In this document: piece by piece, positions 1 through 58,958 of the stretch
How the letters are laid out: each line of letters opens with the position of its first letter
Position numbering within the stretch: the first letter of the stretch is position 1
Source: a virus
Length of the DNA: 58,958 nt
Strand: one strand, 5' to 3'
Virus record (IMG/VR): IMGVR_UViG_3300032322_001673
Coordinates: 1 to 58,958 of that record
Notes under the pieces: generated by a model
Database searches by the model: none
Told to the model about the DNA's origin: nothing
The model's input: only the letters and a program-made list of their open reading frames with translations
Translations under genes and position numbers: made by a program

Positions 1-62
1 GAATCGAACCAAGCACCCCCGCGTTATCAACACGGTGCTCTAACCGAATGAGCTAAGCAGGC
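1..62 (-). tRNA. tRNA-Ile (GAU), 3' end cut by the window edge
   Basis: The reverse strand folds as a tRNA: 5' acceptor strand GCCTGCT, D-arm GCTC/GAGC, and a five-pair anticodon stem (CCGTG/CGCGG, one G-U) with loop TTGATAA, so the anticodon is GAU. The T-arm is entered, but the window ends inside it, so the 3' acceptor strand and CCA are not visible. It is the last of five minus-strand tRNAs and lies 3 nt beyond tRNA-Glu, probably in the same transcript. Confidence 0.9.
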
Positions 63-65
63 AAT

Positions 66-140
66 TGGCACACCGTAGGAGAATCGAACTCCTCTTACTG
101 CCGTGAAAGGGCAATGTCCTAACCGATAGACGAACGGTGC
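66..140 (-). tRNA. tRNA-Glu (UUC)
   Basis: Complete cloverleaf on the reverse strand. The acceptor stem GCACCGT/ACGGTGT closes with a G-U pair, the anticodon loop is CTTTCAC (anticodon UUC), the T-loop is TTCGATT, the discriminator is G, and the 3' CCA is encoded. It lies about 150 nt downstream of a consensus promoter at 293-321, which probably drives it together with tRNA-Ile. Confidence 0.94.
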
Positions 141-292
141 ATAAAACTAAAATTCGAAAACTAACAAGGTGCTGACTGTTACATGGTGCCGAAGTCATTA
201 CCACACCAAAACCTTGTCAAACTCTTTTCAGAGACGGATTGTTCATTTCCGTTTTATTTTTAAATTGTTAAAGATATTGCTACGATTCAGAC
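141..292 (-). other. leader between promoter and tRNA-Glu, no gene seen
   Basis: About 150 bases between the promoter at 293-321 and tRNA-Glu. I found no open frame with a ribosome-binding site and no further cloverleaf on either strand. Related 'GGTGCTGACTG' and 'GGTGCCGAAGTC' stretches suggest some secondary structure, but nothing I can name. It is probably a processed 5' leader of the tRNA transcript. Confidence 0.4.
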
Positions 293-321
293 ATTGTATC
301 TCGTTTTGGATTTAATGTCAA
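293..321 (-). promoter_or_regulatory. sigma70-type promoter for tRNA-Glu/tRNA-Ile
   Basis: On the reverse strand a perfect -35 box TTGACA (316-321) is followed after 17 nt by TACAAT (293-298), one mismatch from the consensus -10. It shares 'TTGACATTAA' and 'GAGATA' with the promoter at 914-942. The -35 box overlaps the stop codon of the small gene at 318-479. The two tRNAs downstream are the obvious targets. Confidence 0.75.
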
Positions 322-479
322 ATGTTTTTAATAAAAGCCTGAAAATAATAAGTTGTCGGAATAGTAAGATATTCTCTTATCACGCTGACACCACCTTGTG
401 GTACCCAGCCCTCACTTATCAATATAGCAACTTGTTTATGAAATTCATCATGTGTTGCATTTATGACTTTATATTCCAT
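318..479 (-). CDS. small DUF1737-like protein (53 aa)
   Basis: An open frame of 53 codons sits between tRNA-Pro and the tRNA-Glu promoter. The protein starts with MEYKVI and contains 'LISEGWVPQGGVSV' followed by 'YYFQAFIK'. This resembles the DUF1737 pattern: a short alpha/beta protein with a G-W-x-P-x-G-G core and an aromatic-rich final strand. The function of that family is unknown. The ATG has only a weak purine-rich upstream sequence (GAAAGAG). Its position among tRNAs fits the accessory small genes typical of phage tRNA clusters. The family call is from memory of the motif. Confidence 0.65.
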   Translation of the reverse strand: MEYKVINATHDEFHKQVAILISEGWVPQGGVSVIREYLTIPTTYYFQAFIKNI

Positions 480-497
480 AATACTCTTTCGTTGAAA

Positions 498-574
<77 letters not shown>

Positions 575-579
575 AAACT

Positions 580-653
580 TGGTGGAGGATGAGAGAATCG
601 AACTCTCACGAAGGCCTTGCAAAGGCCCCAGGCTCCCATTACATCAATCCCCC
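580..653 (-). tRNA. tRNA-Ala (UGC) with an irregular D-arm
   Basis: The reverse strand has a seven-pair acceptor GGGGGAT/ATCCTCC that includes G3-U70, the alanine identity element. Discriminator A and CCA are encoded. The anticodon stem GGGCC/GGCCT holds loop TTTGCAA (anticodon UGC) and the T-loop TTCGATT is normal. The segment between acceptor and anticodon stem, where a GCTC/GAGC D-stem is expected, does not pair well and is about two bases short. It may be a derived but functional tRNA or one under decay. Confidence 0.85.
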
Positions 654-654
654 A

Positions 655-807
655 TTAACTTGGTACTATTTTTGGTATATATGGAACTGCTCTAGGTCCA
701 CCATACAATTGTTCAAAAAGTTTTTTAGCCTCTTGCGGTGTATCCGCAAAAACTCTTTTCTTTTCTTCACCACTTGGTGTTCTTACAGTTGTTTCATATA
801 ACGGCAT
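655..807 (-). CDS. small conserved-type phage protein (50 aa)
   Basis: Fifty codons between tRNA-Arg and tRNA-Ala. The ATG at 807 is preceded by a strong AAAGGAG Shine-Dalgarno, which fixes the start; an upstream in-frame start would lie inside tRNA-Arg. The protein has a short N-terminal strand pair (MPLYETTVRTPSGEE), a helix-like segment (DTPQEAKKLFEQLYG) and a Pro-rich tail. No family recognised and no membrane segment. It is co-transcribed with the flanking tRNAs, probably from the promoter at 914-942. Confidence 0.7.
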   Translation of the reverse strand: MPLYETTVRTPSGEEKKRVFADTPQEAKKLFEQLYGGPRAVPYIPKIVPS

Positions 808-823
808 TACAACTCCTTTAAAC

Positions 824-900
824 TGGCCTGCCCGAGACGATTCGAACGTCCGACCCACAGCTTAGAAGGCTGTTGCTCTATCCGACTGAGCTACGGGCAG
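824..900 (-). tRNA. tRNA-Arg (UCU)
   Basis: Complete on the reverse strand. Acceptor CTGCCCG/CGGGCAG, D-stem GCTC/GAGC, anticodon stem ACAGC/GCTGT with loop CTTCTAA (anticodon UCU), T-loop TTCGAAT, discriminator G, encoded CCA. Anticodon UCU reads AGA, a codon favoured in AT-rich phage genomes. A perfect -35 and near-perfect -10 lie directly upstream. Confidence 0.95.
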
Positions 901-903
901 ATA

Positions 904-937
904 ATTAATTCACAGTATATCTCAACTGTGAATTAAT
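904..937 (-). repeat. 13-bp inverted repeat over the tRNA-Arg promoter
   Basis: Arms 904-916 and 925-937 are perfect reverse complements (core ATTAATTCACAG) around an 8-base loop. The element covers the whole spacer and -10 box of the promoter at 914-942. It could be an operator, or, as RNA reading out of the HNH gene that ends at 944, a terminator or processing stem. There is no U-run after it, so a classical intrinsic terminator is less likely. Confidence 0.65.
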
Positions 938-942
938 GTCAA
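914..942 (-). promoter_or_regulatory. sigma70-type promoter for tRNA-Arg and downstream genes
   Basis: Reverse strand TTGACA (937-942), 17-nt spacer, then TATACT (914-919). The predicted start is only a few bases before the 5' end of tRNA-Arg at 900. The promoter would serve tRNA-Arg, the 50-aa gene, tRNA-Ala and tRNA-Pro. An inverted repeat covers it, so regulation by a repressor is possible. Confidence 0.75.
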
Positions 943-943
943 C

Positions 944-1504
944 CTAAGACTGTAGGATTCGGCTATGTTTGGGCACGCCGCTAATCAAATATTCCATTTG
1001 ATCTGCAAGAATGTTTCTATTTTGCAAAATCATGCTTTCAAAGTGATTAGGTTCATATGGTACGTACAATAGTTCCATACGACTTTCTTTTAATGTTTTA
1101 CTGTCTTTCTTTCCGTTGCATGGTTTACATGCAGTAACAACATTCATCCATGTGTTTACGCCACCTTTGCTTTTAGGTACAATGTGATCACGGCTTAGAT
1201 GATTACTATTAAGAAAATGTCCACCGCAGTATGCACAAACATGTCTATCACGACCGAACAATGTTTTGTTTGTTAGTGCTACTTTGCCATGCTTACTAGG
1301 ATCGAATCCATGTCCTTTAATTGCAATAATACTAGGAGTTTCAATGTAACTTAGGCTTCCATCATTCTGAATTCCCCCACGAAACTTTGCAACAACTTCA
1401 CCTAGCGACCATGCAACCATATCTTTCGCAAAATATGTAATTGCATTTTCATGCGAAATCCATTGTCTTGGGATTCCACCGATGTCCAACGCTAGTACTG
1501 ACAT
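944..1504 (-). CDS. HNH endonuclease
   Basis: A 186-aa HNH nuclease. The zinc-finger-type core has C90-x2-C93, the catalytic 'SRDHIVPKS' around D106-H107, N121, and C126-x2-C129-N130. The N-terminal part (LALDIGGIPRQWIS) and C-terminal part (MELLYVPYEP, ILADQMEYL) match a HNH group common in bacterial chromosomes rather than phage homing nucleases, so acquisition from a bacterium is plausible. The start is supported by AAAGGAG seven bases before the ATG. Expression may come from the promoter at 1794-1823 through a roughly 290-nt leader. Function in the phage is unknown; candidates are host DNA degradation, homing or recombination. Confidence 0.9.
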   Translation of the reverse strand: MSVLALDIGGIPRQWISHENAITYFAKDMVAWSLGEVVAKFRGGIQNDGSLSYIETPSIIAIKGHGFDPSKHGKVALTNKTLFGRDRHVCAYCGGHFLNSNHLSRDHIVPKSKGGVNTWMNVVTACKPCNGKKDSKTLKESRMELLYVPYEPNHFESMILQNRNILADQMEYLISGVPKHSRILQS

Positions 1505-1788
1505 GATTCTCTCCTTTTAAGTTAAGTGTATTTAGACACACTCAATTAGGGGTCAGGCTTTCTACCGTCGAAGGGTAATGCCGAGTTCATCTAATAAATG
1601 TGTATGGTAAAGCAAACTTCAAATCTTATACGCCCGTGCCTTGTAAGCCGTTAAAATATAAGCAAATTTGCTTTATCATTCCCGTTTTACTCTGCTGTTA
1701 CCGCCAGCGTTTTCATCAGGGGCTCCGCCCGTTTTGTGCATGTTTATAGTGCGCACTAAGACCTCGTTTCTTACACACTGTAAACGTA
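1505..1788 (-). other. 284-base leader without a supported gene
   Basis: Region between the promoter at 1794-1823 and the HNH gene. Only very short frames (14-21 codons) without ribosome-binding sites exist. Several self-complementary stretches are visible on the reverse strand: AAGCAAATTTGCTT, AGTGT...ACACT, and GCTG...CAGC beside a CTGATGA. It is locally more GC-rich and structured than its surroundings, so it may be a structured leader or small RNA. No known RNA family is recognised. Confidence 0.4.
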
Positions 1789-1941
1789 TTAAGATTCTAA
1801 CACGTTGTCTGTTTTATTGTCAACCTTTTCAATATAACCATATTGCAACCTTAATCTTTCAAATTTTTCTCTTATCAATTTGTCAAGTTGTTCATCTGAT
1901 AACATATGGTCGTTGACAAACTTATCATTTTTGTAATTCAT
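1789..1941 (-). CDS. small protein of unknown function (50 aa)
   Basis: Fifty-codon frame starting MNYKNDKFVND and ending in VLES. The ATG at 1941 has GGAG eight bases upstream, and a terminator for the preceding unit lies just before that. The middle (LSDEQLDKLIREKFERLRLQYGYIEKV) is charged and helix-forming, possibly a short coiled coil. No family recognised. Its 3' end contains the promoter at 1794-1823 for the next unit. Confidence 0.65.
   Translation of the reverse strand: MNYKNDKFVNDHMLSDEQLDKLIREKFERLRLQYGYIEKVDNKTDNVLES
1794..1823 (-). promoter_or_regulatory. probable promoter inside the end of the 50-aa gene
   Basis: Reverse strand TTGACA (1818-1823), 18-nt spacer, then TAGAAT (1794-1799, five of six consensus). 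It lies over the last codons of the small gene at 1789-1941 and points into the leader of the HNH gene. Confidence 0.55.
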
Positions 1942-1960
1942 TTGTTGTTCTCCATATAAC

Positions 1961-1995
1961 AAAAAACCCTGAGACTTTTTGAGTTCTCAGGGTTT
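1961..1995 (-). terminator. intrinsic terminator
   Basis: Arms 1964-1974 and 1985-1995 form an 11-bp stem (AAACCCTGAGA type) with a 10-base loop. On the reverse strand it is followed by a run of six T. It ends the unit holding the gene at 2022-2144 and separates it from the small gene starting at 1941. Confidence 0.85.
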
Positions 1996-2021
1996 AGATA
2001 ATCCTACTATGCAACTACACT

Positions 2022-2144
2022 TTACCTAAACCCCAAATCCTCAATAATATTGCGGTCACTTGTTAAGGCATAAAACCCTACAGGCATCCACACCATTAGT
2101 GACGGCTGCTTTTTGGTTATATGTATACAAGTAAAGTTTCTCAT
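2022..2144 (-). CDS. possible small protein (40 aa)
   Basis: Forty-codon frame, MRNFTCIHITKK to NIIEDLGFR, placed between a consensus promoter (2174-2202) and an intrinsic terminator (1961-1995). That placement is the main support, because no clear Shine-Dalgarno precedes the ATG. No family recognised. The alternative is that this promoter-terminator segment encodes a small RNA of about 200 nt. Confidence 0.45.
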   Translation of the reverse strand: MRNFTCIHITKKQPSLMVWMPVGFYALTSDRNIIEDLGFR

Positions 2145-2173
2145 AGTAATTTTATTTAGTCCTGATTCAAAAT

Positions 2174-2202
2174 ATTATACTTTTTAATGCAATAAATGTC
2201 AA
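2174..2202 (-). promoter_or_regulatory. consensus sigma70 promoter
   Basis: Reverse strand TTGACA (2197-2202), 17-nt spacer, then TATAAT (2174-2179): a perfect match in both boxes and spacing. It begins just after the stop codon of the gene at 2205-2702 and drives the 40-aa frame or small RNA that ends at the 1961-1995 terminator. It is probably active early, with host polymerase. Confidence 0.8.
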
Positions 2203-2204
2203 TT

Positions 2205-2702
2205 TTAAATTTGCCCAGTCATTTGTTTCAAAGTTGACAAGATTGAAGTTACCGAACTTACAGTATCTAAATCATCTTCCTTAATGTACTGTATAACATC
2301 ATTATCGTCAACAATACAGAAGGTTCTTATTACCCTATCTTTGTCAGTATTTGCTTCTAACTTATGTGCCAAACTATATTGTTCTTGCGAATTGTCAGTA
2401 AACAGATGTAATGTAGGGGTTTCAACCTTACTTATGATTGACCAGGCCATGTTACTAAACTGCAGTTCCGTAGAACCTACAAATAACATGACTCCATTCT
2501 TTGCTAATTGTTCAGATATTTTATTAAATCCTACTAGTTCCTCTGGAAACACGTATGAAAAGTTATTTGGATAGAATACAAATATTTTCCAAACGCCTTC
2601 AAACGTCTTTTCGTTTACTAATTTTCTTCCATTTGGAGTAGGTTCATTTGGTTTAATACAATTGATAGCAAATGATCCTAACTTATCACCTATAATTTTC
2701 AT
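2205..2702 (-). CDS. peroxiredoxin-like protein lacking the peroxidatic cysteine
   Basis: 165 aa with the AhpC/TSA thioredoxin-fold layout: 'GDKLGSFAI' at the start, 'FEGVWKIFVFYPNNFSYVF', then 'LFVGSTELQFSNMAW'. It aligns along its length with the true AhpC at 3655-4188. The 'FVCPTE' active-site motif there is 'YVFPEE' here, so the peroxidatic Cys is F52. The C-terminal CAC resolving motif is also absent. It cannot work as a normal peroxidase. A structural, chaperone-like or partner role with AhpC is possible, or it is a diverging duplicate. It has its own start (AGGAAAA upstream) after the terminator at 2722-2742. Confidence 0.85.
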   Translation of the reverse strand: MKIIGDKLGSFAINCIKPNEPTPNGRKLVNEKTFEGVWKIFVFYPNNFSYVFPEELVGFNKISEQLAKNGVMLFVGSTELQFSNMAWSIISKVETPTLHLFTDNSQEQYSLAHKLEANTDKDRVIRTFCIVDDNDVIQYIKEDDLDTVSSVTSILSTLKQMTGQI

Positions 2703-2721
2703 TTATCATTTTCCTGTTATA

Positions 2722-2742
2722 TAAAAAGCCCCTTACGGGGCT
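2722..2742 (-). terminator. intrinsic terminator after ahpD
   Basis: AGCCCC (2727-2732), loop TTAC, GGGGCT (2737-2742). On the reverse strand it is followed by a T-run. It directly follows the ahpD stop codon and closes the AhpC-SGNH-AhpD unit. Confidence 0.9.
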
Positions 2743-2744
2743 GA

Positions 2745-3263
2745 TTAATTACTTAACACTCTTGCTACTGACGTTATAACTGCTGCTATTCGTCCAATGT
2801 CACGTAATTGTTCTACCGTGTATCCTTCTTTTTTAAGTGTTTCATAATGTGCTTTCACACAAAAATGGCACTTGCCTACAATACTTGCTGCTAAACTATA
2901 TGCTTCAAACCTTGCTTTGGTTGTGCCACCATGACTTGAAATTGCATTCATACGCAATTGTGCTGGTAAGCCTTTAAGATTTTCGTCATCAGCCATTTCA
3001 ACAAATGGATACCAAATGTTGTTTTGTGCCATCAAACTTGCTGCTGTTAATGCTGCGTCAGCCTCTTTACGGTCAGCTAATTGACTATGAACCCATGTCC
3101 AAAATTTGCTATTACCAGTTGCAAACGCTGCTGCAAGTGCCACTGCCTCTGCTTCTTCAACTGGTAATGTGCTACGCTTGATTACTGCATCTATGTTTAA
3201 TTTTGTATCCTTAGCATATTCAGGAATACTTTGTTCTTTTAATGCGTCTACCCATGCTGTCAT
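2745..3263 (-). CDS. ahpD: alkylhydroperoxidase AhpD
   Basis: 172 aa, the usual AhpD length. The N-terminus 'IPEYAKDTKLNIDAVIKRS' is close to the mycobacterial AhpD opening. The catalytic set is complete: E120, C132-x2-C135 (KCHFCVKAH) and H139. AhpD works in the cytoplasm as the disulfide-exchange partner that re-reduces AhpC, and has weak peroxidase activity itself. Its start overlaps the end of the SGNH gene by 4 nt, with AhpC two genes upstream, so phage AhpC and AhpD are co-expressed. A terminator follows immediately. Confidence 0.92.
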   Translation of the reverse strand: MTAWVDALKEQSIPEYAKDTKLNIDAVIKRSTLPVEEAEAVALAAAFATGNSKFWTWVHSQLADRKEADAALTAASLMAQNNIWYPFVEMADDENLKGLPAQLRMNAISSHGGTTKARFEAYSLAASIVGKCHFCVKAHYETLKKEGYTVEQLRDIGRIAAVITSVARVLSN

Positions 3264-3655
3264 TTTGTTAATGCTCCTAGTTGTTTATATCCTTTATATG
3301 TAGGATGTACCTTATCTGTAGATAGTTCAGGAATAATAACGAAAGTATCACCATAGTGCCTAGCAATCTTTTTTACTATTTCTTGTTTCTCTGGTTTAAT
3401 CGCAGGAACAATCCAAAACACACGATCAGAATTAACAAAGCTTCTTAATGCTACTAATTCTATTTCGGTATTTAAATGTTTAAAATCATTACTACCTAAA
3501 CTAATAATTGTAGCTTTAGCAGGTCTGATTTTTTTAACGTATGCATCATTCCAGTCTTTGCTGTTGATACCGCTTTGAGCATAAGCCACACATTCAGTGC
3601 GTATTTGGCTTACGCCCTTTGCTATACTATCTCCTAAGATAAGGCACTCTAACAT
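3260..3655 (-). CDS. SGNH/GDSL-type hydrolase (short)
   Basis: 131 aa with the SGNH hydrolase blocks: 'ILGDSIAKG' (nucleophile S10), a Gly in 'AQSGIN' (about G29), 'SLGSNDF' (N56) and 'DKVHPTYKGY' (D114, H117). This is a compact esterase/lipase/acetylhydrolase fold without signal peptide. The substrate could be acetylated glycan, lipid or a small ester. It overlaps both neighbours (TAATG with ahpC, ATGA with ahpD), so translation is coupled. Why an SGNH enzyme sits between the two peroxide-detoxification genes is unclear. Organic-peroxide or lipid-ester metabolism is a guess. Confidence 0.8.
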   Translation of the reverse strand: MLECLILGDSIAKGVSQIRTECVAYAQSGINSKDWNDAYVKKIRPAKATIISLGSNDFKHLNTEIELVALRSFVNSDRVFWIVPAIKPEKQEIVKKIARHYGDTFVIIPELSTDKVHPTYKGYKQLGALTK

Positions 3656-4188
3656 TATAGTGTCTCGCCACCAACTGTGCGATTACATGCACACAATTCA
3701 CCTGTTTGTAGTGCATCCAATACACGCAATGTTTCTTCTGGGCTACGACCAACGTTTAGATTGTTGACTGTAACATGTTGAATAACATTGTCTGGGTCAA
3801 CGATGAATGTAGCACGAAGTGCTGCACCTGCTGGAGCAAAGAAAATACCAAGCTGATTGATCAAACTTGATTCGCCACGCTGCGTATCTGCAAATTGCAC
3901 GTGAGTAATCTTAGCAAGATCAGGGTGAGCTTTTTGCCATGCAAGTTTACAGAACTCGTTGTCTGTAGAGCCTGTTAGCAAAACAGCATCACGGTCTTTG
4001 AAATCATTTGCCAACTTGTCATAGGCAACGATTTCAGTTGGACATACGAATGTGAAATCTTTTGGGTAGTAAACTATAACTTTCCATTTACCTTCGAAAC
4101 TTGTGTCAGTAATATCAAAAAACTGATCACTGCCTGGGTTGACGCCTGTTACTGCGAACTTCTCAATTTTATCACCTACTGTTTTCAT
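3655..4188 (-). CDS. ahpC: peroxiredoxin AhpC
   Basis: 177-aa 2-Cys peroxiredoxin. The peroxidatic motif 'DFTFVCPTE' has C49, and the C-terminal 'ELCACN' carries C166 and C168. The double-Cys tail is typical of AhpC proteins that partner with AhpD instead of AhpF, in agreement with the ahpD gene two genes downstream. It reduces H2O2 and organic peroxides in the cytoplasm. The start is supported by AAGGAG 6 nt before the ATG. First gene of the unit, with promoter elements expected in the divergent gap to 4299. Confidence 0.95.
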   Translation of the reverse strand: MKTVGDKIEKFAVTGVNPGSDQFFDITDTSFEGKWKVIVYYPKDFTFVCPTEIVAYDKLANDFKDRDAVLLTGSTDNEFCKLAWQKAHPDLAKITHVQFADTQRGESSLINQLGIFFAPAGAALRATFIVDPDNVIQHVTVNNLNVGRSPEETLRVLDALQTGELCACNRTVGGETL

Positions 4189-4298
4189 TTGTGTCTCCTT
4201 ATGTGTGAATGAAATTATAAAAATATTGCATATTATAATCTAATTATTTAGCTTTTTTAATTTGTTTGGGTAAATTAATTTCACATTAAATATGTATT
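4189..4298. promoter_or_regulatory. divergent promoter region
   Basis: A 110-base AT-rich gap between ahpC (minus) and the radical SAM operon (plus). It contains TTATAAT-like -10 boxes readable on both strands around 4226-4240, and related TGTGAAT(G)AAATT/AATTTCACA sequences near each end that could be a protein site. No convincing -35 box on either strand. Confidence 0.4.
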
Positions 4299-5210
4299 AT
4301 GAATACCTTTGCATTAAATCCAAACTTATATGATGTTGTTTTTCTAAGTTATGATGAACCAAACGCTGAAGAAAACTATCAACATTTACTTTCACTAAAA
4401 CCAAAAGCAAAAAGAATTGATGGAGTTAAGGGCAGTGATGCTGCGCATAAGGCCGTCGCGGATATAGTTAAGACAGATAGAGTTATCATTGTAGATGGTG
4501 ACAATAAAATTGCTACAAACTTTTTTCGCTTTAATGTTTACACCAAACCACATTTTGATTGGACTGATTACGTTTTTAGTTACAGCAGTTTTAATCCTGT
4601 AAACAACAATTGCTATGGTAATGGTGGTATTAAGTGCTGGCCTGTGCATTTATTAAAGGAAATGCGTACACATGAAGCAGGTGATAGTGTTGATTTTCAG
4701 CTTGACAAGTACCTAGAACTAAACAGAATCGGCAGTGAAACAATTATAAATCAAAGTCCACAACAAGCATTTCGTGCAGGCTTTAGAGATGGTATGAAGT
4801 TACTAGATAGCGGAGAAAAAGATTTTGAAAAAATGGATTGGCGCAACCGTGAAAGACTTTATAATTGGATGCATTTAGGCAGTGATGTTAAGAATGGATT
4901 ATGGGCAATATATGGTGCAAGACTAGGAGCATTTTTGTTGCTTAGAGGGTATGATATAAGAGTACTAAATGACTTTAGCCAATTAGATGAAATATTTGAA
5001 GTCTATAGCAGAATAGCAACAGCCAATCTACAATTAGAATGCGACAAGTTGGGGAAAACATTTAATAGCAAATATGTGCATGATGTTTTAAGTAGTGACG
5101 AAAGTATGGAAATCAAAAAGAACTATATTCCACCAAAACGCAGTGCAGAAGAATTTTTAGCAGTTACAAGTAAGGAAGATATAGAACAATTTTATGCAAA
5201 TACCATTTGA
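4299..5210 (+). CDS. glycosyltransferase-like protein (GT-A type), first gene of the radical SAM operon
   Basis: 303 aa. The opening 'YDVVFLSYDEPNAEENY' and 'RVIIVDGDNKI' around residues 60-70 resemble the nucleotide-sugar-binding half of GT-A glycosyltransferases seen in aquatic phages, including a DxD-like 'DGD'. The rest is helical and ends in 'EDIEQFYANTI'. The acceptor is unknown. Its 3' end overlaps the first radical SAM gene by 17 nt, so it belongs to the same operon. Related GT-like proteins occur in the heptose block. The function call rests on fold-like motifs only. Confidence 0.55.
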   Translation: MNTFALNPNLYDVVFLSYDEPNAEENYQHLLSLKPKAKRIDGVKGSDAAHKAVADIVKTDRVIIVDGDNKIATNFFRFNVYTKPHFDWTDYVFSYSSFNPVNNNCYGNGGIKCWPVHLLKEMRTHEAGDSVDFQLDKYLELNRIGSETIINQSPQQAFRAGFRDGMKLLDSGEKDFEKMDWRNRERLYNWMHLGSDVKNGLWAIYGARLGAFLLLRGYDIRVLNDFSQLDEIFEVYSRIATANLQLECDKLGKTFNSKYVHDVLSSDESMEIKKNYIPPKRSAEEFLAVTSKEDIEQFYANTI

Positions 5211-6186
5211 GAAAATAGTAAGGTTTGGTCAGCACACAATGCTGGAACATCCTCTCTTTTCCGTGAGTTGGATACTAGGCAGATTCTGTAATTATAAATG
5301 TAGTTATTGTTGGCCATACGCAAATACTGACACTCCCGATCATCAATCACTGGATGTTTACAAACACGCAATAGATCAAATTAAATTGCAAGCAAGGCAA
5401 AATAAATTTACTGATTTTCACTGGTCGTTTAGTGGCGGAGAGCCAACCGCTTATAAACATTTACATGAATTAATTAAACATTTAGAAGATGGCATAACAC
5501 CATATCAAAGCATTCACATGACTACCAATTTAAGTCCTAGTAAGAAATGGTGGGCTAAGTGGTGTAGTAACACCGACCTTCTTCAACGTAGATCAATAAC
5601 TGCAAGTTATCATAGTGAATTTGCAAATGAGAATGAGTTTGCAGAAAAATGTTTATTCTTAATGGGTGAGAATGTTTATGTGACTATTAATCAAGTTATG
5701 GTTCCTAATCAGTTCTATGAGTTATATGAAAGATGTCAGCGTTTTCATGATAAAGGGATCAATGTTACACTAAAGCCACAAAGCAATGAAAGTGCAAATG
5801 CAATTGTAGATGGATATACACCTGACATGATTGAGATAATGCAGAACGGATTCCCGCAAAAAGTTAATGAACAAGAATTATACCAAATACGATTATACGA
5901 TTCTGATAATGTAGAATATAAATTTGATCAAGCCGAAAGATTTAATGCTTTTGGTTTCAACCAATTCACCAATTGGCATTGCAATAGCGGCTATCAAAGT
6001 GTTATAATAAGAGGTTCGGAGGTGAAGCGTGGTTACAGTTGCAGCGAAAGACATTTAGGCACTTTGCAGCAAGGGTTTAGTTTATTTACCAAACCTACAA
6101 TGTGCATCACAAACCGATGCGTGAGTAGTGCTGACAGTAAAATACCAAAAGAAAAATGTCACATTGATAGTTTTAATAATGAATAA
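5194..6186 (+). CDS. radical SAM protein 1 with C-terminal Cys cluster
   Basis: 330 aa. C32-x3-C36-x2-C39 (RFCNYKCSYCW) binds the SAM-activating 4Fe-4S cluster, and 'SFSGGEPT' (79-84) binds SAM. A second Cys group in the last 75 residues (WHCNSGY, YSCSERH, MCITNRC) looks like a SPASM/twitch-type auxiliary cluster domain. Such enzymes often modify peptides or proteins. It overlaps the upstream gene by 17 nt and the next by 8 nt. The substrate is unknown. Confidence 0.85.
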   Translation: MQIPFEKIVRFGQHTMLEHPLFSVSWILGRFCNYKCSYCWPYANTDTPDHQSLDVYKHAIDQIKLQARQNKFTDFHWSFSGGEPTAYKHLHELIKHLEDGITPYQSIHMTTNLSPSKKWWAKWCSNTDLLQRRSITASYHSEFANENEFAEKCLFLMGENVYVTINQVMVPNQFYELYERCQRFHDKGINVTLKPQSNESANAIVDGYTPDMIEIMQNGFPQKVNEQELYQIRLYDSDNVEYKFDQAERFNAFGFNQFTNWHCNSGYQSVIIRGSEVKRGYSCSERHLGTLQQGFSLFTKPTMCITNRCVSSADSKIPKEKCHIDSFNNE

Positions 6187-7564
6187 AATACCAACATACA
6201 TCAAACTTATTGAAGAAAAGACAGGGTCACCTACCTTTTGCGTTTTACCATGGATTCATTTAGCAACCAGACCCAATGGTGATGCAAGACTGTGTTGCGG
6301 TAGTAATGCTAGTCAAGCAACGAAAGGAATACTAGATGCTGGTCTAGTTAGAAAAGAAAATGGAGAAGTTGCTAACTTCGGAAAAGACACACTACAACAA
6401 GCCTTTAATAATGTTTACATGCGTGATGTAAGGAAAACAATGCTAGAAGGCAAAATACCTTCTAGTTGCACTAAGTGTTTTGAAGAAGAACAAAATGGCA
6501 TTCTAAGTAAAAGAATTTGGGAAATGTATGAATGGGATAAAGATGGAATAGATTTTAAACAACTTATTGCTGACACAAAAGAAGATGGTGAAGTTCCTAC
6601 TGCTATACGATACTTTGACATTAGATTAGGACACACCTGTAATTTAAAGTGCGTTATGTGTACACCGCACGACAGTTCAAAGTGGGTACAAGATCATAAG
6701 AAAATTATTCCTATTACAAAAAGCGAGACCGTGTTGCAACAGATAGCATGGGATCAATCCACATTTGACAATACCTGGTATGAGAAATCAGAGTTTTGGG
6801 AAGAAGTGTTTGAACAGATTCCTAATATACAACAAATGTATTTTGCAGGTGGCGAACCTTTAATGATTAAGGAACATCATAAATTCCTAGAGGAAATCAT
6901 TAAGCGAGGGTATGAAAAACAAATAACACTAAGATATAACAGTAACGGTATATTTGTAGATGATTATATCATTGACATGTGGAGTAAATTTAAAAAGGTT
7001 AAATTTGCATTCAGTATTGATGCAGTCAATGAAAGAAATCACTACATAAGATATCCTGCAGAGTGGGATATTATTGTTAAAAATTTACATAAATTAGACA
7101 ACACACCTGACAACATACATATAGGAATCGCATGTGCTGTGCAAATTTTTAATATCAAGCATATCATAGATTTCGCTAAATGGAAAATACAACAAAACTT
7201 TAAGAAAATAAACAAATACCAAGTAGAAAACTACCTAGTGGGCGGCGGTATTTTGAACATGCATATGTTGTATATACCAACCTTCTTAAGTGCAAGAATG
7301 TTACCCGAAGAAGATAAAAAAGAATTAAGAAATCAATTTATAGAATTTAAAAATTGGTTATGGGATAACTATACTCAGGATGATGTATTTTGGAATTCTA
7401 GTCCATATGGTTGGCAAAGATGGGAAGGTATATTAAAATTTGTAGAGGCAGAAGATCATAGCCACTTGTTGCCAGACTTTAAGGAATATGTTTCTAATTT
7501 AGACGTAATTAGAGGCACAAATTCAAAACAAATATTTCCAGAATTAGCCAGTTTACTAAAATGA
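6179..7564 (+). CDS. radical SAM protein 2, twitch-domain type
   Basis: 461 aa from the ATG at 6179, which overlaps the previous stop by 8 nt. A GTG at 6128 in the same frame would add 17 residues overlapping the neighbour and is less likely. An N-terminal Cys-rich part (FCVLPWIHL, ARLCCGS, SCTKCFEE; C21, C39, C40, C97, C100) precedes the radical SAM core C154-x3-C158-x2-C161 (HTCNLKCVMC) and 'FAGGEPL'. Auxiliary cysteines before the core are the layout of 'twitch domain-containing' radical SAM proteins known from aquatic phages. Reaction unknown. Confidence 0.85.
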   Translation: MNKIPTYIKLIEEKTGSPTFCVLPWIHLATRPNGDARLCCGSNASQATKGILDAGLVRKENGEVANFGKDTLQQAFNNVYMRDVRKTMLEGKIPSSCTKCFEEEQNGILSKRIWEMYEWDKDGIDFKQLIADTKEDGEVPTAIRYFDIRLGHTCNLKCVMCTPHDSSKWVQDHKKIIPITKSETVLQQIAWDQSTFDNTWYEKSEFWEEVFEQIPNIQQMYFAGGEPLMIKEHHKFLEEIIKRGYEKQITLRYNSNGIFVDDYIIDMWSKFKKVKFAFSIDAVNERNHYIRYPAEWDIIVKNLHKLDNTPDNIHIGIACAVQIFNIKHIIDFAKWKIQQNFKKINKYQVENYLVGGGILNMHMLYIPTFLSARMLPEEDKKELRNQFIEFKNWLWDNYTQDDVFWNSSPYGWQRWEGILKFVEAEDHSHLLPDFKEYVSNLDVIRGTNSKQIFPELASLLK

Positions 7565-8514
7565 AAATTATAAAAATAAAAAATTTGTCAACAGACCATC
7601 TCAGTGTAGAATTTGTTTTAGGTAATGTTTGTAACTATAAATGTCACTACTGCTTTAAGGGATGCAATGAGGGAACTCATAGATGGCCGAATCACGACAT
7701 TGTGCTAAAAAACATGAAGTCACTTTTTTCTTACTATCGATCTCAAGGAAAAACAAATATTGATTTAAAAATCATAGGAGGGGAAACAACACTTTGGCCC
7801 TATTTAGAACATTTTGTTAAAGATATAAAACAAGTAGCAAATGTTTTTGTTAGAGTCAGTACCAATGCTAGTAGAACAATTGACTATTGGAATGATAAGT
7901 CACATTTATTTGATGAAATTACAATTAGTGTTCATAATGAGTTTGCAAATTTAAATCACATTATTAAAGTTGCAGATTTAATTTATAGTAAGAAACAAAG
8001 TAATCTTTATGTGTTTGTTTTGATGGATCCATACAATTGGAAAAAATCGATAGAATGCTTTGATTACTTACATTCAAATAGTGAAGGATGGTTTTTATCT
8101 CCCCAACCAGTATTGTTTGATAATGTTACAACCTATTCACAAGAACAGACAGAATATCTTACTACAGTTAAAAAAAGAGTATGTGACGATGTAAAGAAAG
8201 TAAAGCCAAAATATGCAATGATGTTCACGCAAGACGGAACTGTAGAACCCTATGACTATAAAAAAATTGTTCTTAATAAAGCTAACAATTTTTACGGTTA
8301 TAAATGCAATATTGGAATAGACAGAATTTATATTGACATTGAAGGTGAGATACGAGGAGCTTGCGGTGAACAATTGTTTGATGGAAATTTAAATATAAAA
8401 GATCAAAATTTTGAAGAAAAGATAAAGTTATATAAAAATCTTGAACCTGTCATATGTAGTAAGAATGTTTGTGGGTGCGGTGCTGAAATAATGTTAGATA
8501 AAGAATTAATATGA
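7561..8514 (+). CDS. radical SAM protein 3
   Basis: 317 aa. Core motif C24-x3-C28-x2-C31 (NVCNYKCHYCF) with a further C35, and a GGE-type SAM site 'IIGGETT' (71-77). The C-terminal region has cysteines in 'YKCNIG', 'RGACGEQ' and 'VICSKNVCGCG', consistent with one or more auxiliary clusters. The ATG overlaps the previous stop by 4 nt. It is similar in layout to radical SAM proteins 1 and 5, which suggests duplication and specialisation within the operon. Substrate unknown. Confidence 0.85.
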   Translation: MKIIKIKNLSTDHLSVEFVLGNVCNYKCHYCFKGCNEGTHRWPNHDIVLKNMKSLFSYYRSQGKTNIDLKIIGGETTLWPYLEHFVKDIKQVANVFVRVSTNASRTIDYWNDKSHLFDEITISVHNEFANLNHIIKVADLIYSKKQSNLYVFVLMDPYNWKKSIECFDYLHSNSEGWFLSPQPVLFDNVTTYSQEQTEYLTTVKKRVCDDVKKVKPKYAMMFTQDGTVEPYDYKKIVLNKANNFYGYKCNIGIDRIYIDIEGEIRGACGEQLFDGNLNIKDQNFEEKIKLYKNLEPVICSKNVCGCGAEIMLDKELI

Positions 8515-9104
8515 AAATTGACTTAGAACATATAATGTTTTGGATGGATGCTATACGTAATAGCGAGGATCCAAAACGTACATTAGAAAGTTTTTGGAAG
8601 GGTCAACTACGTAGCAAAGAATGGCTTATAAAAGAATTAGGAGTTTTTGTAGGTAAACCAGTATGCATCGACATTTTTGGTGGTTGGAACGGAGTATTGG
8701 CTAGTATGCTATTTCATGCTCCTTATCCAATTAAATCAATTCGTAGTATTGACATAGACCCAAAATGTGAAGAAATAGCAAACACAATGAACAAGATAGA
8801 GTTAATGAAGGGTGTTTTTCATGCAGTAACCGCGGACATGTGCAATTTACGTAGTGATGCGGATATTGCTATTAATACTAGTTGCGAACACATAACTCAA
8901 GATCAATATGAACAATGGCTGACTTGTTTGCCACAAAATAGTTTACTTGTTCTACAAAGTAACAATTATAAAATTTATGAACATATTAGAATAAGCGAAG
9001 GATTAGATGACTTTGTAGAGCAATCACAATTATCAAAAGTTTTATATTGTGATAAATTAGACTTGCCTTTATATGACAGGTACATGATCATAGGATACAA
9101 ATAA
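8511..9104 (+). CDS. class I SAM-dependent methyltransferase-like protein
   Basis: 197 aa. Motif I appears as 'CIDIFGGWNGVLASM' (52-66), followed by an acidic ribose-binding 'IRSIDIDPK' (78-85). The remaining motifs are weaker ('DIAINTSCEH', 'LLVLQSNNY'). This is a Rossmann-type methyltransferase fold of unknown specificity. It sits among five radical SAM genes, overlapping by 4 nt upstream and 1 nt downstream (TAATG), so it probably acts on the same substrate. Confidence 0.7.
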   Translation: MKIDLEHIMFWMDAIRNSEDPKRTLESFWKGQLRSKEWLIKELGVFVGKPVCIDIFGGWNGVLASMLFHAPYPIKSIRSIDIDPKCEEIANTMNKIELMKGVFHAVTADMCNLRSDADIAINTSCEHITQDQYEQWLTCLPQNSLLVLQSNNYKIYEHIRISEGLDDFVEQSQLSKVLYCDKLDLPLYDRYMIIGYK

Positions 9105-10204
9105 TGTTTAAATTTTCAGAATTAAAATCTATACATTTAGAAATAAGCACACGCTGTCAAGCAAGCTGTCCTATGTGCCCAAGGAAATATCACGGTGGTG
9201 TTGAGAATACAAATCTTAAAATAGCAGATTGGACTATCCAAGAATTTAAACATATATTTACGGATGAACTATTGAATCAACTAGATATGATTTACTTTTG
9301 TGGTAATTATGGTGATCCAATTATGAATGATGATTTGATATCCATGTGCCAATACATTAAAGACAAAAAACCCAATATGCAAGTTAGAATACATACCAAT
9401 GGTGGCGCACGTTCAACAAAATGGTGGGTTGATTTATTTAACAGTCTTAATGAAAATCACTTAATTTATTTTGGAATAGACGGTCTAGAAGATACAAATC
9501 ACATTTATAGAATTGGAGTTAATTTTGATATTACGATTCGCAATGCACAAGCATTTATAGATGCGGGAGGCAAAGCTGAATGGGTTTTTATTAAATTTAA
9601 ACACAACGAACATCAAACAGAGTTAGCAGAACAATGTAGTAAAGACATGGGTTTTGTGAGTTTTACCATAAAGAACACTACTAGATTTATTGGGGAAAAT
9701 AGATATAGTGTAGTAGATGAAAGCGGAAACATTTTATATTATCTTGAACCACCAACTGATAATCAAGTTGTGTTTATATCACCTGAACAAATAAAAAGAT
9801 CAGGTGAAATTATTAACAGTTCTAAAATAAGTTGTTATGTGCAAAATTTAAAAGAAATTTATATTGATGCACACAAAAATGTTTTTCCTTGCTGTTTTTT
9901 AGCAAGTGCCCCTTACCACTATCAACAGAAAGAAGAACCTACTGATCCATTTAGAAAAATGATTTACAATTTTCATTATAAGGTATTATCCCAATATCAT
10001 AATTTAGTAGAAACGTTGGGGAGTATAGAAAATATACACGCTATGAATAAACCAATCAAAGATATCATTAGTAGCACAGAATGGCAAACAGTTTGGGATC
10101 ATCACTGGAACGTTGAAAAATTATATACCTGTGCTAGGGTATGTGGGAAAACAGGTAACTCTAAACCTAAAGATCAATTTGTTAAGAGAGTAAAAAATGA
10201 TTGA
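9104..10204 (+). CDS. radical SAM protein 4
   Basis: 366 aa. C18-x3-C22-x2-C25 (STRCQASCPMC) binds the 4Fe-4S cluster, and the SAM-binding loop is 'YFCGNYGDP', divergent from GGE. A C-terminal 'VFPCCFLAS' and 'LYTCARVCGKT' supply auxiliary cysteines. The CxxSCPMCPR form is typical of peptide- or protein-modifying SPASM/twitch enzymes. It overlaps the next gene by 8 nt. Substrate unknown. Confidence 0.85.
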   Translation: MFKFSELKSIHLEISTRCQASCPMCPRKYHGGVENTNLKIADWTIQEFKHIFTDELLNQLDMIYFCGNYGDPIMNDDLISMCQYIKDKKPNMQVRIHTNGGARSTKWWVDLFNSLNENHLIYFGIDGLEDTNHIYRIGVNFDITIRNAQAFIDAGGKAEWVFIKFKHNEHQTELAEQCSKDMGFVSFTIKNTTRFIGENRYSVVDESGNILYYLEPPTDNQVVFISPEQIKRSGEIINSSKISCYVQNLKEIYIDAHKNVFPCCFLASAPYHYQQKEEPTDPFRKMIYNFHYKVLSQYHNLVETLGSIENIHAMNKPIKDIISSTEWQTVWDHHWNVEKLYTCARVCGKTGNSKPKDQFVKRVKND

Positions 10205-11270
10205 TTTTCACACCATAAAAAATGATGGCTCAAACTCATTTGTGATTACTTGGGATTTAGGTAGGCGTTGTAATTTTGATTGTAGTTATTGCCCAGTGCA
10301 TAGACATGATAATTTCAGTAGTCACGCTAGTTTGATAGAGTTAAAAAACACATGTAATTTCTTATTTGAGTATATTTCATTAATATCGCAACATCGACAT
10401 AACAAAGATTTTTATATTAGTTTTACAGGAGGCGAACCTACTGTTAATCCCAATTTTATAAAGTTTGCGGAGCATTTAAATAATGAATGGAAAAATAAGT
10501 TTGATAAAGATATCAAAATAAAATTAGATGTGACTTCAAATGGTGCGATGAGCGAAAAAATAGCTACAAGTATTATTAGAAATTTTGATCATGTAACAAT
10601 AAGTTACCATGCTGAATCAGATGAAATAACAAAAAAGAATGTAATAGATAGGATATTACAATTACATCAAGGTGAAGTAGACATGAAAGTAAATGTTATG
10701 ATGCATGCCAAACATTTTGATGAGTGTGTAAAGGTATGTAACATTTTAAAAGAAAATAATGTTAAGTATATACCTAGACCAATTGGTGAAGATCCTGACA
10801 GTATGCTTGCCACCGCTCACAAATATTCTGATGAACAAAAACAATGGTACAGTGACTTTTTTAACACACCAATTACACCCACCACAAGACCTTGTTGCGG
10901 TGGAAGAAGTTTTACATTATGCAACAATGAAGAATCGATAGAAACGAAGGTAATAGGATTTAGAAATTTTAAAGATTGGTATTGTAGTGTAAATTGGTAT
11001 TTCTTACATGTTGAACAGCAAACAGATTTAGTCTATCACCATCAAACCTGTCAGGCCAATTTCAACGGGGAACGTGGGAGTATCGGAACCATAACAAATT
11101 ATGCTGATATTATCAGTAATCTAAAAAACAACCTTAACAATAAACAAATGCCCACTATTGTTTGCCCTAATAAATTATGCGGATGCGGGTTATGTATTCC
11201 TAAAAGCAAACACAAAGATCAATATTTAGTAAACATAAACAATACAGTTAATCAATCCATATTATCATGA
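10197..11270 (+). CDS. radical SAM protein 5
   Basis: 357 aa. C25-x3-C29-x2-C32 (RRCNFDCSYCP) and 'SFTGGEPTVNP' form the radical SAM core. The C-terminal third has many cysteines (RPCCGG, LCNNEE, WYCSVN, TCQANF, VCPNKLCGCGLC) suggesting one or two auxiliary clusters. It overlaps the following oxygenase gene by 4 nt. Like proteins 1 and 3 it begins with a short N-terminal strand followed by 'xWDLGRxCN'. Substrate unknown. Confidence 0.85.
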   Translation: MIDFHTIKNDGSNSFVITWDLGRRCNFDCSYCPVHRHDNFSSHASLIELKNTCNFLFEYISLISQHRHNKDFYISFTGGEPTVNPNFIKFAEHLNNEWKNKFDKDIKIKLDVTSNGAMSEKIATSIIRNFDHVTISYHAESDEITKKNVIDRILQLHQGEVDMKVNVMMHAKHFDECVKVCNILKENNVKYIPRPIGEDPDSMLATAHKYSDEQKQWYSDFFNTPITPTTRPCCGGRSFTLCNNEESIETKVIGFRNFKDWYCSVNWYFLHVEQQTDLVYHHQTCQANFNGERGSIGTITNYADIISNLKNNLNNKQMPTIVCPNKLCGCGLCIPKSKHKDQYLVNINNTVNQSILS

Positions 11271-11983
11271 AAATTAACGCACAAGATATATTACAAGAAA
11301 CATATGATGTTTTCATTAAAGCTGGATTTAAAAAAATACTTGATAACAGTATTACAATATCTGAAATAGAGTATTATAAATTACATACAGCTTTTTTGGT
11401 TCCTACTTCAATTAAAATTGATACTGAATTATTTGTGGAACAAGTTAAAGAATTTAAATTCCAACAATGGGGAAAAAATCACACTCATTTGCCTAGATAC
11501 GGATTGGCATTAGTAAATAAAAGCGGAGAACTAATTGAGGATGATCCAATTAATGGTAGTTTAATGACATGGAATAAAGATCATCCTAATGATCCTATTA
11601 TTGAAACTGATTGTTTGACGCCTACACCAGTAATGAAGATATCATCCCTAGAGCCATTAAGGATATTTGACGATTACTGGACTAGAAGTAATATACTTAA
11701 ATGGAATAATGGGGCTATGTTTTTACCACATATTGATACAGTTGTACCAAGCATGTGGCTTAGGTTATGGATGAGTACTGAAGGGCTAACGGTTAGATAT
11801 TACGATGAGACATCGGAAGAATTAAAAGAAATAGAGTACGAACCCGGACGAGTTTATTTAATAGATACTTCAAAAATTCATGATGCATACTCAACAAATG
11901 ATAATGTTTACCAATTGTTTTTAAGTGTACTTACGACTGCGGATTATTTAATTTCTTCTGTAATTCTTCCCACGCAAATCTAA
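11267..11983 (+). CDS. probable Fe(II)/2-oxoglutarate-type oxygenase
   Basis: 238 aa. 'FLPHIDTVVPSMWLRLWM' (153-170) with H155 and D157, then 'RVYLIDTSKIHDAYS' with H205, gives the His-x-Asp...His iron triad on a jelly-roll-like region. This resembles the AspH-like hydroxylases at 15666-16759. It is the last gene of the plus-strand operon. Its last 53 bases overlap the 3' end of the convergent PP-loop gene, and no terminator is visible. It may hydroxylate the product of the radical SAM enzymes. Confidence 0.65.
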   Translation: MKINAQDILQETYDVFIKAGFKKILDNSITISEIEYYKLHTAFLVPTSIKIDTELFVEQVKEFKFQQWGKNHTHLPRYGLALVNKSGELIEDDPINGSLMTWNKDHPNDPIIETDCLTPTPVMKISSLEPLRIFDDYWTRSNILKWNNGAMFLPHIDTVVPSMWLRLWMSTEGLTVRYYDETSEELKEIEYEPGRVYLIDTSKIHDAYSTNDNVYQLFLSVLTTADYLISSVILPTQI

Positions 11984-12782
11984 CGGTATCGTTTCTATAA
12001 ACAGTTTTATCTTCAATACCTAATTTAGCAAAAGCATCATATCTCTGCTGACAATTAAAGCAAGTTCCACAATGGATATAATTTTCTCTTACTGAGTTAG
12101 TCACGCACGAAATAGTTTGGTATGCTAAATCTAAATATCCTAACTGTATGTACAAATCAAGAACTTCACTTTTATTAAGGGTATCAAAAGGTCTTAAAGT
12201 TACTTTTCGATTGAAATCTGATCTTAGCATTGGATAAACTAGACCCGAAATTTCCAAATCTTTTATGTATTCGGTAAACGTACCTGTAGGTACGTGAAAT
12301 TCTTCAATAACATCTCTATATTTTTCGTAATTACTATAACACTTTTGAACAATACTTTCATGTGTTGAATTTTTATCTTCTTTGAATTCTGCTACGTTAA
12401 AGAATAATTTAGTAAAGCCCCACATGGTAAATTCAATATTGTGTGTATTTTTCATATATTCAAATATTTGGTAACTCCACGTTTGAATGTCTTTTTTATG
12501 TAATTCAATATCTACAGGAATATAATGTACAGGATGTCCCAATATTTCGCTAGCGTTATCTACGTTTATTTTTACATTCTTGTTTGATTCAGGATTACTG
12601 ACTGTGAACATATCATCAGAATACACTAATACAACATTTTTAGGACCATATTTGTCTAACGCAATTTTGGCAATCAAAGTGGATTCAAGTCCGCCACTTA
12701 TTGCTACGCCTGCTTTACCCCATGACAGTGTAGGGAAATGATCATCAATATGATATTCGATGTTAGTTGGTTTAAGTATCAT
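11931..12782 (-). CDS. QueC-like PP-loop ATPase
   Basis: 283 aa. The PP-loop 'AISGGLEST' (28-35) binds ATP as in N-type ATP pyrophosphatases (consensus SGGxDS; here Glu replaces Asp). A C-terminal Cys set C226, C238, C241, C244 (IHCGTCFNCQQR) matches the zinc site of QueC. QueC makes 7-cyano-7-deazaguanine (preQ0), and phages use relatives for deazaguanine DNA modification. QueD, QueE, FolE or DpdA are not in this window. It could instead be a specialised amide-forming enzyme. It overlaps the downstream end of the oxygenase gene and has a 4-nt overlap with the desaturase upstream. Confidence 0.75.
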   Translation of the reverse strand: MILKPTNIEYHIDDHFPTLSWGKAGVAISGGLESTLIAKIALDKYGPKNVVLVYSDDMFTVSNPESNKNVKINVDNASEILGHPVHYIPVDIELHKKDIQTWSYQIFEYMKNTHNIEFTMWGFTKLFFNVAEFKEDKNSTHESIVQKCYSNYEKYRDVIEEFHVPTGTFTEYIKDLEISGLVYPMLRSDFNRKVTLRPFDTLNKSEVLDLYIQLGYLDLAYQTISCVTNSVRENYIHCGTCFNCQQRYDAFAKLGIEDKTVYRNDTVRFAWEELQKKLNNPQS

Positions 12783-13507
12783 TTTTTAAATACCTTTTCT
12801 AATACGTATCCTAATAAATCATATTTGTGAAATCTCACATTACCTGGATATCGATGATGATTTTCATGATAGGCTTCGCCTCCTATAAAAAAATTAACTA
12901 GAAATTTGTTAGAAGGAACGTCACGACTCCAATCATGAGTCCACGTATTTATAAAACCCTCAAAATGAAATACTATTGCAATTGGTGCCCAAAAAATTGC
13001 TAGGGCTAGGTTGAAAGGTAAAATAAATAATGAACCAATAATTATAGGTAGATAAATCCAATAATAATAACGATGCCATAATACATGATAAGTTCGCAAT
13101 AAGCTACCGGCAAACTTAGGATCTATTTTACTAAAGCTATATCCAAATAATTGTACATACCATGTACCCATTATTTTCGGGCTATGAGGATCTTTATGAG
13201 TGCCTTGGTACTTATGATGTTGTCTATGAGTTGCAGTCCAACTTAATGCACTACCTTGCATACTAAATCCTGCGATAAAGCATCCCAACATTTCTAACCA
13301 TTTTGGAACTTTAACGGCTTGGTGTGAAACTACTCTATGATAAAATGTGCTGATGCCTAAAATAGCAACAACATAATGCACACCTAAAGCAATTAATAAC
13401 ATTTGCCATTGTAGTGTTGCAATCAAATAAATTAGCGCAACATGCCCTAACAATATCCAAAAATATCCGTATAGTCTACTAAAATTTACTTCCTCAAATC
13501 TTTTCAT
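12779..13507 (-). CDS. membrane fatty-acid desaturase A
   Basis: 242 aa with four hydrophobic membrane segments and the three His boxes of acyl-lipid/acyl-CoA desaturases: HRVVSH (57-62), HRQHH (94-98) and HENHH (214-218), binding a di-iron centre. It inserts a double bond into acyl chains at the membrane using O2 and an electron donor. Third of three tandem desaturases, overlapping its upstream neighbour by 14 nt and the PP-loop gene by 4 nt. Regioselectivity cannot be read from sequence alone. Confidence 0.92.
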   Translation of the reverse strand: MKRFEEVNFSRLYGYFWILLGHVALIYLIATLQWQMLLIALGVHYVVAILGISTFYHRVVSHQAVKVPKWLEMLGCFIAGFSMQGSALSWTATHRQHHKYQGTHKDPHSPKIMGTWYVQLFGYSFSKIDPKFAGSLLRTYHVLWHRYYYWIYLPIIIGSLFILPFNLALAIFWAPIAIVFHFEGFINTWTHDWSRDVPSNKFLVNFFIGGEAYHENHHRYPGNVRFHKYDLLGYVLEKVFKK

Positions 13508-14228
13508 TTGTCCAACCTAATTTAGTTATTAAATATCCTGCAGGGTCATATTTTGTGTAATTTAATTTTGGATTTGAGTGATGGGATGCATGATATATAC
13601 CATCAGAAAATATTAAAGGCCAATATAATTTAGCAATGTTTCTTGCTTCACCGTTTTTGTGACTAATAACATTAACAAAAAGATTTGTGTTAAAAATCAT
13701 AAATGCTACAGGAATTGCCCAAAGCGTCATAAACCATACAAATGGCAATAATAAAAATAATATTAAATTTCCTAATATGATGAAATGAATTTCATATTTA
13801 CTTAGAAATAAAAAATAAGAATCTCTAAGTCTATCTATACCTCTTTTTAATTGTGCCTCATGAAAACGAGAACAAAAAATGATATAATACCATGATTTAT
13901 ATTTAGGACTATGTGGATCGTTTTCTGTATCTGTATAATGATGATGTGTTCTATGCCATGCTGCCCATGTTATTGGCGTTCCAATTAACGCTAACACACT
14001 TATAGTTGCTAATATGTTCTGAACAAATTTAGGAGGATTCCATAAATTATGGCTAGCCCAACGATGACAAAACAAACTTTGAACTACATCAATCATAAAC
14101 CAATAACTGATATAACCTATAATTAATTGATACCATGTTGCATGATAAAGCCAAACAGGAAATAACAATAGATAAGTTATGAACAAAAACGTTGATGTAT
14201 ATTTGGATAGTGTAATTTGAGAAATCAT
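13494..14228 (-). CDS. membrane fatty-acid desaturase B
   Basis: 244 aa from the ATG at 14228, which forms an ATGA overlap with the upstream stop; the frame extends further upstream but over the neighbour. His boxes HRWASH (55-60), HRTHH (92-96) and HASHH near the C-terminus, with several long hydrophobic segments. Same family as desaturases A and C but clearly diverged, so the three probably differ in position or substrate rather than being recent copies. Confidence 0.92.
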   Translation of the reverse strand: MISQITLSKYTSTFLFITYLLLFPVWLYHATWYQLIIGYISYWFMIDVVQSLFCHRWASHNLWNPPKFVQNILATISVLALIGTPITWAAWHRTHHHYTDTENDPHSPKYKSWYYIIFCSRFHEAQLKRGIDRLRDSYFLFLSKYEIHFIILGNLILFLLLPFVWFMTLWAIPVAFMIFNTNLFVNVISHKNGEARNIAKLYWPLIFSDGIYHASHHSNPKLNYTKYDPAGYLITKLGWTNEKI

Positions 14229-14983
14229 TTTTTTATCATCCAAATAATCATTGCGGGCAGATCCACTTCCCACCAACGTTCCCAATTACTCCAATTATAA
14301 GGTTTAGCATGATGATTATTGTGCCATCCCTCACCTAAGGCTAAAATATTTGCGATCCAACTATTTCGGCTTTCATCATGTCTTAAGTCATACGTTTTGT
14401 ATCCATGTCTATGAGCAATAACAATGATAGAACTTGTAGAGTGCAATACAATACATGCAGGAATACTATACACAAATATAACGAACCATGGATTAATACA
14501 AAATAAAATGAAACAGTATAACAATATAATTTCTAGATAATAGTTATGTAAAAATTTTTGAAATTTATCTTTTCGTAAATCTCTCACTAATTTTAAATCT
14601 AATTTTACTAAGTTCCATAGTCCAAACCATGCTCTAAAATTTCCTATTAGGTGGGGGCTATGTGGATCCCCTGCCTTTTCACAACTACGGTGATGTTGTC
14701 TATGAATTGCTACCCATGCTAAAGGACTACCTATTGTAGTAACTACACCAATAATACTTAAAGTTTTTTCCCAAAATTTTGATGTCTTAAAACTTTTATG
14801 GGAAAGATATCTGTGATATCCAACTCCTACACCCATAGGACCAATTATAAGCCAAGTTATAAGAGATATTACTAGGTACATATATTGTCCTGTCGTAAAC
14901 ACAAAGGCAAATCCAATCATAAGCAATAAATGATTTATGATCTGCATCCCTCTAACTAATTGATTATGTGTAATTTTATGCAT
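14225..14983 (-). CDS. membrane fatty-acid desaturase C
   Basis: 252 aa. His boxes HRYLSH (57-62), HRQHH (94-98) and HNNHH near the C-terminus; long hydrophobic segments around residues 15-50 and 145-175. The order of boxes and the length fit delta-9-type desaturases. It starts directly after the stop of the upstream gene (TAA then ATG). The three desaturases together suggest that the phage changes unsaturation of host membrane lipids, or makes an unusual acyl chain. Confidence 0.92.
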   Translation of the reverse strand: MHKITHNQLVRGMQIINHLLLMIGFAFVFTTGQYMYLVISLITWLIIGPMGVGVGYHRYLSHKSFKTSKFWEKTLSIIGVVTTIGSPLAWVAIHRQHHRSCEKAGDPHSPHLIGNFRAWFGLWNLVKLDLKLVRDLRKDKFQKFLHNYYLEIILLYCFILFCINPWFVIFVYSIPACIVLHSTSSIIVIAHRHGYKTYDLRHDESRNSWIANILALGEGWHNNHHAKPYNWSNWERWWEVDLPAMIIWMIKK

Positions 14984-15604
14984 TTATATTCCAAAATCTA
15001 ACATTTCCCATTCTGCATGAGTTATTAACTTCGGGTTCCATTTCTGAAAACTGTTAGGTACAACCTCATAGTACAAATAATTTTGCCAGCATTTTTGCAC
15101 TTCAAATGGGCAAGTTTGAATATAGTTTTCTCCTATTTTCCATTCAGGAGCCACTGATACGATTGCTTCACTAAATATTTTCCAATAACCCTTAGATTGC
15201 TTTTTCTCTCTATTTTGCATTGCTATAATGTAGCAATCAAAATTATTAATATTTGTTAAAGGCTTCACTAAATGTTCATTGTATAATGTAGGAACTTGCA
15301 GATACCCTTTGCGAGAATTTTGTCTAAACTTAGGAAATAGATATTCTCTATGCAAATGTCTAGCAATATTTTTTGGATATCTGCCATCGTTGAAAACACC
15401 TCCCATTCCAACAGGTTCATGCGTATATTTAGTAAAAACTACAGCAAATCCACTGTGGTTTTCAATCTTTAAATTTTCAGGAGTATATAAATGTCTTAAC
15501 CAATTATCTTCTAATAAACATAGCTCACGAATTTCTTCAAACTCTTTGCATGGTTCTGTATAAATTTTGTGATAAAACTCATTAACATTAGACGTTAGCA
15601 ACAT
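14984..15604 (-). CDS. unknown protein, possibly GNAT-like
   Basis: 206 aa, soluble, rich in aromatic residues. A central 'FAVVFTKYTHEPVGMGGVF' followed by 'YIIAMQNR' has the strand pattern of an acetyltransferase-like fold, but no acetyl-CoA loop is clear. It is the first gene of the desaturase unit and immediately abuts desaturase C, so a role in lipid or acyl metabolism is possible. I do not recognise a family with certainty. Confidence 0.6.
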   Translation of the reverse strand: MLLTSNVNEFYHKIYTEPCKEFEEIRELCLLEDNWLRHLYTPENLKIENHSGFAVVFTKYTHEPVGMGGVFNDGRYPKNIARHLHREYLFPKFRQNSRKGYLQVPTLYNEHLVKPLTNINNFDCYIIAMQNREKKQSKGYWKIFSEAIVSVAPEWKIGENYIQTCPFEVQKCWQNYLYYEVVPNSFQKWNPKLITHAEWEMLDFGI

Positions 15605-15605
15605 A

Positions 15606-15635
15606 TTTATATTTATTGTGCTTCAATTATGTCAA
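15606..15635 (-). promoter_or_regulatory. possible promoter for the desaturase unit
   Basis: Reverse strand TTGACA (15630-15635), 18-nt spacer, TATAAA (15606-15611). The same bases also contain the T4-type late motif TATAAATA (15604-15611). However, it ends on the start codon at 15604, so a transcript would begin at or inside the ATG. Either the message is leaderless or the match is chance in AT-rich DNA. Confidence 0.35.
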
Positions 15636-15665
15636 ATAAATAAATAAGAAATATATTATTAAACC

Positions 15666-16190
15666 ATGCACAAAGAAAAATTTATAGACAATTTAATTAA
15701 TAATTGGCAAACTATATCAGAAGAATACAGTCAAGTTAAAAAAACAATTCCATTGTATGATTTTGATGAGAAACCTAAGTACACTCCTGATTGGAGAGCC
15801 GTAACACTTTGGTGGAATTATAAACCATTGCCTCCTTTTCAAAAACAATTACCCAAAACAACTGAGTTAGTTACACACGGACCTAGTCATCGTGCTACTG
15901 GATGGTTAATATTAAATCCCCATTCCAGAACTCCTGAACATAATCATTTAGATTGGGGACATAAAATCATTGTTCACATTCCAACATATATACCTGAAGG
16001 TGATGTAGGATTTTACGTAAATGGTAACTTATACCGTTGGAAAATGGGAGAAATCTTTGCGTTTGATTGCTATAACAATCATTATGGATTTAATAATACT
16101 GATGAGGCTAGATCAATAATGGTAATGGATTTTGAATATGATGAATGGATAGATGTATTAAGACCTTATATGCGCATGGAAAAACAGTGA
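15666..16190 (+). CDS. aspartyl/asparaginyl beta-hydroxylase-like oxygenase
   Basis: 174 aa. The jelly-roll core matches the Asp_Arg_Hydrox pattern: 'LNPHSRTPEHNHLDWGHK' with H92/H94, 'VPEGD'-like 'IPEGDVGFYVNG', 'RWKMGEIFAFDCYNNHYGFNN' with H139, and R149. AspH enzymes are Fe(II)/2OG dioxygenases that hydroxylate Asp/Asn or, in related bacterial enzymes, lipids or small molecules. First gene of a two-gene plus-strand unit between two minus-strand blocks. Substrate unknown. Confidence 0.82.
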   Translation: MHKEKFIDNLINNWQTISEEYSQVKKTIPLYDFDEKPKYTPDWRAVTLWWNYKPLPPFQKQLPKTTELVTHGPSHRATGWLILNPHSRTPEHNHLDWGHKIIVHIPTYIPEGDVGFYVNGNLYRWKMGEIFAFDCYNNHYGFNNTDEARSIMVMDFEYDEWIDVLRPYMRMEKQ

Positions 16191-16759
16191 GATTTATAGA
16201 AAAAATTAATTTTACCGCTGATGTTAATCAAATGATTAATGATTTAAATTTGTTTATATCTAGAAACCCATGGCCAAATACTACGTTCATGTATAATAAT
16301 CAAAAATATCATGCTAATCAATTAGGTCTTACTTATCGTCCTAATGCAGATTATCCATTAGGGGATGCAGGCGGTAGCTTATACGATCCTGTAACCAATT
16401 CATTCACTAGCAGTGAAACAGACTTTACTGAATGGACTGATGTAGAGCCTTATACAAAAAACATAATAGAACAATTCAGCACTTTCGTAGATTCTAAATT
16501 TGGGAGAATTCGCTATATGCGATTGATGCCTAAAACAGGATTAAGTGTACACGCTGACTTTGAATGTAGATACCATTATGTTTTAGAAACAAACAAATAT
16601 GCATACTTTGGTGAAGCAGTTAGCGACAATGACTTATCTGCTAAATGTTATAATATACCAGCAGATGGTTCTTTTTATAGAGTAGATACTACCAAAGAAC
16701 ATTTTGTCTATAATGGTGGTTGGGAGCCACGCATACATTTAGTTATATGTTCTGCTTAA
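16187..16759 (+). CDS. second AspH-like oxygenase
   Basis: 190 aa from a GTG at 16187 that overlaps the previous stop by 4 nt. An in-frame ATG at 16145 would add 14 residues read out of frame from the neighbour, so I prefer GTG. 'MRLMPKTGLSVHADFE' (H122, D124), 'TTKEHFVYNGG' (H172) and R182 give the HxD...H...R set of the Asp_Arg_Hydrox jelly-roll. Diverged from the adjacent 15666-16190 enzyme. The two may work in sequence or as a heterodimer. Confidence 0.75.
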   Translation: MRFIEKINFTADVNQMINDLNLFISRNPWPNTTFMYNNQKYHANQLGLTYRPNADYPLGDAGGSLYDPVTNSFTSSETDFTEWTDVEPYTKNIIEQFSTFVDSKFGRIRYMRLMPKTGLSVHADFECRYHYVLETNKYAYFGEAVSDNDLSAKCYNIPADGSFYRVDTTKEHFVYNGGWEPRIHLVICSA

Positions 16760-16776
16760 GATTAAGCTTGTTTTTT
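16754..16776 (+). terminator. probable terminator of the oxygenase pair
   Basis: GCTTA (16754-16758), loop AGAT, TAAGC (16763-16767), then TTG and six T on the plus strand. It spans the stop codons of both the plus-strand oxygenase and the convergent iscU. The stem is short (5 bp). Confidence 0.5.
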
Positions 16777-17139
16777 CTTATAATCAGCAATAGCAGACTT
16801 TATAGCATCTTCCGCCAATATTGAGCAATGAATTTTGACCGGCGGTAAAGCCAACTCCTCTGCAATTTCCGTGTTCTTAATTGCATTTGCTTCTGCAAGA
16901 GTTTTTCCCTTAAGCCAAGTCGTGACGAGCGAACTACTAGCAATCGCCGACCCGCAGCCATACGTTTTAAATTTCGCATCGGTGATAATTTCATTTTCTA
17001 CCTTTATTTGTAGTTTTAAAACATCCCCACACGCAGGCGCCCCGACAAGACCTGTACCGACTGATTCGTCATTCATGTCAAGGCTACCAACGTTGCGTGG
17101 ATTTTCGTAATGATCTAATACTTGTTGTGAATATGACAT
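16762..17139 (-). CDS. iscU: iron-sulfur cluster scaffold IscU
   Basis: 125 aa, full IscU length. All three cluster-binding cysteines are present: C37 (APACGD), C62 (YGCGSA) and C105 (KIHCSIL). The LPPVK motif (98-102) that binds the HscA chaperone is also there. IscU assembles Fe-S clusters in the cytoplasm with host IscS. AGAGGA precedes the ATG. It ends the hydrolase/DUF2452 unit, and no iscS, hscA or fdx is visible. It probably supports the phage's five radical SAM enzymes or other Fe-S proteins. This is inference. Confidence 0.95.
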   Translation of the reverse strand: MSYSQQVLDHYENPRNVGSLDMNDESVGTGLVGAPACGDVLKLQIKVENEIITDAKFKTYGCGSAIASSSLVTTWLKGKTLAEANAIKNTEIAEELALPPVKIHCSILAEDAIKSAIADYKKKQA

Positions 17140-17162
17140 AAGTTATCCTCTAAATGTATTTA

Positions 17163-17684
17163 TTAAATCGTTTGATCGTCTGTTTCCATAACGATCCAAC
17201 CTAAGTTGAATAAATCTTCTTTAACTTCATCGGTTACAAATCCTTCACCTACATTGTATCTACTTGTATCGGGAGTCTCAGTAGCCTCTTCATCACGAAT
17301 GCCGCTGCAATACCAATCTAAGTAGTCACCTTCGCCGCGCAAGTCTGCTACAATACCACCTGCATATCTCCAACTACAACTCCAGCTATCTTCCTTTAAA
17401 ATGTGAATAACCTCATTTTTGCGAAAATAATTATTACATAGTGCTGCATAGACATTTTGAGCATAGTATTCGTCCTTACATTTTTCCACAATGTACTCAC
17501 TTGCTCTTAAATCATATTCTAAATTGTTTTTAGCCCATTCAGGATCAAGTTCAGCCTGTTCTTTTTGATTCAAAAAGCTATCGTAGAATTCCCATAACTT
17601 TTCTTGATCACTAATTGAGGTTAGTTTTTCTTTTTTCTTTTTTATGTTTTCTCTACGGTCTTTATTAGTTGCTAGCTTTTTCAT
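17163..17684 (-). CDS. conserved-type phage protein of unknown function
   Basis: 173 aa from the ATG at 17684; a TTG one codon upstream is possible. Lysine-rich N-terminal helix (ATNKDRRENIKKKKEKL), then an acidic helical region and a C-terminal domain with 'SWSCSWRYAGGIVADLRGE' and 'GEGFVTDEVKEDLFNLGW'. No signal peptide or membrane segment. No family recognised. It overlaps the DUF2452 gene upstream by 20 nt. Confidence 0.75.
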   Translation of the reverse strand: MKKLATNKDRRENIKKKKEKLTSISDQEKLWEFYDSFLNQKEQAELDPEWAKNNLEYDLRASEYIVEKCKDEYYAQNVYAALCNNYFRKNEVIHILKEDSWSCSWRYAGGIVADLRGEGDYLDWYCSGIRDEEATETPDTSRYNVGEGFVTDEVKEDLFNLGWIVMETDDQTI

Positions 17685-18099
17685 CAAACACCTCTATCCA
17701 AGTATGATCACCTAAATATTGAACTTGTGCTATGTATTCATAACTATCAGGTACACCCGTAGTCCAATCATTGGGACCACTTTGAGATAATATGGTTCTT
17801 TGTATTCTGTTGTCAAATGCTAGCCAATATGATTTACCATGGAATATTTGAAATTTATATTCCGCTGCATGAACCATATCAGTAATGTCAAGTCTACGCT
17901 TGATTTGTTCTGCTTGTTTTTGTAATACGGTAACAAGCTCCATTATTCTATTATATTCTTGCTGAGCATACATTCTTGCTGTATTCAGCATTAAATCTTT
18001 TTGTTGCTTTACTGGTACAAGTTCAAACTTCGGAGCCCCGATGTCCATAGGATATGTTAAGCTATGGTGTTTATCGGGGTCCGAAGGTTGTAGTTTCAT
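17665..18099 (-). CDS. DUF2452 protein
   Basis: 144 aa. 'YPMDIGAPKFELVPV' near residue 16-30, a long amphipathic helix (NTARMYAQQEYNRIMELVTV) and 'GDHTWIEVF' at the end match the DUF2452 layout as I know it. The function of that family is not established. It sits one base after the hydrolase gene, within the unit that ends with iscU. Confidence 0.75.
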   Translation of the reverse strand: MKLQPSDPDKHHSLTYPMDIGAPKFELVPVKQQKDLMLNTARMYAQQEYNRIMELVTVLQKQAEQIKRRLDITDMVHAAEYKFQIFHGKSYWLAFDNRIQRTILSQSGPNDWTTGVPDSYEYIAQVQYLGDHTWIEVFDEKASN

Positions 18100-18100
18100 C

Positions 18101-18748
18101 TTAAATTTTTGCTAAGACTTGCGGTTGCTTTTGTACTTTCTTTTTTGGTTTTTCATAGAAGATATGATTACCAATCTGTGCAACCTTTCTGTAAGGCCAC
18201 ATAGGGTTCACCCATAAGTTATGAAAAAACAATACTGTACTAGGTACAACATCTTTGTACGAATCATATGCTAATACGTTATAAGCAATTCGTTCGCTTT
18301 GTTTGTATCTAGGATCGTTTACATTTAATGGGCGGCGATCACTTTCGCATACCCAACTAAATTGGCACAATTTTACTCTTTTATGTCCCTCATTATCAAT
18401 TTCGGGATCATTGTCTATTGGAACCATTATTGTGCTGACTTGATAAACAACTGAGCAAGGATTAGGTGCGAATCCATGATTAACACGATTCATTACAACT
18501 CTTGCAACAGCTTGTTTACCTTTTTCGGGTTCACTGCCTGCTTCATAGAATATATTTGTAGCCAAACATTTTAGTTGTTTTTGGTCTACAGGTTTTGGTT
18601 GAGGCTTAGATACCGCAACTACTTGTTGCTGTTCTTCTTCAAAAAAGACCTCATGGTTGGGTATAATTATAATGGCAGCTGCTAAAATCAAAATCGCTGC
18701 TAGTATGTTTTCCACACGCGGATTGCGTAAAAAATTTATTAATTTCAT
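18101..18748 (-). CDS. SleB/CwlJ-type cell-wall hydrolase with N-terminal membrane anchor
   Basis: 215 aa. Residues about 14-33 form a hydrophobic segment (NILAAILILAAAIIIIP), a membrane anchor or signal-arrest peptide. The Hydrolase_2 domain follows, with 'CLATNIFYEAGSEPEKGKQ', 'VARVVMNRVNHG' and 'CQFSWVC'. It is an expected muramidase/amidase-like lytic enzyme delivered to the periplasm, so a phage endolysin candidate. The C-terminus is Lys/Gln-rich. A promoter lies upstream at 18768-18796, and AAAGGA precedes the start. Confidence 0.88.
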   Translation of the reverse strand: MKLINFLRNPRVENILAAILILAAAIIIIPNHEVFFEEEQQQVVAVSKPQPKPVDQKQLKCLATNIFYEAGSEPEKGKQAVARVVMNRVNHGFAPNPCSVVYQVSTIMVPIDNDPEIDNEGHKRVKLCQFSWVCESDRRPLNVNDPRYKQSERIAYNVLAYDSYKDVVPSTVLFFHNLWVNPMWPYRKVAQIGNHIFYEKPKKKVQKQPQVLAKI

Positions 18749-18767
18749 AATTTCCTTTCCGAACGAT

Positions 18768-18796
18768 AGTATACACTATGTTCTATTAAAAGACAA
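18768..18796 (-). promoter_or_regulatory. probable sigma70-type promoter for the hydrolase unit
   Basis: Reverse strand TTGTCT (18791-18796, four of six), 17-nt spacer, TATACT (18768-18773, five of six). About 20 bases before the start of the hydrolase gene. Confidence 0.55.
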
Positions 18797-18807
18797 GAAT
18801 TTTGGTT

Positions 18808-18827
18808 TTAACTTATTATTAAGTTAA
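18808..18827 (-). repeat. short AT-rich inverted repeat
   Basis: An 8-bp perfect stem TTAACTTA/TAAGTTAA with a 4-base loop lies just after the virion-protein gene (ends 18837) and before the hydrolase promoter. It may act as a weak transcription stop, but there is no U-run on either strand. Confidence 0.35.
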
Positions 18828-18836
18828 TATCACAAT

Positions 18837-20846
18837 TCAAAGATTGTCCCAGCAGTCACAGTTACAATCTATTACTTCTTGTAACGCTTGACTTGGTGTT
18901 TGAGTTGGTACTGAGACGGATGTAGATATATTAAATATATCTAAATTGAGAGGGACGAGATCGGTTTCTGGTGATCCAGCAAAACTTCCAGGTATATTAC
19001 TTGCACCTGTAACTCTTGTTACATTCCCTATAGAGGTTTGCGGAGTTACGGTCTGACTATTACTAATGTTATTGTCAAGTTCTAACCCACACAATCCTAA
19101 CCTGTTTGCGTTTCTAATTTCACGCATTAATGCTATTAAACTTTGTCCTCCTAAAGTAGTTGTATTTGCTATGGCTTCTAATACTGCAGCAGATTGATAT
19201 TGTGCAGTATCAAGAGCATAGAAATTAATATTGTCTACAAACGAAAGTATTGAATTTGTTGTAGACGTTGCGTTTGAAGGAAGTGCTGCTAATCTTGATG
19301 CTGTTTCCTTCGTTAAATTTGTTCCTATTTGGCTCCATAGTGTGTTTAATTCTGTTGCTGCAGACGCATTACTATTGTTAATATTTGAAATTTCTGTATT
19401 AGCCTGCGATATAAATGTTGTTAAATCAGTATTGTATGGTCCAGCACCAGATAATTTATTAAAAATATTAGTATAGATGGTAGAAAGATTACTAGTCGCT
19501 AATTGTATTAACAATTGTTGTATTCTTGAATAATTATAATTTAATCCAGTCATTGCACCAAAAAAATCAGTAGCTAAGTATGTTCCATTTGTACCTGATC
19601 CTAATGCTATAGAAGATAAAGCACTTGTTATACCTGAATTAACTGGTGTACCATTAGCGCCATTAACTAGAGTAAGACCATCCATTGTTTCCAAATTGGT
19701 AACTACCTGTGAAAATCTTTCTATAGGTACATTTTTAATATTTCTAATTTGCATCATTGCATTTGCAAAGGCACCACATGCAACACGAATATCGTCAGGT
19801 AATACAGACGTTAAATATTCACCATAATTAAAAACTCTTACGTTTGGATTTATCCCACCACTTGAATAGATTGGATAGTAAATTTTACTGTTTGCTGCCG
19901 AAGATGTTGTATTATATCTAGGCACAGTCAAACTTGCATAGCTGGTTGGAAATAATTTTATAGGATTAAGTAAGTCTGCTAGAGACCTCAATCCTGTAGT
20001 TTGAACATTTAACGGAATTAAGATGTCAGTTAAATCAGTACCAGTTACCAGTACAAATGCATTGTATATTTTCTGTTCCTGTGTGCGAGAAATTTCACCA
20101 CCATTAATAAAGTTATTAACTTCCGTAGTAGTCAATCCACTAAAAATTAATGCATAAGATAACGCTTGAGTAATAGCGTTATTTCTCTGTAATGTTTTAA
20201 GTAACACACTAGGTAATCCAAATACATCTATGTTAGATAAGTCAATAGCCCTGCCTGTTTCAATTAAATCTTGTCCCCAATACAATGTAGATATATTGAC
20301 TCCAGTAATGTCTGCAGTTACAAGATCATTCATGTTGCTATATACACCTTGTAAATAATTTACACTATTAGCCAGTGAGTTTATAGTTGGATTAGTGCTA
20401 TCTCTAAAAGACATTGCAGTGATAAAACTTAAACAAAAATCTCTGTAGGTGCCACCATTAACTACAAACTCATTATATGCTTGCAATGCAGGAAATCTTA
20501 TAAAGCCATATCGTGCTAATGAATTAGATACTGTGCCGGTATATGTAGCAGGTTTGCTGTTGCCTAATGCAGGAATAGTAGAACTGCCAATTGATATTAA
20601 TGAATCATAAACTGCTTGGCTTACGTCATTAACACCCACACCAATTTTACCAAAAGCTAAATTAGTTGAATCAATTAATCTGTTTAATGCTGTAGCGGAC
20701 CCGATTGTGCCTTTGGTGTAATTAGCTTCTGCTGTACTTGAACCCATGAATCCTGCAGCAGTGGTATTAATAGTTAAACCATTACTTACAAGAAGTTGAC
20801 TGAGTAAATTAATGCTGTTGGGTGTTTGTAAACCTTGTAGACTCAT
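18837..20846 (-). CDS. probable virion structural protein (669 aa)
   Basis: 669 aa from the ATG at 20846, which shares ATGA with the PAAR stop; a TTG two codons upstream is less likely. Rich in Ser, Thr, Asn and Ile/Leu, low in charge, no signal peptide: typical of tail or baseplate proteins. It ends in a Cys-rich 'IDCNCDCWDNL' tail. No enzymatic motif. Its position right after the PAAR spike-tip gene suggests a baseplate, spike-associated or injected protein. I do not recognise a family. Confidence 0.7.
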   Translation of the reverse strand: MSLQGLQTPNSINLLSQLLVSNGLTINTTAAGFMGSSTAEANYTKGTIGSATALNRLIDSTNLAFGKIGVGVNDVSQAVYDSLISIGSSTIPALGNSKPATYTGTVSNSLARYGFIRFPALQAYNEFVVNGGTYRDFCLSFITAMSFRDSTNPTINSLANSVNYLQGVYSNMNDLVTADITGVNISTLYWGQDLIETGRAIDLSNIDVFGLPSVLLKTLQRNNAITQALSYALIFSGLTTTEVNNFINGGEISRTQEQKIYNAFVLVTGTDLTDILIPLNVQTTGLRSLADLLNPIKLFPTSYASLTVPRYNTTSSAANSKIYYPIYSSGGINPNVRVFNYGEYLTSVLPDDIRVACGAFANAMMQIRNIKNVPIERFSQVVTNLETMDGLTLVNGANGTPVNSGITSALSSIALGSGTNGTYLATDFFGAMTGLNYNYSRIQQLLIQLATSNLSTIYTNIFNKLSGAGPYNTDLTTFISQANTEISNINNSNASAATELNTLWSQIGTNLTKETASRLAALPSNATSTTNSILSFVDNINFYALDTAQYQSAAVLEAIANTTTLGGQSLIALMREIRNANRLGLCGLELDNNISNSQTVTPQTSIGNVTRVTGASNIPGSFAGSPETDLVPLNLDIFNISTSVSVPTQTPSQALQEVIDCNCDCWDNL

Positions 20847-21124
20847 GGGCAAAATATGTCAGGACTGCCTTGAACGATACTATGTCCGCAACTATTTCCT
20901 GAACCGACTCTAAGCACAGGACTACCTTCAGCAAAAACAGTTGGGCTTCCGTCTGTTGTGGTTGCTGCCGCATGTGGCGGGTGAGGTGATCCAAATGGTG
21001 CGTGTGGTGTTATTTGACTTACATGTAAGCCAACTGGTATACCATTCGCAAATACAGTTCCAGCGCCTCGCATTATAGCTCCGCCTGGTTGATCTGTATC
21101 CCCTTTTCTACTTAATTGTGGCAT
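20843..21124 (-). CDS. PAAR-domain spike-tip protein
   Basis: 93 aa. Starts MPQLSRKGDTDQPGG, with the PAAR-type repeats 'GAIMRGAGTVFANGIPVG', 'TTDGSPTVFAEGSPVLRVG' and 'CGHSIVQGSPDIF'. Several His and Cys residues (HAPFGSPHPPH, C79 region) could bind the metal at the tip. PAAR proteins cap the central spike of contractile-tail phages and type VI secretion systems, supporting a myovirus identity. Overlaps the next gene by 4 nt. Confidence 0.92.
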   Translation of the reverse strand: MPQLSRKGDTDQPGGAIMRGAGTVFANGIPVGLHVSQITPHAPFGSPHPPHAAATTTDGSPTVFAEGSPVLRVGSGNSCGHSIVQGSPDIFCP

Positions 21125-21126
21125 CC

Positions 21127-21426
21127 TTATCCTAATATAATTTGCTTTTCTGGTACTGTAATACCGGTAGTAGCCTCGATATACTTTACCTTTACTTGTT
21201 CGTTAGTGTCTGCAACAATTGCGACACTATTAATATTTAGTCTAAAATGACCGTTCATATCTGTAGTAAATAGACTAGGAACCATTCCTATGCCTTTTTG
21301 ACTAGGAGCAATGCTCACAGGCTCACTGATTTCAACGGTATTATCAGTTACTTTTATAACTTTTGCTACTAATTCTTCACCACTATTTAATTTGAACGAA
21401 TATACTTCATTTATGTTAAGATCCAT
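21127..21426 (-). CDS. small Sm-like/SH3-like phage protein
   Basis: 99 aa, predicted all-beta: 'YSFKLNSGEELVAKVIKVTDN' then 'PVSIAPSQKGIGMVPSLF'. Proteins of this pattern occur in T4-like aquatic phages and resemble Sm/LSm or SH3-like barrels. RNA binding or virion assembly are possible. Between glutaredoxin and PAAR with 2-nt gaps, so in the nrd operon. Function unknown. Confidence 0.7.
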   Translation of the reverse strand: MDLNINEVYSFKLNSGEELVAKVIKVTDNTVEISEPVSIAPSQKGIGMVPSLFTTDMNGHFRLNINSVAIVADTNEQVKVKYIEATTGITVPEKQIILG

Positions 21427-21428
21427 GT

Positions 21429-21653
21429 TTATCCCATTAATTTTCTGTGTAATTCTGTATATCCACCAACTAACTCCTCATTGATGAATATCTGTGGCAC
21501 TGTACGTGCATTTGGTACTGCTTCTAGTAACTGATCTTTAGACCAATCTTTAGTTATGTTTCTTTCTTCGTATTCAATGCCCTTTAACTTTAACAAAGCC
21601 TTGGCTTTATCGCAGAAAGGACACATGTCCTTACTCCAAACTATTGCTTTCAT
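21429..21653 (-). CDS. glutaredoxin
   Basis: 74 aa with the dithiol CPFC active site at 11-14, 'TVPQIFI' cis-Pro loop and 'GGYTEL' motif. It donates electrons to the ribonucleotide reductase encoded just upstream (nrdA, nrdB), a normal pairing in T4-like phages. It lies 9 nt after nrdB. Confidence 0.95.
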   Translation of the reverse strand: MKAIVWSKDMCPFCDKAKALLKLKGIEYEERNITKDWSKDQLLEAVPNARTVPQIFINEELVGGYTELHRKLMG

Positions 21654-21662
21654 TTTTTCCTC

Positions 21663-22763
21663 TTATAAAACTGGTAACGCATCGTAATCAACGGTGTCGC
21701 TCATCACGCCGATTACGTAATTTGTACTCTCATTTTCTTGTAGGGCAGTTTGCTTTTTGTTGATATTCACATGTTTATTGAACCATGGAATAGGACTTGT
21801 TTTTGGATGACTCTCTAGATACTTAATACCAATATCCTTAAGCCTATTAAAAGCGGTCCAGTCTACAAAATCTTTAAGTATATCTGCATTTAGTCCTATT
21901 ACAACGCCTTTACTAAAAAGATACTCAGCCCAATCTTTTTCTTCTTTGATTACTTCTAAGTACATGTTGTAAACTTCTTGTTCGCATTCAACTTTTGCTT
22001 TTGTAAATCTTTCATCTTCTTTTACTACTTGATTAATTAAATATGCTGTCCATTCAGTATGCAACAATTCATCTTGTAGTATAAGACTTATGATATTACC
22101 ATTGCCAATATAAATTCTGTTTTCTACCATTGCAAGGCTTGTAGCGAAACTAACCATAAAGCGTAATGCCTCAAGTGCATAACTAGCATTTAATGCTAGC
22201 CAAATAGCTTTAACGTGATCATCCTCTGATACAATAGCTCCTGTTTCTTTGCTACAGTTAAGTTGATGTAGTTGTTCATAATATCTACCTACATTTGCTG
22301 CCATCTCAACAATTTCTTTTGTTTCATGTATCTTATTAAATTCTTCTTTAGGCACACCATATACATTACGAATAATATGACTATATGATTTGCTATGTAT
22401 ATTAGTTTCAAAGAAACTCCAGTTATTAACTAGTGCTTCTAATTCTGGAATACTGATTACTGGGCCGAATACTTGTGCTGGTGCTCTGCCTTGTATGCTG
22501 TCGAGAGCCGTCTGGCGGAGAAGATTACTAGTAAAGATATGCTTAACAGCATCACTTGCCTCCTTGTGATCAATTTTATCTTTTGTTAATGTTACTTCTT
22601 CTGGTACCCAAAAGAATCCACGTGCAGTTTCTTCATATTTGGCAACTTTTGGGTACTTAACTTCTTCAAATCGCTGTACTGTTACAGGTCCCTCAGGGTC
22701 TAAAAACATTGTGCGTTTCAAGTAATTAGTTTGCTTCGTTAAATTGTATTGTTCTTTACTCAT
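21663..22763 (-). CDS. nrdB: ribonucleotide reductase class Ia, small subunit NrdB
   Basis: 366 aa from the ATG at 22763, set by GAGG 6 nt upstream; an upstream in-frame start overlaps the neighbour. Di-iron ligands and radical tyrosine are recognisable: D88 (ALDSIQGR), E119, H123 and Y127 (FFETNIHSKSYSH), then E in 'YALEALRF' and 'QDELLH'. The spacing between E119 and H123 is one residue longer than the E-x2-H of E. coli NrdB. It forms the tyrosyl radical for NrdA. Confidence 0.95.
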   Translation of the reverse strand: MSKEQYNLTKQTNYLKRTMFLDPEGPVTVQRFEEVKYPKVAKYEETARGFFWVPEEVTLTKDKIDHKEASDAVKHIFTSNLLRQTALDSIQGRAPAQVFGPVISIPELEALVNNWSFFETNIHSKSYSHIIRNVYGVPKEEFNKIHETKEIVEMAANVGRYYEQLHQLNCSKETGAIVSEDDHVKAIWLALNASYALEALRFMVSFATSLAMVENRIYIGNGNIISLILQDELLHTEWTAYLINQVVKEDERFTKAKVECEQEVYNMYLEVIKEEKDWAEYLFSKGVVIGLNADILKDFVDWTAFNRLKDIGIKYLESHPKTSPIPWFNKHVNINKKQTALQENESTNYVIGVMSDTVDYDALPVL

Positions 22764-23406
22764 TATTGTCCTCTTCATACATAACTGTGTTTGTGTCTCC
22801 TAAAAACCACTTTGGATTTTGTTCAACAACATATTTTTTCGTGCATACTTTAAAATCAGGAAACTTTAATTCTTTTGGATTACTCGCAGCATCTAAAAAC
22901 AAACATCTATTGTTTGGTTGTGCTGCATATTGTCCATTGTCTAATTCTATAAAATTAAAACTTTTGTGATCTTCTGGCCATTCAGCATAACTAGTGTCTA
23001 TTATGTTAAAATCGGGCGCAGAGTGATCAACTGTAAACATGTAATTACCTTGATAAAAATTTTTATCTTTTGCATAAAACTTTGCAGATAGATTTCTCAA
23101 AAATGGTTTTTGAATTATAGTAAAATCATAACTAAAACAATCCCAAATTTGCAATACGTCTAAAGGTAAAAATTTCTTAGAGTCAATATTCTCTGTGCGT
23201 GATACAAACGCATGGAGAGGTAACTTGTCATAAAGTGCGCCATAATTTGGTAAGTAACTTTCTATTCTGAATGCTTGTCCACGAATGCTTTTGATTGATA
23301 CCCATATACAAGGTTCATATTCTCCATGACCTTTTTGAAAGTCATAGAGAAATTCTTTACGAATGTAACAGTGTACTGGTGGTATACTTGCGACTAAATG
23401 TGCCAT
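22756..23406 (-). CDS. unknown protein encoded between nrdA and nrdB
   Basis: 216 aa from the ATG at 23406, which overlaps the nrdA stop (TAATG). Mixed alpha/beta, aromatic-rich, with 'HCYIRKEFLYDFQKGHGEYE' near the start and an acidic C-terminus 'MYEEDNNE'. No family recognised. Fixed between nrdA and nrdB and translationally coupled to both, so it probably relates to nucleotide metabolism or is a conserved passenger. Confidence 0.75.
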   Translation of the reverse strand: MAHLVASIPPVHCYIRKEFLYDFQKGHGEYEPCIWVSIKSIRGQAFRIESYLPNYGALYDKLPLHAFVSRTENIDSKKFLPLDVLQIWDCFSYDFTIIQKPFLRNLSAKFYAKDKNFYQGNYMFTVDHSAPDFNIIDTSYAEWPEDHKSFNFIELDNGQYAAQPNNRCLFLDAASNPKELKFPDFKVCTKKYVVEQNPKWFLGDTNTVMYEEDNNE

Positions 23407-25730
23407 TATAACACACAAGCTTCACAAGCTTCTTCATCTTCTAATGGCTCTAATTTAGTAAATTCAATAACATTATCTTTGTCAGTTAGTGCAGCCTTAG
23501 AACCCATTTTGTTAATTAAACTATAATAAATTGTTTTTAATCCCCACTTATATGCTAGCATAAGATTTTTAGCTATTAATGTAGCACTCACTTTACCTTC
23601 AGGGAAAAATGCAGGATTATAAAAAGTATTCGTTGATATGCTTTGATCAACATATACTGCCAGTACTGCACTTGTCTTTAAGTAGTCTATACAATCACTT
23701 TGTTCCCACATTAATTGATAACGATTTTTTAATCTCTTGTATTCAGGAACAACTTGTACAAAACTACCAGCTTTACTTTCTTTAACACTGATTAGTTCCA
23801 TTGGCAATTCAATGCCATTTGTAGAATTTAATACTACACTAGAACTTTCTACAGGAGCAATTGCCATTAATGTTGCATTACGAATACCATATTCTTTTAG
23901 TTTCTCACGCAATGATTCCCAATCCATACTAGGACTAAAATCAGTTAATTCGTTTGCTCCTTCTGCTCTACGCTCCCAAGGAAAAATTCCTTTGCCATAG
24001 TATGTACGTGAACTATTTTTACAAGCACCTCGCTCTTGTGCTAACTCAACACTGGTTTCAGTGAGGTAGTATGCTTGATGTTCCATCCAACGTTTTACTT
24101 CTGCAAGGGCTTCGTCTGTGCCATAACGTAAGTGACGTTTTGCATGCCAATAGGCAAGATTAGTAATACCAACACCCAACGGCTCAAAATCTTCATTTGC
24201 CAATTTACTTTGTACACTTAAAAAATCCTGATAGCTTAGGAGATTGCTTAGACTGCGCACAAGTACTCTACAGGCTTTTCGCATGTCTTGTGGATTTTTA
24301 AATGCACCCCAGTTTACACTACCTAATGTGCAGAGAGCGATACGACCCTTTTCATCTTCGATTCTCTGAAATGGTTTCGTAGGTAGTAGTATTTCCTGAC
24401 AAAGGTTACTTTGATATATTGGATCAGTTTTAGTATCAAAAGGACCTTGATTAATAACATTATCTATATTGACTAGATAGACACGACCCGTGTCTGTTCT
24501 TTCCTTTAGTATACCGTTTTTGAATATTTCTACTGCTGGTAAAACTTTCTTGCGCAAACCTTTTTTATGTTCATACATTGTGTATAAACGTTCAAATTCT
24601 TCTGTATCACTATAAAATGCCTCATATAAATTTGGCACCTCATGTGGATCAAATAATGTAATGTTCTCATTACGCTTGTAACGATTCCAAAACATTTTAT
24701 TAACTACAACACTATAGTCCATTTGACGAACACGTGTTTCTTCTGGTCCTTGATTATTTTTAAGCACAATCAAATCTTCAAACTGATAGTGCCATATAGG
24801 GAATGTAACTGTGCAACTTGCATTACGTACACCACCTTGACTGCAACTACGTAGGTCACCAAACCATTTCTTTAAAAATGGAATCATACCAGTGTGTTTG
24901 ATTTCGCCATTACGAATAGGTGCGCCTAGTGGGCGAATACGACCAATTTCTAATCCGATGCCAGCACGTTTGCTAGCATACTTAGCCATCATCTCGCCGG
25001 CTGCAAAAATTGAATCAAGAGTATCATCGCTACTAATAAGCACACAACTACTAAATTGCTTTGTAGTAGTGCCAAGGCCTGCCAACACCGGAGTTGCCAA
25101 TGTAAAATGCCCGTCACTAGCGCACTCATAATATTCTTTAACATATTTTAGTCTCTTTTCCTTAGGTTCGTTATGGAAAGCAGTGGCGGCAGCTATTGCA
25201 TAACGCACCTGCGGAGTTTCAAAGATTTGTCCTGTAGCACGATTTTGAACCAAATATTTTTCAGTTAGTTGTGCTATTGCTGCATAGGTGTAGTTTTCAT
25301 CCTTGCCATGATCAATAAACAAATCAATGATATCCCATTCTTCTTTGGTATACCAATCTAGTAATTCACGTGTATACATCCCGTGTTCTACATTTTTAAC
25401 TACGATTTCGTACAATGAAGGTGGCTCATATTGACCATAGACTTCTTTACGCAACATTGAAACTTTCTGTCTACCCGCTACATATTGATAGTTTACATCA
25501 TTTATGTCTTTGTTTTCACTTTCATCAATAAGATCAACCATTGCTTTAAGTAATAGTTCATCTATTGTTTCTGTATGAATTCCGTCATGTAGTTGTATTT
25601 GTGCTTTGATTTCTATCATACTAGGGCTTACGTTATCTATGCCCTTGCACCCGTATGCGACTTGTCTTTGAATTTTGCTTATGTCTAGTGGAACAGATTC
25701 CCCGTTTCTTTTTATTACGTTTATATTCAT
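23406..25730 (-). CDS. nrdA: ribonucleotide reductase class Ia, large subunit NrdA
   Basis: 774 aa. N-terminal ATP-cone (IKRNGESVPLDISKIQ; allosteric activity site). Catalytic region with 'SSCVLISSDD', 'NLCQEILLPTKP' (the N-x-C-x-E active-site set) and 'ALCTLGSVNWG' for the redox cysteine. C-terminal 'CEAC' pair for reduction by glutaredoxin. It reduces ribonucleoside diphosphates for phage DNA synthesis. First gene of the nrdA-orf-nrdB-grx-PAAR unit. Only a weak ribosome site (AGG) precedes the ATG. Confidence 0.97.
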   Translation of the reverse strand: MNINVIKRNGESVPLDISKIQRQVAYGCKGIDNVSPSMIEIKAQIQLHDGIHTETIDELLLKAMVDLIDESENKDINDVNYQYVAGRQKVSMLRKEVYGQYEPPSLYEIVVKNVEHGMYTRELLDWYTKEEWDIIDLFIDHGKDENYTYAAIAQLTEKYLVQNRATGQIFETPQVRYAIAAATAFHNEPKEKRLKYVKEYYECASDGHFTLATPVLAGLGTTTKQFSSCVLISSDDTLDSIFAAGEMMAKYASKRAGIGLEIGRIRPLGAPIRNGEIKHTGMIPFLKKWFGDLRSCSQGGVRNASCTVTFPIWHYQFEDLIVLKNNQGPEETRVRQMDYSVVVNKMFWNRYKRNENITLFDPHEVPNLYEAFYSDTEEFERLYTMYEHKKGLRKKVLPAVEIFKNGILKERTDTGRVYLVNIDNVINQGPFDTKTDPIYQSNLCQEILLPTKPFQRIEDEKGRIALCTLGSVNWGAFKNPQDMRKACRVLVRSLSNLLSYQDFLSVQSKLANEDFEPLGVGITNLAYWHAKRHLRYGTDEALAEVKRWMEHQAYYLTETSVELAQERGACKNSSRTYYGKGIFPWERRAEGANELTDFSPSMDWESLREKLKEYGIRNATLMAIAPVESSSVVLNSTNGIELPMELISVKESKAGSFVQVVPEYKRLKNRYQLMWEQSDCIDYLKTSAVLAVYVDQSISTNTFYNPAFFPEGKVSATLIAKNLMLAYKWGLKTIYYSLINKMGSKAALTDKDNVIEFTKLEPLEDEEACEACVL

Positions 25731-25850
25731 GTATATGCCTATGTTATTGTTATTTGTGTTTTTGAAGTGATTAGATATTTAACTAATTGGTTAGAATTAA
25801 CTACATATATATTTTGCGTATCACCCTAGACTACAACTTTGCCTAGTAAA
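25731..25850 (-). promoter_or_regulatory. nrd upstream region
   Basis: 120 AT-rich bases between the heptose block and nrdA, with an imperfect palindrome TTAACTAATTGGTTAGAATTAA (25780-25801) and an A/T run (AATATATATG) that could be a -10 or late-type element. No confident -35. Confidence 0.3.
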
Positions 25851-26285
25851 TTACGCTAGTCTTTCCAATTGTTTTTCAATGCTAATTTCACCTTTTATAG
25901 TAAAATCACACAGCTTATTTGTCTCTACGGTGTTAGGCCAATAGTTTAAAATATATGTATCGTCTACTAATACCAATACTACATCGTTTCCCAGTTGATC
26001 CGTTGCAGTAACCATTTTAAAGTTTTTCTCCCCTGTCATGTATAAAGTATAACATATACCCAAGGCTTTAGCAACATTACAATACAAATTTTCTACCAAA
26101 AGTTCCCAAGGATCGGGCCAATTTTGCGTATCCTTTAAATGGAGATAATGATTCACTGTGGGTGCGTTTTGCCACCAGTTATCTATTTTTATAGATTTAG
26201 ATTTTAATTCTGATACTCTAACATCTTCTTTGAGGTCATGCCAACTTTGCAGTCTTGTTTCATATTCAAGTTGAAAAATGTTCAT
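25851..26285 (-). CDS. unknown protein (144 aa) at the end of the glycan block
   Basis: Starts MNIFQLEYETRLQSW; central 'NWWQNAPTVNHYLHLKDTQN' and C-terminal beta-rich 'MVTATDQLGNDVVLVLVDDT'. No catalytic motif recognised, no membrane segment. It overlaps hldD by 20 nt, so it belongs to the heptose/glycosylation operon. Its role is unknown. Confidence 0.7.
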   Translation of the reverse strand: MNIFQLEYETRLQSWHDLKEDVRVSELKSKSIKIDNWWQNAPTVNHYLHLKDTQNWPDPWELLVENLYCNVAKALGICYTLYMTGEKNFKMVTATDQLGNDVVLVLVDDTYILNYWPNTVETNKLCDFTIKGEISIEKQLERLA

Positions 26286-27060
26286 TTATTGTTTTTGTTA
26301 GTTTAGTTAAATCAGCACACGTATATTTTTGGTAGCTGTGAATTAGTTCTTGTGGCATTGGAATTTCTTTAATTGTTGCGCCTGTTTGTGTAGCTATAAT
26401 TGCTGCTATTTCCATAAAGCTACGTGCAGACCCTGTTCCAATATTATAAATTCCTGTAGATTTTATATTAAGAAATTTTTTGTGTACCTCAACTACTTTA
26501 TTCACGTGAACAAAATCACGCAGATAATTCTGACTGTCAGCAAAAACCTTTATCTCTCCAGTTTCGTTAGCTTGCTTTAAAAATTGTGTATAAGGACTTG
26601 CTTGACCACCTTTATGCTCTTCCCCGTCACCATACACGTTGAAGTATCTGAACCCTTGTATGCTGATGTTTTTTTGATTTGCAATTTCGTATTTTTCAGC
26701 AGCATATCGTTCAAACATATATTTACTCCAAGCATACGGAGTTCTCGGATCGACGGGGCTATCTTCTTTGAATTCTTCTTTGTGTCCATATATACTTGCA
26801 CTACTACTATACTGGAAGTTAATGTTTAGTTCTAAACATTTATCCAATAGATCACAACTGAAGTCATAATTTTGTGTCATTATTTTTTCAATATTGGTTT
26901 CAGTTGTGCTACTTATTCCACCAATATGTATTATAGTATCAACCCCATCAAGTTTAGGGAACGTATCCTTCCACTCAAACGTAATGACTTCGTGATCCGA
27001 TAAGGCTTTCAATACATGACTGCCAATAAAACCTTTATGTCCTGTTACTAATATTTTCAT
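26266..27060 (-). CDS. hldD: ADP-glyceromanno-heptose 6-epimerase (HldD/GmhD type)
   Basis: 264 aa short-chain-type epimerase. Rossmann 'TGHKGFIGSH' (6-15), 'SASIYGHKEEF' (88-97) and catalytic Y109-x3-K113. The family-specific 'FRYFNVYGDGEEHKGGQASP' and 'QNYLRDFVHVNKV' are characteristic of HldD. It converts ADP-D-glycero- to ADP-L-glycero-D-manno-heptose. Somewhat shorter than the bacterial enzyme (about 310 aa). It lies in one unit with heptose kinase and adenylyltransferase genes, which makes the assignment strong. Confidence 0.88.
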   Translation of the reverse strand: MKILVTGHKGFIGSHVLKALSDHEVITFEWKDTFPKLDGVDTIIHIGGISSTTETNIEKIMTQNYDFSCDLLDKCLELNINFQYSSSASIYGHKEEFKEDSPVDPRTPYAWSKYMFERYAAEKYEIANQKNISIQGFRYFNVYGDGEEHKGGQASPYTQFLKQANETGEIKVFADSQNYLRDFVHVNKVVEVHKKFLNIKSTGIYNIGTGSARSFMEIAAIIATQTGATIKEIPMPQELIHSYQKYTCADLTKLTKTINEHFST

Positions 27061-27422
27061 GTTTTACTCTGACTATCACCGGGTAATACTCTATAATTAT
27101 CTTCGACACTATCTGCAGTGCTAACTTCTATAAGACTACCTTCCTCAATACAAATAAGTTGATGTGGGAACAATGGTTTGTTTCTCCAAACATTGCCCGG
27201 TAATAGTTCTACCTCATGTTGTGATGCATCTGCCAAATCAATATATTTCACTAAAAATTTACCTGACAGTACCAACCATGTCTCATCTTTTTCTTTGTGA
27301 AAGTGCATACTAAATTTAGAATCAGCATTAAAGTTTAGTAGTTTCCCACAATAATGTTCATTAGTGGCAAAAATGAATTCATTGCCCCAACCCTTTTCTA
27401 CATGTCCTTCAAGCCTTGTCAT
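27057..27422 (-). CDS. cupin, sugar-phosphate isomerase/epimerase-like
   Basis: 121 aa with a cupin barrel: H40-x-H42...E47 (SMHFHKEKDETW) and 'HQLICIEEGSLIEVS'. The protein resembles the C-terminal part of mannose-6-phosphate isomerase or short dTDP-sugar isomerase cupins. In the heptose operon it may act as a sugar isomerase or epimerase that varies the heptose. 4-nt overlap with hldD and 14-nt overlap with the kinase. Confidence 0.78.
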   Translation of the reverse strand: MTRLEGHVEKGWGNEFIFATNEHYCGKLLNFNADSKFSMHFHKEKDETWLVLSGKFLVKYIDLADASQHEVELLPGNVWRNKPLFPHQLICIEEGSLIEVSTADSVEDNYRVLPGDSQSKT

Positions 27423-28176
27423 CTAATTCCTCAATTTCTGTTAATGTGGGACTGTAAACCCCTATGTGTTGTATTGTAACTGAACTAGCTTTTATTGCAA
27501 ATTTAATGGATTTTATAATATCTTTAGTATTACAATATTGATAAGTCAATGCTGCAAGAAATGTGTCACCTGCACCACATACATCAAATGCTTCTATATT
27601 TAACGCAGGTATCAATTCACCTTTATAAGTTGCTCCCTTGCTTCCCTTTGTAACTATTAAATCTGAAGGGAAAGTTTTGGCTGCATCAAATTCTTTTTGA
27701 TTAATCTTTACATAGCAGCCTTCAAATCTAACTAAGTCTGTCTTTTTAGTATCAATGAATATAGGACCTATGTAATTGGTACGTAGATTTTCTATCACAT
27801 CATATGTTACTGACCCTTTTTCATAATCACTAATCACGATTGCATCATAACTATTGATAGTTTCATAGTCAACTTTTACTGGTCTGCTAGGTGTATCTTG
27901 ATCAATTCTTATTAAATGATGTTTGGTTCTTGAATCTATTACTCTTGTTTTTATAGAAGTTTTTATGCCATGAATGAAATCAACAACACAATCTAATTTC
28001 TCTAAATTATCTTTGACATTTGCAGCCATGCCAGGCTTAGTGACAGTATGTGTATAGTTTATTATGGGTACAGGTGCCTCTGGACTAATCCTGTCCACAG
28101 TTCCATATTGATACTGATCAATTCCATTATCCCCGATCAGCAATATCTTGAATTTTTTGTGTTGTGCTGAATCCAT
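27409..28176 (-). CDS. D-beta-D-heptose 7-phosphate kinase (HldE N-terminal domain as a separate protein)
   Basis: 255 aa PfkB-family sugar kinase. 'KILLIGDNGIDQYQYGTVDRI', 'SPEAPVPI', and 'CGAGDTFLAAL' with catalytic D204 (GAGD 201-204). Opening and 'ISPEAPVPI' are signatures of the kinase half of HldE (RfaE1). In bacteria the kinase and adenylyltransferase are often fused; here they are two overlapping genes in the opposite order. It makes heptose 1,7-bisphosphate. Its start overlaps the upstream gene by 50 nt. Confidence 0.85.
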   Translation of the reverse strand: MDSAQHKKFKILLIGDNGIDQYQYGTVDRISPEAPVPIINYTHTVTKPGMAANVKDNLEKLDCVVDFIHGIKTSIKTRVIDSRTKHHLIRIDQDTPSRPVKVDYETINSYDAIVISDYEKGSVTYDVIENLRTNYIGPIFIDTKKTDLVRFEGCYVKINQKEFDAAKTFPSDLIVTKGSKGATYKGELIPALNIEAFDVCGAGDTFLAALTYQYCNTKDIIKSIKFAIKASSVTIQHIGVYSPTLTEIEELDDKA

Positions 28177-28522
28177 CTATTCTATCAAAAAATACTAATT
28201 CTTTACAAACATCTTGACCAATAATTGATTTATCTTTGTAATCACTTCCCTTTACCATTACGTCATGGATTGACACAAGATACTCTAATTCTTCATCTGT
28301 ATCAAATATGTATACGTTATCTACTGCTTTTAAATTAATTAGTAATGTTGATCTTTCTGCTTGATTATTGATAGGTCTAGATTCACCTTTTAATCTTTTA
28401 ACACGGTCATCACTATCAATTGCTACATTGACTTCATCACCTAAACTTTTTGCATAGTTTATTAGAGCAATATGCCCCTCATGTAATAAATCAAAAGTGC
28501 CATTTACAAATATTTTTTTCAT
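28127..28522 (-). CDS. heptose 1-phosphate adenylyltransferase (HldE C-terminal domain as a separate protein)
   Basis: 131 aa cytidylyltransferase-like fold. 'VNGTFDLLHEGHIAL' (6-20) with H14-x2-H17 (HxGH), then 'DSDDRVKRLKG' and 'VKGSDYKDK'. This is the nucleotidyltransferase half of HldE (RfaE2), which makes ADP-D,D-heptose. Placed upstream of the kinase gene, the reverse of the order in fused bacterial HldE. Confidence 0.88.
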   Translation of the reverse strand: MKKIFVNGTFDLLHEGHIALINYAKSLGDEVNVAIDSDDRVKRLKGESRPINNQAERSTLLINLKAVDNVYIFDTDEELEYLVSIHDVMVKGSDYKDKSIIGQDVCKELVFFDRIDGFSTTQKIQDIADRG

Positions 28523-28531
28523 ACTGTACCT

Positions 28532-29311
28532 TTATTCAAATTGATCCCATAGTTTTTTCCAATCAATGTATGGATCCTTTTCCGTATCTGCTTGTGAGTG
28601 AAGTGCTAAACTAGGAATAGGGGTAAACAACAAGCAACCTCTTTCTCTAAACAATCTATTAATGGTTTCATCTTCCATCACGCTATCTATTGCATGATTA
28701 CCCATAGCCTCAAACAAATCAAAGTTTTGCACAAGTGTAGGGTAATCAACCATAAAGCAACTAGCAGTACCAAATGCAGTTTTCCAATGTCTGTTTAATC
28801 CTAAGTGAACTGTTACTAGTGGTTGTCTATCAGGTGGTATTACATATCTATATGGATCATCAAATGGGTAAACGCAGACAGGTAATTTTGACTTTTCACT
28901 AAATCTAAAATATGCGTCTAACATTTCATACATGCATGTTTCAAAATATAGATAGTCGTCCTGTGCAAAATAAACTAAATCTTTACCATGTTTTTTACCA
29001 TATTCGTAACAAGCCATAATACTTGGCATTATACCATATGTTTCTAAATGCTGTAATTCATAATTGAAATTACATGACTGTAATATAGTGTTTAGTTTAT
29101 TTAAAAACTGTTCATCACTATGATCGTCTAAGACTTGTAATTTAATCTTAACTTCGTTTGGTTTTACTGTCATCAAATGATTTAATGTATTAACCAAACT
29201 CTTAATACAACGATAGCTTATCTCAGCCTTATCATCGGACATATATCTTGTAATCTGTTTTTGATTATTTGATTTACTATGACTTTGTAATACTACCAAT
29301 AGTTCTACCAT
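28532..29311 (-). CDS. glycosyltransferase (family-2-like)
   Basis: 259 aa. Starts MVELLVVLQSHSKS, the form of a GT-A nucleotide-sugar domain. 'DLVYFAQDDYLYF' supplies the acidic metal site and 'FRERGCLLFTPI' a later motif. Donor and acceptor are unknown, but its position next to the ADP-heptose genes suggests that it acts on the same glycan. Starts one base after the methyltransferase gene. Confidence 0.75.
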   Translation of the reverse strand: MVELLVVLQSHSKSNNQKQITRYMSDDKAEISYRCIKSLVNTLNHLMTVKPNEVKIKLQVLDDHSDEQFLNKLNTILQSCNFNYELQHLETYGIMPSIMACYEYGKKHGKDLVYFAQDDYLYFETCMYEMLDAYFRFSEKSKLPVCVYPFDDPYRYVIPPDRQPLVTVHLGLNRHWKTAFGTASCFMVDYPTLVQNFDLFEAMGNHAIDSVMEDETINRLFRERGCLLFTPIPSLALHSQADTEKDPYIDWKKLWDQFE

Positions 29312-29312
29312 A

Positions 29313-29990
29313 TCAACCCCAACTGAAAACAGGATTTCTATTTGCTGTACTGACGGCTTCAGTTGGTGGTCTTGTTACACCTTTTTCTAACACAACCATA
29401 CTGTTGTGAAACGTAACTGATTTTAAATCAACAAACGCTTTTGCTAAAGCGGGCGGAGCACTTTCTCTAATATGAGGTGCATGTAACAAATCTATAAGTT
29501 GTTTGGCAAATTCTATGAAAGTTCCTTGCTTGTGTAATCCACCGCCCCACTCAGACCAATAACTTGTGTGCGTATCCTCTACAACATAGATGCCACCTTC
29601 ATTTAACTTAGGGAACAATGTCAACAATGTAAGAATTTGATGTTCGCTATCATGACTACCATCATCTACTACAATATCAAATTTAGGTTTACCAGTTAAA
29701 TATGCATTCCAATGTTCTGTGCTGCTTTGATCAACACAGGCATAATCTACTTTAGTATCAAACTTATAGTCTAAAAAATCTTTATTAATATCTACTGCAT
29801 AAAGGTCTACTTCATTATCAAAATACTTTAACCAAAGTTCTAGACTGCCACCGTGTGCTACACCTATCTCTAACATCTTAGGATTTTTTCCTACGTAGTT
29901 TTTTAATATGTTGTCATAAACTTCAAAATAGTTATTCCATTTTTTGCTTAATAACTTTAACTTGTAGAAAATATCATATGTACTTGTCAT
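29313..29990 (-). CDS. methyltransferase of the MycE/CmcI-like type
   Basis: 225 aa from the ATG at 29990 (ATGA overlap with the upstream gene). SAM-binding 'MLEIGVAHGGS' (39-49), 'LYAVDINK', 'VVDDGSHD' (107-114) and 'VVEDTHTSYW' (136-145). This motif set is typical of metal-dependent O-methyltransferases acting on sugars or natural products. Likely O-methylates a glycan made by the neighbouring transferases. Confidence 0.85.
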   Translation of the reverse strand: MTSTYDIFYKLKLLSKKWNNYFEVYDNILKNYVGKNPKMLEIGVAHGGSLELWLKYFDNEVDLYAVDINKDFLDYKFDTKVDYACVDQSSTEHWNAYLTGKPKFDIVVDDGSHDSEHQILTLLTLFPKLNEGGIYVVEDTHTSYWSEWGGGLHKQGTFIEFAKQLIDLLHAPHIRESAPPALAKAFVDLKSVTFHNSMVVLEKGVTRPPTEAVSTANRNPVFSWG

Positions 29991-31285
29991 AGCATAACAC
30001 TCGCACATTTAAGGAAGAACAAATGATTAAACACATTTAATCTACTTTGGAATAAATGATAAAACATTTCATTGCCATCTTTGTCTACGAAAGTAGTGCC
30101 AATACCAAACTGTGGATCGCCGTCACGTAAGTCCCATGGTTTACGTTCCCCTGTATTCCAATATGGTATTTCTTCATACTTGCCTGGCATGTACATTTCA
30201 ATTTCTATACCTTGTTTTTCTGCTTCATAGCATAGTTCTTCACCTATATCGCTACGTGCGTTTGGCTTCCAACTAGGCTTACCTAATTTTTCATACATAT
30301 CCCTAGTCAATGCAATGCAACTTGGGGCAGGGTAAATGTGTTTACCATTGTCTAAATGATTACTGCGTTGAACGTTGCCTATTAGTACACCTTCTTCTGC
30401 ACGTTGAAATGTATACTCTAGTGCATGTTCGCTCAATGGTACGCAATCAATATCTAGCATTAAGATAGTATGATAGTTATCTTCATAGAATAACTTTTCT
30501 AAACCATATTCAATGACTTGATCAGGTGTCATTTCACCATCAGGTTTTTTATAATGCAAATATTCGTATTTGCACAGTTTATTTTTGTTAAATTTACCTA
30601 TCATTTGTTTTTGAAGATAACTGATCTTATCCTCAATCTGATGATTACTATAAGTAAATATGGCTCTTTTCTTCATAATATTCTCACTGTAAAGTTGTTT
30701 GGTACTCTTTCTTTGGAAATGATACACGAAACTGTTGACTAAAGCAAATTTATATCCTAAATTTGGTAAAACTGAATGAAAAAGTGTCACATCATTGGCA
30801 TATAAAGGGAATTTGTCAATATTTGGATATGACACGAAACTTTTTTTGTGCACCACAAAGGGCATGTACCAACCAATTTTATTAAACTCTATTTCAGGTA
30901 CATAAGCTTTATTAACATCTACGTAATTTTGAAATTTATCATAATCAAAATTTTCTAAATTATCACCGCAATCGTATTCAATACATTCTGGACCATTCAT
31001 TTTTCCTGGATATGGTTCAACTACATGCATAGTTAAAAATGTATCTTCAGCAAGATACATAGGAAATACTTCGTCCCAATTCTTGCTAACAAGCATATCA
31101 TCACTAAGCAAAACAACTATATCATATTTTGCCTGATAGACACCTTTATTAAAGGCATAGTAAACATCAGTCTCATCAATTATCTGAATAATTTCAGGAT
31201 CATATTTACTATTCTTTTTAATATATTCAATACAAGTATCTATATATTTGCTGTTGCTTAAGTGTGGTATTACGATTGAATACAT
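29987..31285 (-). CDS. two-domain glycosyltransferase
   Basis: 432 aa. Residues 1-215 form a GT2-like domain (YSIVIPHLSNSKYIDTC, 'VVLLSDDMLVSKNW', C-terminal 'YVYHFQRK'-like end). Residues about 225-432 form a second GT-like domain with 'HTILMLDIDCVPLSEHAL' and 'GNVQRSNHL'. The fusion could add two sugars or one domain may be a targeting module. The start is supported by AAGGAG inside the end of the upstream gene, with the stop and start sharing TAATG. Confidence 0.75.
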   Translation of the reverse strand: MYSIVIPHLSNSKYIDTCIEYIKKNSKYDPEIIQIIDETDVYYAFNKGVYQAKYDIVVLLSDDMLVSKNWDEVFPMYLAEDTFLTMHVVEPYPGKMNGPECIEYDCGDNLENFDYDKFQNYVDVNKAYVPEIEFNKIGWYMPFVVHKKSFVSYPNIDKFPLYANDVTLFHSVLPNLGYKFALVNSFVYHFQRKSTKQLYSENIMKKRAIFTYSNHQIEDKISYLQKQMIGKFNKNKLCKYEYLHYKKPDGEMTPDQVIEYGLEKLFYEDNYHTILMLDIDCVPLSEHALEYTFQRAEEGVLIGNVQRSNHLDNGKHIYPAPSCIALTRDMYEKLGKPSWKPNARSDIGEELCYEAEKQGIEIEMYMPGKYEEIPYWNTGERKPWDLRDGDPQFGIGTTFVDKDGNEMFYHLFQSRLNVFNHLFFLKCASVML

Positions 31286-31968
31286 TAACGCTCCTTACCA
31301 TCTATGGTTTTTTTACGTCCTACAATTGTAGTATTTGCAATATCACTTTCATCATACGCATATAAACCTAATTGTATTGCAGGAATTATATCACTACGCA
31401 ACATAATATCCAATGATTCGCAAATACCGTATTTGATTACATATGATAGTGCATTTTTTGCTGCCCAAGGATCTATACTATAGGCATGCGCTCTGCAAAT
31501 AAAGTGATAGTTATTACCATTAGTGGCATGCGGTGGTGTTATTAGAACAGGCCAACCTTTTTTAGCCTGTTCATAACTTCCTAAATAATGTATTATTCCA
31601 GTTACTGGATGATCTCTAAGTTCTTTAAGCATAATTGCATCATGCTCAAGTATTATTATTGGTCTGTCAAGTTCAATGCAATGCGCCCATAAACTAATAT
31701 GGCTTAACGCAACACTTACTTCAGTAAGACTTAGTTCTTTATCGACCCATTTGATCCAACTAGTCCAAGTCGCATCTTTACTGTGATCTGGTTCAATAAT
31801 TGTGCCTGATGTTCCATCAAATGCATCCCATACTTTATATGGCATATTTAATGCAGCGAGGCTTTGTTGACACCTCGCTGACATTCTTTCACTTATTGGA
31901 TGATTTTTTAAAGTGATAATATAAGCAGATTCAATTGACAGATTGTAACTGTAATCTAACTTTAACAT
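31285..31968 (-). CDS. family-25-like LPS glycosyltransferase
   Basis: 227 aa. 'AYIITLKNHPISERMS' at the start, 'SLTEVSVALSHISLWAHCI', and 'PIIILEHDAIM' fit GT25 (LPS beta-galactosyltransferase LgtB/LpsA-like). The usual acidic 'EDD/EDDA' site reads 'EHDA' here, a change at the metal-binding motif. C-terminus 'TTIVGRKKTIDGKER' is also GT25-like ('S.T.....'). Confidence 0.75.
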   Translation of the reverse strand: MLKLDYSYNLSIESAYIITLKNHPISERMSARCQQSLAALNMPYKVWDAFDGTSGTIIEPDHSKDATWTSWIKWVDKELSLTEVSVALSHISLWAHCIELDRPIIILEHDAIMLKELRDHPVTGIIHYLGSYEQAKKGWPVLITPPHATNGNNYHFICRAHAYSIDPWAAKNALSYVIKYGICESLDIMLRSDIIPAIQLGLYAYDESDIANTTIVGRKKTIDGKER

Positions 31969-33683
31969 TATCTATTTGCAATAAAATTTTCTATCTCTGA
32001 TTGTGACACACGACCGGGTTTGTTTACTTGAACTAACAAGCGCATTGACAATGCAACATTGTTAAATGTGTTTAGTGCATAGTTCAAATCTTCTTCGGTG
32101 ATTTCACCACGTTTACGTCTTTCTTCCCAATGCGGCAAGTACTCAAACTGTACGTCACATATTTCTAAATCGATGCCATGTTCAAATGCTATCAATGAAT
32201 CACTTTGATTGTCTTTTGTTCTTTCATATATTTTCTTTTGATTGAACAACATGAATGTACCCAATGTTATTAAACGCTTGTGCGTTGGGTCATCTATTGC
32301 AACATCACAACGCCAATGTGGAACTTGAACTTCCCAAACAGCACCATTGTCACTAATACGATACATTTCTTTAATAACAGATACAAAATCATTTGAATCA
32401 CCACCTAGATGTTCGAGTACATCTTTCGCAACGATATGACCAAACTCATTATCTTTCCATGGCCAAGGAGTAACATTTAAATCAACTATTTGATCTGGTT
32501 TTACTAAATCACTTACATCAACGTTTAGATATCCGTCAAATTTATTAAGTCCACATCCTAAGTTAAGGCGTTTTAATACCTTATCTTCATTCGGCATTTC
32601 AACATGTTCTAGATTAAACTTTTCTTCTAATGCAGTGTATAGTTTTTGGAATGTAGTATTCCATTTACCTGCTTCTTCTTGCCTAAACAACTTAACACAT
32701 TCGTAATAAGGACTGGTTGTGTTTTCAGGACTTCCATAAGCCCAAGTATGATAAGGGAGAATAGGAGGTGTAACCCACGTTTCTTTACCCATTGCAGCAG
32801 CAATGTGTGCGATACTTGTGCAACTAGTAATTACAATATCTAAGTTAGCAATACATGCCATTGTATCTTCCCAACTTAGCAAGAAGTGTTGTAAGTCAGT
32901 AACACCTTCTGGTAATTGAATAATATTATGATCACGTTGTAAACTATAAATCTGCAATTCTTTATATTTTGCAAGATTAGTCATGAAAGCTTCAGGAAAC
33001 TTTCTGAACTGTTGATGTTCAAATTTAGGATTACCTGCCCAACGAATACCAACTTTAACTTTATCACTATTAATTAAATTTTTCCATATATCGACACTTG
33101 CTTGAAGTGGACTCATATATGGTTTGCCGGGGAAGTTTTCAAAAGTGTGGCCTGCTACCCAACCTGCACTAAAGCCGGGTACCCAGTAATCATGTTGAAC
33201 AGTATCTGCCGCATTGCGTAATATAACATCATCAACACCTGGTATGCGTTTAAATACACTAACCATTTCAGGTGCTGCTGCTAGATATACTTTACTCGCA
33301 CCTTGTTGTTTAAAACTTTGTGCAAAACGTGCATGAATAATTTCATCACCATAACCACCTTCTAGTGATATGATAATACTTTTACCTTTAATATCGTGCT
33401 GTTCTGGGTTGAAAATAGGTGCGTCAGTCTTTAATGGTCCACTTCCATATACACTTATGAATCTTCCATTTTCTAATAACTGACAACCTTTTTGATAATC
33501 GCCTTGTTGTAGTAAGAACCAACCGCGATTGAAACTGTGTCGTATCCATGTTTCTGGATTTACTTTACCTGATGGGTCACGACATTCATCAGGTCCTGCT
33601 TTTTCCATTTCTTCAGAAATAGCCCAAGCTTCTTTTTGTTTTCCTTCTAATTGATAAGCCAATAATTGATCAATTGGATGCAT
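31968..33683 (-). CDS. GT9-like glycosyltransferase fused to a methyltransferase
   Basis: 571 aa in three parts. Residues 8-75 are TPR-like helices. Residues about 100-355 form a GT-B region with 'ISLEGGYGDEI' (106-115) and 'TSCTSIAHIAAAMGK' (286-300), as in GT9 heptosyltransferases and TPR-linked OGT-like proteins. Residues 371-555 are a class I methyltransferase ('LNLGCG' 373-378, 'DVLEHL' 421-426). Plausible heptosyltransferase plus sugar methylation, the natural acceptor enzyme for ADP-heptose made downstream. First gene after a late promoter; AAAGGGA precedes the ATG. Confidence 0.8.
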   Translation of the reverse strand: MHPIDQLLAYQLEGKQKEAWAISEEMEKAGPDECRDPSGKVNPETWIRHSFNRGWFLLQQGDYQKGCQLLENGRFISVYGSGPLKTDAPIFNPEQHDIKGKSIIISLEGGYGDEIIHARFAQSFKQQGASKVYLAAAPEMVSVFKRIPGVDDVILRNAADTVQHDYWVPGFSAGWVAGHTFENFPGKPYMSPLQASVDIWKNLINSDKVKVGIRWAGNPKFEHQQFRKFPEAFMTNLAKYKELQIYSLQRDHNIIQLPEGVTDLQHFLLSWEDTMACIANLDIVITSCTSIAHIAAAMGKETWVTPPILPYHTWAYGSPENTTSPYYECVKLFRQEEAGKWNTTFQKLYTALEEKFNLEHVEMPNEDKVLKRLNLGCGLNKFDGYLNVDVSDLVKPDQIVDLNVTPWPWKDNEFGHIVAKDVLEHLGGDSNDFVSVIKEMYRISDNGAVWEVQVPHWRCDVAIDDPTHKRLITLGTFMLFNQKKIYERTKDNQSDSLIAFEHGIDLEICDVQFEYLPHWEERRKRGEITEEDLNYALNTFNNVALSMRLLVQVNKPGRVSQSEIENFIANR

Positions 33684-33711
33684 TTTAAATTCCCTTTAAT
33701 AAAACGTCTTT

Positions 33712-33719
33712 TATTTATA
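33712..33719 (-). promoter_or_regulatory. T4-type late promoter for the glycan block
   Basis: TATAAATA on the reverse strand, the exact late-promoter core of T4-like phages, 29 bases before the start of the gene at 31968-33683 and just after the giant gene's stop at 33745. Position and sequence fit late transcription of the glycosylation genes. Confidence 0.6.
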
Positions 33720-33744
33720 AACTAAAAACGTAGTCTAAAAGAAT

Positions 33745-36700
33745 TTAAGTTGCTTTACCTATTGCACCTGTATTTGATGTACCTGTGCTTGATGATAGAT
33801 ATGTATTGACACCAATTTGACTTGGTTCTGATCTATTGATTGTGTCATTTTGTCCAAGTTGTCCTGCATTATTAATTCCCCAAGCAAATAATCTGTCATT
33901 TGATGTAATAGCAGTTGTAAAAGAATTGCCTGCGTTTACTGATTTCCAAAGAATATTACCTACTTTAACTGGAATACGTGTAGTAGTACCTGCAGCAGCG
34001 TATTGGTTACCTAATTGTACAGGGCTTGAAAGTTGCACTCCCCAGAACCAGAAGGTTCCTAATTGACCTTGATTTGAGCTGCCCCAATTGAATAGTGTAT
34101 TGTTGCTTCTAATACCAGCCGAGTTGTTATTACCAGCAACCACTGAGGTCCAGCTGCTTGTGCCCACTTGCACAGGACTGCTTCTACTAACTGCAGTACC
34201 GTAACCTAATTGACCACTTGTTCCTAATCCCCACATAAACAATGCACCAGCAGTAGTTACTCCACCTGTAAACGATGATCCTGCTGAAATTGAACTAAAA
34301 TATGTAGGAGAACCTCCGCTTATTGACGCTCCCTGAGTCGTATAGGTAAGCAACGAAGTTTGCCCTGCTGTTATCGCACTTATATTAGTACCTGCACTTT
34401 GAGTAGCAGTTAGAACACTTGTAGGGACAGTAAAGTTACCTGTGTATACAGCTACACCTTTTACTATTCTGACGTTACTTATATTACCATTATAAGGTGT
34501 TCCAGTTTGTCCAGTAGCATCACCTCCCACGTATATGGCTTGTGCTCCAACATCACCTACTGCTGCAGCACTTGTATTTGTAGATTCAGCTATTCCATTT
34601 ACAAACATAGTCCAATTACTTCCTGATCTAACTACTGCTACATGATACCATGTATTATTTACAATTGTGGTTGTGCTTATTAGGAAATTAACATCAACTT
34701 GTATGCTCCTAACACCAAACGTTAATTTGGTAGGATAATTATTGTGTCTATCATTTAATTGCCATTTGCCAGCACCAAAATTACCGTTAGTTATTAATAT
34801 TGGGAAACTACTAGCTGCTCTGCTGTTAGTATAGAACCAAAGCTCAATTGTAAAATCTGAGGTACCTAATAAAAATACTGTACTTGATGCAGTTGCAAGT
34901 CTGTTTAGACTGTTTCCGGCAAATACACCTGATACAGCGCCAATAATAGGAACTATGCTAGTAGTGAAACTAGTAGCGTTGGCGGTGATCGTTATTCCAT
35001 TACCACTTGTGTCTAATACAGTAAGTGCTGCACCAACTAAAACAGGGCTACTTCTGTTTATTGTATCACCTGATGCATTAATATTTGTTAATCCTAATTG
35101 ACCATTTGCATTTAATCCCCATGTATATAGTTGACCAATTGGACCTAATCCTATCATATGTGTATCATAAACACTGACTTGTGTCCAACTACTGTTGCCT
35201 ATTTGAACTGGGCTTGATTTAGCAATAGTAGTACCGTCCCCTATTGCCCCACCTGTTCCAAAACTTCCCCATGTAAATAATAATCCATCACTACGTATTG
35301 CTGCACTTACACTATTCCCAGCACTTACTTTACTCCAACTACCTGCAGCAATTTGCACTGGACTACTTGGATTTACACTAATATAGTTGTTACCTATTTG
35401 GCTATAGTTAGATTTAGTGACCGTTTCCATAAATCCACTAATCTCGCCACCAGTATTAGAACCTGTTGCAAACATGGGTCCGTTTGTTCTTATAGCAAAT
35501 GTAGCTGCTGTTCCAGCATATACAGTTTGATAACCAACACTAGGACTTGCTGCTAACAATAACAATTGTGTATTTGCAACTGCAGTCAATGGAGATGCTG
35601 GCGGCGTAAAGTTAGCTGTATAAATTGCAGTGCCCTTTACAATGCGTATATTAGATACAAAGCCGTTTAAGAAGTTAGTGCTAGTATACCCACCTATAAT
35701 TAATGGAACAGTATTCAAACTTTGTGGTGTACCAACTATAGCGGTTGTAGATTGTAGTAACCCATTGGTGAATAATAGTATATTAGAACCATTTACAACT
35801 AATGCCAAATGTGTCCATTGGAACAATCCTACTTGTGTAGTACCAGTAATAGTATTACCAGCACCATTAAAATAGTAGAATGCAATTTGACCTATTGTGT
35901 TTAATCCTAACCCCCAATAAATTGTTCCTGCTGTTGGTGTCATGTTACCAATTATTGTATTTGCGCCAGTAAAGCTGGTTGGATAAACCCAAAATTCAAC
36001 GGTATAATTTGAACTCCACCAGTCAAAGTTAGCAGGAACATATGAAAGTTGCAGATAGTTTAAGTTTCCAGGTAAGAAAACAGAACTGCTACTAGTATAC
36101 AAGTTAAATGCATTTTGGACACGTACAGTACCAAAATTAGTTACTGTATAATTATTTGTGCTTGCATCCGTAATAGTTAATCCTTCTATACCTACCACTG
36201 TTGGACTTGATCTTGCAAGTGCATCATTTGTACCTAATTGACCTTCTGTGTTTCTCCCCCAAACATACAGTGTAGTTTCACTACGTGCTGCAGTATGAGA
36301 GAAACCAGCACTTACACTATTCCATGATCCTGCTAATATTGTTGGTGATTTAGTTTCATAATTAATACCTTGAACAAGTGTAGGACTACTACGGTTAAAG
36401 CTAGCTGCTAACGAATTTGCAAATTGACCTACGGTGCCTCCTCCCCAAATATACAACATACCAACTTGATTTATTGCACCACCTGTTATGTTTCCTGTAG
36501 TAATAACGCTATAACTTGTCCCTACAAACACAGGGCTACTTCTGGTTATAACGGTCATGTTTCCAACTTGGCCACTTGTTCCTAATCCCCATGCAAATAA
36601 TCTATTCGCAACATCTATTGCAACTGTTGTACTATGTCCTGCTCTTACAGATGTATAAGAACTTGTGCCTATCTGAACTATACTTGAGCGGATTACAGCA

Positions 36701-39700
36701 TCACTTGTACCCAACTGACCTGAACTATTAAGTCCCCAAGCCCATAATGTTCCATTTGAATTTATTGCCAATGAATAGCTTGTACCTGCGCTTGCAGCTG
36801 TCCAACTTGCACTTGCTGCTAATACTGGACTGATTGTATTTGTATTAAAGATGTTACCAATTAACACAGGACTTTGTCTATTGACAGTTGTATTATCTCC
36901 AATCTGACCACTTGAGTTTAATCCTAAAGTGTACAAGGTATTATTAGGATATGTTACAGCTACATGTGATTGACCAGTGGAAACTAAATTATAGTTGACA
37001 GCACCAGTAACATTTGTAGTTGAAGCTAAGAGTAACAATCCAATATTTGATGAAGTGAACGCATTTATATTTCCACCTCCACCGCCTGATGTAGTTAATG
37101 GAACAGTAGAGATTGTGAATGATCCTGTGTATAGAGCAGTGTTAGAAATTCTAAGATTACTTATGTATCCATTAATACCATTACCAACTGTTATGGTTCC
37201 TCCGTTGTACCCTCTACTACCAGTTCCTCCAAGCCCACCATACGCACCATTTGTTCCAGCGAACCAGCTATTATTACTTTGAACTGTAATTTGAAAGTAT
37301 GTCCAAGTGTTTAATGGGAAACTTGCAGTAGTAGCTACAGTAAAACCATTATAACTTCCGCCTGATGACGGAGATATATTAAACACTAAGTTCGAACCTG
37401 ACCATCCAATAAAATATGCAGATAAGCCGCCATCAGTATTAATATTATTAATTATTGTACCTCCGTATGAAAGAGGATAATACCAAAATTCAATTGTACC
37501 ACTTGGTGTATTTAAATTATTGTTAACGTTTGTTGATACGCTAAGTGAATTTGATCCAGTAAATAAACCAGACACTGCTCCGGCAAATGGAACAATATTT
37601 GTAACATATGACACTCCGCCGTTATTTGTAATTGTATTATTATACTGACTACCGTCCAATAATACAGAGGTTGCACCGAGTAATGTTGGACTTGATCTAG
37701 CGATAGTATCACTAAAACCTAATACTGCATTGGAGTTAAGTCCCCAAGCATAGGTCTGTCCTAAACTATTTCTTGCATATGAATAACTTGTGCCAGCACT
37801 GACACTTGTCCAACTATTAGGTAAACCAAATCCAACTTGAATTGGACTTAACGTTCCACTGTTTATATGTGTGCCATTACCAACCAACACAAATGAATTT
37901 CTATTGCCACCACCTGCTTGTCCTAACTGCCCTGAACCATCGCCACCTTGCGTATACATCTTGTTATTCGCAACCCAACTAATACTAGCAGCCTCAGTTG
38001 TGAATAATAACAATGAAGTTTGAGTGCCTGTGATTGCACTTATGTTAGTGCCTGAACTTTGTGTTGCTGCTAGTGGACTTGTAGGTACCGTGAATGTTCC
38101 TGTGTATACAGCAACTCCCTTAACTATTCTTAAATTACTTAAATATCCGTCAAATGAATAACCAATTGTATCTATAAGTCTACCAACATACTGTAATGTA
38201 GTTTGTGCGTTCAATGCAGTAGATTGACTTGTAAATGCAGTGTCTAATACTCCATTCACCCATAATGAAATTGTTGTTCCGCTACGTGTCGCTGCTATGT
38301 GTGTCCAAACACTGTTAAGCACCGATCTACTTCCTGTTAATGCTCCGCCGGTAAAGAAATCTACTCTAGCAGTACCACTTGTTGTTCTTAAACCAAATGC
38401 CCATGCCGTTGCAACTGCGCCTGCTCTAGCATCAAAAATACCTGAATAAACAGCATTTATAGATAATGGATAAACCCATGCTTCAACAGTAAAATCTCCT
38501 GTACCAAAAGATAACGGCGTTTGAGCGTTAATCGTAAGTGCTGGGTTATTTACTGTCTGTAGCATTGATACCGCGGTTGCGAAAGGTGTTACAGAAGTAT
38601 TGTATCTTATTCCAGTTCCAACTTTTGTAACAGTAGTTGCAAATGTACTTACGTCTAATGGTATCCAATCTGTTACACGTACTTGTGCCCAGTGACTGTA
38701 ACCAACACTTAATACTTGATTAAAGCTTTGATAATTTGTCATTAATACAGGACTCGATCTTGTTATCGCATCACCTAAACCTAATTGTGATGATGTGTTA
38801 AGTCCCCAAACAAAAATATCACCATTGCTTCTTCTTGCTGCACTAAAACTTTGTCCTGCCCAAACTTGTGCATATCCACTAGTGCCTGGTGTTACTTGTA
38901 CTGGGCTTGTAGTATATGTGTTAAGTGTTTGTCCACTAGCTCCTACTTGTACAAAATTTGAACGATTTATATTACTTGCAATACCTATTTGACCTACATT
39001 ATTAGTACCAGTGCCATATAGTGCATTAGTGTTATCTACACCATGTATAGTATTTTTTGCTGAAGTTTGTGTGTAACTAAATCCTGTAATATTTGAAGGT
39101 GTATTAAGTGTTAACAATGCGGTTTGCGCTGCTGTTACAGCATTTGTAAATGTACCTGAACTTTGTGTCGCAGCAAGAGGACTTGTTGGTACTGGGAAAC
39201 TTGCAATATAAGGCAACTGATTTCTAACTAATCTTACGTTAGATACATGACCTATAAAAGGATTAGTGCCTGTTTCTTCTGCTCCAATGGTTACTTGTCT
39301 TGCTGGACTGTATCCCGAACCCCAAGTGTAACTAGTTAAAATTTCAACTAATCCATTTATATATAAAGTTAACACTGTTGTTGATACTTTATGTAAAGCT
39401 ACATGATACCATTGATTAGGTAAAATGACAGTAGTACCAGTTACGGGATTAGGAGAAGCGTTTGTACCAGTTCTAACAAGTAACACATTGCTTGCATTTA
39501 ATGATAATGAGAATGGTCCGCCAACACCTGAATTCCAAGCTGCAATTATAGTTTTAGTAGTAGCACTAGCGATTGAAGTTGGATAGAACCAGCATTCTAT
39601 TGAATAAACACTAAAATCTCCTACATTTAATTGCGACAACGAAAGTGGTGTGTTGATGTAACTACCAGCACCAGTAAACTGAACGCTAAAGGTGGTAGGC

Positions 39701-42700
39701 GTGAATGGGCTTAGCGTTTGTACGGTTGTAGCACCATTGACTGTTAATGGAGTCACATTTCTGTACACACTATTATCTATAATTGTAGCAGATTGACAGG
39801 TTAATAATGTAACGTTTGTTTCAAGAGTATTTGCTAATGTAGTTAAACTAGTTGTAGGTACAGTAAAGCCTGGATTATACGCTGTTGTGCCATTTACAAC
39901 ACGGAAGTTTGATATGTATCCTATAAAACTGGCATCATTCAATGAAAACCCACTAGTGCCTAATGCTGGACGATTTACTGTACCTGTACCTATTGTGTAG
40001 ACATTTGTATCGGCTGCAGGTGTGCCTACTAACAAACCATTGATAAACATTCTTGTAATGGAGTTTTGTCTTTGTACAGCAACATGGTACCATGTATTGA
40101 GATTTAATGCAGGTCCTGCTATGAGGTTACCACTATTAGTAAAGTAATAAAATCCAACGTTGTTACCATATAAAGTTGGAAACAGTCCCTGAGTACTGAA
40201 TGGACGCCAATCAAGAACTACATAGGTGCTTTGATTATTACCAACAATAGATGTCGGATATAACCATAATTCTATAGTAAAGTTTGATGAGCCGAAGGCT
40301 AAATTGCTAGGACTTGTAAGCTGTAAATATGTATTAAAATAACTAAACTGCCCAGACACAGCTCCTGCAAACGGTATTACTGCAGTAGTATATCCTAATC
40401 CTGTATTGTATATGGTTTGATTACTTGAACTTGAATCAGTTACATTAAACACCTGTATGGCTAAAGGTGGACTACGTGTAGTTGATGTATAATCTCCTGT
40501 TTGTCCATTTGTGTTTAAGCCCCAAACCCAAAGGGTGTTGTCTGATCGTAATGCGCTGCTTGTAGAATTTCCTGCACTTATATTAGTCCATGACCCTGAA
40601 GTTACTAATACAGGACTTAAAATGCCTGTGTTAGGAGCAAAGAATCTATCAGGATTTCCAACTACAATTGGATTACTACGTGTAAGTGCCGCACCATCAG
40701 CAATTTGTCCAGTGGTTCCTAAGCCAGTTTTGTTTAATAAATTATTACTTGTTATAAAGGTAGTTGTTCCACCATTTGCACTTATCCAATTGTTTGTTGT
40801 TGGAGTTATACCACGGAAACATAATAATACAACGTCACCAGACGTTGCTCCTTGACTAGTTGTTGTTACTGGACTAGTAGGAGGTGTAAAAATTGTTGCT
40901 CCTATTGTTGAACTAACTGTTTGATAACTAGTTGGTATAGAACCATTACAGAATCTAAAGTTGCTTAAGTATCCATTAAAATATCCTGAATCCTCATTAC
41001 CAAATATGAAAGCTTCCTGTCTATTAATAACGTAATTGATTCCAGTAACATAATCTCTTAAAACACCATTAACAAAAAATCTTACTACGCCTCCTGTTAT
41101 TGTAACAACTAAATGATACCACGTATTAGTAACAATAGCTGTTTCACCCCTTACTGTGTCATCATTAACTGAATATCTCACAGAGGCGTCACTACCAAAT
41201 AAGTTTGACCAAATTTTTATTGTAGCAAACGCTCCGCTGTTTTGACCAAATAAGGTCATATAACTTATACTAGTTCTGAAAGTGTTCCAATACGCCCAAA
41301 CTTCCATAGAAGCTGAGTTTGTTCCTATATCATATCTAGTGTTCCATGGATACTGTATCCAATCAACAAGGTTAAATTGCATACTACCACCTAAGGTTGT
41401 AGTATCATATGGATTAGTTGCGAACGGACTGAAATCAACAAACTTAGGTGCACCTTGAACAGAACTAGGAAGCACACCATTACTGCTTTCGTCTAAATAT
41501 GTGTTTACACCAACAAATACAGGATTTGATCTACTTGAATTTACGAGTGAATTGTCCCCGAATTGACCTGAAGTATTAAGACCCCATCCCATTAAAGCTG
41601 TATCGCTTCTTCTTGCTATGCTAAAGGATAACCCAATACTTACATTTGTCCAGCTAGTGTCATGTAAAAATGGTGATGGAATTTGTGTTGGTGTTGATGC
41701 GTAAACTAATGTAGGTGAACTACGATTAACAACATCATTGAACAACATTTGATTACCTGAATTCATACCCCATAAGAACAATTTGTTTCTTGTTCCTTGA
41801 CCTGTAGCTATGGCTGCATTGGTGCTTAATCCTGCAGCTATAGTTAACCATTGTGCATTTCCAAATGCTACTTGCACTGGACTTGATTTGTTTATTGAAG
41901 TTGCATCGCCTAACTGACCATTATTGTTTAATCCCCATGTCCATAATGTATTATCATTACGCAGTGCCATTGTGTATGATATGCCTAATCCAACTTGTGT
42001 ATAACTTGGTACAGTAGGTGTAAATGATGTTGAACCTAGTAGGAAAACAGTATTTGTAATTGCAGTGAAATTACCAGTTGGAATAGTGTAACTTGTACCA
42101 CTATATAATGCAGTACCAGCTAACATTCTAAAGTTGCTTATATAACCGCGGGTGTATGTTCCGTTATTATCCCAATCTCTTCCATTTGAACCAATGTATA
42201 AACTGCCTCCATAACCAGGTGTTATGACAAATGATGCATTAGTTGCTACACGTGAACCATTCCAATATAGTGAAACAGTTGAACCTGATTTTACCATAGC
42301 AGCATGATACCATGTATTTAAAATATAACCTGTGATGGTACCTGAAATTGATGTTGTCCAAGCCCATGTTCCTGATCCATATTCAAATACTAAACTTGTA
42401 GTAGTTACATAAAGTCTTGACCAGGCTTGCTGACCTATATTAGCCATCGTATAAAAAATTGCTCCGGTTCCTGCTGGGGTAGCAACTAAATGTATCCAAC
42501 CTTCAATTGTATAATCAGTAAATGATCCTACGTTAAAGTTTGAAGTGGCTGGTAAAATAATTCCATCAGCCCTATTGATCTGTCCTAAGGTTTTATTAAG
42601 ATTTAATTGCACAGAACTACTTGGCGTGAATGGTCCAAAACTAATTGGAACTGCATCGTTATCAAAAGTTAATCTTAAATTACTTGTGCTTAAATCATTT

Positions 42701-45700
42701 AAGAATATGTTATTACGTTGTACTAGTGTTGGTATTGTTGTACCTGTATCTAATTGTTGTGCTAAGTTTAATTGTACAGGTCTCGATCTGCTTAACGCAT
42801 CGTATATACCAAGTTGTCCTGTAGTGTTAAGTCCCCATGCAAATAATAAGTTAGCGGAATTTATCATAAATGATAAATCTCTACCTGCAGAAATTACAGT
42901 TGAACTTAGTAATACTGGACTTGACGCATTAATTAATACAGGACTTGATTTTGTAATTGCAGTATTATCGCCTAATTGACCTGAAGTGTTAAGTCCCCAT
43001 GCAAAAACTTGTTCGTTCGTAGTTTTTGCAATGCTATGTGATGCTCCAGCTGACACAGTTGACCAACTTAATACATTGTTTATTATAGTTGGGATTCCTA
43101 ATTGTGTATATAAACCTGAATTAGTTACTAATGTAGGACTGGATCTATTTACTGCAGTATTATTTCCTAATTGTCCACTTGTGTTTAATCCCCAAACATA
43201 TAAGCCGCTGCTATTATACCCAAACGAACTAGAACCTGCTGTTTGCGCTTTTGTAGTAAAAGGAGTTGATATATTTGATAACGATGCGCCTAATGTAGTG
43301 TATGTTAATAGTGCTGTCTGTCCTGCAGTAATAGCACTTATATTGGTACCTGCACTCTGTGTAGCTGTTAGTACAGTCGTTGGCACAGTAAAGTTACCTG
43401 TGTACACTGCTACACCTTTAACTACACGCATGTTTGATATTAAACCAAACCAAAACTGACCGTTGCTGTTGTTACTTCCTATACGTGATATACCTGTGCT
43501 ACCAGAAAAATCACGAGAGATCCCCGAAGCCACTTGGACACCGTCTCTAAATATTCTACAATAATTTCCAGCTGCAGAATTAACAAGCGCATAATGATAC
43601 CATGTATTAATAACTACTGGATTTGGATCATTTAATAAACCAACTGCATTATTTGTCAGCCAAATTCTTTGGTTAAAGATACCAAAACTAAATGTAGTTC
43701 CTAATAATAAATGTTGATACCCATCAGCTGGAGCAAATGATGCTAAGTAGAACCATGCTTCAACAGTGTATTCACCTGACAATGCTGTTATGTTTGCTGC
43801 TACAGGCATTGCAATATTATCACCATTACCATTAAAGTAACCTGAAACAGCTCCTGTTACAGGGAAAGTATTTGTAGTATATGTTGTTCCAGTTCTAGTT
43901 AATGTGTATGCATAACTACTCACATCTAAAACTGTAAAAGTTTGCGGGAATAACACCACCGGAAATGATTTTGAAATAACTGTATTGTCACCCAACTGTC
44001 CACTAGTGCCTAACCCCCATGCATATACCATTCCAAGTTCATCAGTAACCACTGAAGTGCTTTGGCCAGCTGAAACACTTACATATGAACTTCCTGCTAC
44101 TTGCGCTGGGAATCTATACCTGTTTGGTATATTAAATCCAGTGTTCAAACTGTTAGGAGCACCTACTAAAGTAGGAACTGATCTAGTAGCTGTAGCAAGA
44201 TTATCACCAATTGCACCATTATTACCTAATCCCCAAGCATACATTAAACCAGTATTTTGAACTGCTGCCCCATGAATCCAACCTGCACTTATCTGTGTAT
44301 AACTGCTTGTACCTGCACCAGTTACTAAAACTGGATTTGATCGGTTAATTGATGTACCATCACCTAATTGATTAGAGTCATTTAAACCCCATGCATAAGG
44401 AATGCCATTACTAGTAAATCCACTAATCCCTAACAATCCCATTGACCAGTTTTGTCCAGCACTTACTGTCACCCAACTACCTGATCCTATTTGTACTGGG
44501 GCAGAGCGATTTATAGTATTGTTAATACCCAGTTGACCTCTATTATTATTTCCCCATCCAAATATTAATCCTGAACCAACTTCTTTACCTAAAACATGAT
44601 CAAACCCTAATGACACTAATTGAACTAAGTTACCGAAGAATCCAGTAGTTACTTGTGTCGGAATACTTCTGTTTATTGTATTACCTAATCCTAATTGACC
44701 TGAGCTATTAAGTCCAAATGTGTAAAGATTTAAATTTGTGTTAATTATCGCTGCAAAACTTGCACCGGCGTATACCTGATCGCCATTAGCCACTATAGTA
44801 AATGATGCAGGAGTAGTTCTATTAACAGTTGTTCCTGTCCCTAATTGACCTACATTATTTAATCCCCAACTCCAAACTGATAAATTATCACGCAACGCTA
44901 AACCATGTGCGCCGCCTGCAGCAATTTTTGTAAAAATATTACCTGCAGCAATATTAACGGGACTTGATTTGTTGATGGATGTGCCATCACCTAATTGATT
45001 GCTGGTATTACTTCCCCAACTCCATAAGCTTCCATCTGAGCGAATTGCTAAACTAAAGTTACTACCTGCAGCAACAGCATTCCAACTGTTGGTGCCACCT
45101 ACCAACACTGGGCTAGAACGATTCACAGCATCGTTTGTACCTAATTGACCTCCAGTGCCAGCTCCCCAAGCGTATAAGAATCCGTCGCTACGAATAGCTA
45201 GTGTATGGCTACCTCCTGCTGATAACTGTGCCCAACTTTGTGGTTGAATAATTAATGAAATTGCTGTTGAGTTACCCCATGTATAAAGACCAAAATTTTG
45301 ATCTACAGCTAGGTTATGATCAAAGAACGATGAAATTTGTGTCCAACTAGTTGCAATTTTCTTATTAGCATCAACTTGTACAGGACTTGAGCGATTAATA
45401 GAAGTAGAATCACCTAATTGATTAACTGAGTTTTGTCCCCAACCCCATAATGTATAGTCATTTCGTATAGCAACAGTGTGGCTTATACCAGCTGATACAC
45501 TTATCCAACTATTAGTTCCTAATTGTAACGGTGTTGATCTATTGATTGTATTATTAAATCCGGTTTGTCCTAACCCACCAGAACCCCAAGCATATATTCT
45601 ACCTAAAGTATCTATACCAGCCGCATGAAAGTTACCGCCTGCTACACTAACAAAACTAACTCCTGCTGCCACTACCTGTACTGGACTTGACTTAGTGATA

Positions 45701-48700
45701 GTGGTGTTGTCGCCTAAAATTCCGGTAGTATTTCCTCCCCATGCCCATAGTGTACCATCTGTTCTGACTGCAAAGCTATTGTTTGTTGCTGCACCAATAA
45801 ACGTATATCTACTATTACCAATAACAACTGGACTTGATTTAGTTACTGTGGTCCCATCACCTAGTTGTCCACTTGTATTAGAACCCCAAGCAAATAATAT
45901 ACCATCACTACGAATTCCTAATGTGTGTGCTGAGCCTGGTGCAATTTGTGTCCATGATGTAGGTGATTCAGTATTAGTTAATATTACACTGTTTACATCA
46001 CCCCATGTCCATAAGTTTAAATTACTTGAAATAGCAAGTGCATGGTTCGCACCTATACTTAATTGCGTAAAGCTAGTTGTACCACTAATTAATACTGGAC
46101 TTGATTTAGCTAAGGTAGTACCATCACCTAGTTGATACAATGTGTTTTGACCCCATGACCACATTGAATTATTATTACGTAATGCAATAGTATAAGATAA
46201 ACCTGAACTTACCGTAGTCCAGCTATTTGCAATTGAGCCTACTAATACAGGACTACTCCTATTAATTGTAGTACCGTCACCTAATTGACCTGTGTTATTG
46301 CTACCAAACGTAAATAGTCTACCATCACTAAATGTTAATGCAGTGTGTAATTCACCTGCTGATAGTGTGTTTGTAGCAGGAGCAATTAATGTATTTCCTG
46401 TTGTTAATGCTAATACTACAGTTTGTGATCCGAACAGTGGTGTAAATGGTCCTCTGTATGGTACCATACCTGTAGGGAATAAAGCGGTTGTGTATAGTGC
46501 TGTACCATTTATAATTCTTACGTTGTTTAAATTTTGGTTAGCTCCTGCAGCTCCTCCACCATCACCTGAAGCATATATTAATGGATTAGTTGCATCCCCT
46601 ACATTACCTGAATAAATGGCAATTGATTGTACACTACCATTGACCCAAAGATTCATGTTTGAACCTGATCTTGTTACTGCAATATGATACCATGTGTTTA
46701 CTGCTATAATGCTAGCTATAGAAAGAGTAGGCACTCCTCCAGATCCAATGAATTCTAGTTGTGCCGGTGATGCTATTGTTGTACGGAATCTCCATCCTGT
46801 TGTTCCTGTTAATCTTAACGAATCATTTACTGCTCCATTATTCGTTGATCGGAACCACATTTCAATTGTAAAGTCCCCTGTCATTAATAGATTTGCATTT
46901 GCTGGTGTTGATGCGAATCCACTGTTAGGTGTGCTTACAGTGCTTAATGCAATAGCTCCAGGGTACAATGTATTATCTGTTACAAATGAAACAAAGGCAT
47001 TAACTGTTGCAGTTGATTGTGATATTTGTTCCACAAAATTAGTAGGTGCAGTTAATGAAGAAACTAACGTTGGATTACTACGATTTATCGTATCATTTAA
47101 TCCAAGTTGTCCTGAACTATTCAAGCCCCAAGTATAAATTCTACCATCACTATTTCTTGCGACACTATGACTACCACCTGCAGTAACATTTGTCCAACTA
47201 CCATACCATGACCCTGGTATACCAAATACACCTGCTACTAGTGTTGGACTTGAACGGTTGACTGCAGAGTTATCTCCTAGTTGCCCTACTGCATTACTTC
47301 CCCATGCATATAATAATCCATCACTACGTATAGCTAGTACATGTGCTACAGAACCTTCACCAACACTAATTTGTGTCCAACTAAATGTTTCTGTGCTTAA
47401 GTTAGTGACTGCACCTGGACCCCATAGATATAGTCTTCCCGAAGTATCTCTTGCTCCTGCATGACTCCAACCTGCACTTACTGTAGCCCAACTTACGTTA
47501 GGTGCAATTTGAACGGGCATTGATCTATTAATTGCATTTGTGTTACCTAATTGGAATCCACTGTTCAGTCCCCATGCATATAATCTACCATTTGAATCAA
47601 CTGCTGTTGCAAAACTGTTGCCACCTGCTATAGATACAAAACTTCCCCCACCGTTCGCTGTTATAATGATAGGACTACTTCTATTAATTGTAGAATTATT
47701 TCCTAATTGTCCTGCTGTATTTTGACCCCACATATAAAGTATGCCGGTATTTGTAAGTGCCATACCAAATTGGAATCCTGATGCTACAGCAGTAATTCCA
47801 GCACCTGTGATTGCACTTATGTTAGCGCCTGAACTTTGTGTTGTTGCTAATGGTCTTGATGGTACTGTGAATCCTATTCCTGTGTATACAGCAACACCTG
47901 AAACAATTCTTAAATCTGAAATAAATCCATTGAAGAAACTAGCCGCACTTAAATTACTTGCAATTCCTATAAACAAATCACCCGTAGTACTTGACATTGG
48001 GTTAATGTCTGTAGTGCTTGTAGATAGTGATCCATTAATATATATTCTTACTAAGTTAGCAGAAGTTTTAACAAACGCTAAGTGTGTCCAAGCTCCGGTA
48101 CTGATTGATAAGGCTGGGGTTTCTGCTAATATACCTGAAGCAGTTCCAGTAAATCCATAACGCCAAGATACACTAGCGTTTTGTTGAACAGAGAAGGCCC
48201 ATGTTGATGTTGCCGTTACTCCATAGTTCCAGTTTCTAGAAGCAATTACAAATTGATTTTGTACGGCACCTGTTGTTCCAGTAGGTATAGAATTTAAATA
48301 TATCCAACATTCAAATGTCCAGTTCGTTGATGCAGGTATACTGAATAAATCTAATCCACTAAGTGGTACTTGTAAATATCCATTTCCTGTAAATGAAACT
48401 GCATATCCTGCATAACTTCCTATATCACGTGTGATTGTAGGAATTGTACCCCCTGCAGTGCTTATAGTATTGATACCAACGGTATCTATGAAAGCTGCTT
48501 GTTGTAATCCTAAGAATTTTGTTCCGCCTGAGAACAATACTGTAGGATTTGATCTATTGATAGTAGTGTTATCACCTACTGATCCTAAATTGTTTTGACC
48601 CCAACCGTATAAATTACCTATGCTATCTATTGCATATGCGTTACTTGTTTGTACGCTAATCTGTGACCAACTAACTGAACTTTGCGCTGGGCCAACTAAT

Positions 48701-51700
48701 ACAGGACTTGATCTATTAATTGCATCGTTTGATCCCAATTGACCTGAACTATTTAATCCCCATGCAAATAATCTGCCATCACTTCTAATTGCCATCGCAG
48801 AACTGTCTGTATATGCAACTTGAGTCCAACTGTTTGGATCAATTAATATATTAAGGTCTCTACCCCACAACCAAAGCTTGTTATTTGTATCAATAGCAGC
48901 AGAATTGAATTCCCCTCCCACAACTGAAGTAAAGCTTGCACTTGCAGTTATGAGTACCGGACTTGATCTGTTAATTGTAGTGTTGTTTCCTAATTGAAAA
49001 CTTGTGTTTAATCCCCAACCAAACAAATTATTTCTACTATTAATAGCTAAAGTATAGAAATATGCCGATGATACTGAATTCCAGCTACCTGCTATTTGTA
49101 CCGGACTTGATTTGCTAATAGTTGTGCCATCACCAAGTTGACCCTGATCATTTCTTCCCCAAACATATAAGAAATTATTTCTAATAGCTGCAAGATTAAA
49201 TTCACTTGCACTTATCGAACTCCAACTATTTGTGTCTAATTGCGTTGGGCTACTTCTACTAATGACATCATTAAAACCAAGTTGTCCATCGCTATTGCGT
49301 CCCCAAACAAAAATATTACCACCTAATCGTATTGCTGCAACAAATTCAGTTCCTACATTTACACTAGTCCAACTACTAGTACTAACAAGAACAGGACTTG
49401 ATCGTGAAATTACATCACTTACTCCTAATTGACCTATAGTACCTAAACCCCATGTCCAAAGTGAACCATCGCTACGTATCGCAGCAGTAAAACTTCCTCT
49501 ACCACCATTACTAACTTGACTCCATGAGAATGGTGTTACGTTGTTTATGTTTAATGAAGGGCCGGCTCCCCAACCAAATAATGCACCATCACTGCGAATT
49601 GCTAAACTATGGCTTGCACCAGAACTTACTTTAGTCCAGCTTCCTGATGCAATAACAACAGGACTAAATTTGTTTACCGTTGTAGTATCTCCTACCTGTC
49701 TATTATTGTTCCAGCCCCAACCATATAATTGACCTGCACTATCAATACCTGAGCTAAATGAAATTCCTGCATCAACTTGACTCCAACTGCTACTAGCTAC
49801 CTGTACAGGACTCCAACGATTCATATCAGGTATATTACCAACTAAAACAGGACTTGACCTATTAATTGCATCATTATATCCCATTTGTCCGCTTGCATTT
49901 GCTCCCCATGCCCATAAGGTGCCATCTGATTGTCTAGCGACCACATGACTTTGACCTGCACCTACTTGTGACCAAGAATTACCTAGTGTTACTGAATTTG
50001 TGTCTGTCAATAACAACAATGATGTTTGTCCTGCAGTGATAGCACTTATATTAACCCCTGCACTTTGTGTTGCTGTTAATGGGCTAGTTGGTACTGTGAA
50101 GTTGCCTGTGTATACAGCTACTCCTCTTACTACCCTTACATTTGATACATATCCAGAAAGGAAAACAGTAGCGGGGTTTGTGGCATCTGCCCCTAAAAGT
50201 GGTCTGTTTGCACCATTATTATAATTATTTGGATCAGTGTATGTACTGCCTGCTTGTGTTCCATTTATATACATTCTTGTTGAGGTTGAACTTTTTACAA
50301 CGGCAACATGATACCATGTATTAACAGAAACGGTTGATGAATTTATAGCATCTACAACATTTACAAAATACGTAATTGAAACTGTAGCTAATCTAAAATA
50401 GATAGTTGGGAAAGGTCCGTTACTTCCAGCTGGTCTTTGGTCATAAATATTTTGGTTAGCAGAGACACTCCTTAAATATACCCATAGTTCAATGGTAAAA
50501 TCGCCTGTACCAAAAATAAAATTACCTGATGTCGCTGCAGTGTTTAAAGTATCAATTCCCGAAAATAATGCTGATACTGTATTTGCAAATGGTATTATTG
50601 AAGTTGTAACAGCTAGGGTCGAAGTTGCAGCCATTGGTAATAAATTTGTACCACCGTCTGTTACTGTTAAACTTCTGACTTGTGTTGGTCTTGATCTATC
50701 AATTGTCTCACCGTTACCTAGTTGTCCTAAATTATTTTGTCCCCATGCCCAAAGAGTTGAATCTGTTGCTATCGCTGTTGCAAAAACTCCGCCTGCTGAA
50801 ATTGTTGTCCAACTAATTAGCCCTACTGTTGATACTAATGTTGCATTACTACGGTTTATACTTGTATTATTACCTAATTGACCATTAGAATTAATACCCC
50901 AACCATATGCTAAACCGTTAGTTAAGCGTGCCATTGTGAAATCAAGTCCAGCTGAGACAATAGTCCAAGATGAAACATCAAAAGGTGTGGCTAATAGCGT
51001 AGGATTTGATCTATTAATAATTGTGTTATTACCTAATTGTCCACTTGTGTTAAGGCCCCATGCATATGCTGTACCTGTTGTTGTAATGCCAGCTGTATGT
51101 GAATACCCTGCGGTCACCGCACTCCAACTTCCTGCAATTGTTGTTATCTGTACAGGAGTTGATCTATTAATTGTAGAGTTGATGCCTAAAATGCCATTAG
51201 TATTATTACCCCAAGCGTATAATTTTCCAGTCTCAGTGATTCCCACGCTGTGTGTAACACCTGCTGATACAACTGTCCAACTTTCTGATATAGATGTTAC
51301 CTGTACAGGAGATCCAGTGTTTGTTGTATTATTAACTCCTAGTTGACCGCTTGTACCTAAGCCCCATGCCCATAGTGTACCATCATTTCTAATTGCTAAT
51401 GTGTGAAATCTACCTGTTGAAATACTAGTCCAACTACTTGTTCCAATTTGTACAGGGCTACTACGTGCTAATATATCACCAGTTCCTATTTGACCTTGAT
51501 CATTATCTCCCCAAATGAATAGTATACCATCATTACGTATTCCATTAGAATTAAAAGAACTACTATTAGTGGTAATTAAAGTAAATGATTGCGCAGTGTT
51601 TAATCTTCCTGCTTGACCTACGTTATTAACACCCCAACTCCACAATGAACCATCTGTTCTTGTTGCTAGTGCGTGTGTATCACCTGCTGATACAGTAACC

Positions 51701-54700
51701 CAACTGTTACCTAATATAGTTGCAGGAGATGTAAGCACTAGTAATGATGTTTGTCCTGAAGTAATTGCACTAATATTATATCCTGCACTTTGTGTTGCTG
51801 TTAAATTAGTTGTAGGTGGGAAAAACTCTCCAGTGTAAACAACTACACCTTTTACTATACGTACATTAGATACATAACCATTAAACGTTGTACCCTGCAC
51901 TGCGCCTATATTAACTTCAAATCTGTTGTCTGCTTGCGGTGTGCCTACTTTTGCTGCAGTAGCAACTAAAACTCCATTATGATATAAGCGTATTATACCA
52001 GTGGAATTGGTATGTGTCATTGCAATATGATGCCAGTTGTTTATATTACAACTACCACCTTGTGCTACAGTTACGGCTCCGCCGTTGAAATAATAAAAAT
52101 AAACATTACCATTAGTGTTAACACCAAACGCCCAATATGTACTAGTTGACCATGCTAATCCATGACTTAATACTAGTGGGGTTGAGTTACTCGGACTTAC
52201 AGCCAACACCAATGGATAAATCCAACATTCCATTGTGTAGTCAGCATCGTACCAAACTGCCATGTTTGCGTTATATGGCATTTCCATACCCCAAGTTAAA
52301 CCTGGTGCACAAAACGCACTTACACTATTTGCAAATGGTACAATTGTTCTTTCTATATTCTGTCCATATGCTCTAATTTGATTGTTAAAAGTACTTTGAT
52401 CTTGTATTGTATAACCTATTTGTGTTGGTAATGATTTACTAACGTTAAAATTATCACCTGTTTGGAATGATGTGTTTAACCCCCAACCGTATAATCTATT
52501 ATTAGAATCAATAGCCAGTGAAAAATTATTACCTGCACTTACTTGACTCCAGCTACTACTGCTGACTAGTGTAGGACTATTTCTGTCTACAGCATTGCCT
52601 AATCCTAATTGACCTGAACTATTTAAGCCCCATGCAAAAAGTGAGCCATCACTACGAATAGCTAGTGTATGACTGAATCCTGTGCTAACTTGACTCCAAC
52701 TTTGCGGTAATGTCACTAATCCTATTGCTGTGCTATTACCCCATGTCCACAATGTTGTATCACTACGTATTGCTAATACGTGATCAAATTCTGCTGCTAC
52801 TGCTAGCCAACTACTTGCATTTAATTGTATAGGACTACTACGATTAATTGTATCATTTTGACCTAACTGTCCACTTGTGTTTAATCCCCAACCATACAAT
52901 AAATTATTTAAATCAATGGCTACACTAAAACTACTAGCTGCTTCTACAGTAGTCCAGCTACTACTACCAACTTGCGCTGGGCTATAATTTTGTGCTGTTA
53001 CTCTAGCTCCTACTTGTACTGGACTTGAGAAAACAGTTGTTACTAAGCCTACATTGTCAGGTCCCCAAACTAATCCAGCATAGTTTGAAGTTATTGTTGA
53101 TGCAGGACCAACTCTTGTGTAGTTTGTTGCGGCTCCTATTTGTATCGGCACTGAGGCAGCGTTAAAGTTTGCAAAATTTATATTTTGAGCAATTAAACCA
53201 TTGTTATTGGTTCCCCATACCCATAATGCGCCGGTTGTTGTAATACCGTAACTTGAATCACTATGTGTTGCAACCTGTGACCAGCTATTTGTTCCTATTT
53301 GTACTGGGTTTGAAATATTATTTCCCGAAGGCGGTGTTCCATTGCCCCATGGAGCTCCCCAACCAAATGCTGCACGATCTGTTGTTCTGATTGCTATTAA
53401 ATGACTCGCACCTGAACTCACTGTTGTCCAACTAGTTGTATTAAATGGAGATGCTAACAATACAGGGTTACTGCGGTTAACACCAGGTTGACTATTACCT
53501 AACTGTCCTATATTATTTCTACCCCACGTGTACATTATGGAGTCAGTGCGTAATGCAGCCATATGGCTATAACCAACACTTACTAAAGTCCAACTACTTG
53601 CATTGAACGGTGATGCTAATAGTACAGGGCTTGATTTGTTTATGGTAGTATTATCACCTAATTGCCCACTTGAATTATTACCCCATGTGAATAATATATT
53701 ACTTGAATTTAATGCTGCTGTGTTGCTTAACTGTGTGCTAACTTGATTCCAACTACCAGTGACTTGTACAGGACTACTACGGTTAATAGTATCATTCTGA
53801 CCTAGTTGACCATTACTATTATCACCCCACATCCAGAGTGTTCTATCTGTTTTAATCGCAGCTTTTGCGAAAGTAGATTGATATATTGGTGCAATACTAG
53901 CCCATTCATTTGTACCTATTTGTACAGGACTTGATCTAAAAATTGTTGTTCCGTCACCTGGATTACTTCCCCAACTCCATAGCGTACCGTCTGCTCTTAA
54001 TGCAAGGCCTCCTGCAATAGCTACATAAGATGGATTAACATCTGCTATTCCATTTTGTCCAAATGTGTTATTACCCCAACCAAACAATCTACCTACTGCA
54101 TCAATACCTAATGTTTGATCGACACCGTTACTAATTAATGTCCAACTACTTGCGCCTATTTGTACAGGGCTTGATTTATTAATACTTGTACCATCACCTA
54201 ATTGACCACTAGAATTAAAGCCCCACGCATATAGTAAATTATTGTTATTAGTTGCGAATGATGCACTATTACCTGCAAATACACTAGTCCAACCTGAGCC
54301 GGCAATGTTTACCGGACTATTTTTTAATGTGACCGTCAAATCTCCAACCTGTCCCTGAGCATTTGCACCCCAAGCCCACAATGTATTGTCAGATTTAATT
54401 GCAAGTGTGTTTTGAGCACCTGCACTTATTGTAGTCCATGATTGAACTTCTGTTACAAGGCCAATCGCATTAAAATTACCCCATGTCCAAAGTGTATTAT
54501 CACTGCGTATAGCTAAGACATGATCTAGCCCTGTGCTAAGAGTTAGCCAGCTACCTGAAGCAGTTTGAATTGGACTACTTCTACTTGTTATAGTAGAGAT
54601 ACCCATTTGACCTGATGTGCCTAATCCCCAGGCCCATAATGTTCCGTCACTTCGTTTAGCTACAAAGAATCTATCTCCTGCATCAACTTGACTCCAACTT

Positions 54701-57558
54701 TGTGCACCTGTTGAAACAACTGAAGATAAGTTAACTGCTGTTAGAAGATAAGTTTGTCCTGTAGTAATAGCACTTATATTAGTCCCTGAACTTTGTGTTG
54801 CAGTTAACGTACTTGTAGGTACGGTAAACGCACCCGTATAAACTTGTACATTATAAACTATTCTAGCGTTTGAAATATATCCATTGAGGCCAGTTGTGTC
54901 AACAAAAAATCCAGATGGGTTAGTTGCAAAGAAATTTGCACCTATATAAAGATTAAACACTGCTGCAGTGGTAAAAGGATTTACTATTGTTCCTGCCGTT
55001 ATTATCTGAGTTCCGTCTAAAAATACATCAGTTAAATTTGCACTTGCTCCGGTTCTTCTTACCCATGCTATGTGATACCAAACAGATGTGCTAGTAATTA
55101 AATTTGATGCACTTGAAGTTTGAGTCGTATTTCCCGGAGAAGTTATTGACCATACAGTAAAACCGTTACTTGTGTTTCTATATATCCAAGCACCGTTTCC
55201 ACCGCTAATATTCAATCCAAAAATACCTGCTGTTGTACCTAAATCATTAAATTTAACCCATGCTTCTGCAGTGAATCCTACATTGGTGGCTCCAAAATTT
55301 ACTGGATTAGCAGCTAATGCTGAACTAACATAATTAGTACCATCAAAATAGTATGAAATAGGTGTTCCGGTTAGAGTTGGAGTAGTTCCACTGTATATTA
55401 CAGTGTTACGTGTTAATGAATATGCATAAGAACTTGTATCAATAAAATTGTAACTTGTTATATTAATTGATGCAAGATTTGTAGCCAGTAATAATCTTGT
55501 TTGACTTGCGGTTATTGCACTTATATTAGTACCGGCACTTTGAGAAGTAGTTAGTACACTTGTAGGTGGTGTAAAAGCTCCGGTGTATACCGCAACTCCA
55601 CTAACAATTCTTAAATTAGAAATATAACCTAATAGGAACCCAGTAGTAAAACTCCAATTACCGCCGCCAGAGAAATTAGCTCCTATCCATAATGGATATT
55701 CTGCAAGAGACCAACCATCTATTGCACCGTTACTAATAACTATGGTACCATTTACATAAACATTAACAACTGTACTCACTTTAACAAAAGCAATATGGTA
55801 CCAAATTGATGTGCTAGTAAATATGTTGCCAGCAGAATCAACTTGACCACCTATGCCGCCACCTGCCTTAATGCTTAATCCATTGTTGGAAAGTCGTCTA
55901 AAAATAATTCCCTGTCCACTAGAACCAATGGGTGTAGGAATATTGAATGCTACTAAACCTCGTTCTGTACTTAAATCATCAAATTTCACCCAAAATTCAC
56001 ACGTGAAGGTTGATCCACCTGCACCTAAATTTACACCTGTTGTTGTTTCTATATATGGACCGCCATTAAAGTATAATGATACTGGATTAGCACTAAGATT
56101 GGGAATTTCAACAATTGTGTTAGTTGTTCCAACACTAGTTACTGTATTAATATAGGTACTTGTATCTATTGGATTTCCGCCTGAACCAAGTTGCACTGGA
56201 CTAGATTTACTTACTACCTCTGAATTACCTAACTGACCAGCTGTTGAATCCCCCCAAATGTATATTGAGCTATCGCTACTTCTTATAGCAGCAGTGTTTG
56301 ATGTACCTGTAGTTACTGAAGCCCAACTAGTTGCACTGAATGGAGAAACTAATGTTACAGGACTTGATCTATTAAGTGTACTATTATTTCCTAATTGACC
56401 TGCGTTATTAAGACCCCATACTAATAGTGTGCCGTCTGCACGTATTGCAGCACTATTGCTATATTTTGATGAAACTTGTGTAAAACTACTGCTGGTTACT
56501 TGCACAGGACTTGAACGTGCAATTGTAGTATTAGGTTGTCCTAACTGACCAACTGCGTTGTTGCCCCATGTCCATACTGTACCATCACTTCTTAAAGCTG
56601 ATGTATGTTGTCCGCCTGCACTTAGTTGTGTCCAACTATATATTGTTGTTGGTATTGGAGCGAAAGCACTATTAAAATTACCCCAAACATACAGATTACC
56701 TAAAACATCTATGCCTACACTGTGGTCACCTAACCCTCCTGCACTTACACTTGTCCAACTACTAGTGCCTATTTGTACAGGGCTTGATCTCCAACCGGCG
56801 TCTAATTGATCATTTAATCCTAACTGGTATAAGTTATTTAAACCCCAAGTAAACAAACTATTAGTTGAATCTATTGCTAAGTAGTATTGATTTCCTGCAG
56901 AAACTTGTATCCAACTTCTTCCACTTCTTGCAGGTATTTGAATAGGACTGCTACGACTCACTACAACAAGATTACCCATTTGACCTGCACTACCTAAGCC
57001 CCAAATAAATAATTGCCCAGTGTTTGTAATCGCAGCAGAGTTATAATAACCTGCACTAATTTGTGTATAATTACTTGCACTACCTAATTGTACAGGACTT
57101 GATCTGTTAAGTGTTGTATTATCACCTATTTGTCCTTCAGCATTTCTTCCCCATAACCAAACAGTGCCGTTAGCACGTAAGCCAATAAAATGATCGCCAC
57201 CTGTTGCAATGCTAGTCCATGATTGAAAATCTGTAAGAACTGCAGTGCTAGGTTGATTACCCCAAACAAAAAGTCTGTTTGTTGTTGTTAGTGCTGCACT
57301 ATGATCAAACCCCGCGCTTACTTGTGAAAAACTACTTGTAGAAATTTGTACAGGTAATGATTTATTTGTTGTTGTACCATCACCCACTTGGAAAACATTA
57401 TTAGTGCCCCAAGCAAAAAGTAAATTATTACTTTGTATACCAGTTGTAAAGTTGTTTAGGGCACTTACTGCGACCCAACTATTGTTGTCAACTTTTTGTG
57501 GTTCTGGTAAATTCTGAGGTAATCTGTTTCCTAAAATAACTGGTGAAAAAATTGGCAT
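33745..57558 (-). CDS. giant RCC1/LamG repeat protein (7,937 aa), probable adhesin or tail fibre
   Basis: One uninterrupted frame. By eye I count about 86 RCC1-like repeats (pattern 'xSAGxxHxxAIxxDGxLxxWG...GQLGxxxxxxRSSPVxI') and 15 LamG/ConA-like domains, each ending in an 'ISNxRIVxGxAVYTG' motif followed by 'TATQSAGTNISAITAGQT'. The first 4,750 residues hold about 63 RCC1 repeats and 7 LamG domains. The rest hold about 23 RCC1 repeats and 8 LamG domains. RCC1 repeats form beta-propellers and LamG domains often bind glycans, so a long adhesion fibre is likely. No signal peptide. Start at ATG 57558 is directly preceded by an in-frame TAA of the upstream gene. No frameshift is visible in the whole frame. 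Confidence 0.9.
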   Translation of the reverse strand: MPIFSPVILGNRLPQNLPEPQKVDNNSWVAVSALNNFTTGIQSNNLLFAWGTNNVFQVGDGTTTNKSLPVQISTSSFSQVSAGFDHSAALTTTNRLFVWGNQPSTAVLTDFQSWTSIATGGDHFIGLRANGTVWLWGRNAEGQIGDNTTLNRSSPVQLGSASNYTQISAGYYNSAAITNTGQLFIWGLGSAGQMGNLVVVSRSSPIQIPARSGRSWIQVSAGNQYYLAIDSTNSLFTWGLNNLYQLGLNDQLDAGWRSSPVQIGTSSWTSVSAGGLGDHSVGIDVLGNLYVWGNFNSAFAPIPTTIYSWTQLSAGGQHTSALRSDGTVWTWGNNAVGQLGQPNTTIARSSPVQVTSSSFTQVSSKYSNSAAIRADGTLLVWGLNNAGQLGNNSTLNRSSPVTLVSPFSATSWASVTTGTSNTAAIRSSDSSIYIWGDSTAGQLGNSEVVSKSSPVQLGSGGNPIDTSTYINTVTSVGTTNTIVEIPNLSANPVSLYFNGGPYIETTTGVNLGAGGSTFTCEFWVKFDDLSTERGLVAFNIPTPIGSSGQGIIFRRLSNNGLSIKAGGGIGGQVDSAGNIFTSTSIWYHIAFVKVSTVVNVYVNGTIVISNGAIDGWSLAEYPLWIGANFSGGGNWSFTTGFLLGYISNLRIVSGVAVYTGAFTPPTSVLTTSQSAGTNISAITASQTRLLLATNLASINITSYNFIDTSSYAYSLTRNTVIYSGTTPTLTGTPISYYFDGTNYVSSALAANPVNFGATNVGFTAEAWVKFNDLGTTAGIFGLNISGGNGAWIYRNTSNGFTVWSITSPGNTTQTSSASNLITSTSVWYHIAWVRRTGASANLTDVFLDGTQIITAGTIVNPFTTAAVFNLYIGANFFATNPSGFFVDTTGLNGYISNARIVYNVQVYTGAFTVPTSTLTATQSSGTNISAITTGQTYLLTAVNLSSVVSTGAQSWSQVDAGDRFFVAKRSDGTLWAWGLGTSGQMGISTITSRSSPIQTASGSWLTLSTGLDHVLAIRSDNTLWTWGNFNAIGLVTEVQSWTTISAGAQNTLAIKSDNTLWAWGANAQGQVGDLTVTLKNSPVNIAGSGWTSVFAGNSASFATNNNNLLYAWGFNSSGQLGDGTSINKSSPVQIGASSWTLISNGVDQTLGIDAVGRLFGWGNNTFGQNGIADVNPSYVAIAGGLALRADGTLWSWGSNPGDGTTIFRSSPVQIGTNEWASIAPIYQSTFAKAAIKTDRTLWMWGDNSNGQLGQNDTINRSSPVQVTGSWNQVSTQLSNTAALNSSNILFTWGNNSSGQLGDNTTINKSSPVLLASPFNASSWTLVSVGYSHMAALRTDSIMYTWGRNNIGQLGNSQPGVNRSNPVLLASPFNTTSWTTVSSGASHLIAIRTTDRAAFGWGAPWGNGTPPSGNNISNPVQIGTNSWSQVATHSDSSYGITTTGALWVWGTNNNGLIAQNINFANFNAASVPIQIGAATNYTRVGPASTITSNYAGLVWGPDNVGLVTTVFSSPVQVGARVTAQNYSPAQVGSSSWTTVEAASSFSVAIDLNNLLYGWGLNTSGQLGQNDTINRSSPIQLNASSWLAVAAEFDHVLAIRSDTTLWTWGNSTAIGLVTLPQSWSQVSTGFSHTLAIRSDGSLFAWGLNSSGQLGLGNAVDRNSPTLVSSSSWSQVSAGNNFSLAIDSNNRLYGWGLNTSFQTGDNFNVSKSLPTQIGYTIQDQSTFNNQIRAYGQNIERTIVPFANSVSAFCAPGLTWGMEMPYNANMAVWYDADYTMECWIYPLVLAVSPSNSTPLVLSHGLAWSTSTYWAFGVNTNGNVYFYYFNGGAVTVAQGGSCNINNWHHIAMTHTNSTGIIRLYHNGVLVATAAKVGTPQADNRFEVNIGAVQGTTFNGYVSNVRIVKGVVVYTGEFFPPTTNLTATQSAGYNISAITSGQTSLLVLTSPATILGNSWVTVSAGDTHALATRTDGSLWSWGVNNVGQAGRLNTAQSFTLITTNSSSFNSNGIRNDGILFIWGDNDQGQIGTGDILARSSPVQIGTSSWTSISTGRFHTLAIRNDGTLWAWGLGTSGQLGVNNTTNTGSPVQVTSISESWTVVSAGVTHSVGITETGKLYAWGNNTNGILGINSTINRSTPVQITTIAGSWSAVTAGYSHTAGITTTGTAYAWGLNTSGQLGNNTIINRSNPTLLATPFDVSSWTIVSAGLDFTMARLTNGLAYGWGINSNGQLGNNTSINRSNATLVSTVGLISWTTISAGGVFATAIATDSTLWAWGQNNLGQLGNGETIDRSRPTQVRSLTVTDGGTNLLPMAATSTLAVTTSIIPFANTVSALFSGIDTLNTAATSGNFIFGTGDFTIELWVYLRSVSANQNIYDQRPAGSNGPFPTIYFRLATVSITYFVNVVDAINSSTVSVNTWYHVAVVKSSTSTRMYINGTQAGSTYTDPNNYNNGANRPLLGADATNPATVFLSGYVSNVRVVRGVAVYTGNFTVPTSPLTATQSAGVNISAITAGQTSLLLLTDTNSVTLGNSWSQVGAGQSHVVARQSDGTLWAWGANASGQMGYNDAINRSSPVLVGNIPDMNRWSPVQVASSSWSQVDAGISFSSGIDSAGQLYGWGWNNNRQVGDTTTVNKFSPVVIASGSWTKVSSGASHSLAIRSDGALFGWGAGPSLNINNVTPFSWSQVSNGGRGSFTAAIRSDGSLWTWGLGTIGQLGVSDVISRSSPVLVSTSSWTSVNVGTEFVAAIRLGGNIFVWGRNSDGQLGFNDVISRSSPTQLDTNSWSSISASEFNLAAIRNNFLYVWGRNDQGQLGDGTTISKSSPVQIAGSWNSVSSAYFYTLAINSRNNLFGWGLNTSFQLGNNTTINRSSPVLITASASFTSVVGGEFNSAAIDTNNKLWLWGRDLNILIDPNSWTQVAYTDSSAMAIRSDGRLFAWGLNSSGQLGSNDAINRSSPVLVGPAQSSVSWSQISVQTSNAYAIDSIGNLYGWGQNNLGSVGDNTTINRSNPTVLFSGGTKFLGLQQAAFIDTVGINTISTAGGTIPTITRDIGSYAGYAVSFTGNGYLQVPLSGLDLFSIPASTNWTFECWIYLNSIPTGTTGAVQNQFVIASRNWNYGVTATSTWAFSVQQNASVSWRYGFTGTASGILAETPALSISTGAWTHLAFVKTSANLVRIYINGSLSTSTTDINPMSSTTGDLFIGIASNLSAASFFNGFISDLRIVSGVAVYTGIGFTVPSRPLATTQSSGANISAITGAGITAVASGFQFGMALTNTGILYMWGQNTAGQLGNNSTINRSSPIIITANGGGSFVSIAGGNSFATAVDSNGRLYAWGLNSGFQLGNTNAINRSMPVQIAPNVSWATVSAGWSHAGARDTSGRLYLWGPGAVTNLSTETFSWTQISVGEGSVAHVLAIRSDGLLYAWGSNAVGQLGDNSAVNRSSPTLVAGVFGIPGSWYGSWTNVTAGGSHSVARNSDGRIYTWGLNSSGQLGLNDTINRSNPTLVSSLTAPTNFVEQISQSTATVNAFVSFVTDNTLYPGAIALSTVSTPNSGFASTPANANLLMTGDFTIEMWFRSTNNGAVNDSLRLTGTTGWRFRTTIASPAQLEFIGSGGVPTLSIASIIAVNTWYHIAVTRSGSNMNLWVNGSVQSIAIYSGNVGDATNPLIYASGDGGGAAGANQNLNNVRIINGTALYTTALFPTGMVPYRGPFTPLFGSQTVVLALTTGNTLIAPATNTLSAGELHTALTFSDGRLFTFGSNNTGQLGDGTTINRSSPVLVGSIANSWTTVSSGLSYTIALRNNNSMWSWGQNTLYQLGDGTTLAKSSPVLISGTTSFTQLSIGANHALAISSNLNLWTWGDVNSVILTNTESPTSWTQIAPGSAHTLGIRSDGILFAWGSNTSGQLGDGTTVTKSSPVVIGNSRYTFIGAATNNSFAVRTDGTLWAWGGNTTGILGDNTTITKSSPVQVVAAGVSFVSVAGGNFHAAGIDTLGRIYAWGSGGLGQTGFNNTINRSTPLQLGTNSWISVSAGISHTVAIRNDYTLWGWGQNSVNQLGDSTSINRSSPVQVDANKKIATSWTQISSFFDHNLAVDQNFGLYTWGNSTAISLIIQPQSWAQLSAGGSHTLAIRSDGFLYAWGAGTGGQLGTNDAVNRSSPVLVGGTNSWNAVAAGSNFSLAIRSDGSLWSWGSNTSNQLGDGTSINKSSPVNIAAGNIFTKIAAGGAHGLALRDNLSVWSWGLNNVGQLGTGTTVNRTTPASFTIVANGDQVYAGASFAAIINTNLNLYTFGLNSSGQLGLGNTINRSIPTQVTTGFFGNLVQLVSLGFDHVLGKEVGSGLIFGWGNNNRGQLGINNTINRSAPVQIGSGSWVTVSAGQNWSMGLLGISGFTSNGIPYAWGLNDSNQLGDGTSINRSNPVLVTGAGTSSYTQISAGWIHGAAVQNTGLMYAWGLGNNGAIGDNLATATRSVPTLVGAPNSLNTGFNIPNRYRFPAQVAGSSYVSVSAGQSTSVVTDELGMVYAWGLGTSGQLGDNTVISKSFPVVLFPQTFTVLDVSSYAYTLTRTGTTYTTNTFPVTGAVSGYFNGNGDNIAMPVAANITALSGEYTVEAWFYLASFAPADGYQHLLLGTTFSFGIFNQRIWLTNNAVGLLNDPNPVVINTWYHYALVNSAAGNYCRIFRDGVQVASGISRDFSGSTGISRIGSNNSNGQFWFGLISNMRVVKGVAVYTGNFTVPTTVLTATQSAGTNISAITAGQTALLTYTTLGASLSNISTPFTTKAQTAGSSSFGYNSSGLYVWGLNTSGQLGNNTAVNRSSPTLVTNSGLYTQLGIPTIINNVLSWSTVSAGASHSIAKTTNEQVFAWGLNTSGQLGDNTAITKSSPVLINASSPVLLSSTVISAGRDLSFMINSANLLFAWGLNTTGQLGIYDALSRSRPVQLNLAQQLDTGTTIPTLVQRNNIFLNDLSTSNLRLTFDNDAVPISFGPFTPSSSVQLNLNKTLGQINRADGIILPATSNFNVGSFTDYTIEGWIHLVATPAGTGAIFYTMANIGQQAWSRLYVTTTSLVFEYGSGTWAWTTSISGTITGYILNTWYHAAMVKSGSTVSLYWNGSRVATNASFVITPGYGGSLYIGSNGRDWDNNGTYTRGYISNFRMLAGTALYSGTSYTIPTGNFTAITNTVFLLGSTSFTPTVPSYTQVGLGISYTMALRNDNTLWTWGLNNNGQLGDATSINKSSPVQVAFGNAQWLTIAAGLSTNAAIATGQGTRNKLFLWGMNSGNQMLFNDVVNRSSPTLVYASTPTQIPSPFLHDTSWTNVSIGLSFSIARRSDTALMGWGLNTSGQFGDNSLVNSSRSNPVFVGVNTYLDESSNGVLPSSVQGAPKFVDFSPFATNPYDTTTLGGSMQFNLVDWIQYPWNTRYDIGTNSASMEVWAYWNTFRTSISYMTLFGQNSGAFATIKIWSNLFGSDASVRYSVNDDTVRGETAIVTNTWYHLVVTITGGVVRFFVNGVLRDYVTGINYVINRQEAFIFGNEDSGYFNGYLSNFRFCNGSIPTSYQTVSSTIGATIFTPPTSPVTTTSQGATSGDVVLLCFRGITPTTNNWISANGGTTTFITSNNLLNKTGLGTTGQIADGAALTRSNPIVVGNPDRFFAPNTGILSPVLVTSGSWTNISAGNSTSSALRSDNTLWVWGLNTNGQTGDYTSTTRSPPLAIQVFNVTDSSSSNQTIYNTGLGYTTAVIPFAGAVSGQFSYFNTYLQLTSPSNLAFGSSNFTIELWLYPTSIVGNNQSTYVVLDWRPFSTQGLFPTLYGNNVGFYYFTNSGNLIAGPALNLNTWYHVAVQRQNSITRMFINGLLVGTPAADTNVYTIGTGTVNRPALGTSGFSLNDASFIGYISNFRVVNGTTAYNPGFTVPTTSLTTLANTLETNVTLLTCQSATIIDNSVYRNVTPLTVNGATTVQTLSPFTPTTFSVQFTGAGSYINTPLSLSQLNVGDFSVYSIECWFYPTSIASATTKTIIAAWNSGVGGPFSLSLNASNVLLVRTGTNASPNPVTGTTVILPNQWYHVALHKVSTTVLTLYINGLVEILTSYTWGSGYSPARQVTIGAEETGTNPFIGHVSNVRLVRNQLPYIASFPVPTSPLAATQSSGTFTNAVTAAQTALLTLNTPSNITGFSYTQTSAKNTIHGVDNTNALYGTGTNNVGQIGIASNINRSNFVQVGASGQTLNTYTTSPVQVTPGTSGYAQVWAGQSFSAARRSNGDIFVWGLNTSSQLGLGDAITRSSPVLMTNYQSFNQVLSVGYSHWAQVRVTDWIPLDVSTFATTVTKVGTGIRYNTSVTPFATAVSMLQTVNNPALTINAQTPLSFGTGDFTVEAWVYPLSINAVYSGIFDARAGAVATAWAFGLRTTSGTARVDFFTGGALTGSRSVLNSVWTHIAATRSGTTISLWVNGVLDTAFTSQSTALNAQTTLQYVGRLIDTIGYSFDGYLSNLRIVKGVAVYTGTFTVPTSPLAATQSSGTNISAITGTQTSLLLFTTEAASISWVANNKMYTQGGDGSGQLGQAGGGNRNSFVLVGNGTHINSGTLSPIQVGFGLPNSWTSVSAGTSYSYARNSLGQTYAWGLNSNAVLGFSDTIARSSPTLLGATSVLLDGSQYNNTITNNGGVSYVTNIVPFAGAVSGLFTGSNSLSVSTNVNNNLNTPSGTIEFWYYPLSYGGTIINNINTDGGLSAYFIGWSGSNLVFNISPSSGGSYNGFTVATTASFPLNTWTYFQITVQSNNSWFAGTNGAYGGLGGTGSRGYNGGTITVGNGINGYISNLRISNTALYTGSFTISTVPLTTSGGGGGNINAFTSSNIGLLLLASTTNVTGAVNYNLVSTGQSHVAVTYPNNTLYTLGLNSSGQIGDNTTVNRQSPVLIGNIFNTNTISPVLAASASWTAASAGTSYSLAINSNGTLWAWGLNSSGQLGTSDAVIRSSIVQIGTSSYTSVRAGHSTTVAIDVANRLFAWGLGTSGQVGNMTVITRSSPVFVGTSYSVITTGNITGGAINQVGMLYIWGGGTVGQFANSLAASFNRSSPTLVQGINYETKSPTILAGSWNSVSAGFSHTAARSETTLYVWGRNTEGQLGTNDALARSSPTVVGIEGLTITDASTNNYTVTNFGTVRVQNAFNLYTSSSSVFLPGNLNYLQLSYVPANFDWWSSNYTVEFWVYPTSFTGANTIIGNMTPTAGTIYWGLGLNTIGQIAFYYFNGAGNTITGTTQVGLFQWTHLALVVNGSNILLFTNGLLQSTTAIVGTPQSLNTVPLIIGGYTSTNFLNGFVSNIRIVKGTAIYTANFTPPASPLTAVANTQLLLLAASPSVGYQTVYAGTAATFAIRTNGPMFATGSNTGGEISGFMETVTKSNYSQIGNNYISVNPSSPVQIAAGSWSKVSAGNSVSAAIRSDGLLFTWGSFGTGGAIGDGTTIAKSSPVQIGNSSWTQVSVYDTHMIGLGPIGQLYTWGLNANGQLGLTNINASGDTINRSSPVLVGAALTVLDTSGNGITITANATSFTTSIVPIIGAVSGVFAGNSLNRLATASSTVFLLGTSDFTIELWFYTNSRAASSFPILITNGNFGAGKWQLNDRHNNYPTKLTFGVRSIQVDVNFLISTTTIVNNTWYHVAVVRSGSNWTMFVNGIAESTNTSAAAVGDVGAQAIYVGGDATGQTGTPYNGNISNVRIVKGVAVYTGNFTVPTSVLTATQSAGTNISAITAGQTSLLTYTTQGASISGGSPTYFSSISAGSSFTGGVTTAGALFMWGLGTSGQLGYGTAVSRSSPVQVGTSSWTSVVAGNNNSAGIRSNNTLFNWGSSNQGQLGTFWFWGVQLSSPVQLGNQYAAAGTTTRIPVKVGNILWKSVNAGNSFTTAITSNDRLFAWGINNAGQLGQNDTINRSEPSQIGVNTYLSSSTGTSNTGAIGKAT
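34310..56160 (-). repeat. 15 LamG/ConA-like domains
   Basis: Approximate spans in genome order: 34310-35030, 35525-36190, 37020-37670, 37990-38660, 39100-39780, 39790-40450, 40790-41500, 42020-42690, 43300-43930, 46380-46990, 47780-48490, 50010-50660, 51730-52400, 54730-55440, 55470-56160. Each has the 'FTxExWxYP', 'WYHxAxxR', 'xxxNGxxxG' and 'ISNxRIV' blocks. The pairs at 39100-40450 and 54730-56160 are adjacent with no RCC1 repeat between them. Confidence 0.88.
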
Positions 57559-58958
57559 TTATAAACCTAATTGTCCTGATGTATCCTGTCCCCAAGCATA
57601 AAGAATATTATTAGTATCTCTTGCTAGTGTATATTGGTTTCCTGCATTTACCTGATTCCAACTACCCGGTATTTGTGCAGGTGTTCTAGTATTTATGTCA
57701 ATATTATTACCTATTAATGTAGGACTGCTTCTAGAGAATACAAATCCTAAACCTGCTTCTCCGTGTGTATCTACTCCCCAAGTATAGAGTGTATTGTTTA
57801 GTGTTGCGAAACTGTCTTGTACACCAGCACTTATTAATCCCCAACTATTTGTACCTATTTGTGTTGGACTAGACCTATCTATGCTATTGCTTAATCCTAA
57901 TGCACCTGTATTATTACGACCCCAAGCAAATAACGAGCCATCAGATGTTTTACCTAAAACATGCCAATAACCACTTGTTACACTTACCCAACTTGACGTT
58001 GCTCCTATTTGCACTAAACTTGTTGCTCTTGCTGTAGTATTATTACCTATTTGTCCATATGTATTATCTCCCCACATATACATTGCACCAGTAGTGGTAA
58101 GTAATGCACTTTGGAATCCCCCTGCAGAAACCATACTCCAGCTTATTGTAGTATTGTTGACTGCCGGTCTACCATCTTGATTACCCCCACGCCAAGCTTC
58201 ACCTGAAGTTCCTCCGCCCGCATACGCACTTTGTCCTCCACCACTGCCACCGCCACCACCTGCAACTAAAATAGCAGTAGAAGTTGTAGCAAATTCTAGT
58301 CCGGTACCACCACCTCCACCTGCACCAGTTGTACCTTGAGTGGCAGTACCTCCCCCGGTTCCACCTTGACCTATAATCATTCTATATTGTACACCACTGT
58401 TAAAAGTAACAGTGCCGCCCCCAAAGCCGCCGCCTCCACCTACTTTTCCTGCAAAGATCGTAGTAACGCCGCCGCCTGCACCCCACATTTTTACTGATAC
58501 TGAAAAAGTTTGTGCTGCAGTGAATGTATATGTTCCGAATGTATTAACTGTAATGTCTCCGTCGGCAGCTGTCCATGTGGTTTTTGCCGAAATTGCAGGA
58601 CTTATACTTGTAAATAAATTACCTACAGGACCCGTACTCATGTTTATCCAAATTAGACCATGACCACCGGTTGTTGAAACAGTTTGATCTCCACCATTAC
58701 CTGCTGTACCTCTGAGAGGATCTGTAGAATTTCCGGGAGTATTATAACTACCAGTGGTTAGAGTTGCACTTGTGACAAAATTAGGATTCGCAAATCCACT
58801 GGCACCACCCCCGCCACCGCCAGAGCCATTACCGAAGGCACCTGCCCCACCTCCGCCACCAAACATTCCGCCACCGCCGCCGCCACCACCACCGCCGTTT
58901 GGCGAATTAAAATATCTGAATCCTGTGCCGCCATTACCAAAACCGGTACCGCCGGCAC
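57559..58958 (-). CDS. glycine-rich/RCC1 gene, 5' end outside the window
   Basis: The frame is open to the window edge, so the gene starts upstream. The visible N-terminal part is very rich in Gly (GGGGGGGG, 'AGGGGGSGGG') and has a beta-sandwich-like 'TVNTFGTYTFTAAQTFSVSV' typical of phage glycine-rich fibre domains. Four RCC1 repeats follow, ending in 'SGQLGL'. The stop TAA is followed at once by the ATG of the giant gene in the same frame. Likely a companion fibre subunit, or the first part of a longer fibre split by one stop codon. Confidence 0.8.
   Translation of the reverse strand, partial: AGGTGFGNGGTGFRYFNSPNGGGGGGGGGGMFGGGGGAGAFGNGSGGGGGGASGFANPNFVTSATLTTGSYNTPGNSTDPLRGTAGNGGDQTVSTTGGHGLIWINMSTGPVGNLFTSISPAISAKTTWTAADGDITVNTFGTYTFTAAQTFSVSVKMWGAGGGVTTIFAGKVGGGGGFGGGTVTFNSGVQYRMIIGQGGTGGGTATQGTTGAGGGGGTGLEFATTSTAILVAGGGGGSGGGQSAYAGGGTSGEAWRGGNQDGRPAVNNTTISWSMVSAGGFQSALLTTTGAMYMWGDNTYGQIGNNTTARATSLVQIGATSSWVSVTSGYWHVLGKTSDGSLFAWGRNNTGALGLSNSIDRSSPTQIGTNSWGLISAGVQDSFATLNNTLYTWGVDTHGEAGLGFVFSRSSPTLIGNNIDINTRTPAQIPGSWNQVNAGNQYTLARDTNNILYAWGQDTSGQLGL

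Follow-up and report, generated by a model that had tools for sequence, protein, structure and literature searches.

A viral radical SAM operon with a chromosomal counterpart in Bdellovibrionota and a possible role in tailoring surface glycans

Eight tightly overlapping plus-strand open reading frames, A to H, occupy positions 4299-11983 of the window, the 58,958-nucleotide stretch of DNA from an uncultured freshwater phage analysed here (positions 1 to 58,958 of IMG/VR record IMGVR_UViG_3300032322_001673). We find that this operon has a core of B and E, usually with F, and that B, E, F and C are a widely conserved set, newly described here. The reading we favour, tentatively, takes the operon as the core of a biosynthetic island of the virus, modular in make-up and homologous to a set of chromosomal genes in some Bdellovibrionota. 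This island would tailor or build a sugar or glycoconjugate of an unusual kind, most likely a glycan on the host surface. The genes are:

4299..5210, plus strand: A, glycosyltransferase-like, with a DxD motif (VDGDN)
5194..6186, plus strand: B, core radical SAM enzyme, SPASM/twitch-like, with four invariant C-terminal cysteines
6176..7564, plus strand: C, N-terminal twitch-domain radical SAM protein (NF033640)
7561..8514, plus strand: D, accessory radical SAM enzyme with a CxxxCxxC motif; PF04055 just under the cut-off
8511..9104, plus strand: E, class I SAM-dependent transferase fold predicted from a structure model; core partner of B
9104..10204, plus strand: F, radical SAM enzyme and third core gene (Radical_SAM; BlsE-like profile)
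10197..11270, plus strand: G, accessory radical SAM enzyme (Radical_SAM match)
11267..11983, plus strand: H, cupin-type Fe(II)/2OG oxygenase-like, with an HxD...H triad

Successive genes from A to H overlap by 17, 11, 4, 4, 1, 8 and 4 nt; an earlier note on this DNA had described eight plus-strand genes with overlaps of 1-17 nt, which is exact, and its coordinates are confirmed. The order A-B-C-D-E-F-G-H is repeated in the relatives L015 and L018, and the diverged L044 has A..B-C-E-F-G-H. The operon genes are clearly under purifying selection, with dN/dS values against L015, L018 and L002 of mostly 0.04-0.18. The low ratios and the order kept in L015 and L018 argue that the operon is neither a chance arrangement nor decayed. 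E against L018 gave 0.30; the E allele has apparently been exchanged by recombination. The earlier note had allowed that the genes might prove unrelated or scattered in other genomes, or carry inactivating changes in their cysteine motifs. They are neither unrelated nor fully scattered and all five motifs are intact, but the eight-gene order is kept only among close relatives.

The CxxxCxxC motif occurs once in each of B (C32/36/39), C (C155/159/162), D (C24/28/31), F (C18/22/25) and G (C25/29/32). Pfam Radical_SAM (PF04055) scores above its cut-off for B, C, F and G, and just below it for D (27.6 versus 29.5 bits). By these sequence criteria all five belong to the radical SAM superfamily and are mutually divergent. 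The extra cysteines that had also been pointed out are invariant: C263, C283, C304 and C309 of B across an alignment of 47 sequences, and C263, C264, C343 and C347 of F across one of 44. Auxiliary Fe-S clusters would be expected to show this pattern. C is a clear member of NCBIfam NF033640 (E=2.5e-118, 395.7 bits against a cut-off of 170, model positions 1-397 of 398), whereas B, D, F and G fall outside it, all below 50 bits. With C as a tblastn query, the only matches were proteins of 23-30% identity from two Vibrio phages and from one marine virus known from a single cell. The fold of B matches MoaA/EpeE/anSME-like structures. The best profile match of F among solved structures is BlsE, a cytosylglucuronate decarboxylase (E=1.5e-6), with BtrN also matched; the similarity to these sugar-modifying SPASM/twitch enzymes is weak and covers just the N-terminal part of F (about residues 8-188). 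In L001 and L048, no D lies between C and E.

Among 11 aligned members of the A family, two match Glycos_transf_2; A is present in about a third of B loci. E has no Pfam match of its own. Its AlphaFold model (pLDDT 94.6) matches many methyltransferases, and residues G57, G58, G61, D81 and D83, which correspond to a SAM-binding glycine loop and acidic residue, are invariant or nearly so. From model and motif, E is predicted to be a class I SAM-dependent transferase, methyltransferase or aminocarboxypropyltransferase-like. The top Foldseek match is the nicotianamine synthase MtNAS (E=2.5e-10, TM 0.62, identity just 14%), with many plain methyltransferases close behind at about 1e-9, and a profile search of PDB sequences with E gave no nicotianamine synthase match. 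A match of E to a PDB entry named 'Hemagglutinin' (E=0.001) was judged to be chance. H has no Pfam match; its residues H155, D157 and H205 are each kept in 12 or more of the 13 sequences compared, a motif that makes it a putative Fe(II)/2OG oxygenase.

The core was delineated in viral relatives, whose contigs carry 3-19 radical SAM genes each. Scans of two B clades gave 564 and at least 593 matching stretches, and the core is found in hundreds of contigs of aquatic phages. In freshwater viruses E is found in 79 of 81 B loci, and conversely B in 48 of the 52 E loci with enough upstream sequence; F usually accompanies the pair. Large viral contigs with B carry E in 14 of 15 cases (8 of 9 in the marine clade), and C clusters with B in both viruses and Bdellovibrionota. 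A second viral B clade, which is marine, falls inside the part of the tree that holds the Bdellovibrionota. B loci also encode three proteins in which a region with a CxxxCxxC motif is fused to a family-2 glycosyltransferase (GT2) domain; by this motif they are putative radical SAM proteins (best profile, E=0.08). Two B matches labelled Acidimicrobiaceae and Gammaproteobacteria (L098 and L099) were not counted as bacterial: both contigs have many radical SAM genes, and that of L099 carries a T4 portal. In L211 and L213 a 28-aa-type repeat protein adjoins E.

On chromosomal contigs of Bdellovibrionota, up to 1.6 Mb long, A, B, C, E and F have homologues that cluster together. B is present in a minority of these bacteria (22 of 369 genomes), and its partners follow it closely: E occurs in 20 of the 22 genomes with B versus 17 of the 347 without (p=6e-21), and A, found in 21 of the 369, in 17 of 22 versus 4 of 347 (p about 1e-21). 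Homologues of G lie in two Bdellovibrionota loci (L090 and L212). Family-2 glycosyltransferases are enriched, occurring in 9 of 23 B loci (17 in 369 kb) versus 1 of 20 random windows (1 in 400 kb; p=0.011), the random windows coming from only six genomes of the same phylum. With E-centred loci added, the count is 17 of 34 versus 1 of 20 (p=7e-4). Both counts used a GT2 model partly trained on proteins from the loci tested. In one locus, L239, two GT2-like genes are followed by C, E, F and A and then by genes for a membrane protein and a UDP-galactopyranose-mutase-like flavoprotein. Searching the literature turned up no relevant report of a Bdellovibrio radical SAM cluster.

Further genes follow the operon in the window:

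11931..12782, minus strand: I, QueC-like PP-loop ATPase, convergent with H (Pfam, 32.1 bits)
12779-13507, 13494-14285 and 14225-14983, minus strand: three fatty-acid-desaturase-like membrane genes (two scanned, both PF00487)
15666-16190 and 16145-16759, plus strand: two Asp/Asn beta-hydroxylase-like oxygenases, a type recurrent in related islands
16762..17139, minus strand: IscU-type Fe-S scaffold (NifU_N, E=8.6e-52)

I also comes after H in L015, L018 and L044. Desaturases recur near B in relatives, and families related to the two oxygenases adjoin B in marine viruses and Bdellovibrionota. The window also encodes sugar-activation-like proteins (a PfkB kinase, a cytidylyltransferase-like protein and an epimerase), a GT25 and a 7937-aa repeat protein. 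A T4-type portal protein is absent from the 59-kb fragment and present on five of its larger relatives (G002, G003, G396, G397 and G398).

That core genes often lie beside sugar-transfer genes in Bdellovibrio-like bacteria suggests that the phage alters a surface sugar or a related molecule. The GT2 fusions, the match of F to BlsE, a nucleoside-sugar enzyme, and the sugar-activation-like genes and GT25 of the window speak for the same reading. What follows on chemistry, substrate and gain for the phage is our inference. As SPASM/twitch-type radical SAM enzymes, B, F and C would act on a sugar, or on a substrate linked to one, through C-H chemistry: dehydrogenation, deoxygenation, epimerisation or the forming of C-C bonds. 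E would move a methyl or 3-amino-3-carboxypropyl group from SAM, and A would transfer a sugar. D, G, H and the convergent QueC-like ATPase would add lineage-specific steps, and the viral IscU could possibly supply Fe-S clusters to the radical SAM enzymes. The changed surface might block superinfection or reshape the infected cell. A multi-step enzymatic pathway, as the earlier note had proposed, is supported, and of the substrates it listed (a host protein, a phage structural protein or a glycan) the glycan is plausible.

The genes around the core fit a small metabolite equally well, and this weighs against the glycan reading. During infection the island may instead make a small molecule, diffusible or membrane-bound, that derives from lipids or amino acids or resembles a secondary metabolite; a signal or a metallophore would be examples. 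Glycosylation would then be just one tailoring step. We consider this rather unlikely. It would account for the desaturases and hydroxylases of the window and for the neighbouring genes of marine relatives, which encode an AMP-binding ligase, TauD, nitroreductase-like, SDR-like and possible PLP-type proteins and a B12-binding radical SAM protein. The top fold match of E, nicotianamine synthase, makes a metal chelator by aminocarboxypropyl transfer and points the same way, but its lead over many ordinary methyltransferases is slight. We noticed no NRPS, PKS or transporter in the window, nor any enzyme that would obviously form a scaffold, and in Bdellovibrionota the core sits among glycosyltransferases.

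Twitch/SPASM radical SAM enzymes often modify peptides. The EpeE- and anSME-like folds nearest to B are those of peptide-modifying enzymes, which again counts against a sugar substrate, and many of the NCBIfam near-hits are peptide maturases. Radical SAM matches below subfamily cut-offs do not separate sugar from peptide or nucleotide substrates, another point against the glycan reading. The enzymes could modify a phage structural protein, a surface protein of the host or a ribosomal peptide whose gene lies elsewhere, and the 7937-aa repeat protein is a possible target; we regard this as quite unlikely. No RRE/PqqD domain was matched with Pfam, and in the 158 viral loci examined no small ORF that is conserved, plausible and on the same strand lies close to the radical SAM genes, so neither the linked precursor gene nor the RRE expected of RiPP maturation was found; the earlier note had likewise seen no precursor gene. 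The small conserved ORFs that do occur are on the opposite strand (IF-1 and an AbrB-like-looking family) or are antisense or tRNA-region artefacts. Prepilins were considered as substrates, given pilin-like genes near some Bdellovibrionota loci, and rejected (2 of 23 B loci versus 1 of 20 random windows). Least probable of all, and indeed very improbable, is an action on nucleotides or nucleobases, either deazaguanine-like hypermodification of phage DNA or a viperin-like antiviral or anti-host nucleotide. The QueC-like neighbour of H, the weak similarity of B, D and G to the prokaryotic viperin model and the resemblance of F to an enzyme of a cytosine nucleoside sugar would fit. However, scores are far below the NCBIfam cut-offs both for viperin (NF038283, 180 bits; best D, 48.9 bits) and, for I, for QueC (TIGR00364); no QueE, QueD, FolE or DpdA was identified in the scanned parts of the 59-kb fragment; and on bacterial chromosomes the core lies beside glycosyltransferases.

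The earlier note's view that the operon matches no system in phages does not hold, as multi-radical-SAM modules are already known in T4-like phages. The Campylobacter phages CP220/CPt10 carry 11-12 such genes and a module of five radical SAM genes that can be swapped, likewise without a function (Timms et al. 2010, PMC2853527). Homology to them is remote: F is 21% identical to its CP220 counterpart, and G 25-35% identical to those of CP21/CPt10 over part of the protein. A marine T4-like environmental genome has 12 radical SAM genes (Nishimura et al. 2017, PMC5332604), and hypervariable regions of pelagimyophages contain radical SAM cassettes (2020, PMC7029224). As described in these two sources, such genomes combine many radical SAM genes with ATC or IscU Fe-S carriers, as does the window; their passages on radical SAM genes give counts, with neither a B-E-F core nor a counterpart on bacterial chromosomes. 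We found no DNA-level match to isolated phages, and no homologues of A, B or E in phage records at the thresholds used (for B and E, 50,697 records at E<=1e-5).

Since 2010, phages have been described that carry a dozen radical SAM genes, without a function for them. The core of B, E and F offers a small set that can be tested, with the chromosomal counterpart as a cellular setting for the pathway. It is possible, though doubtful, that aquatic T4-like phages and Bdellovibrionota share a dedicated radical SAM pathway, made up of B, E, F and C together with A, and that it yields a new class of modification on surface glycans or glycoconjugates. Such a pathway would have passed between bacteria and viruses and been remodelled by swaps of accessory radical SAM genes. 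Aquatic viruses very often carry members of the B family, whereas the phage records contain neither B nor E, so abundant viral chemistry may be going unseen.

The source is a virus record of 58,958 bases. Its eight-gene operon encodes a glycosyltransferase-like protein (A), five radical SAM proteins (B, C, D, F and G), a SAM-dependent transferase (E) and an oxygenase-like protein (H). The features discussed here, including one from a homologous viral locus, L036, are:

4299-11983, plus strand: operon A-H, eight ORFs (ORF calls)
2205-4188, minus strand: two AhpC-like peroxiredoxins, a CMD/AhpD-like and a GDSL-like protein, adjoining the operon
12779-14983, minus strand: three fatty-acid-desaturase-like genes in a row, with hydroxylase genes close by
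16762-17139: IscU-type scaffold (profile match)
33745-57558, minus strand: 7937-aa ORF with RCC1-like repeats and interspersed LamG-like segments (inspection)
12946, 15604 and 33712, all minus strand: TATAAATA motifs of the T4 late-promoter type
L036:3227-3445, minus strand: homologue of translation initiation factor IF-1, 72 aa (PF01176, E=1e-17)

Successive ORFs of the operon overlap by 17, 11, 4, 4, 1, 8 and 4 nt, and each of the five radical SAM proteins has a single intact CxxxCxxC. B, C, F and G score above the Pfam Radical_SAM cut-off, with D marginal; C is a member of NCBIfam NF033640, and matches of B, D, F and G to other subfamily models all fall far below the cut-offs. The dN/dS values against the homologous loci L015, L018 and L002 are mostly 0.04-0.18, which indicates that the operon genes are maintained. 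The peroxiredoxin-containing block is kept upstream of A in close relatives. The TATAAATA motif is rarer in the window than by chance (3 observed vs 11.5); all three copies are on the minus strand, two of them immediately upstream of minus-strand genes, and none precedes the operon. The 7937-aa ORF, very large for a phage protein, likely encodes an adhesin or tail-fibre protein, as judged by inspection.

B has four C-terminal cysteines that are invariant across 47 sequences, and its predicted model (pLDDT 83) resembles MoaA, EpeE and anSME. The predicted model of E (pLDDT 94.6) identifies only the general type, a class I SAM-dependent transferase, since the top fold match, nicotianamine synthase, is closely trailed by many methyltransferases. 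The best profile match of F among solved structures is BlsE (E=1.5e-6). A contains a DxD motif, with Glycos_transf_2 matched by 2 of 11 members; H has a conserved HxD...H, and the convergent gene I is QueC-like. The reactions of all operon enzymes are ones that we infer.

All viral contigs compared are metagenomic. Scanning viral contigs with B yielded 564 relatives, from which 80 loci were retained, making 81 with the window. E is present in 79 of these (directly after B in 46), and the counts for F, C, D, A and G are 68, 41, 34, 28 and 12, respectively; in the reverse scan with E, B was found in 48 of the 52 loci having at least 2.5 kb upstream. The complete A-H order occurs only in the close relatives L015 and L018, and L044 has the same order without D. 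Among relatives, a single contig holds 3-19 radical SAM genes. B-E-F is a conserved core within a variable island. E itself has apparently been swapped, since its dN against L015 is 0.35, compared with values under 0.05 for F, G and H. L036 and about 31 other freshwater-virus loci encode an IF-1 homologue close to B, on the other strand.

Multi-radical-SAM modules in T4-like phages are already published: Campylobacter phages have 11-12 radical SAM genes and an interchangeable five-gene module (PMC2853527), and two further papers describe a marine T4-like genome with 12 such genes alongside Fe-S carriers (PMC5332604) and radical SAM cassettes in pelagimyophages (PMC7029224). We found no published description of the B-E-F core or its Bdellovibrionota link in the literature covered, which takes in only a minority of subscription journals and no bioRxiv preprints. 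At a threshold of E<=1e-5, none of 50,697 phage records has a homologue of B or E.

When B was used to scan 84,980 genomes, 15 loci came back, 13 of them in MAGs that either bear the Bdellovibrionota name or, in one case titled just 'bacterium', also turned up in the search of that phylum. Their flanks look chromosomal on sequence inspection, with seryl-tRNA-synthetase-like, primase-like and polyphosphate-kinase-like genes on contigs of up to 1.6 Mb. Homologues of C, F and A, and often E, cluster with B. Across 369 Bdellovibrionota genomes, B is present in 22, E in 37 (20/22 with B, 17/347 without) and A in 21 (17/22 and 4/347), although co-occurrence p values overstate the evidence because relatedness among the genomes is uncorrected. 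In two Bdellovibrionota genomes, E adjoins tandem repeats of 78 bp whose product is a WLPNEVRK-type repeat protein (L211:11135-11997, L213:6-595).

A tree of B separates the freshwater viral sequences that were sampled from those of Bdellovibrionota, each group making up its own clade, with the marine-virus-type L098 and L099 nested on the Bdellovibrionota side with moderate support. These two contigs were binned with Acidimicrobiaceae and Gammaproteobacteria MAGs, respectively, and look viral because of their many radical SAM genes and, on L099, a T4 portal, which is also found on five large relatives. With L099 B as query, viral contigs gave at least 593 matching stretches. In this marine clade E lies within 8 kb of B in only 5 of 82 cases, but 8 of the 9 large contigs tested do carry it, in most cases at about 13-30 kb from B as judged by coordinates.

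As to the product, no precursor peptide is evident among small ORFs near the radical SAM genes in viral loci. Prepilin was dropped as a candidate substrate when its association failed a control comparison. A small metabolite is a possible alternative product, given the AMP-ligase, TauD, B12-radical SAM and nitroreductase-like genes in marine islands. Bdellovibrionota B loci contain 17 family-2 glycosyltransferases (GT2) in 369 kb, compared with a single one in random windows totalling 400 kb. At one homologous locus, L239, two GT2-like genes and the gene for a UDP-galactopyranose-mutase-like flavoprotein lie close to C, E, F and A, and three proteins fuse a GT2 to a CxxxCxxC-bearing region that profile searches did not confirm as radical SAM. 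Within the window there are also kinase/nucleotidyltransferase genes like those that serve in heptose activation, as well as an epimerase and a GT25. Together, these observations favour glycan tailoring as the function of the pathway.
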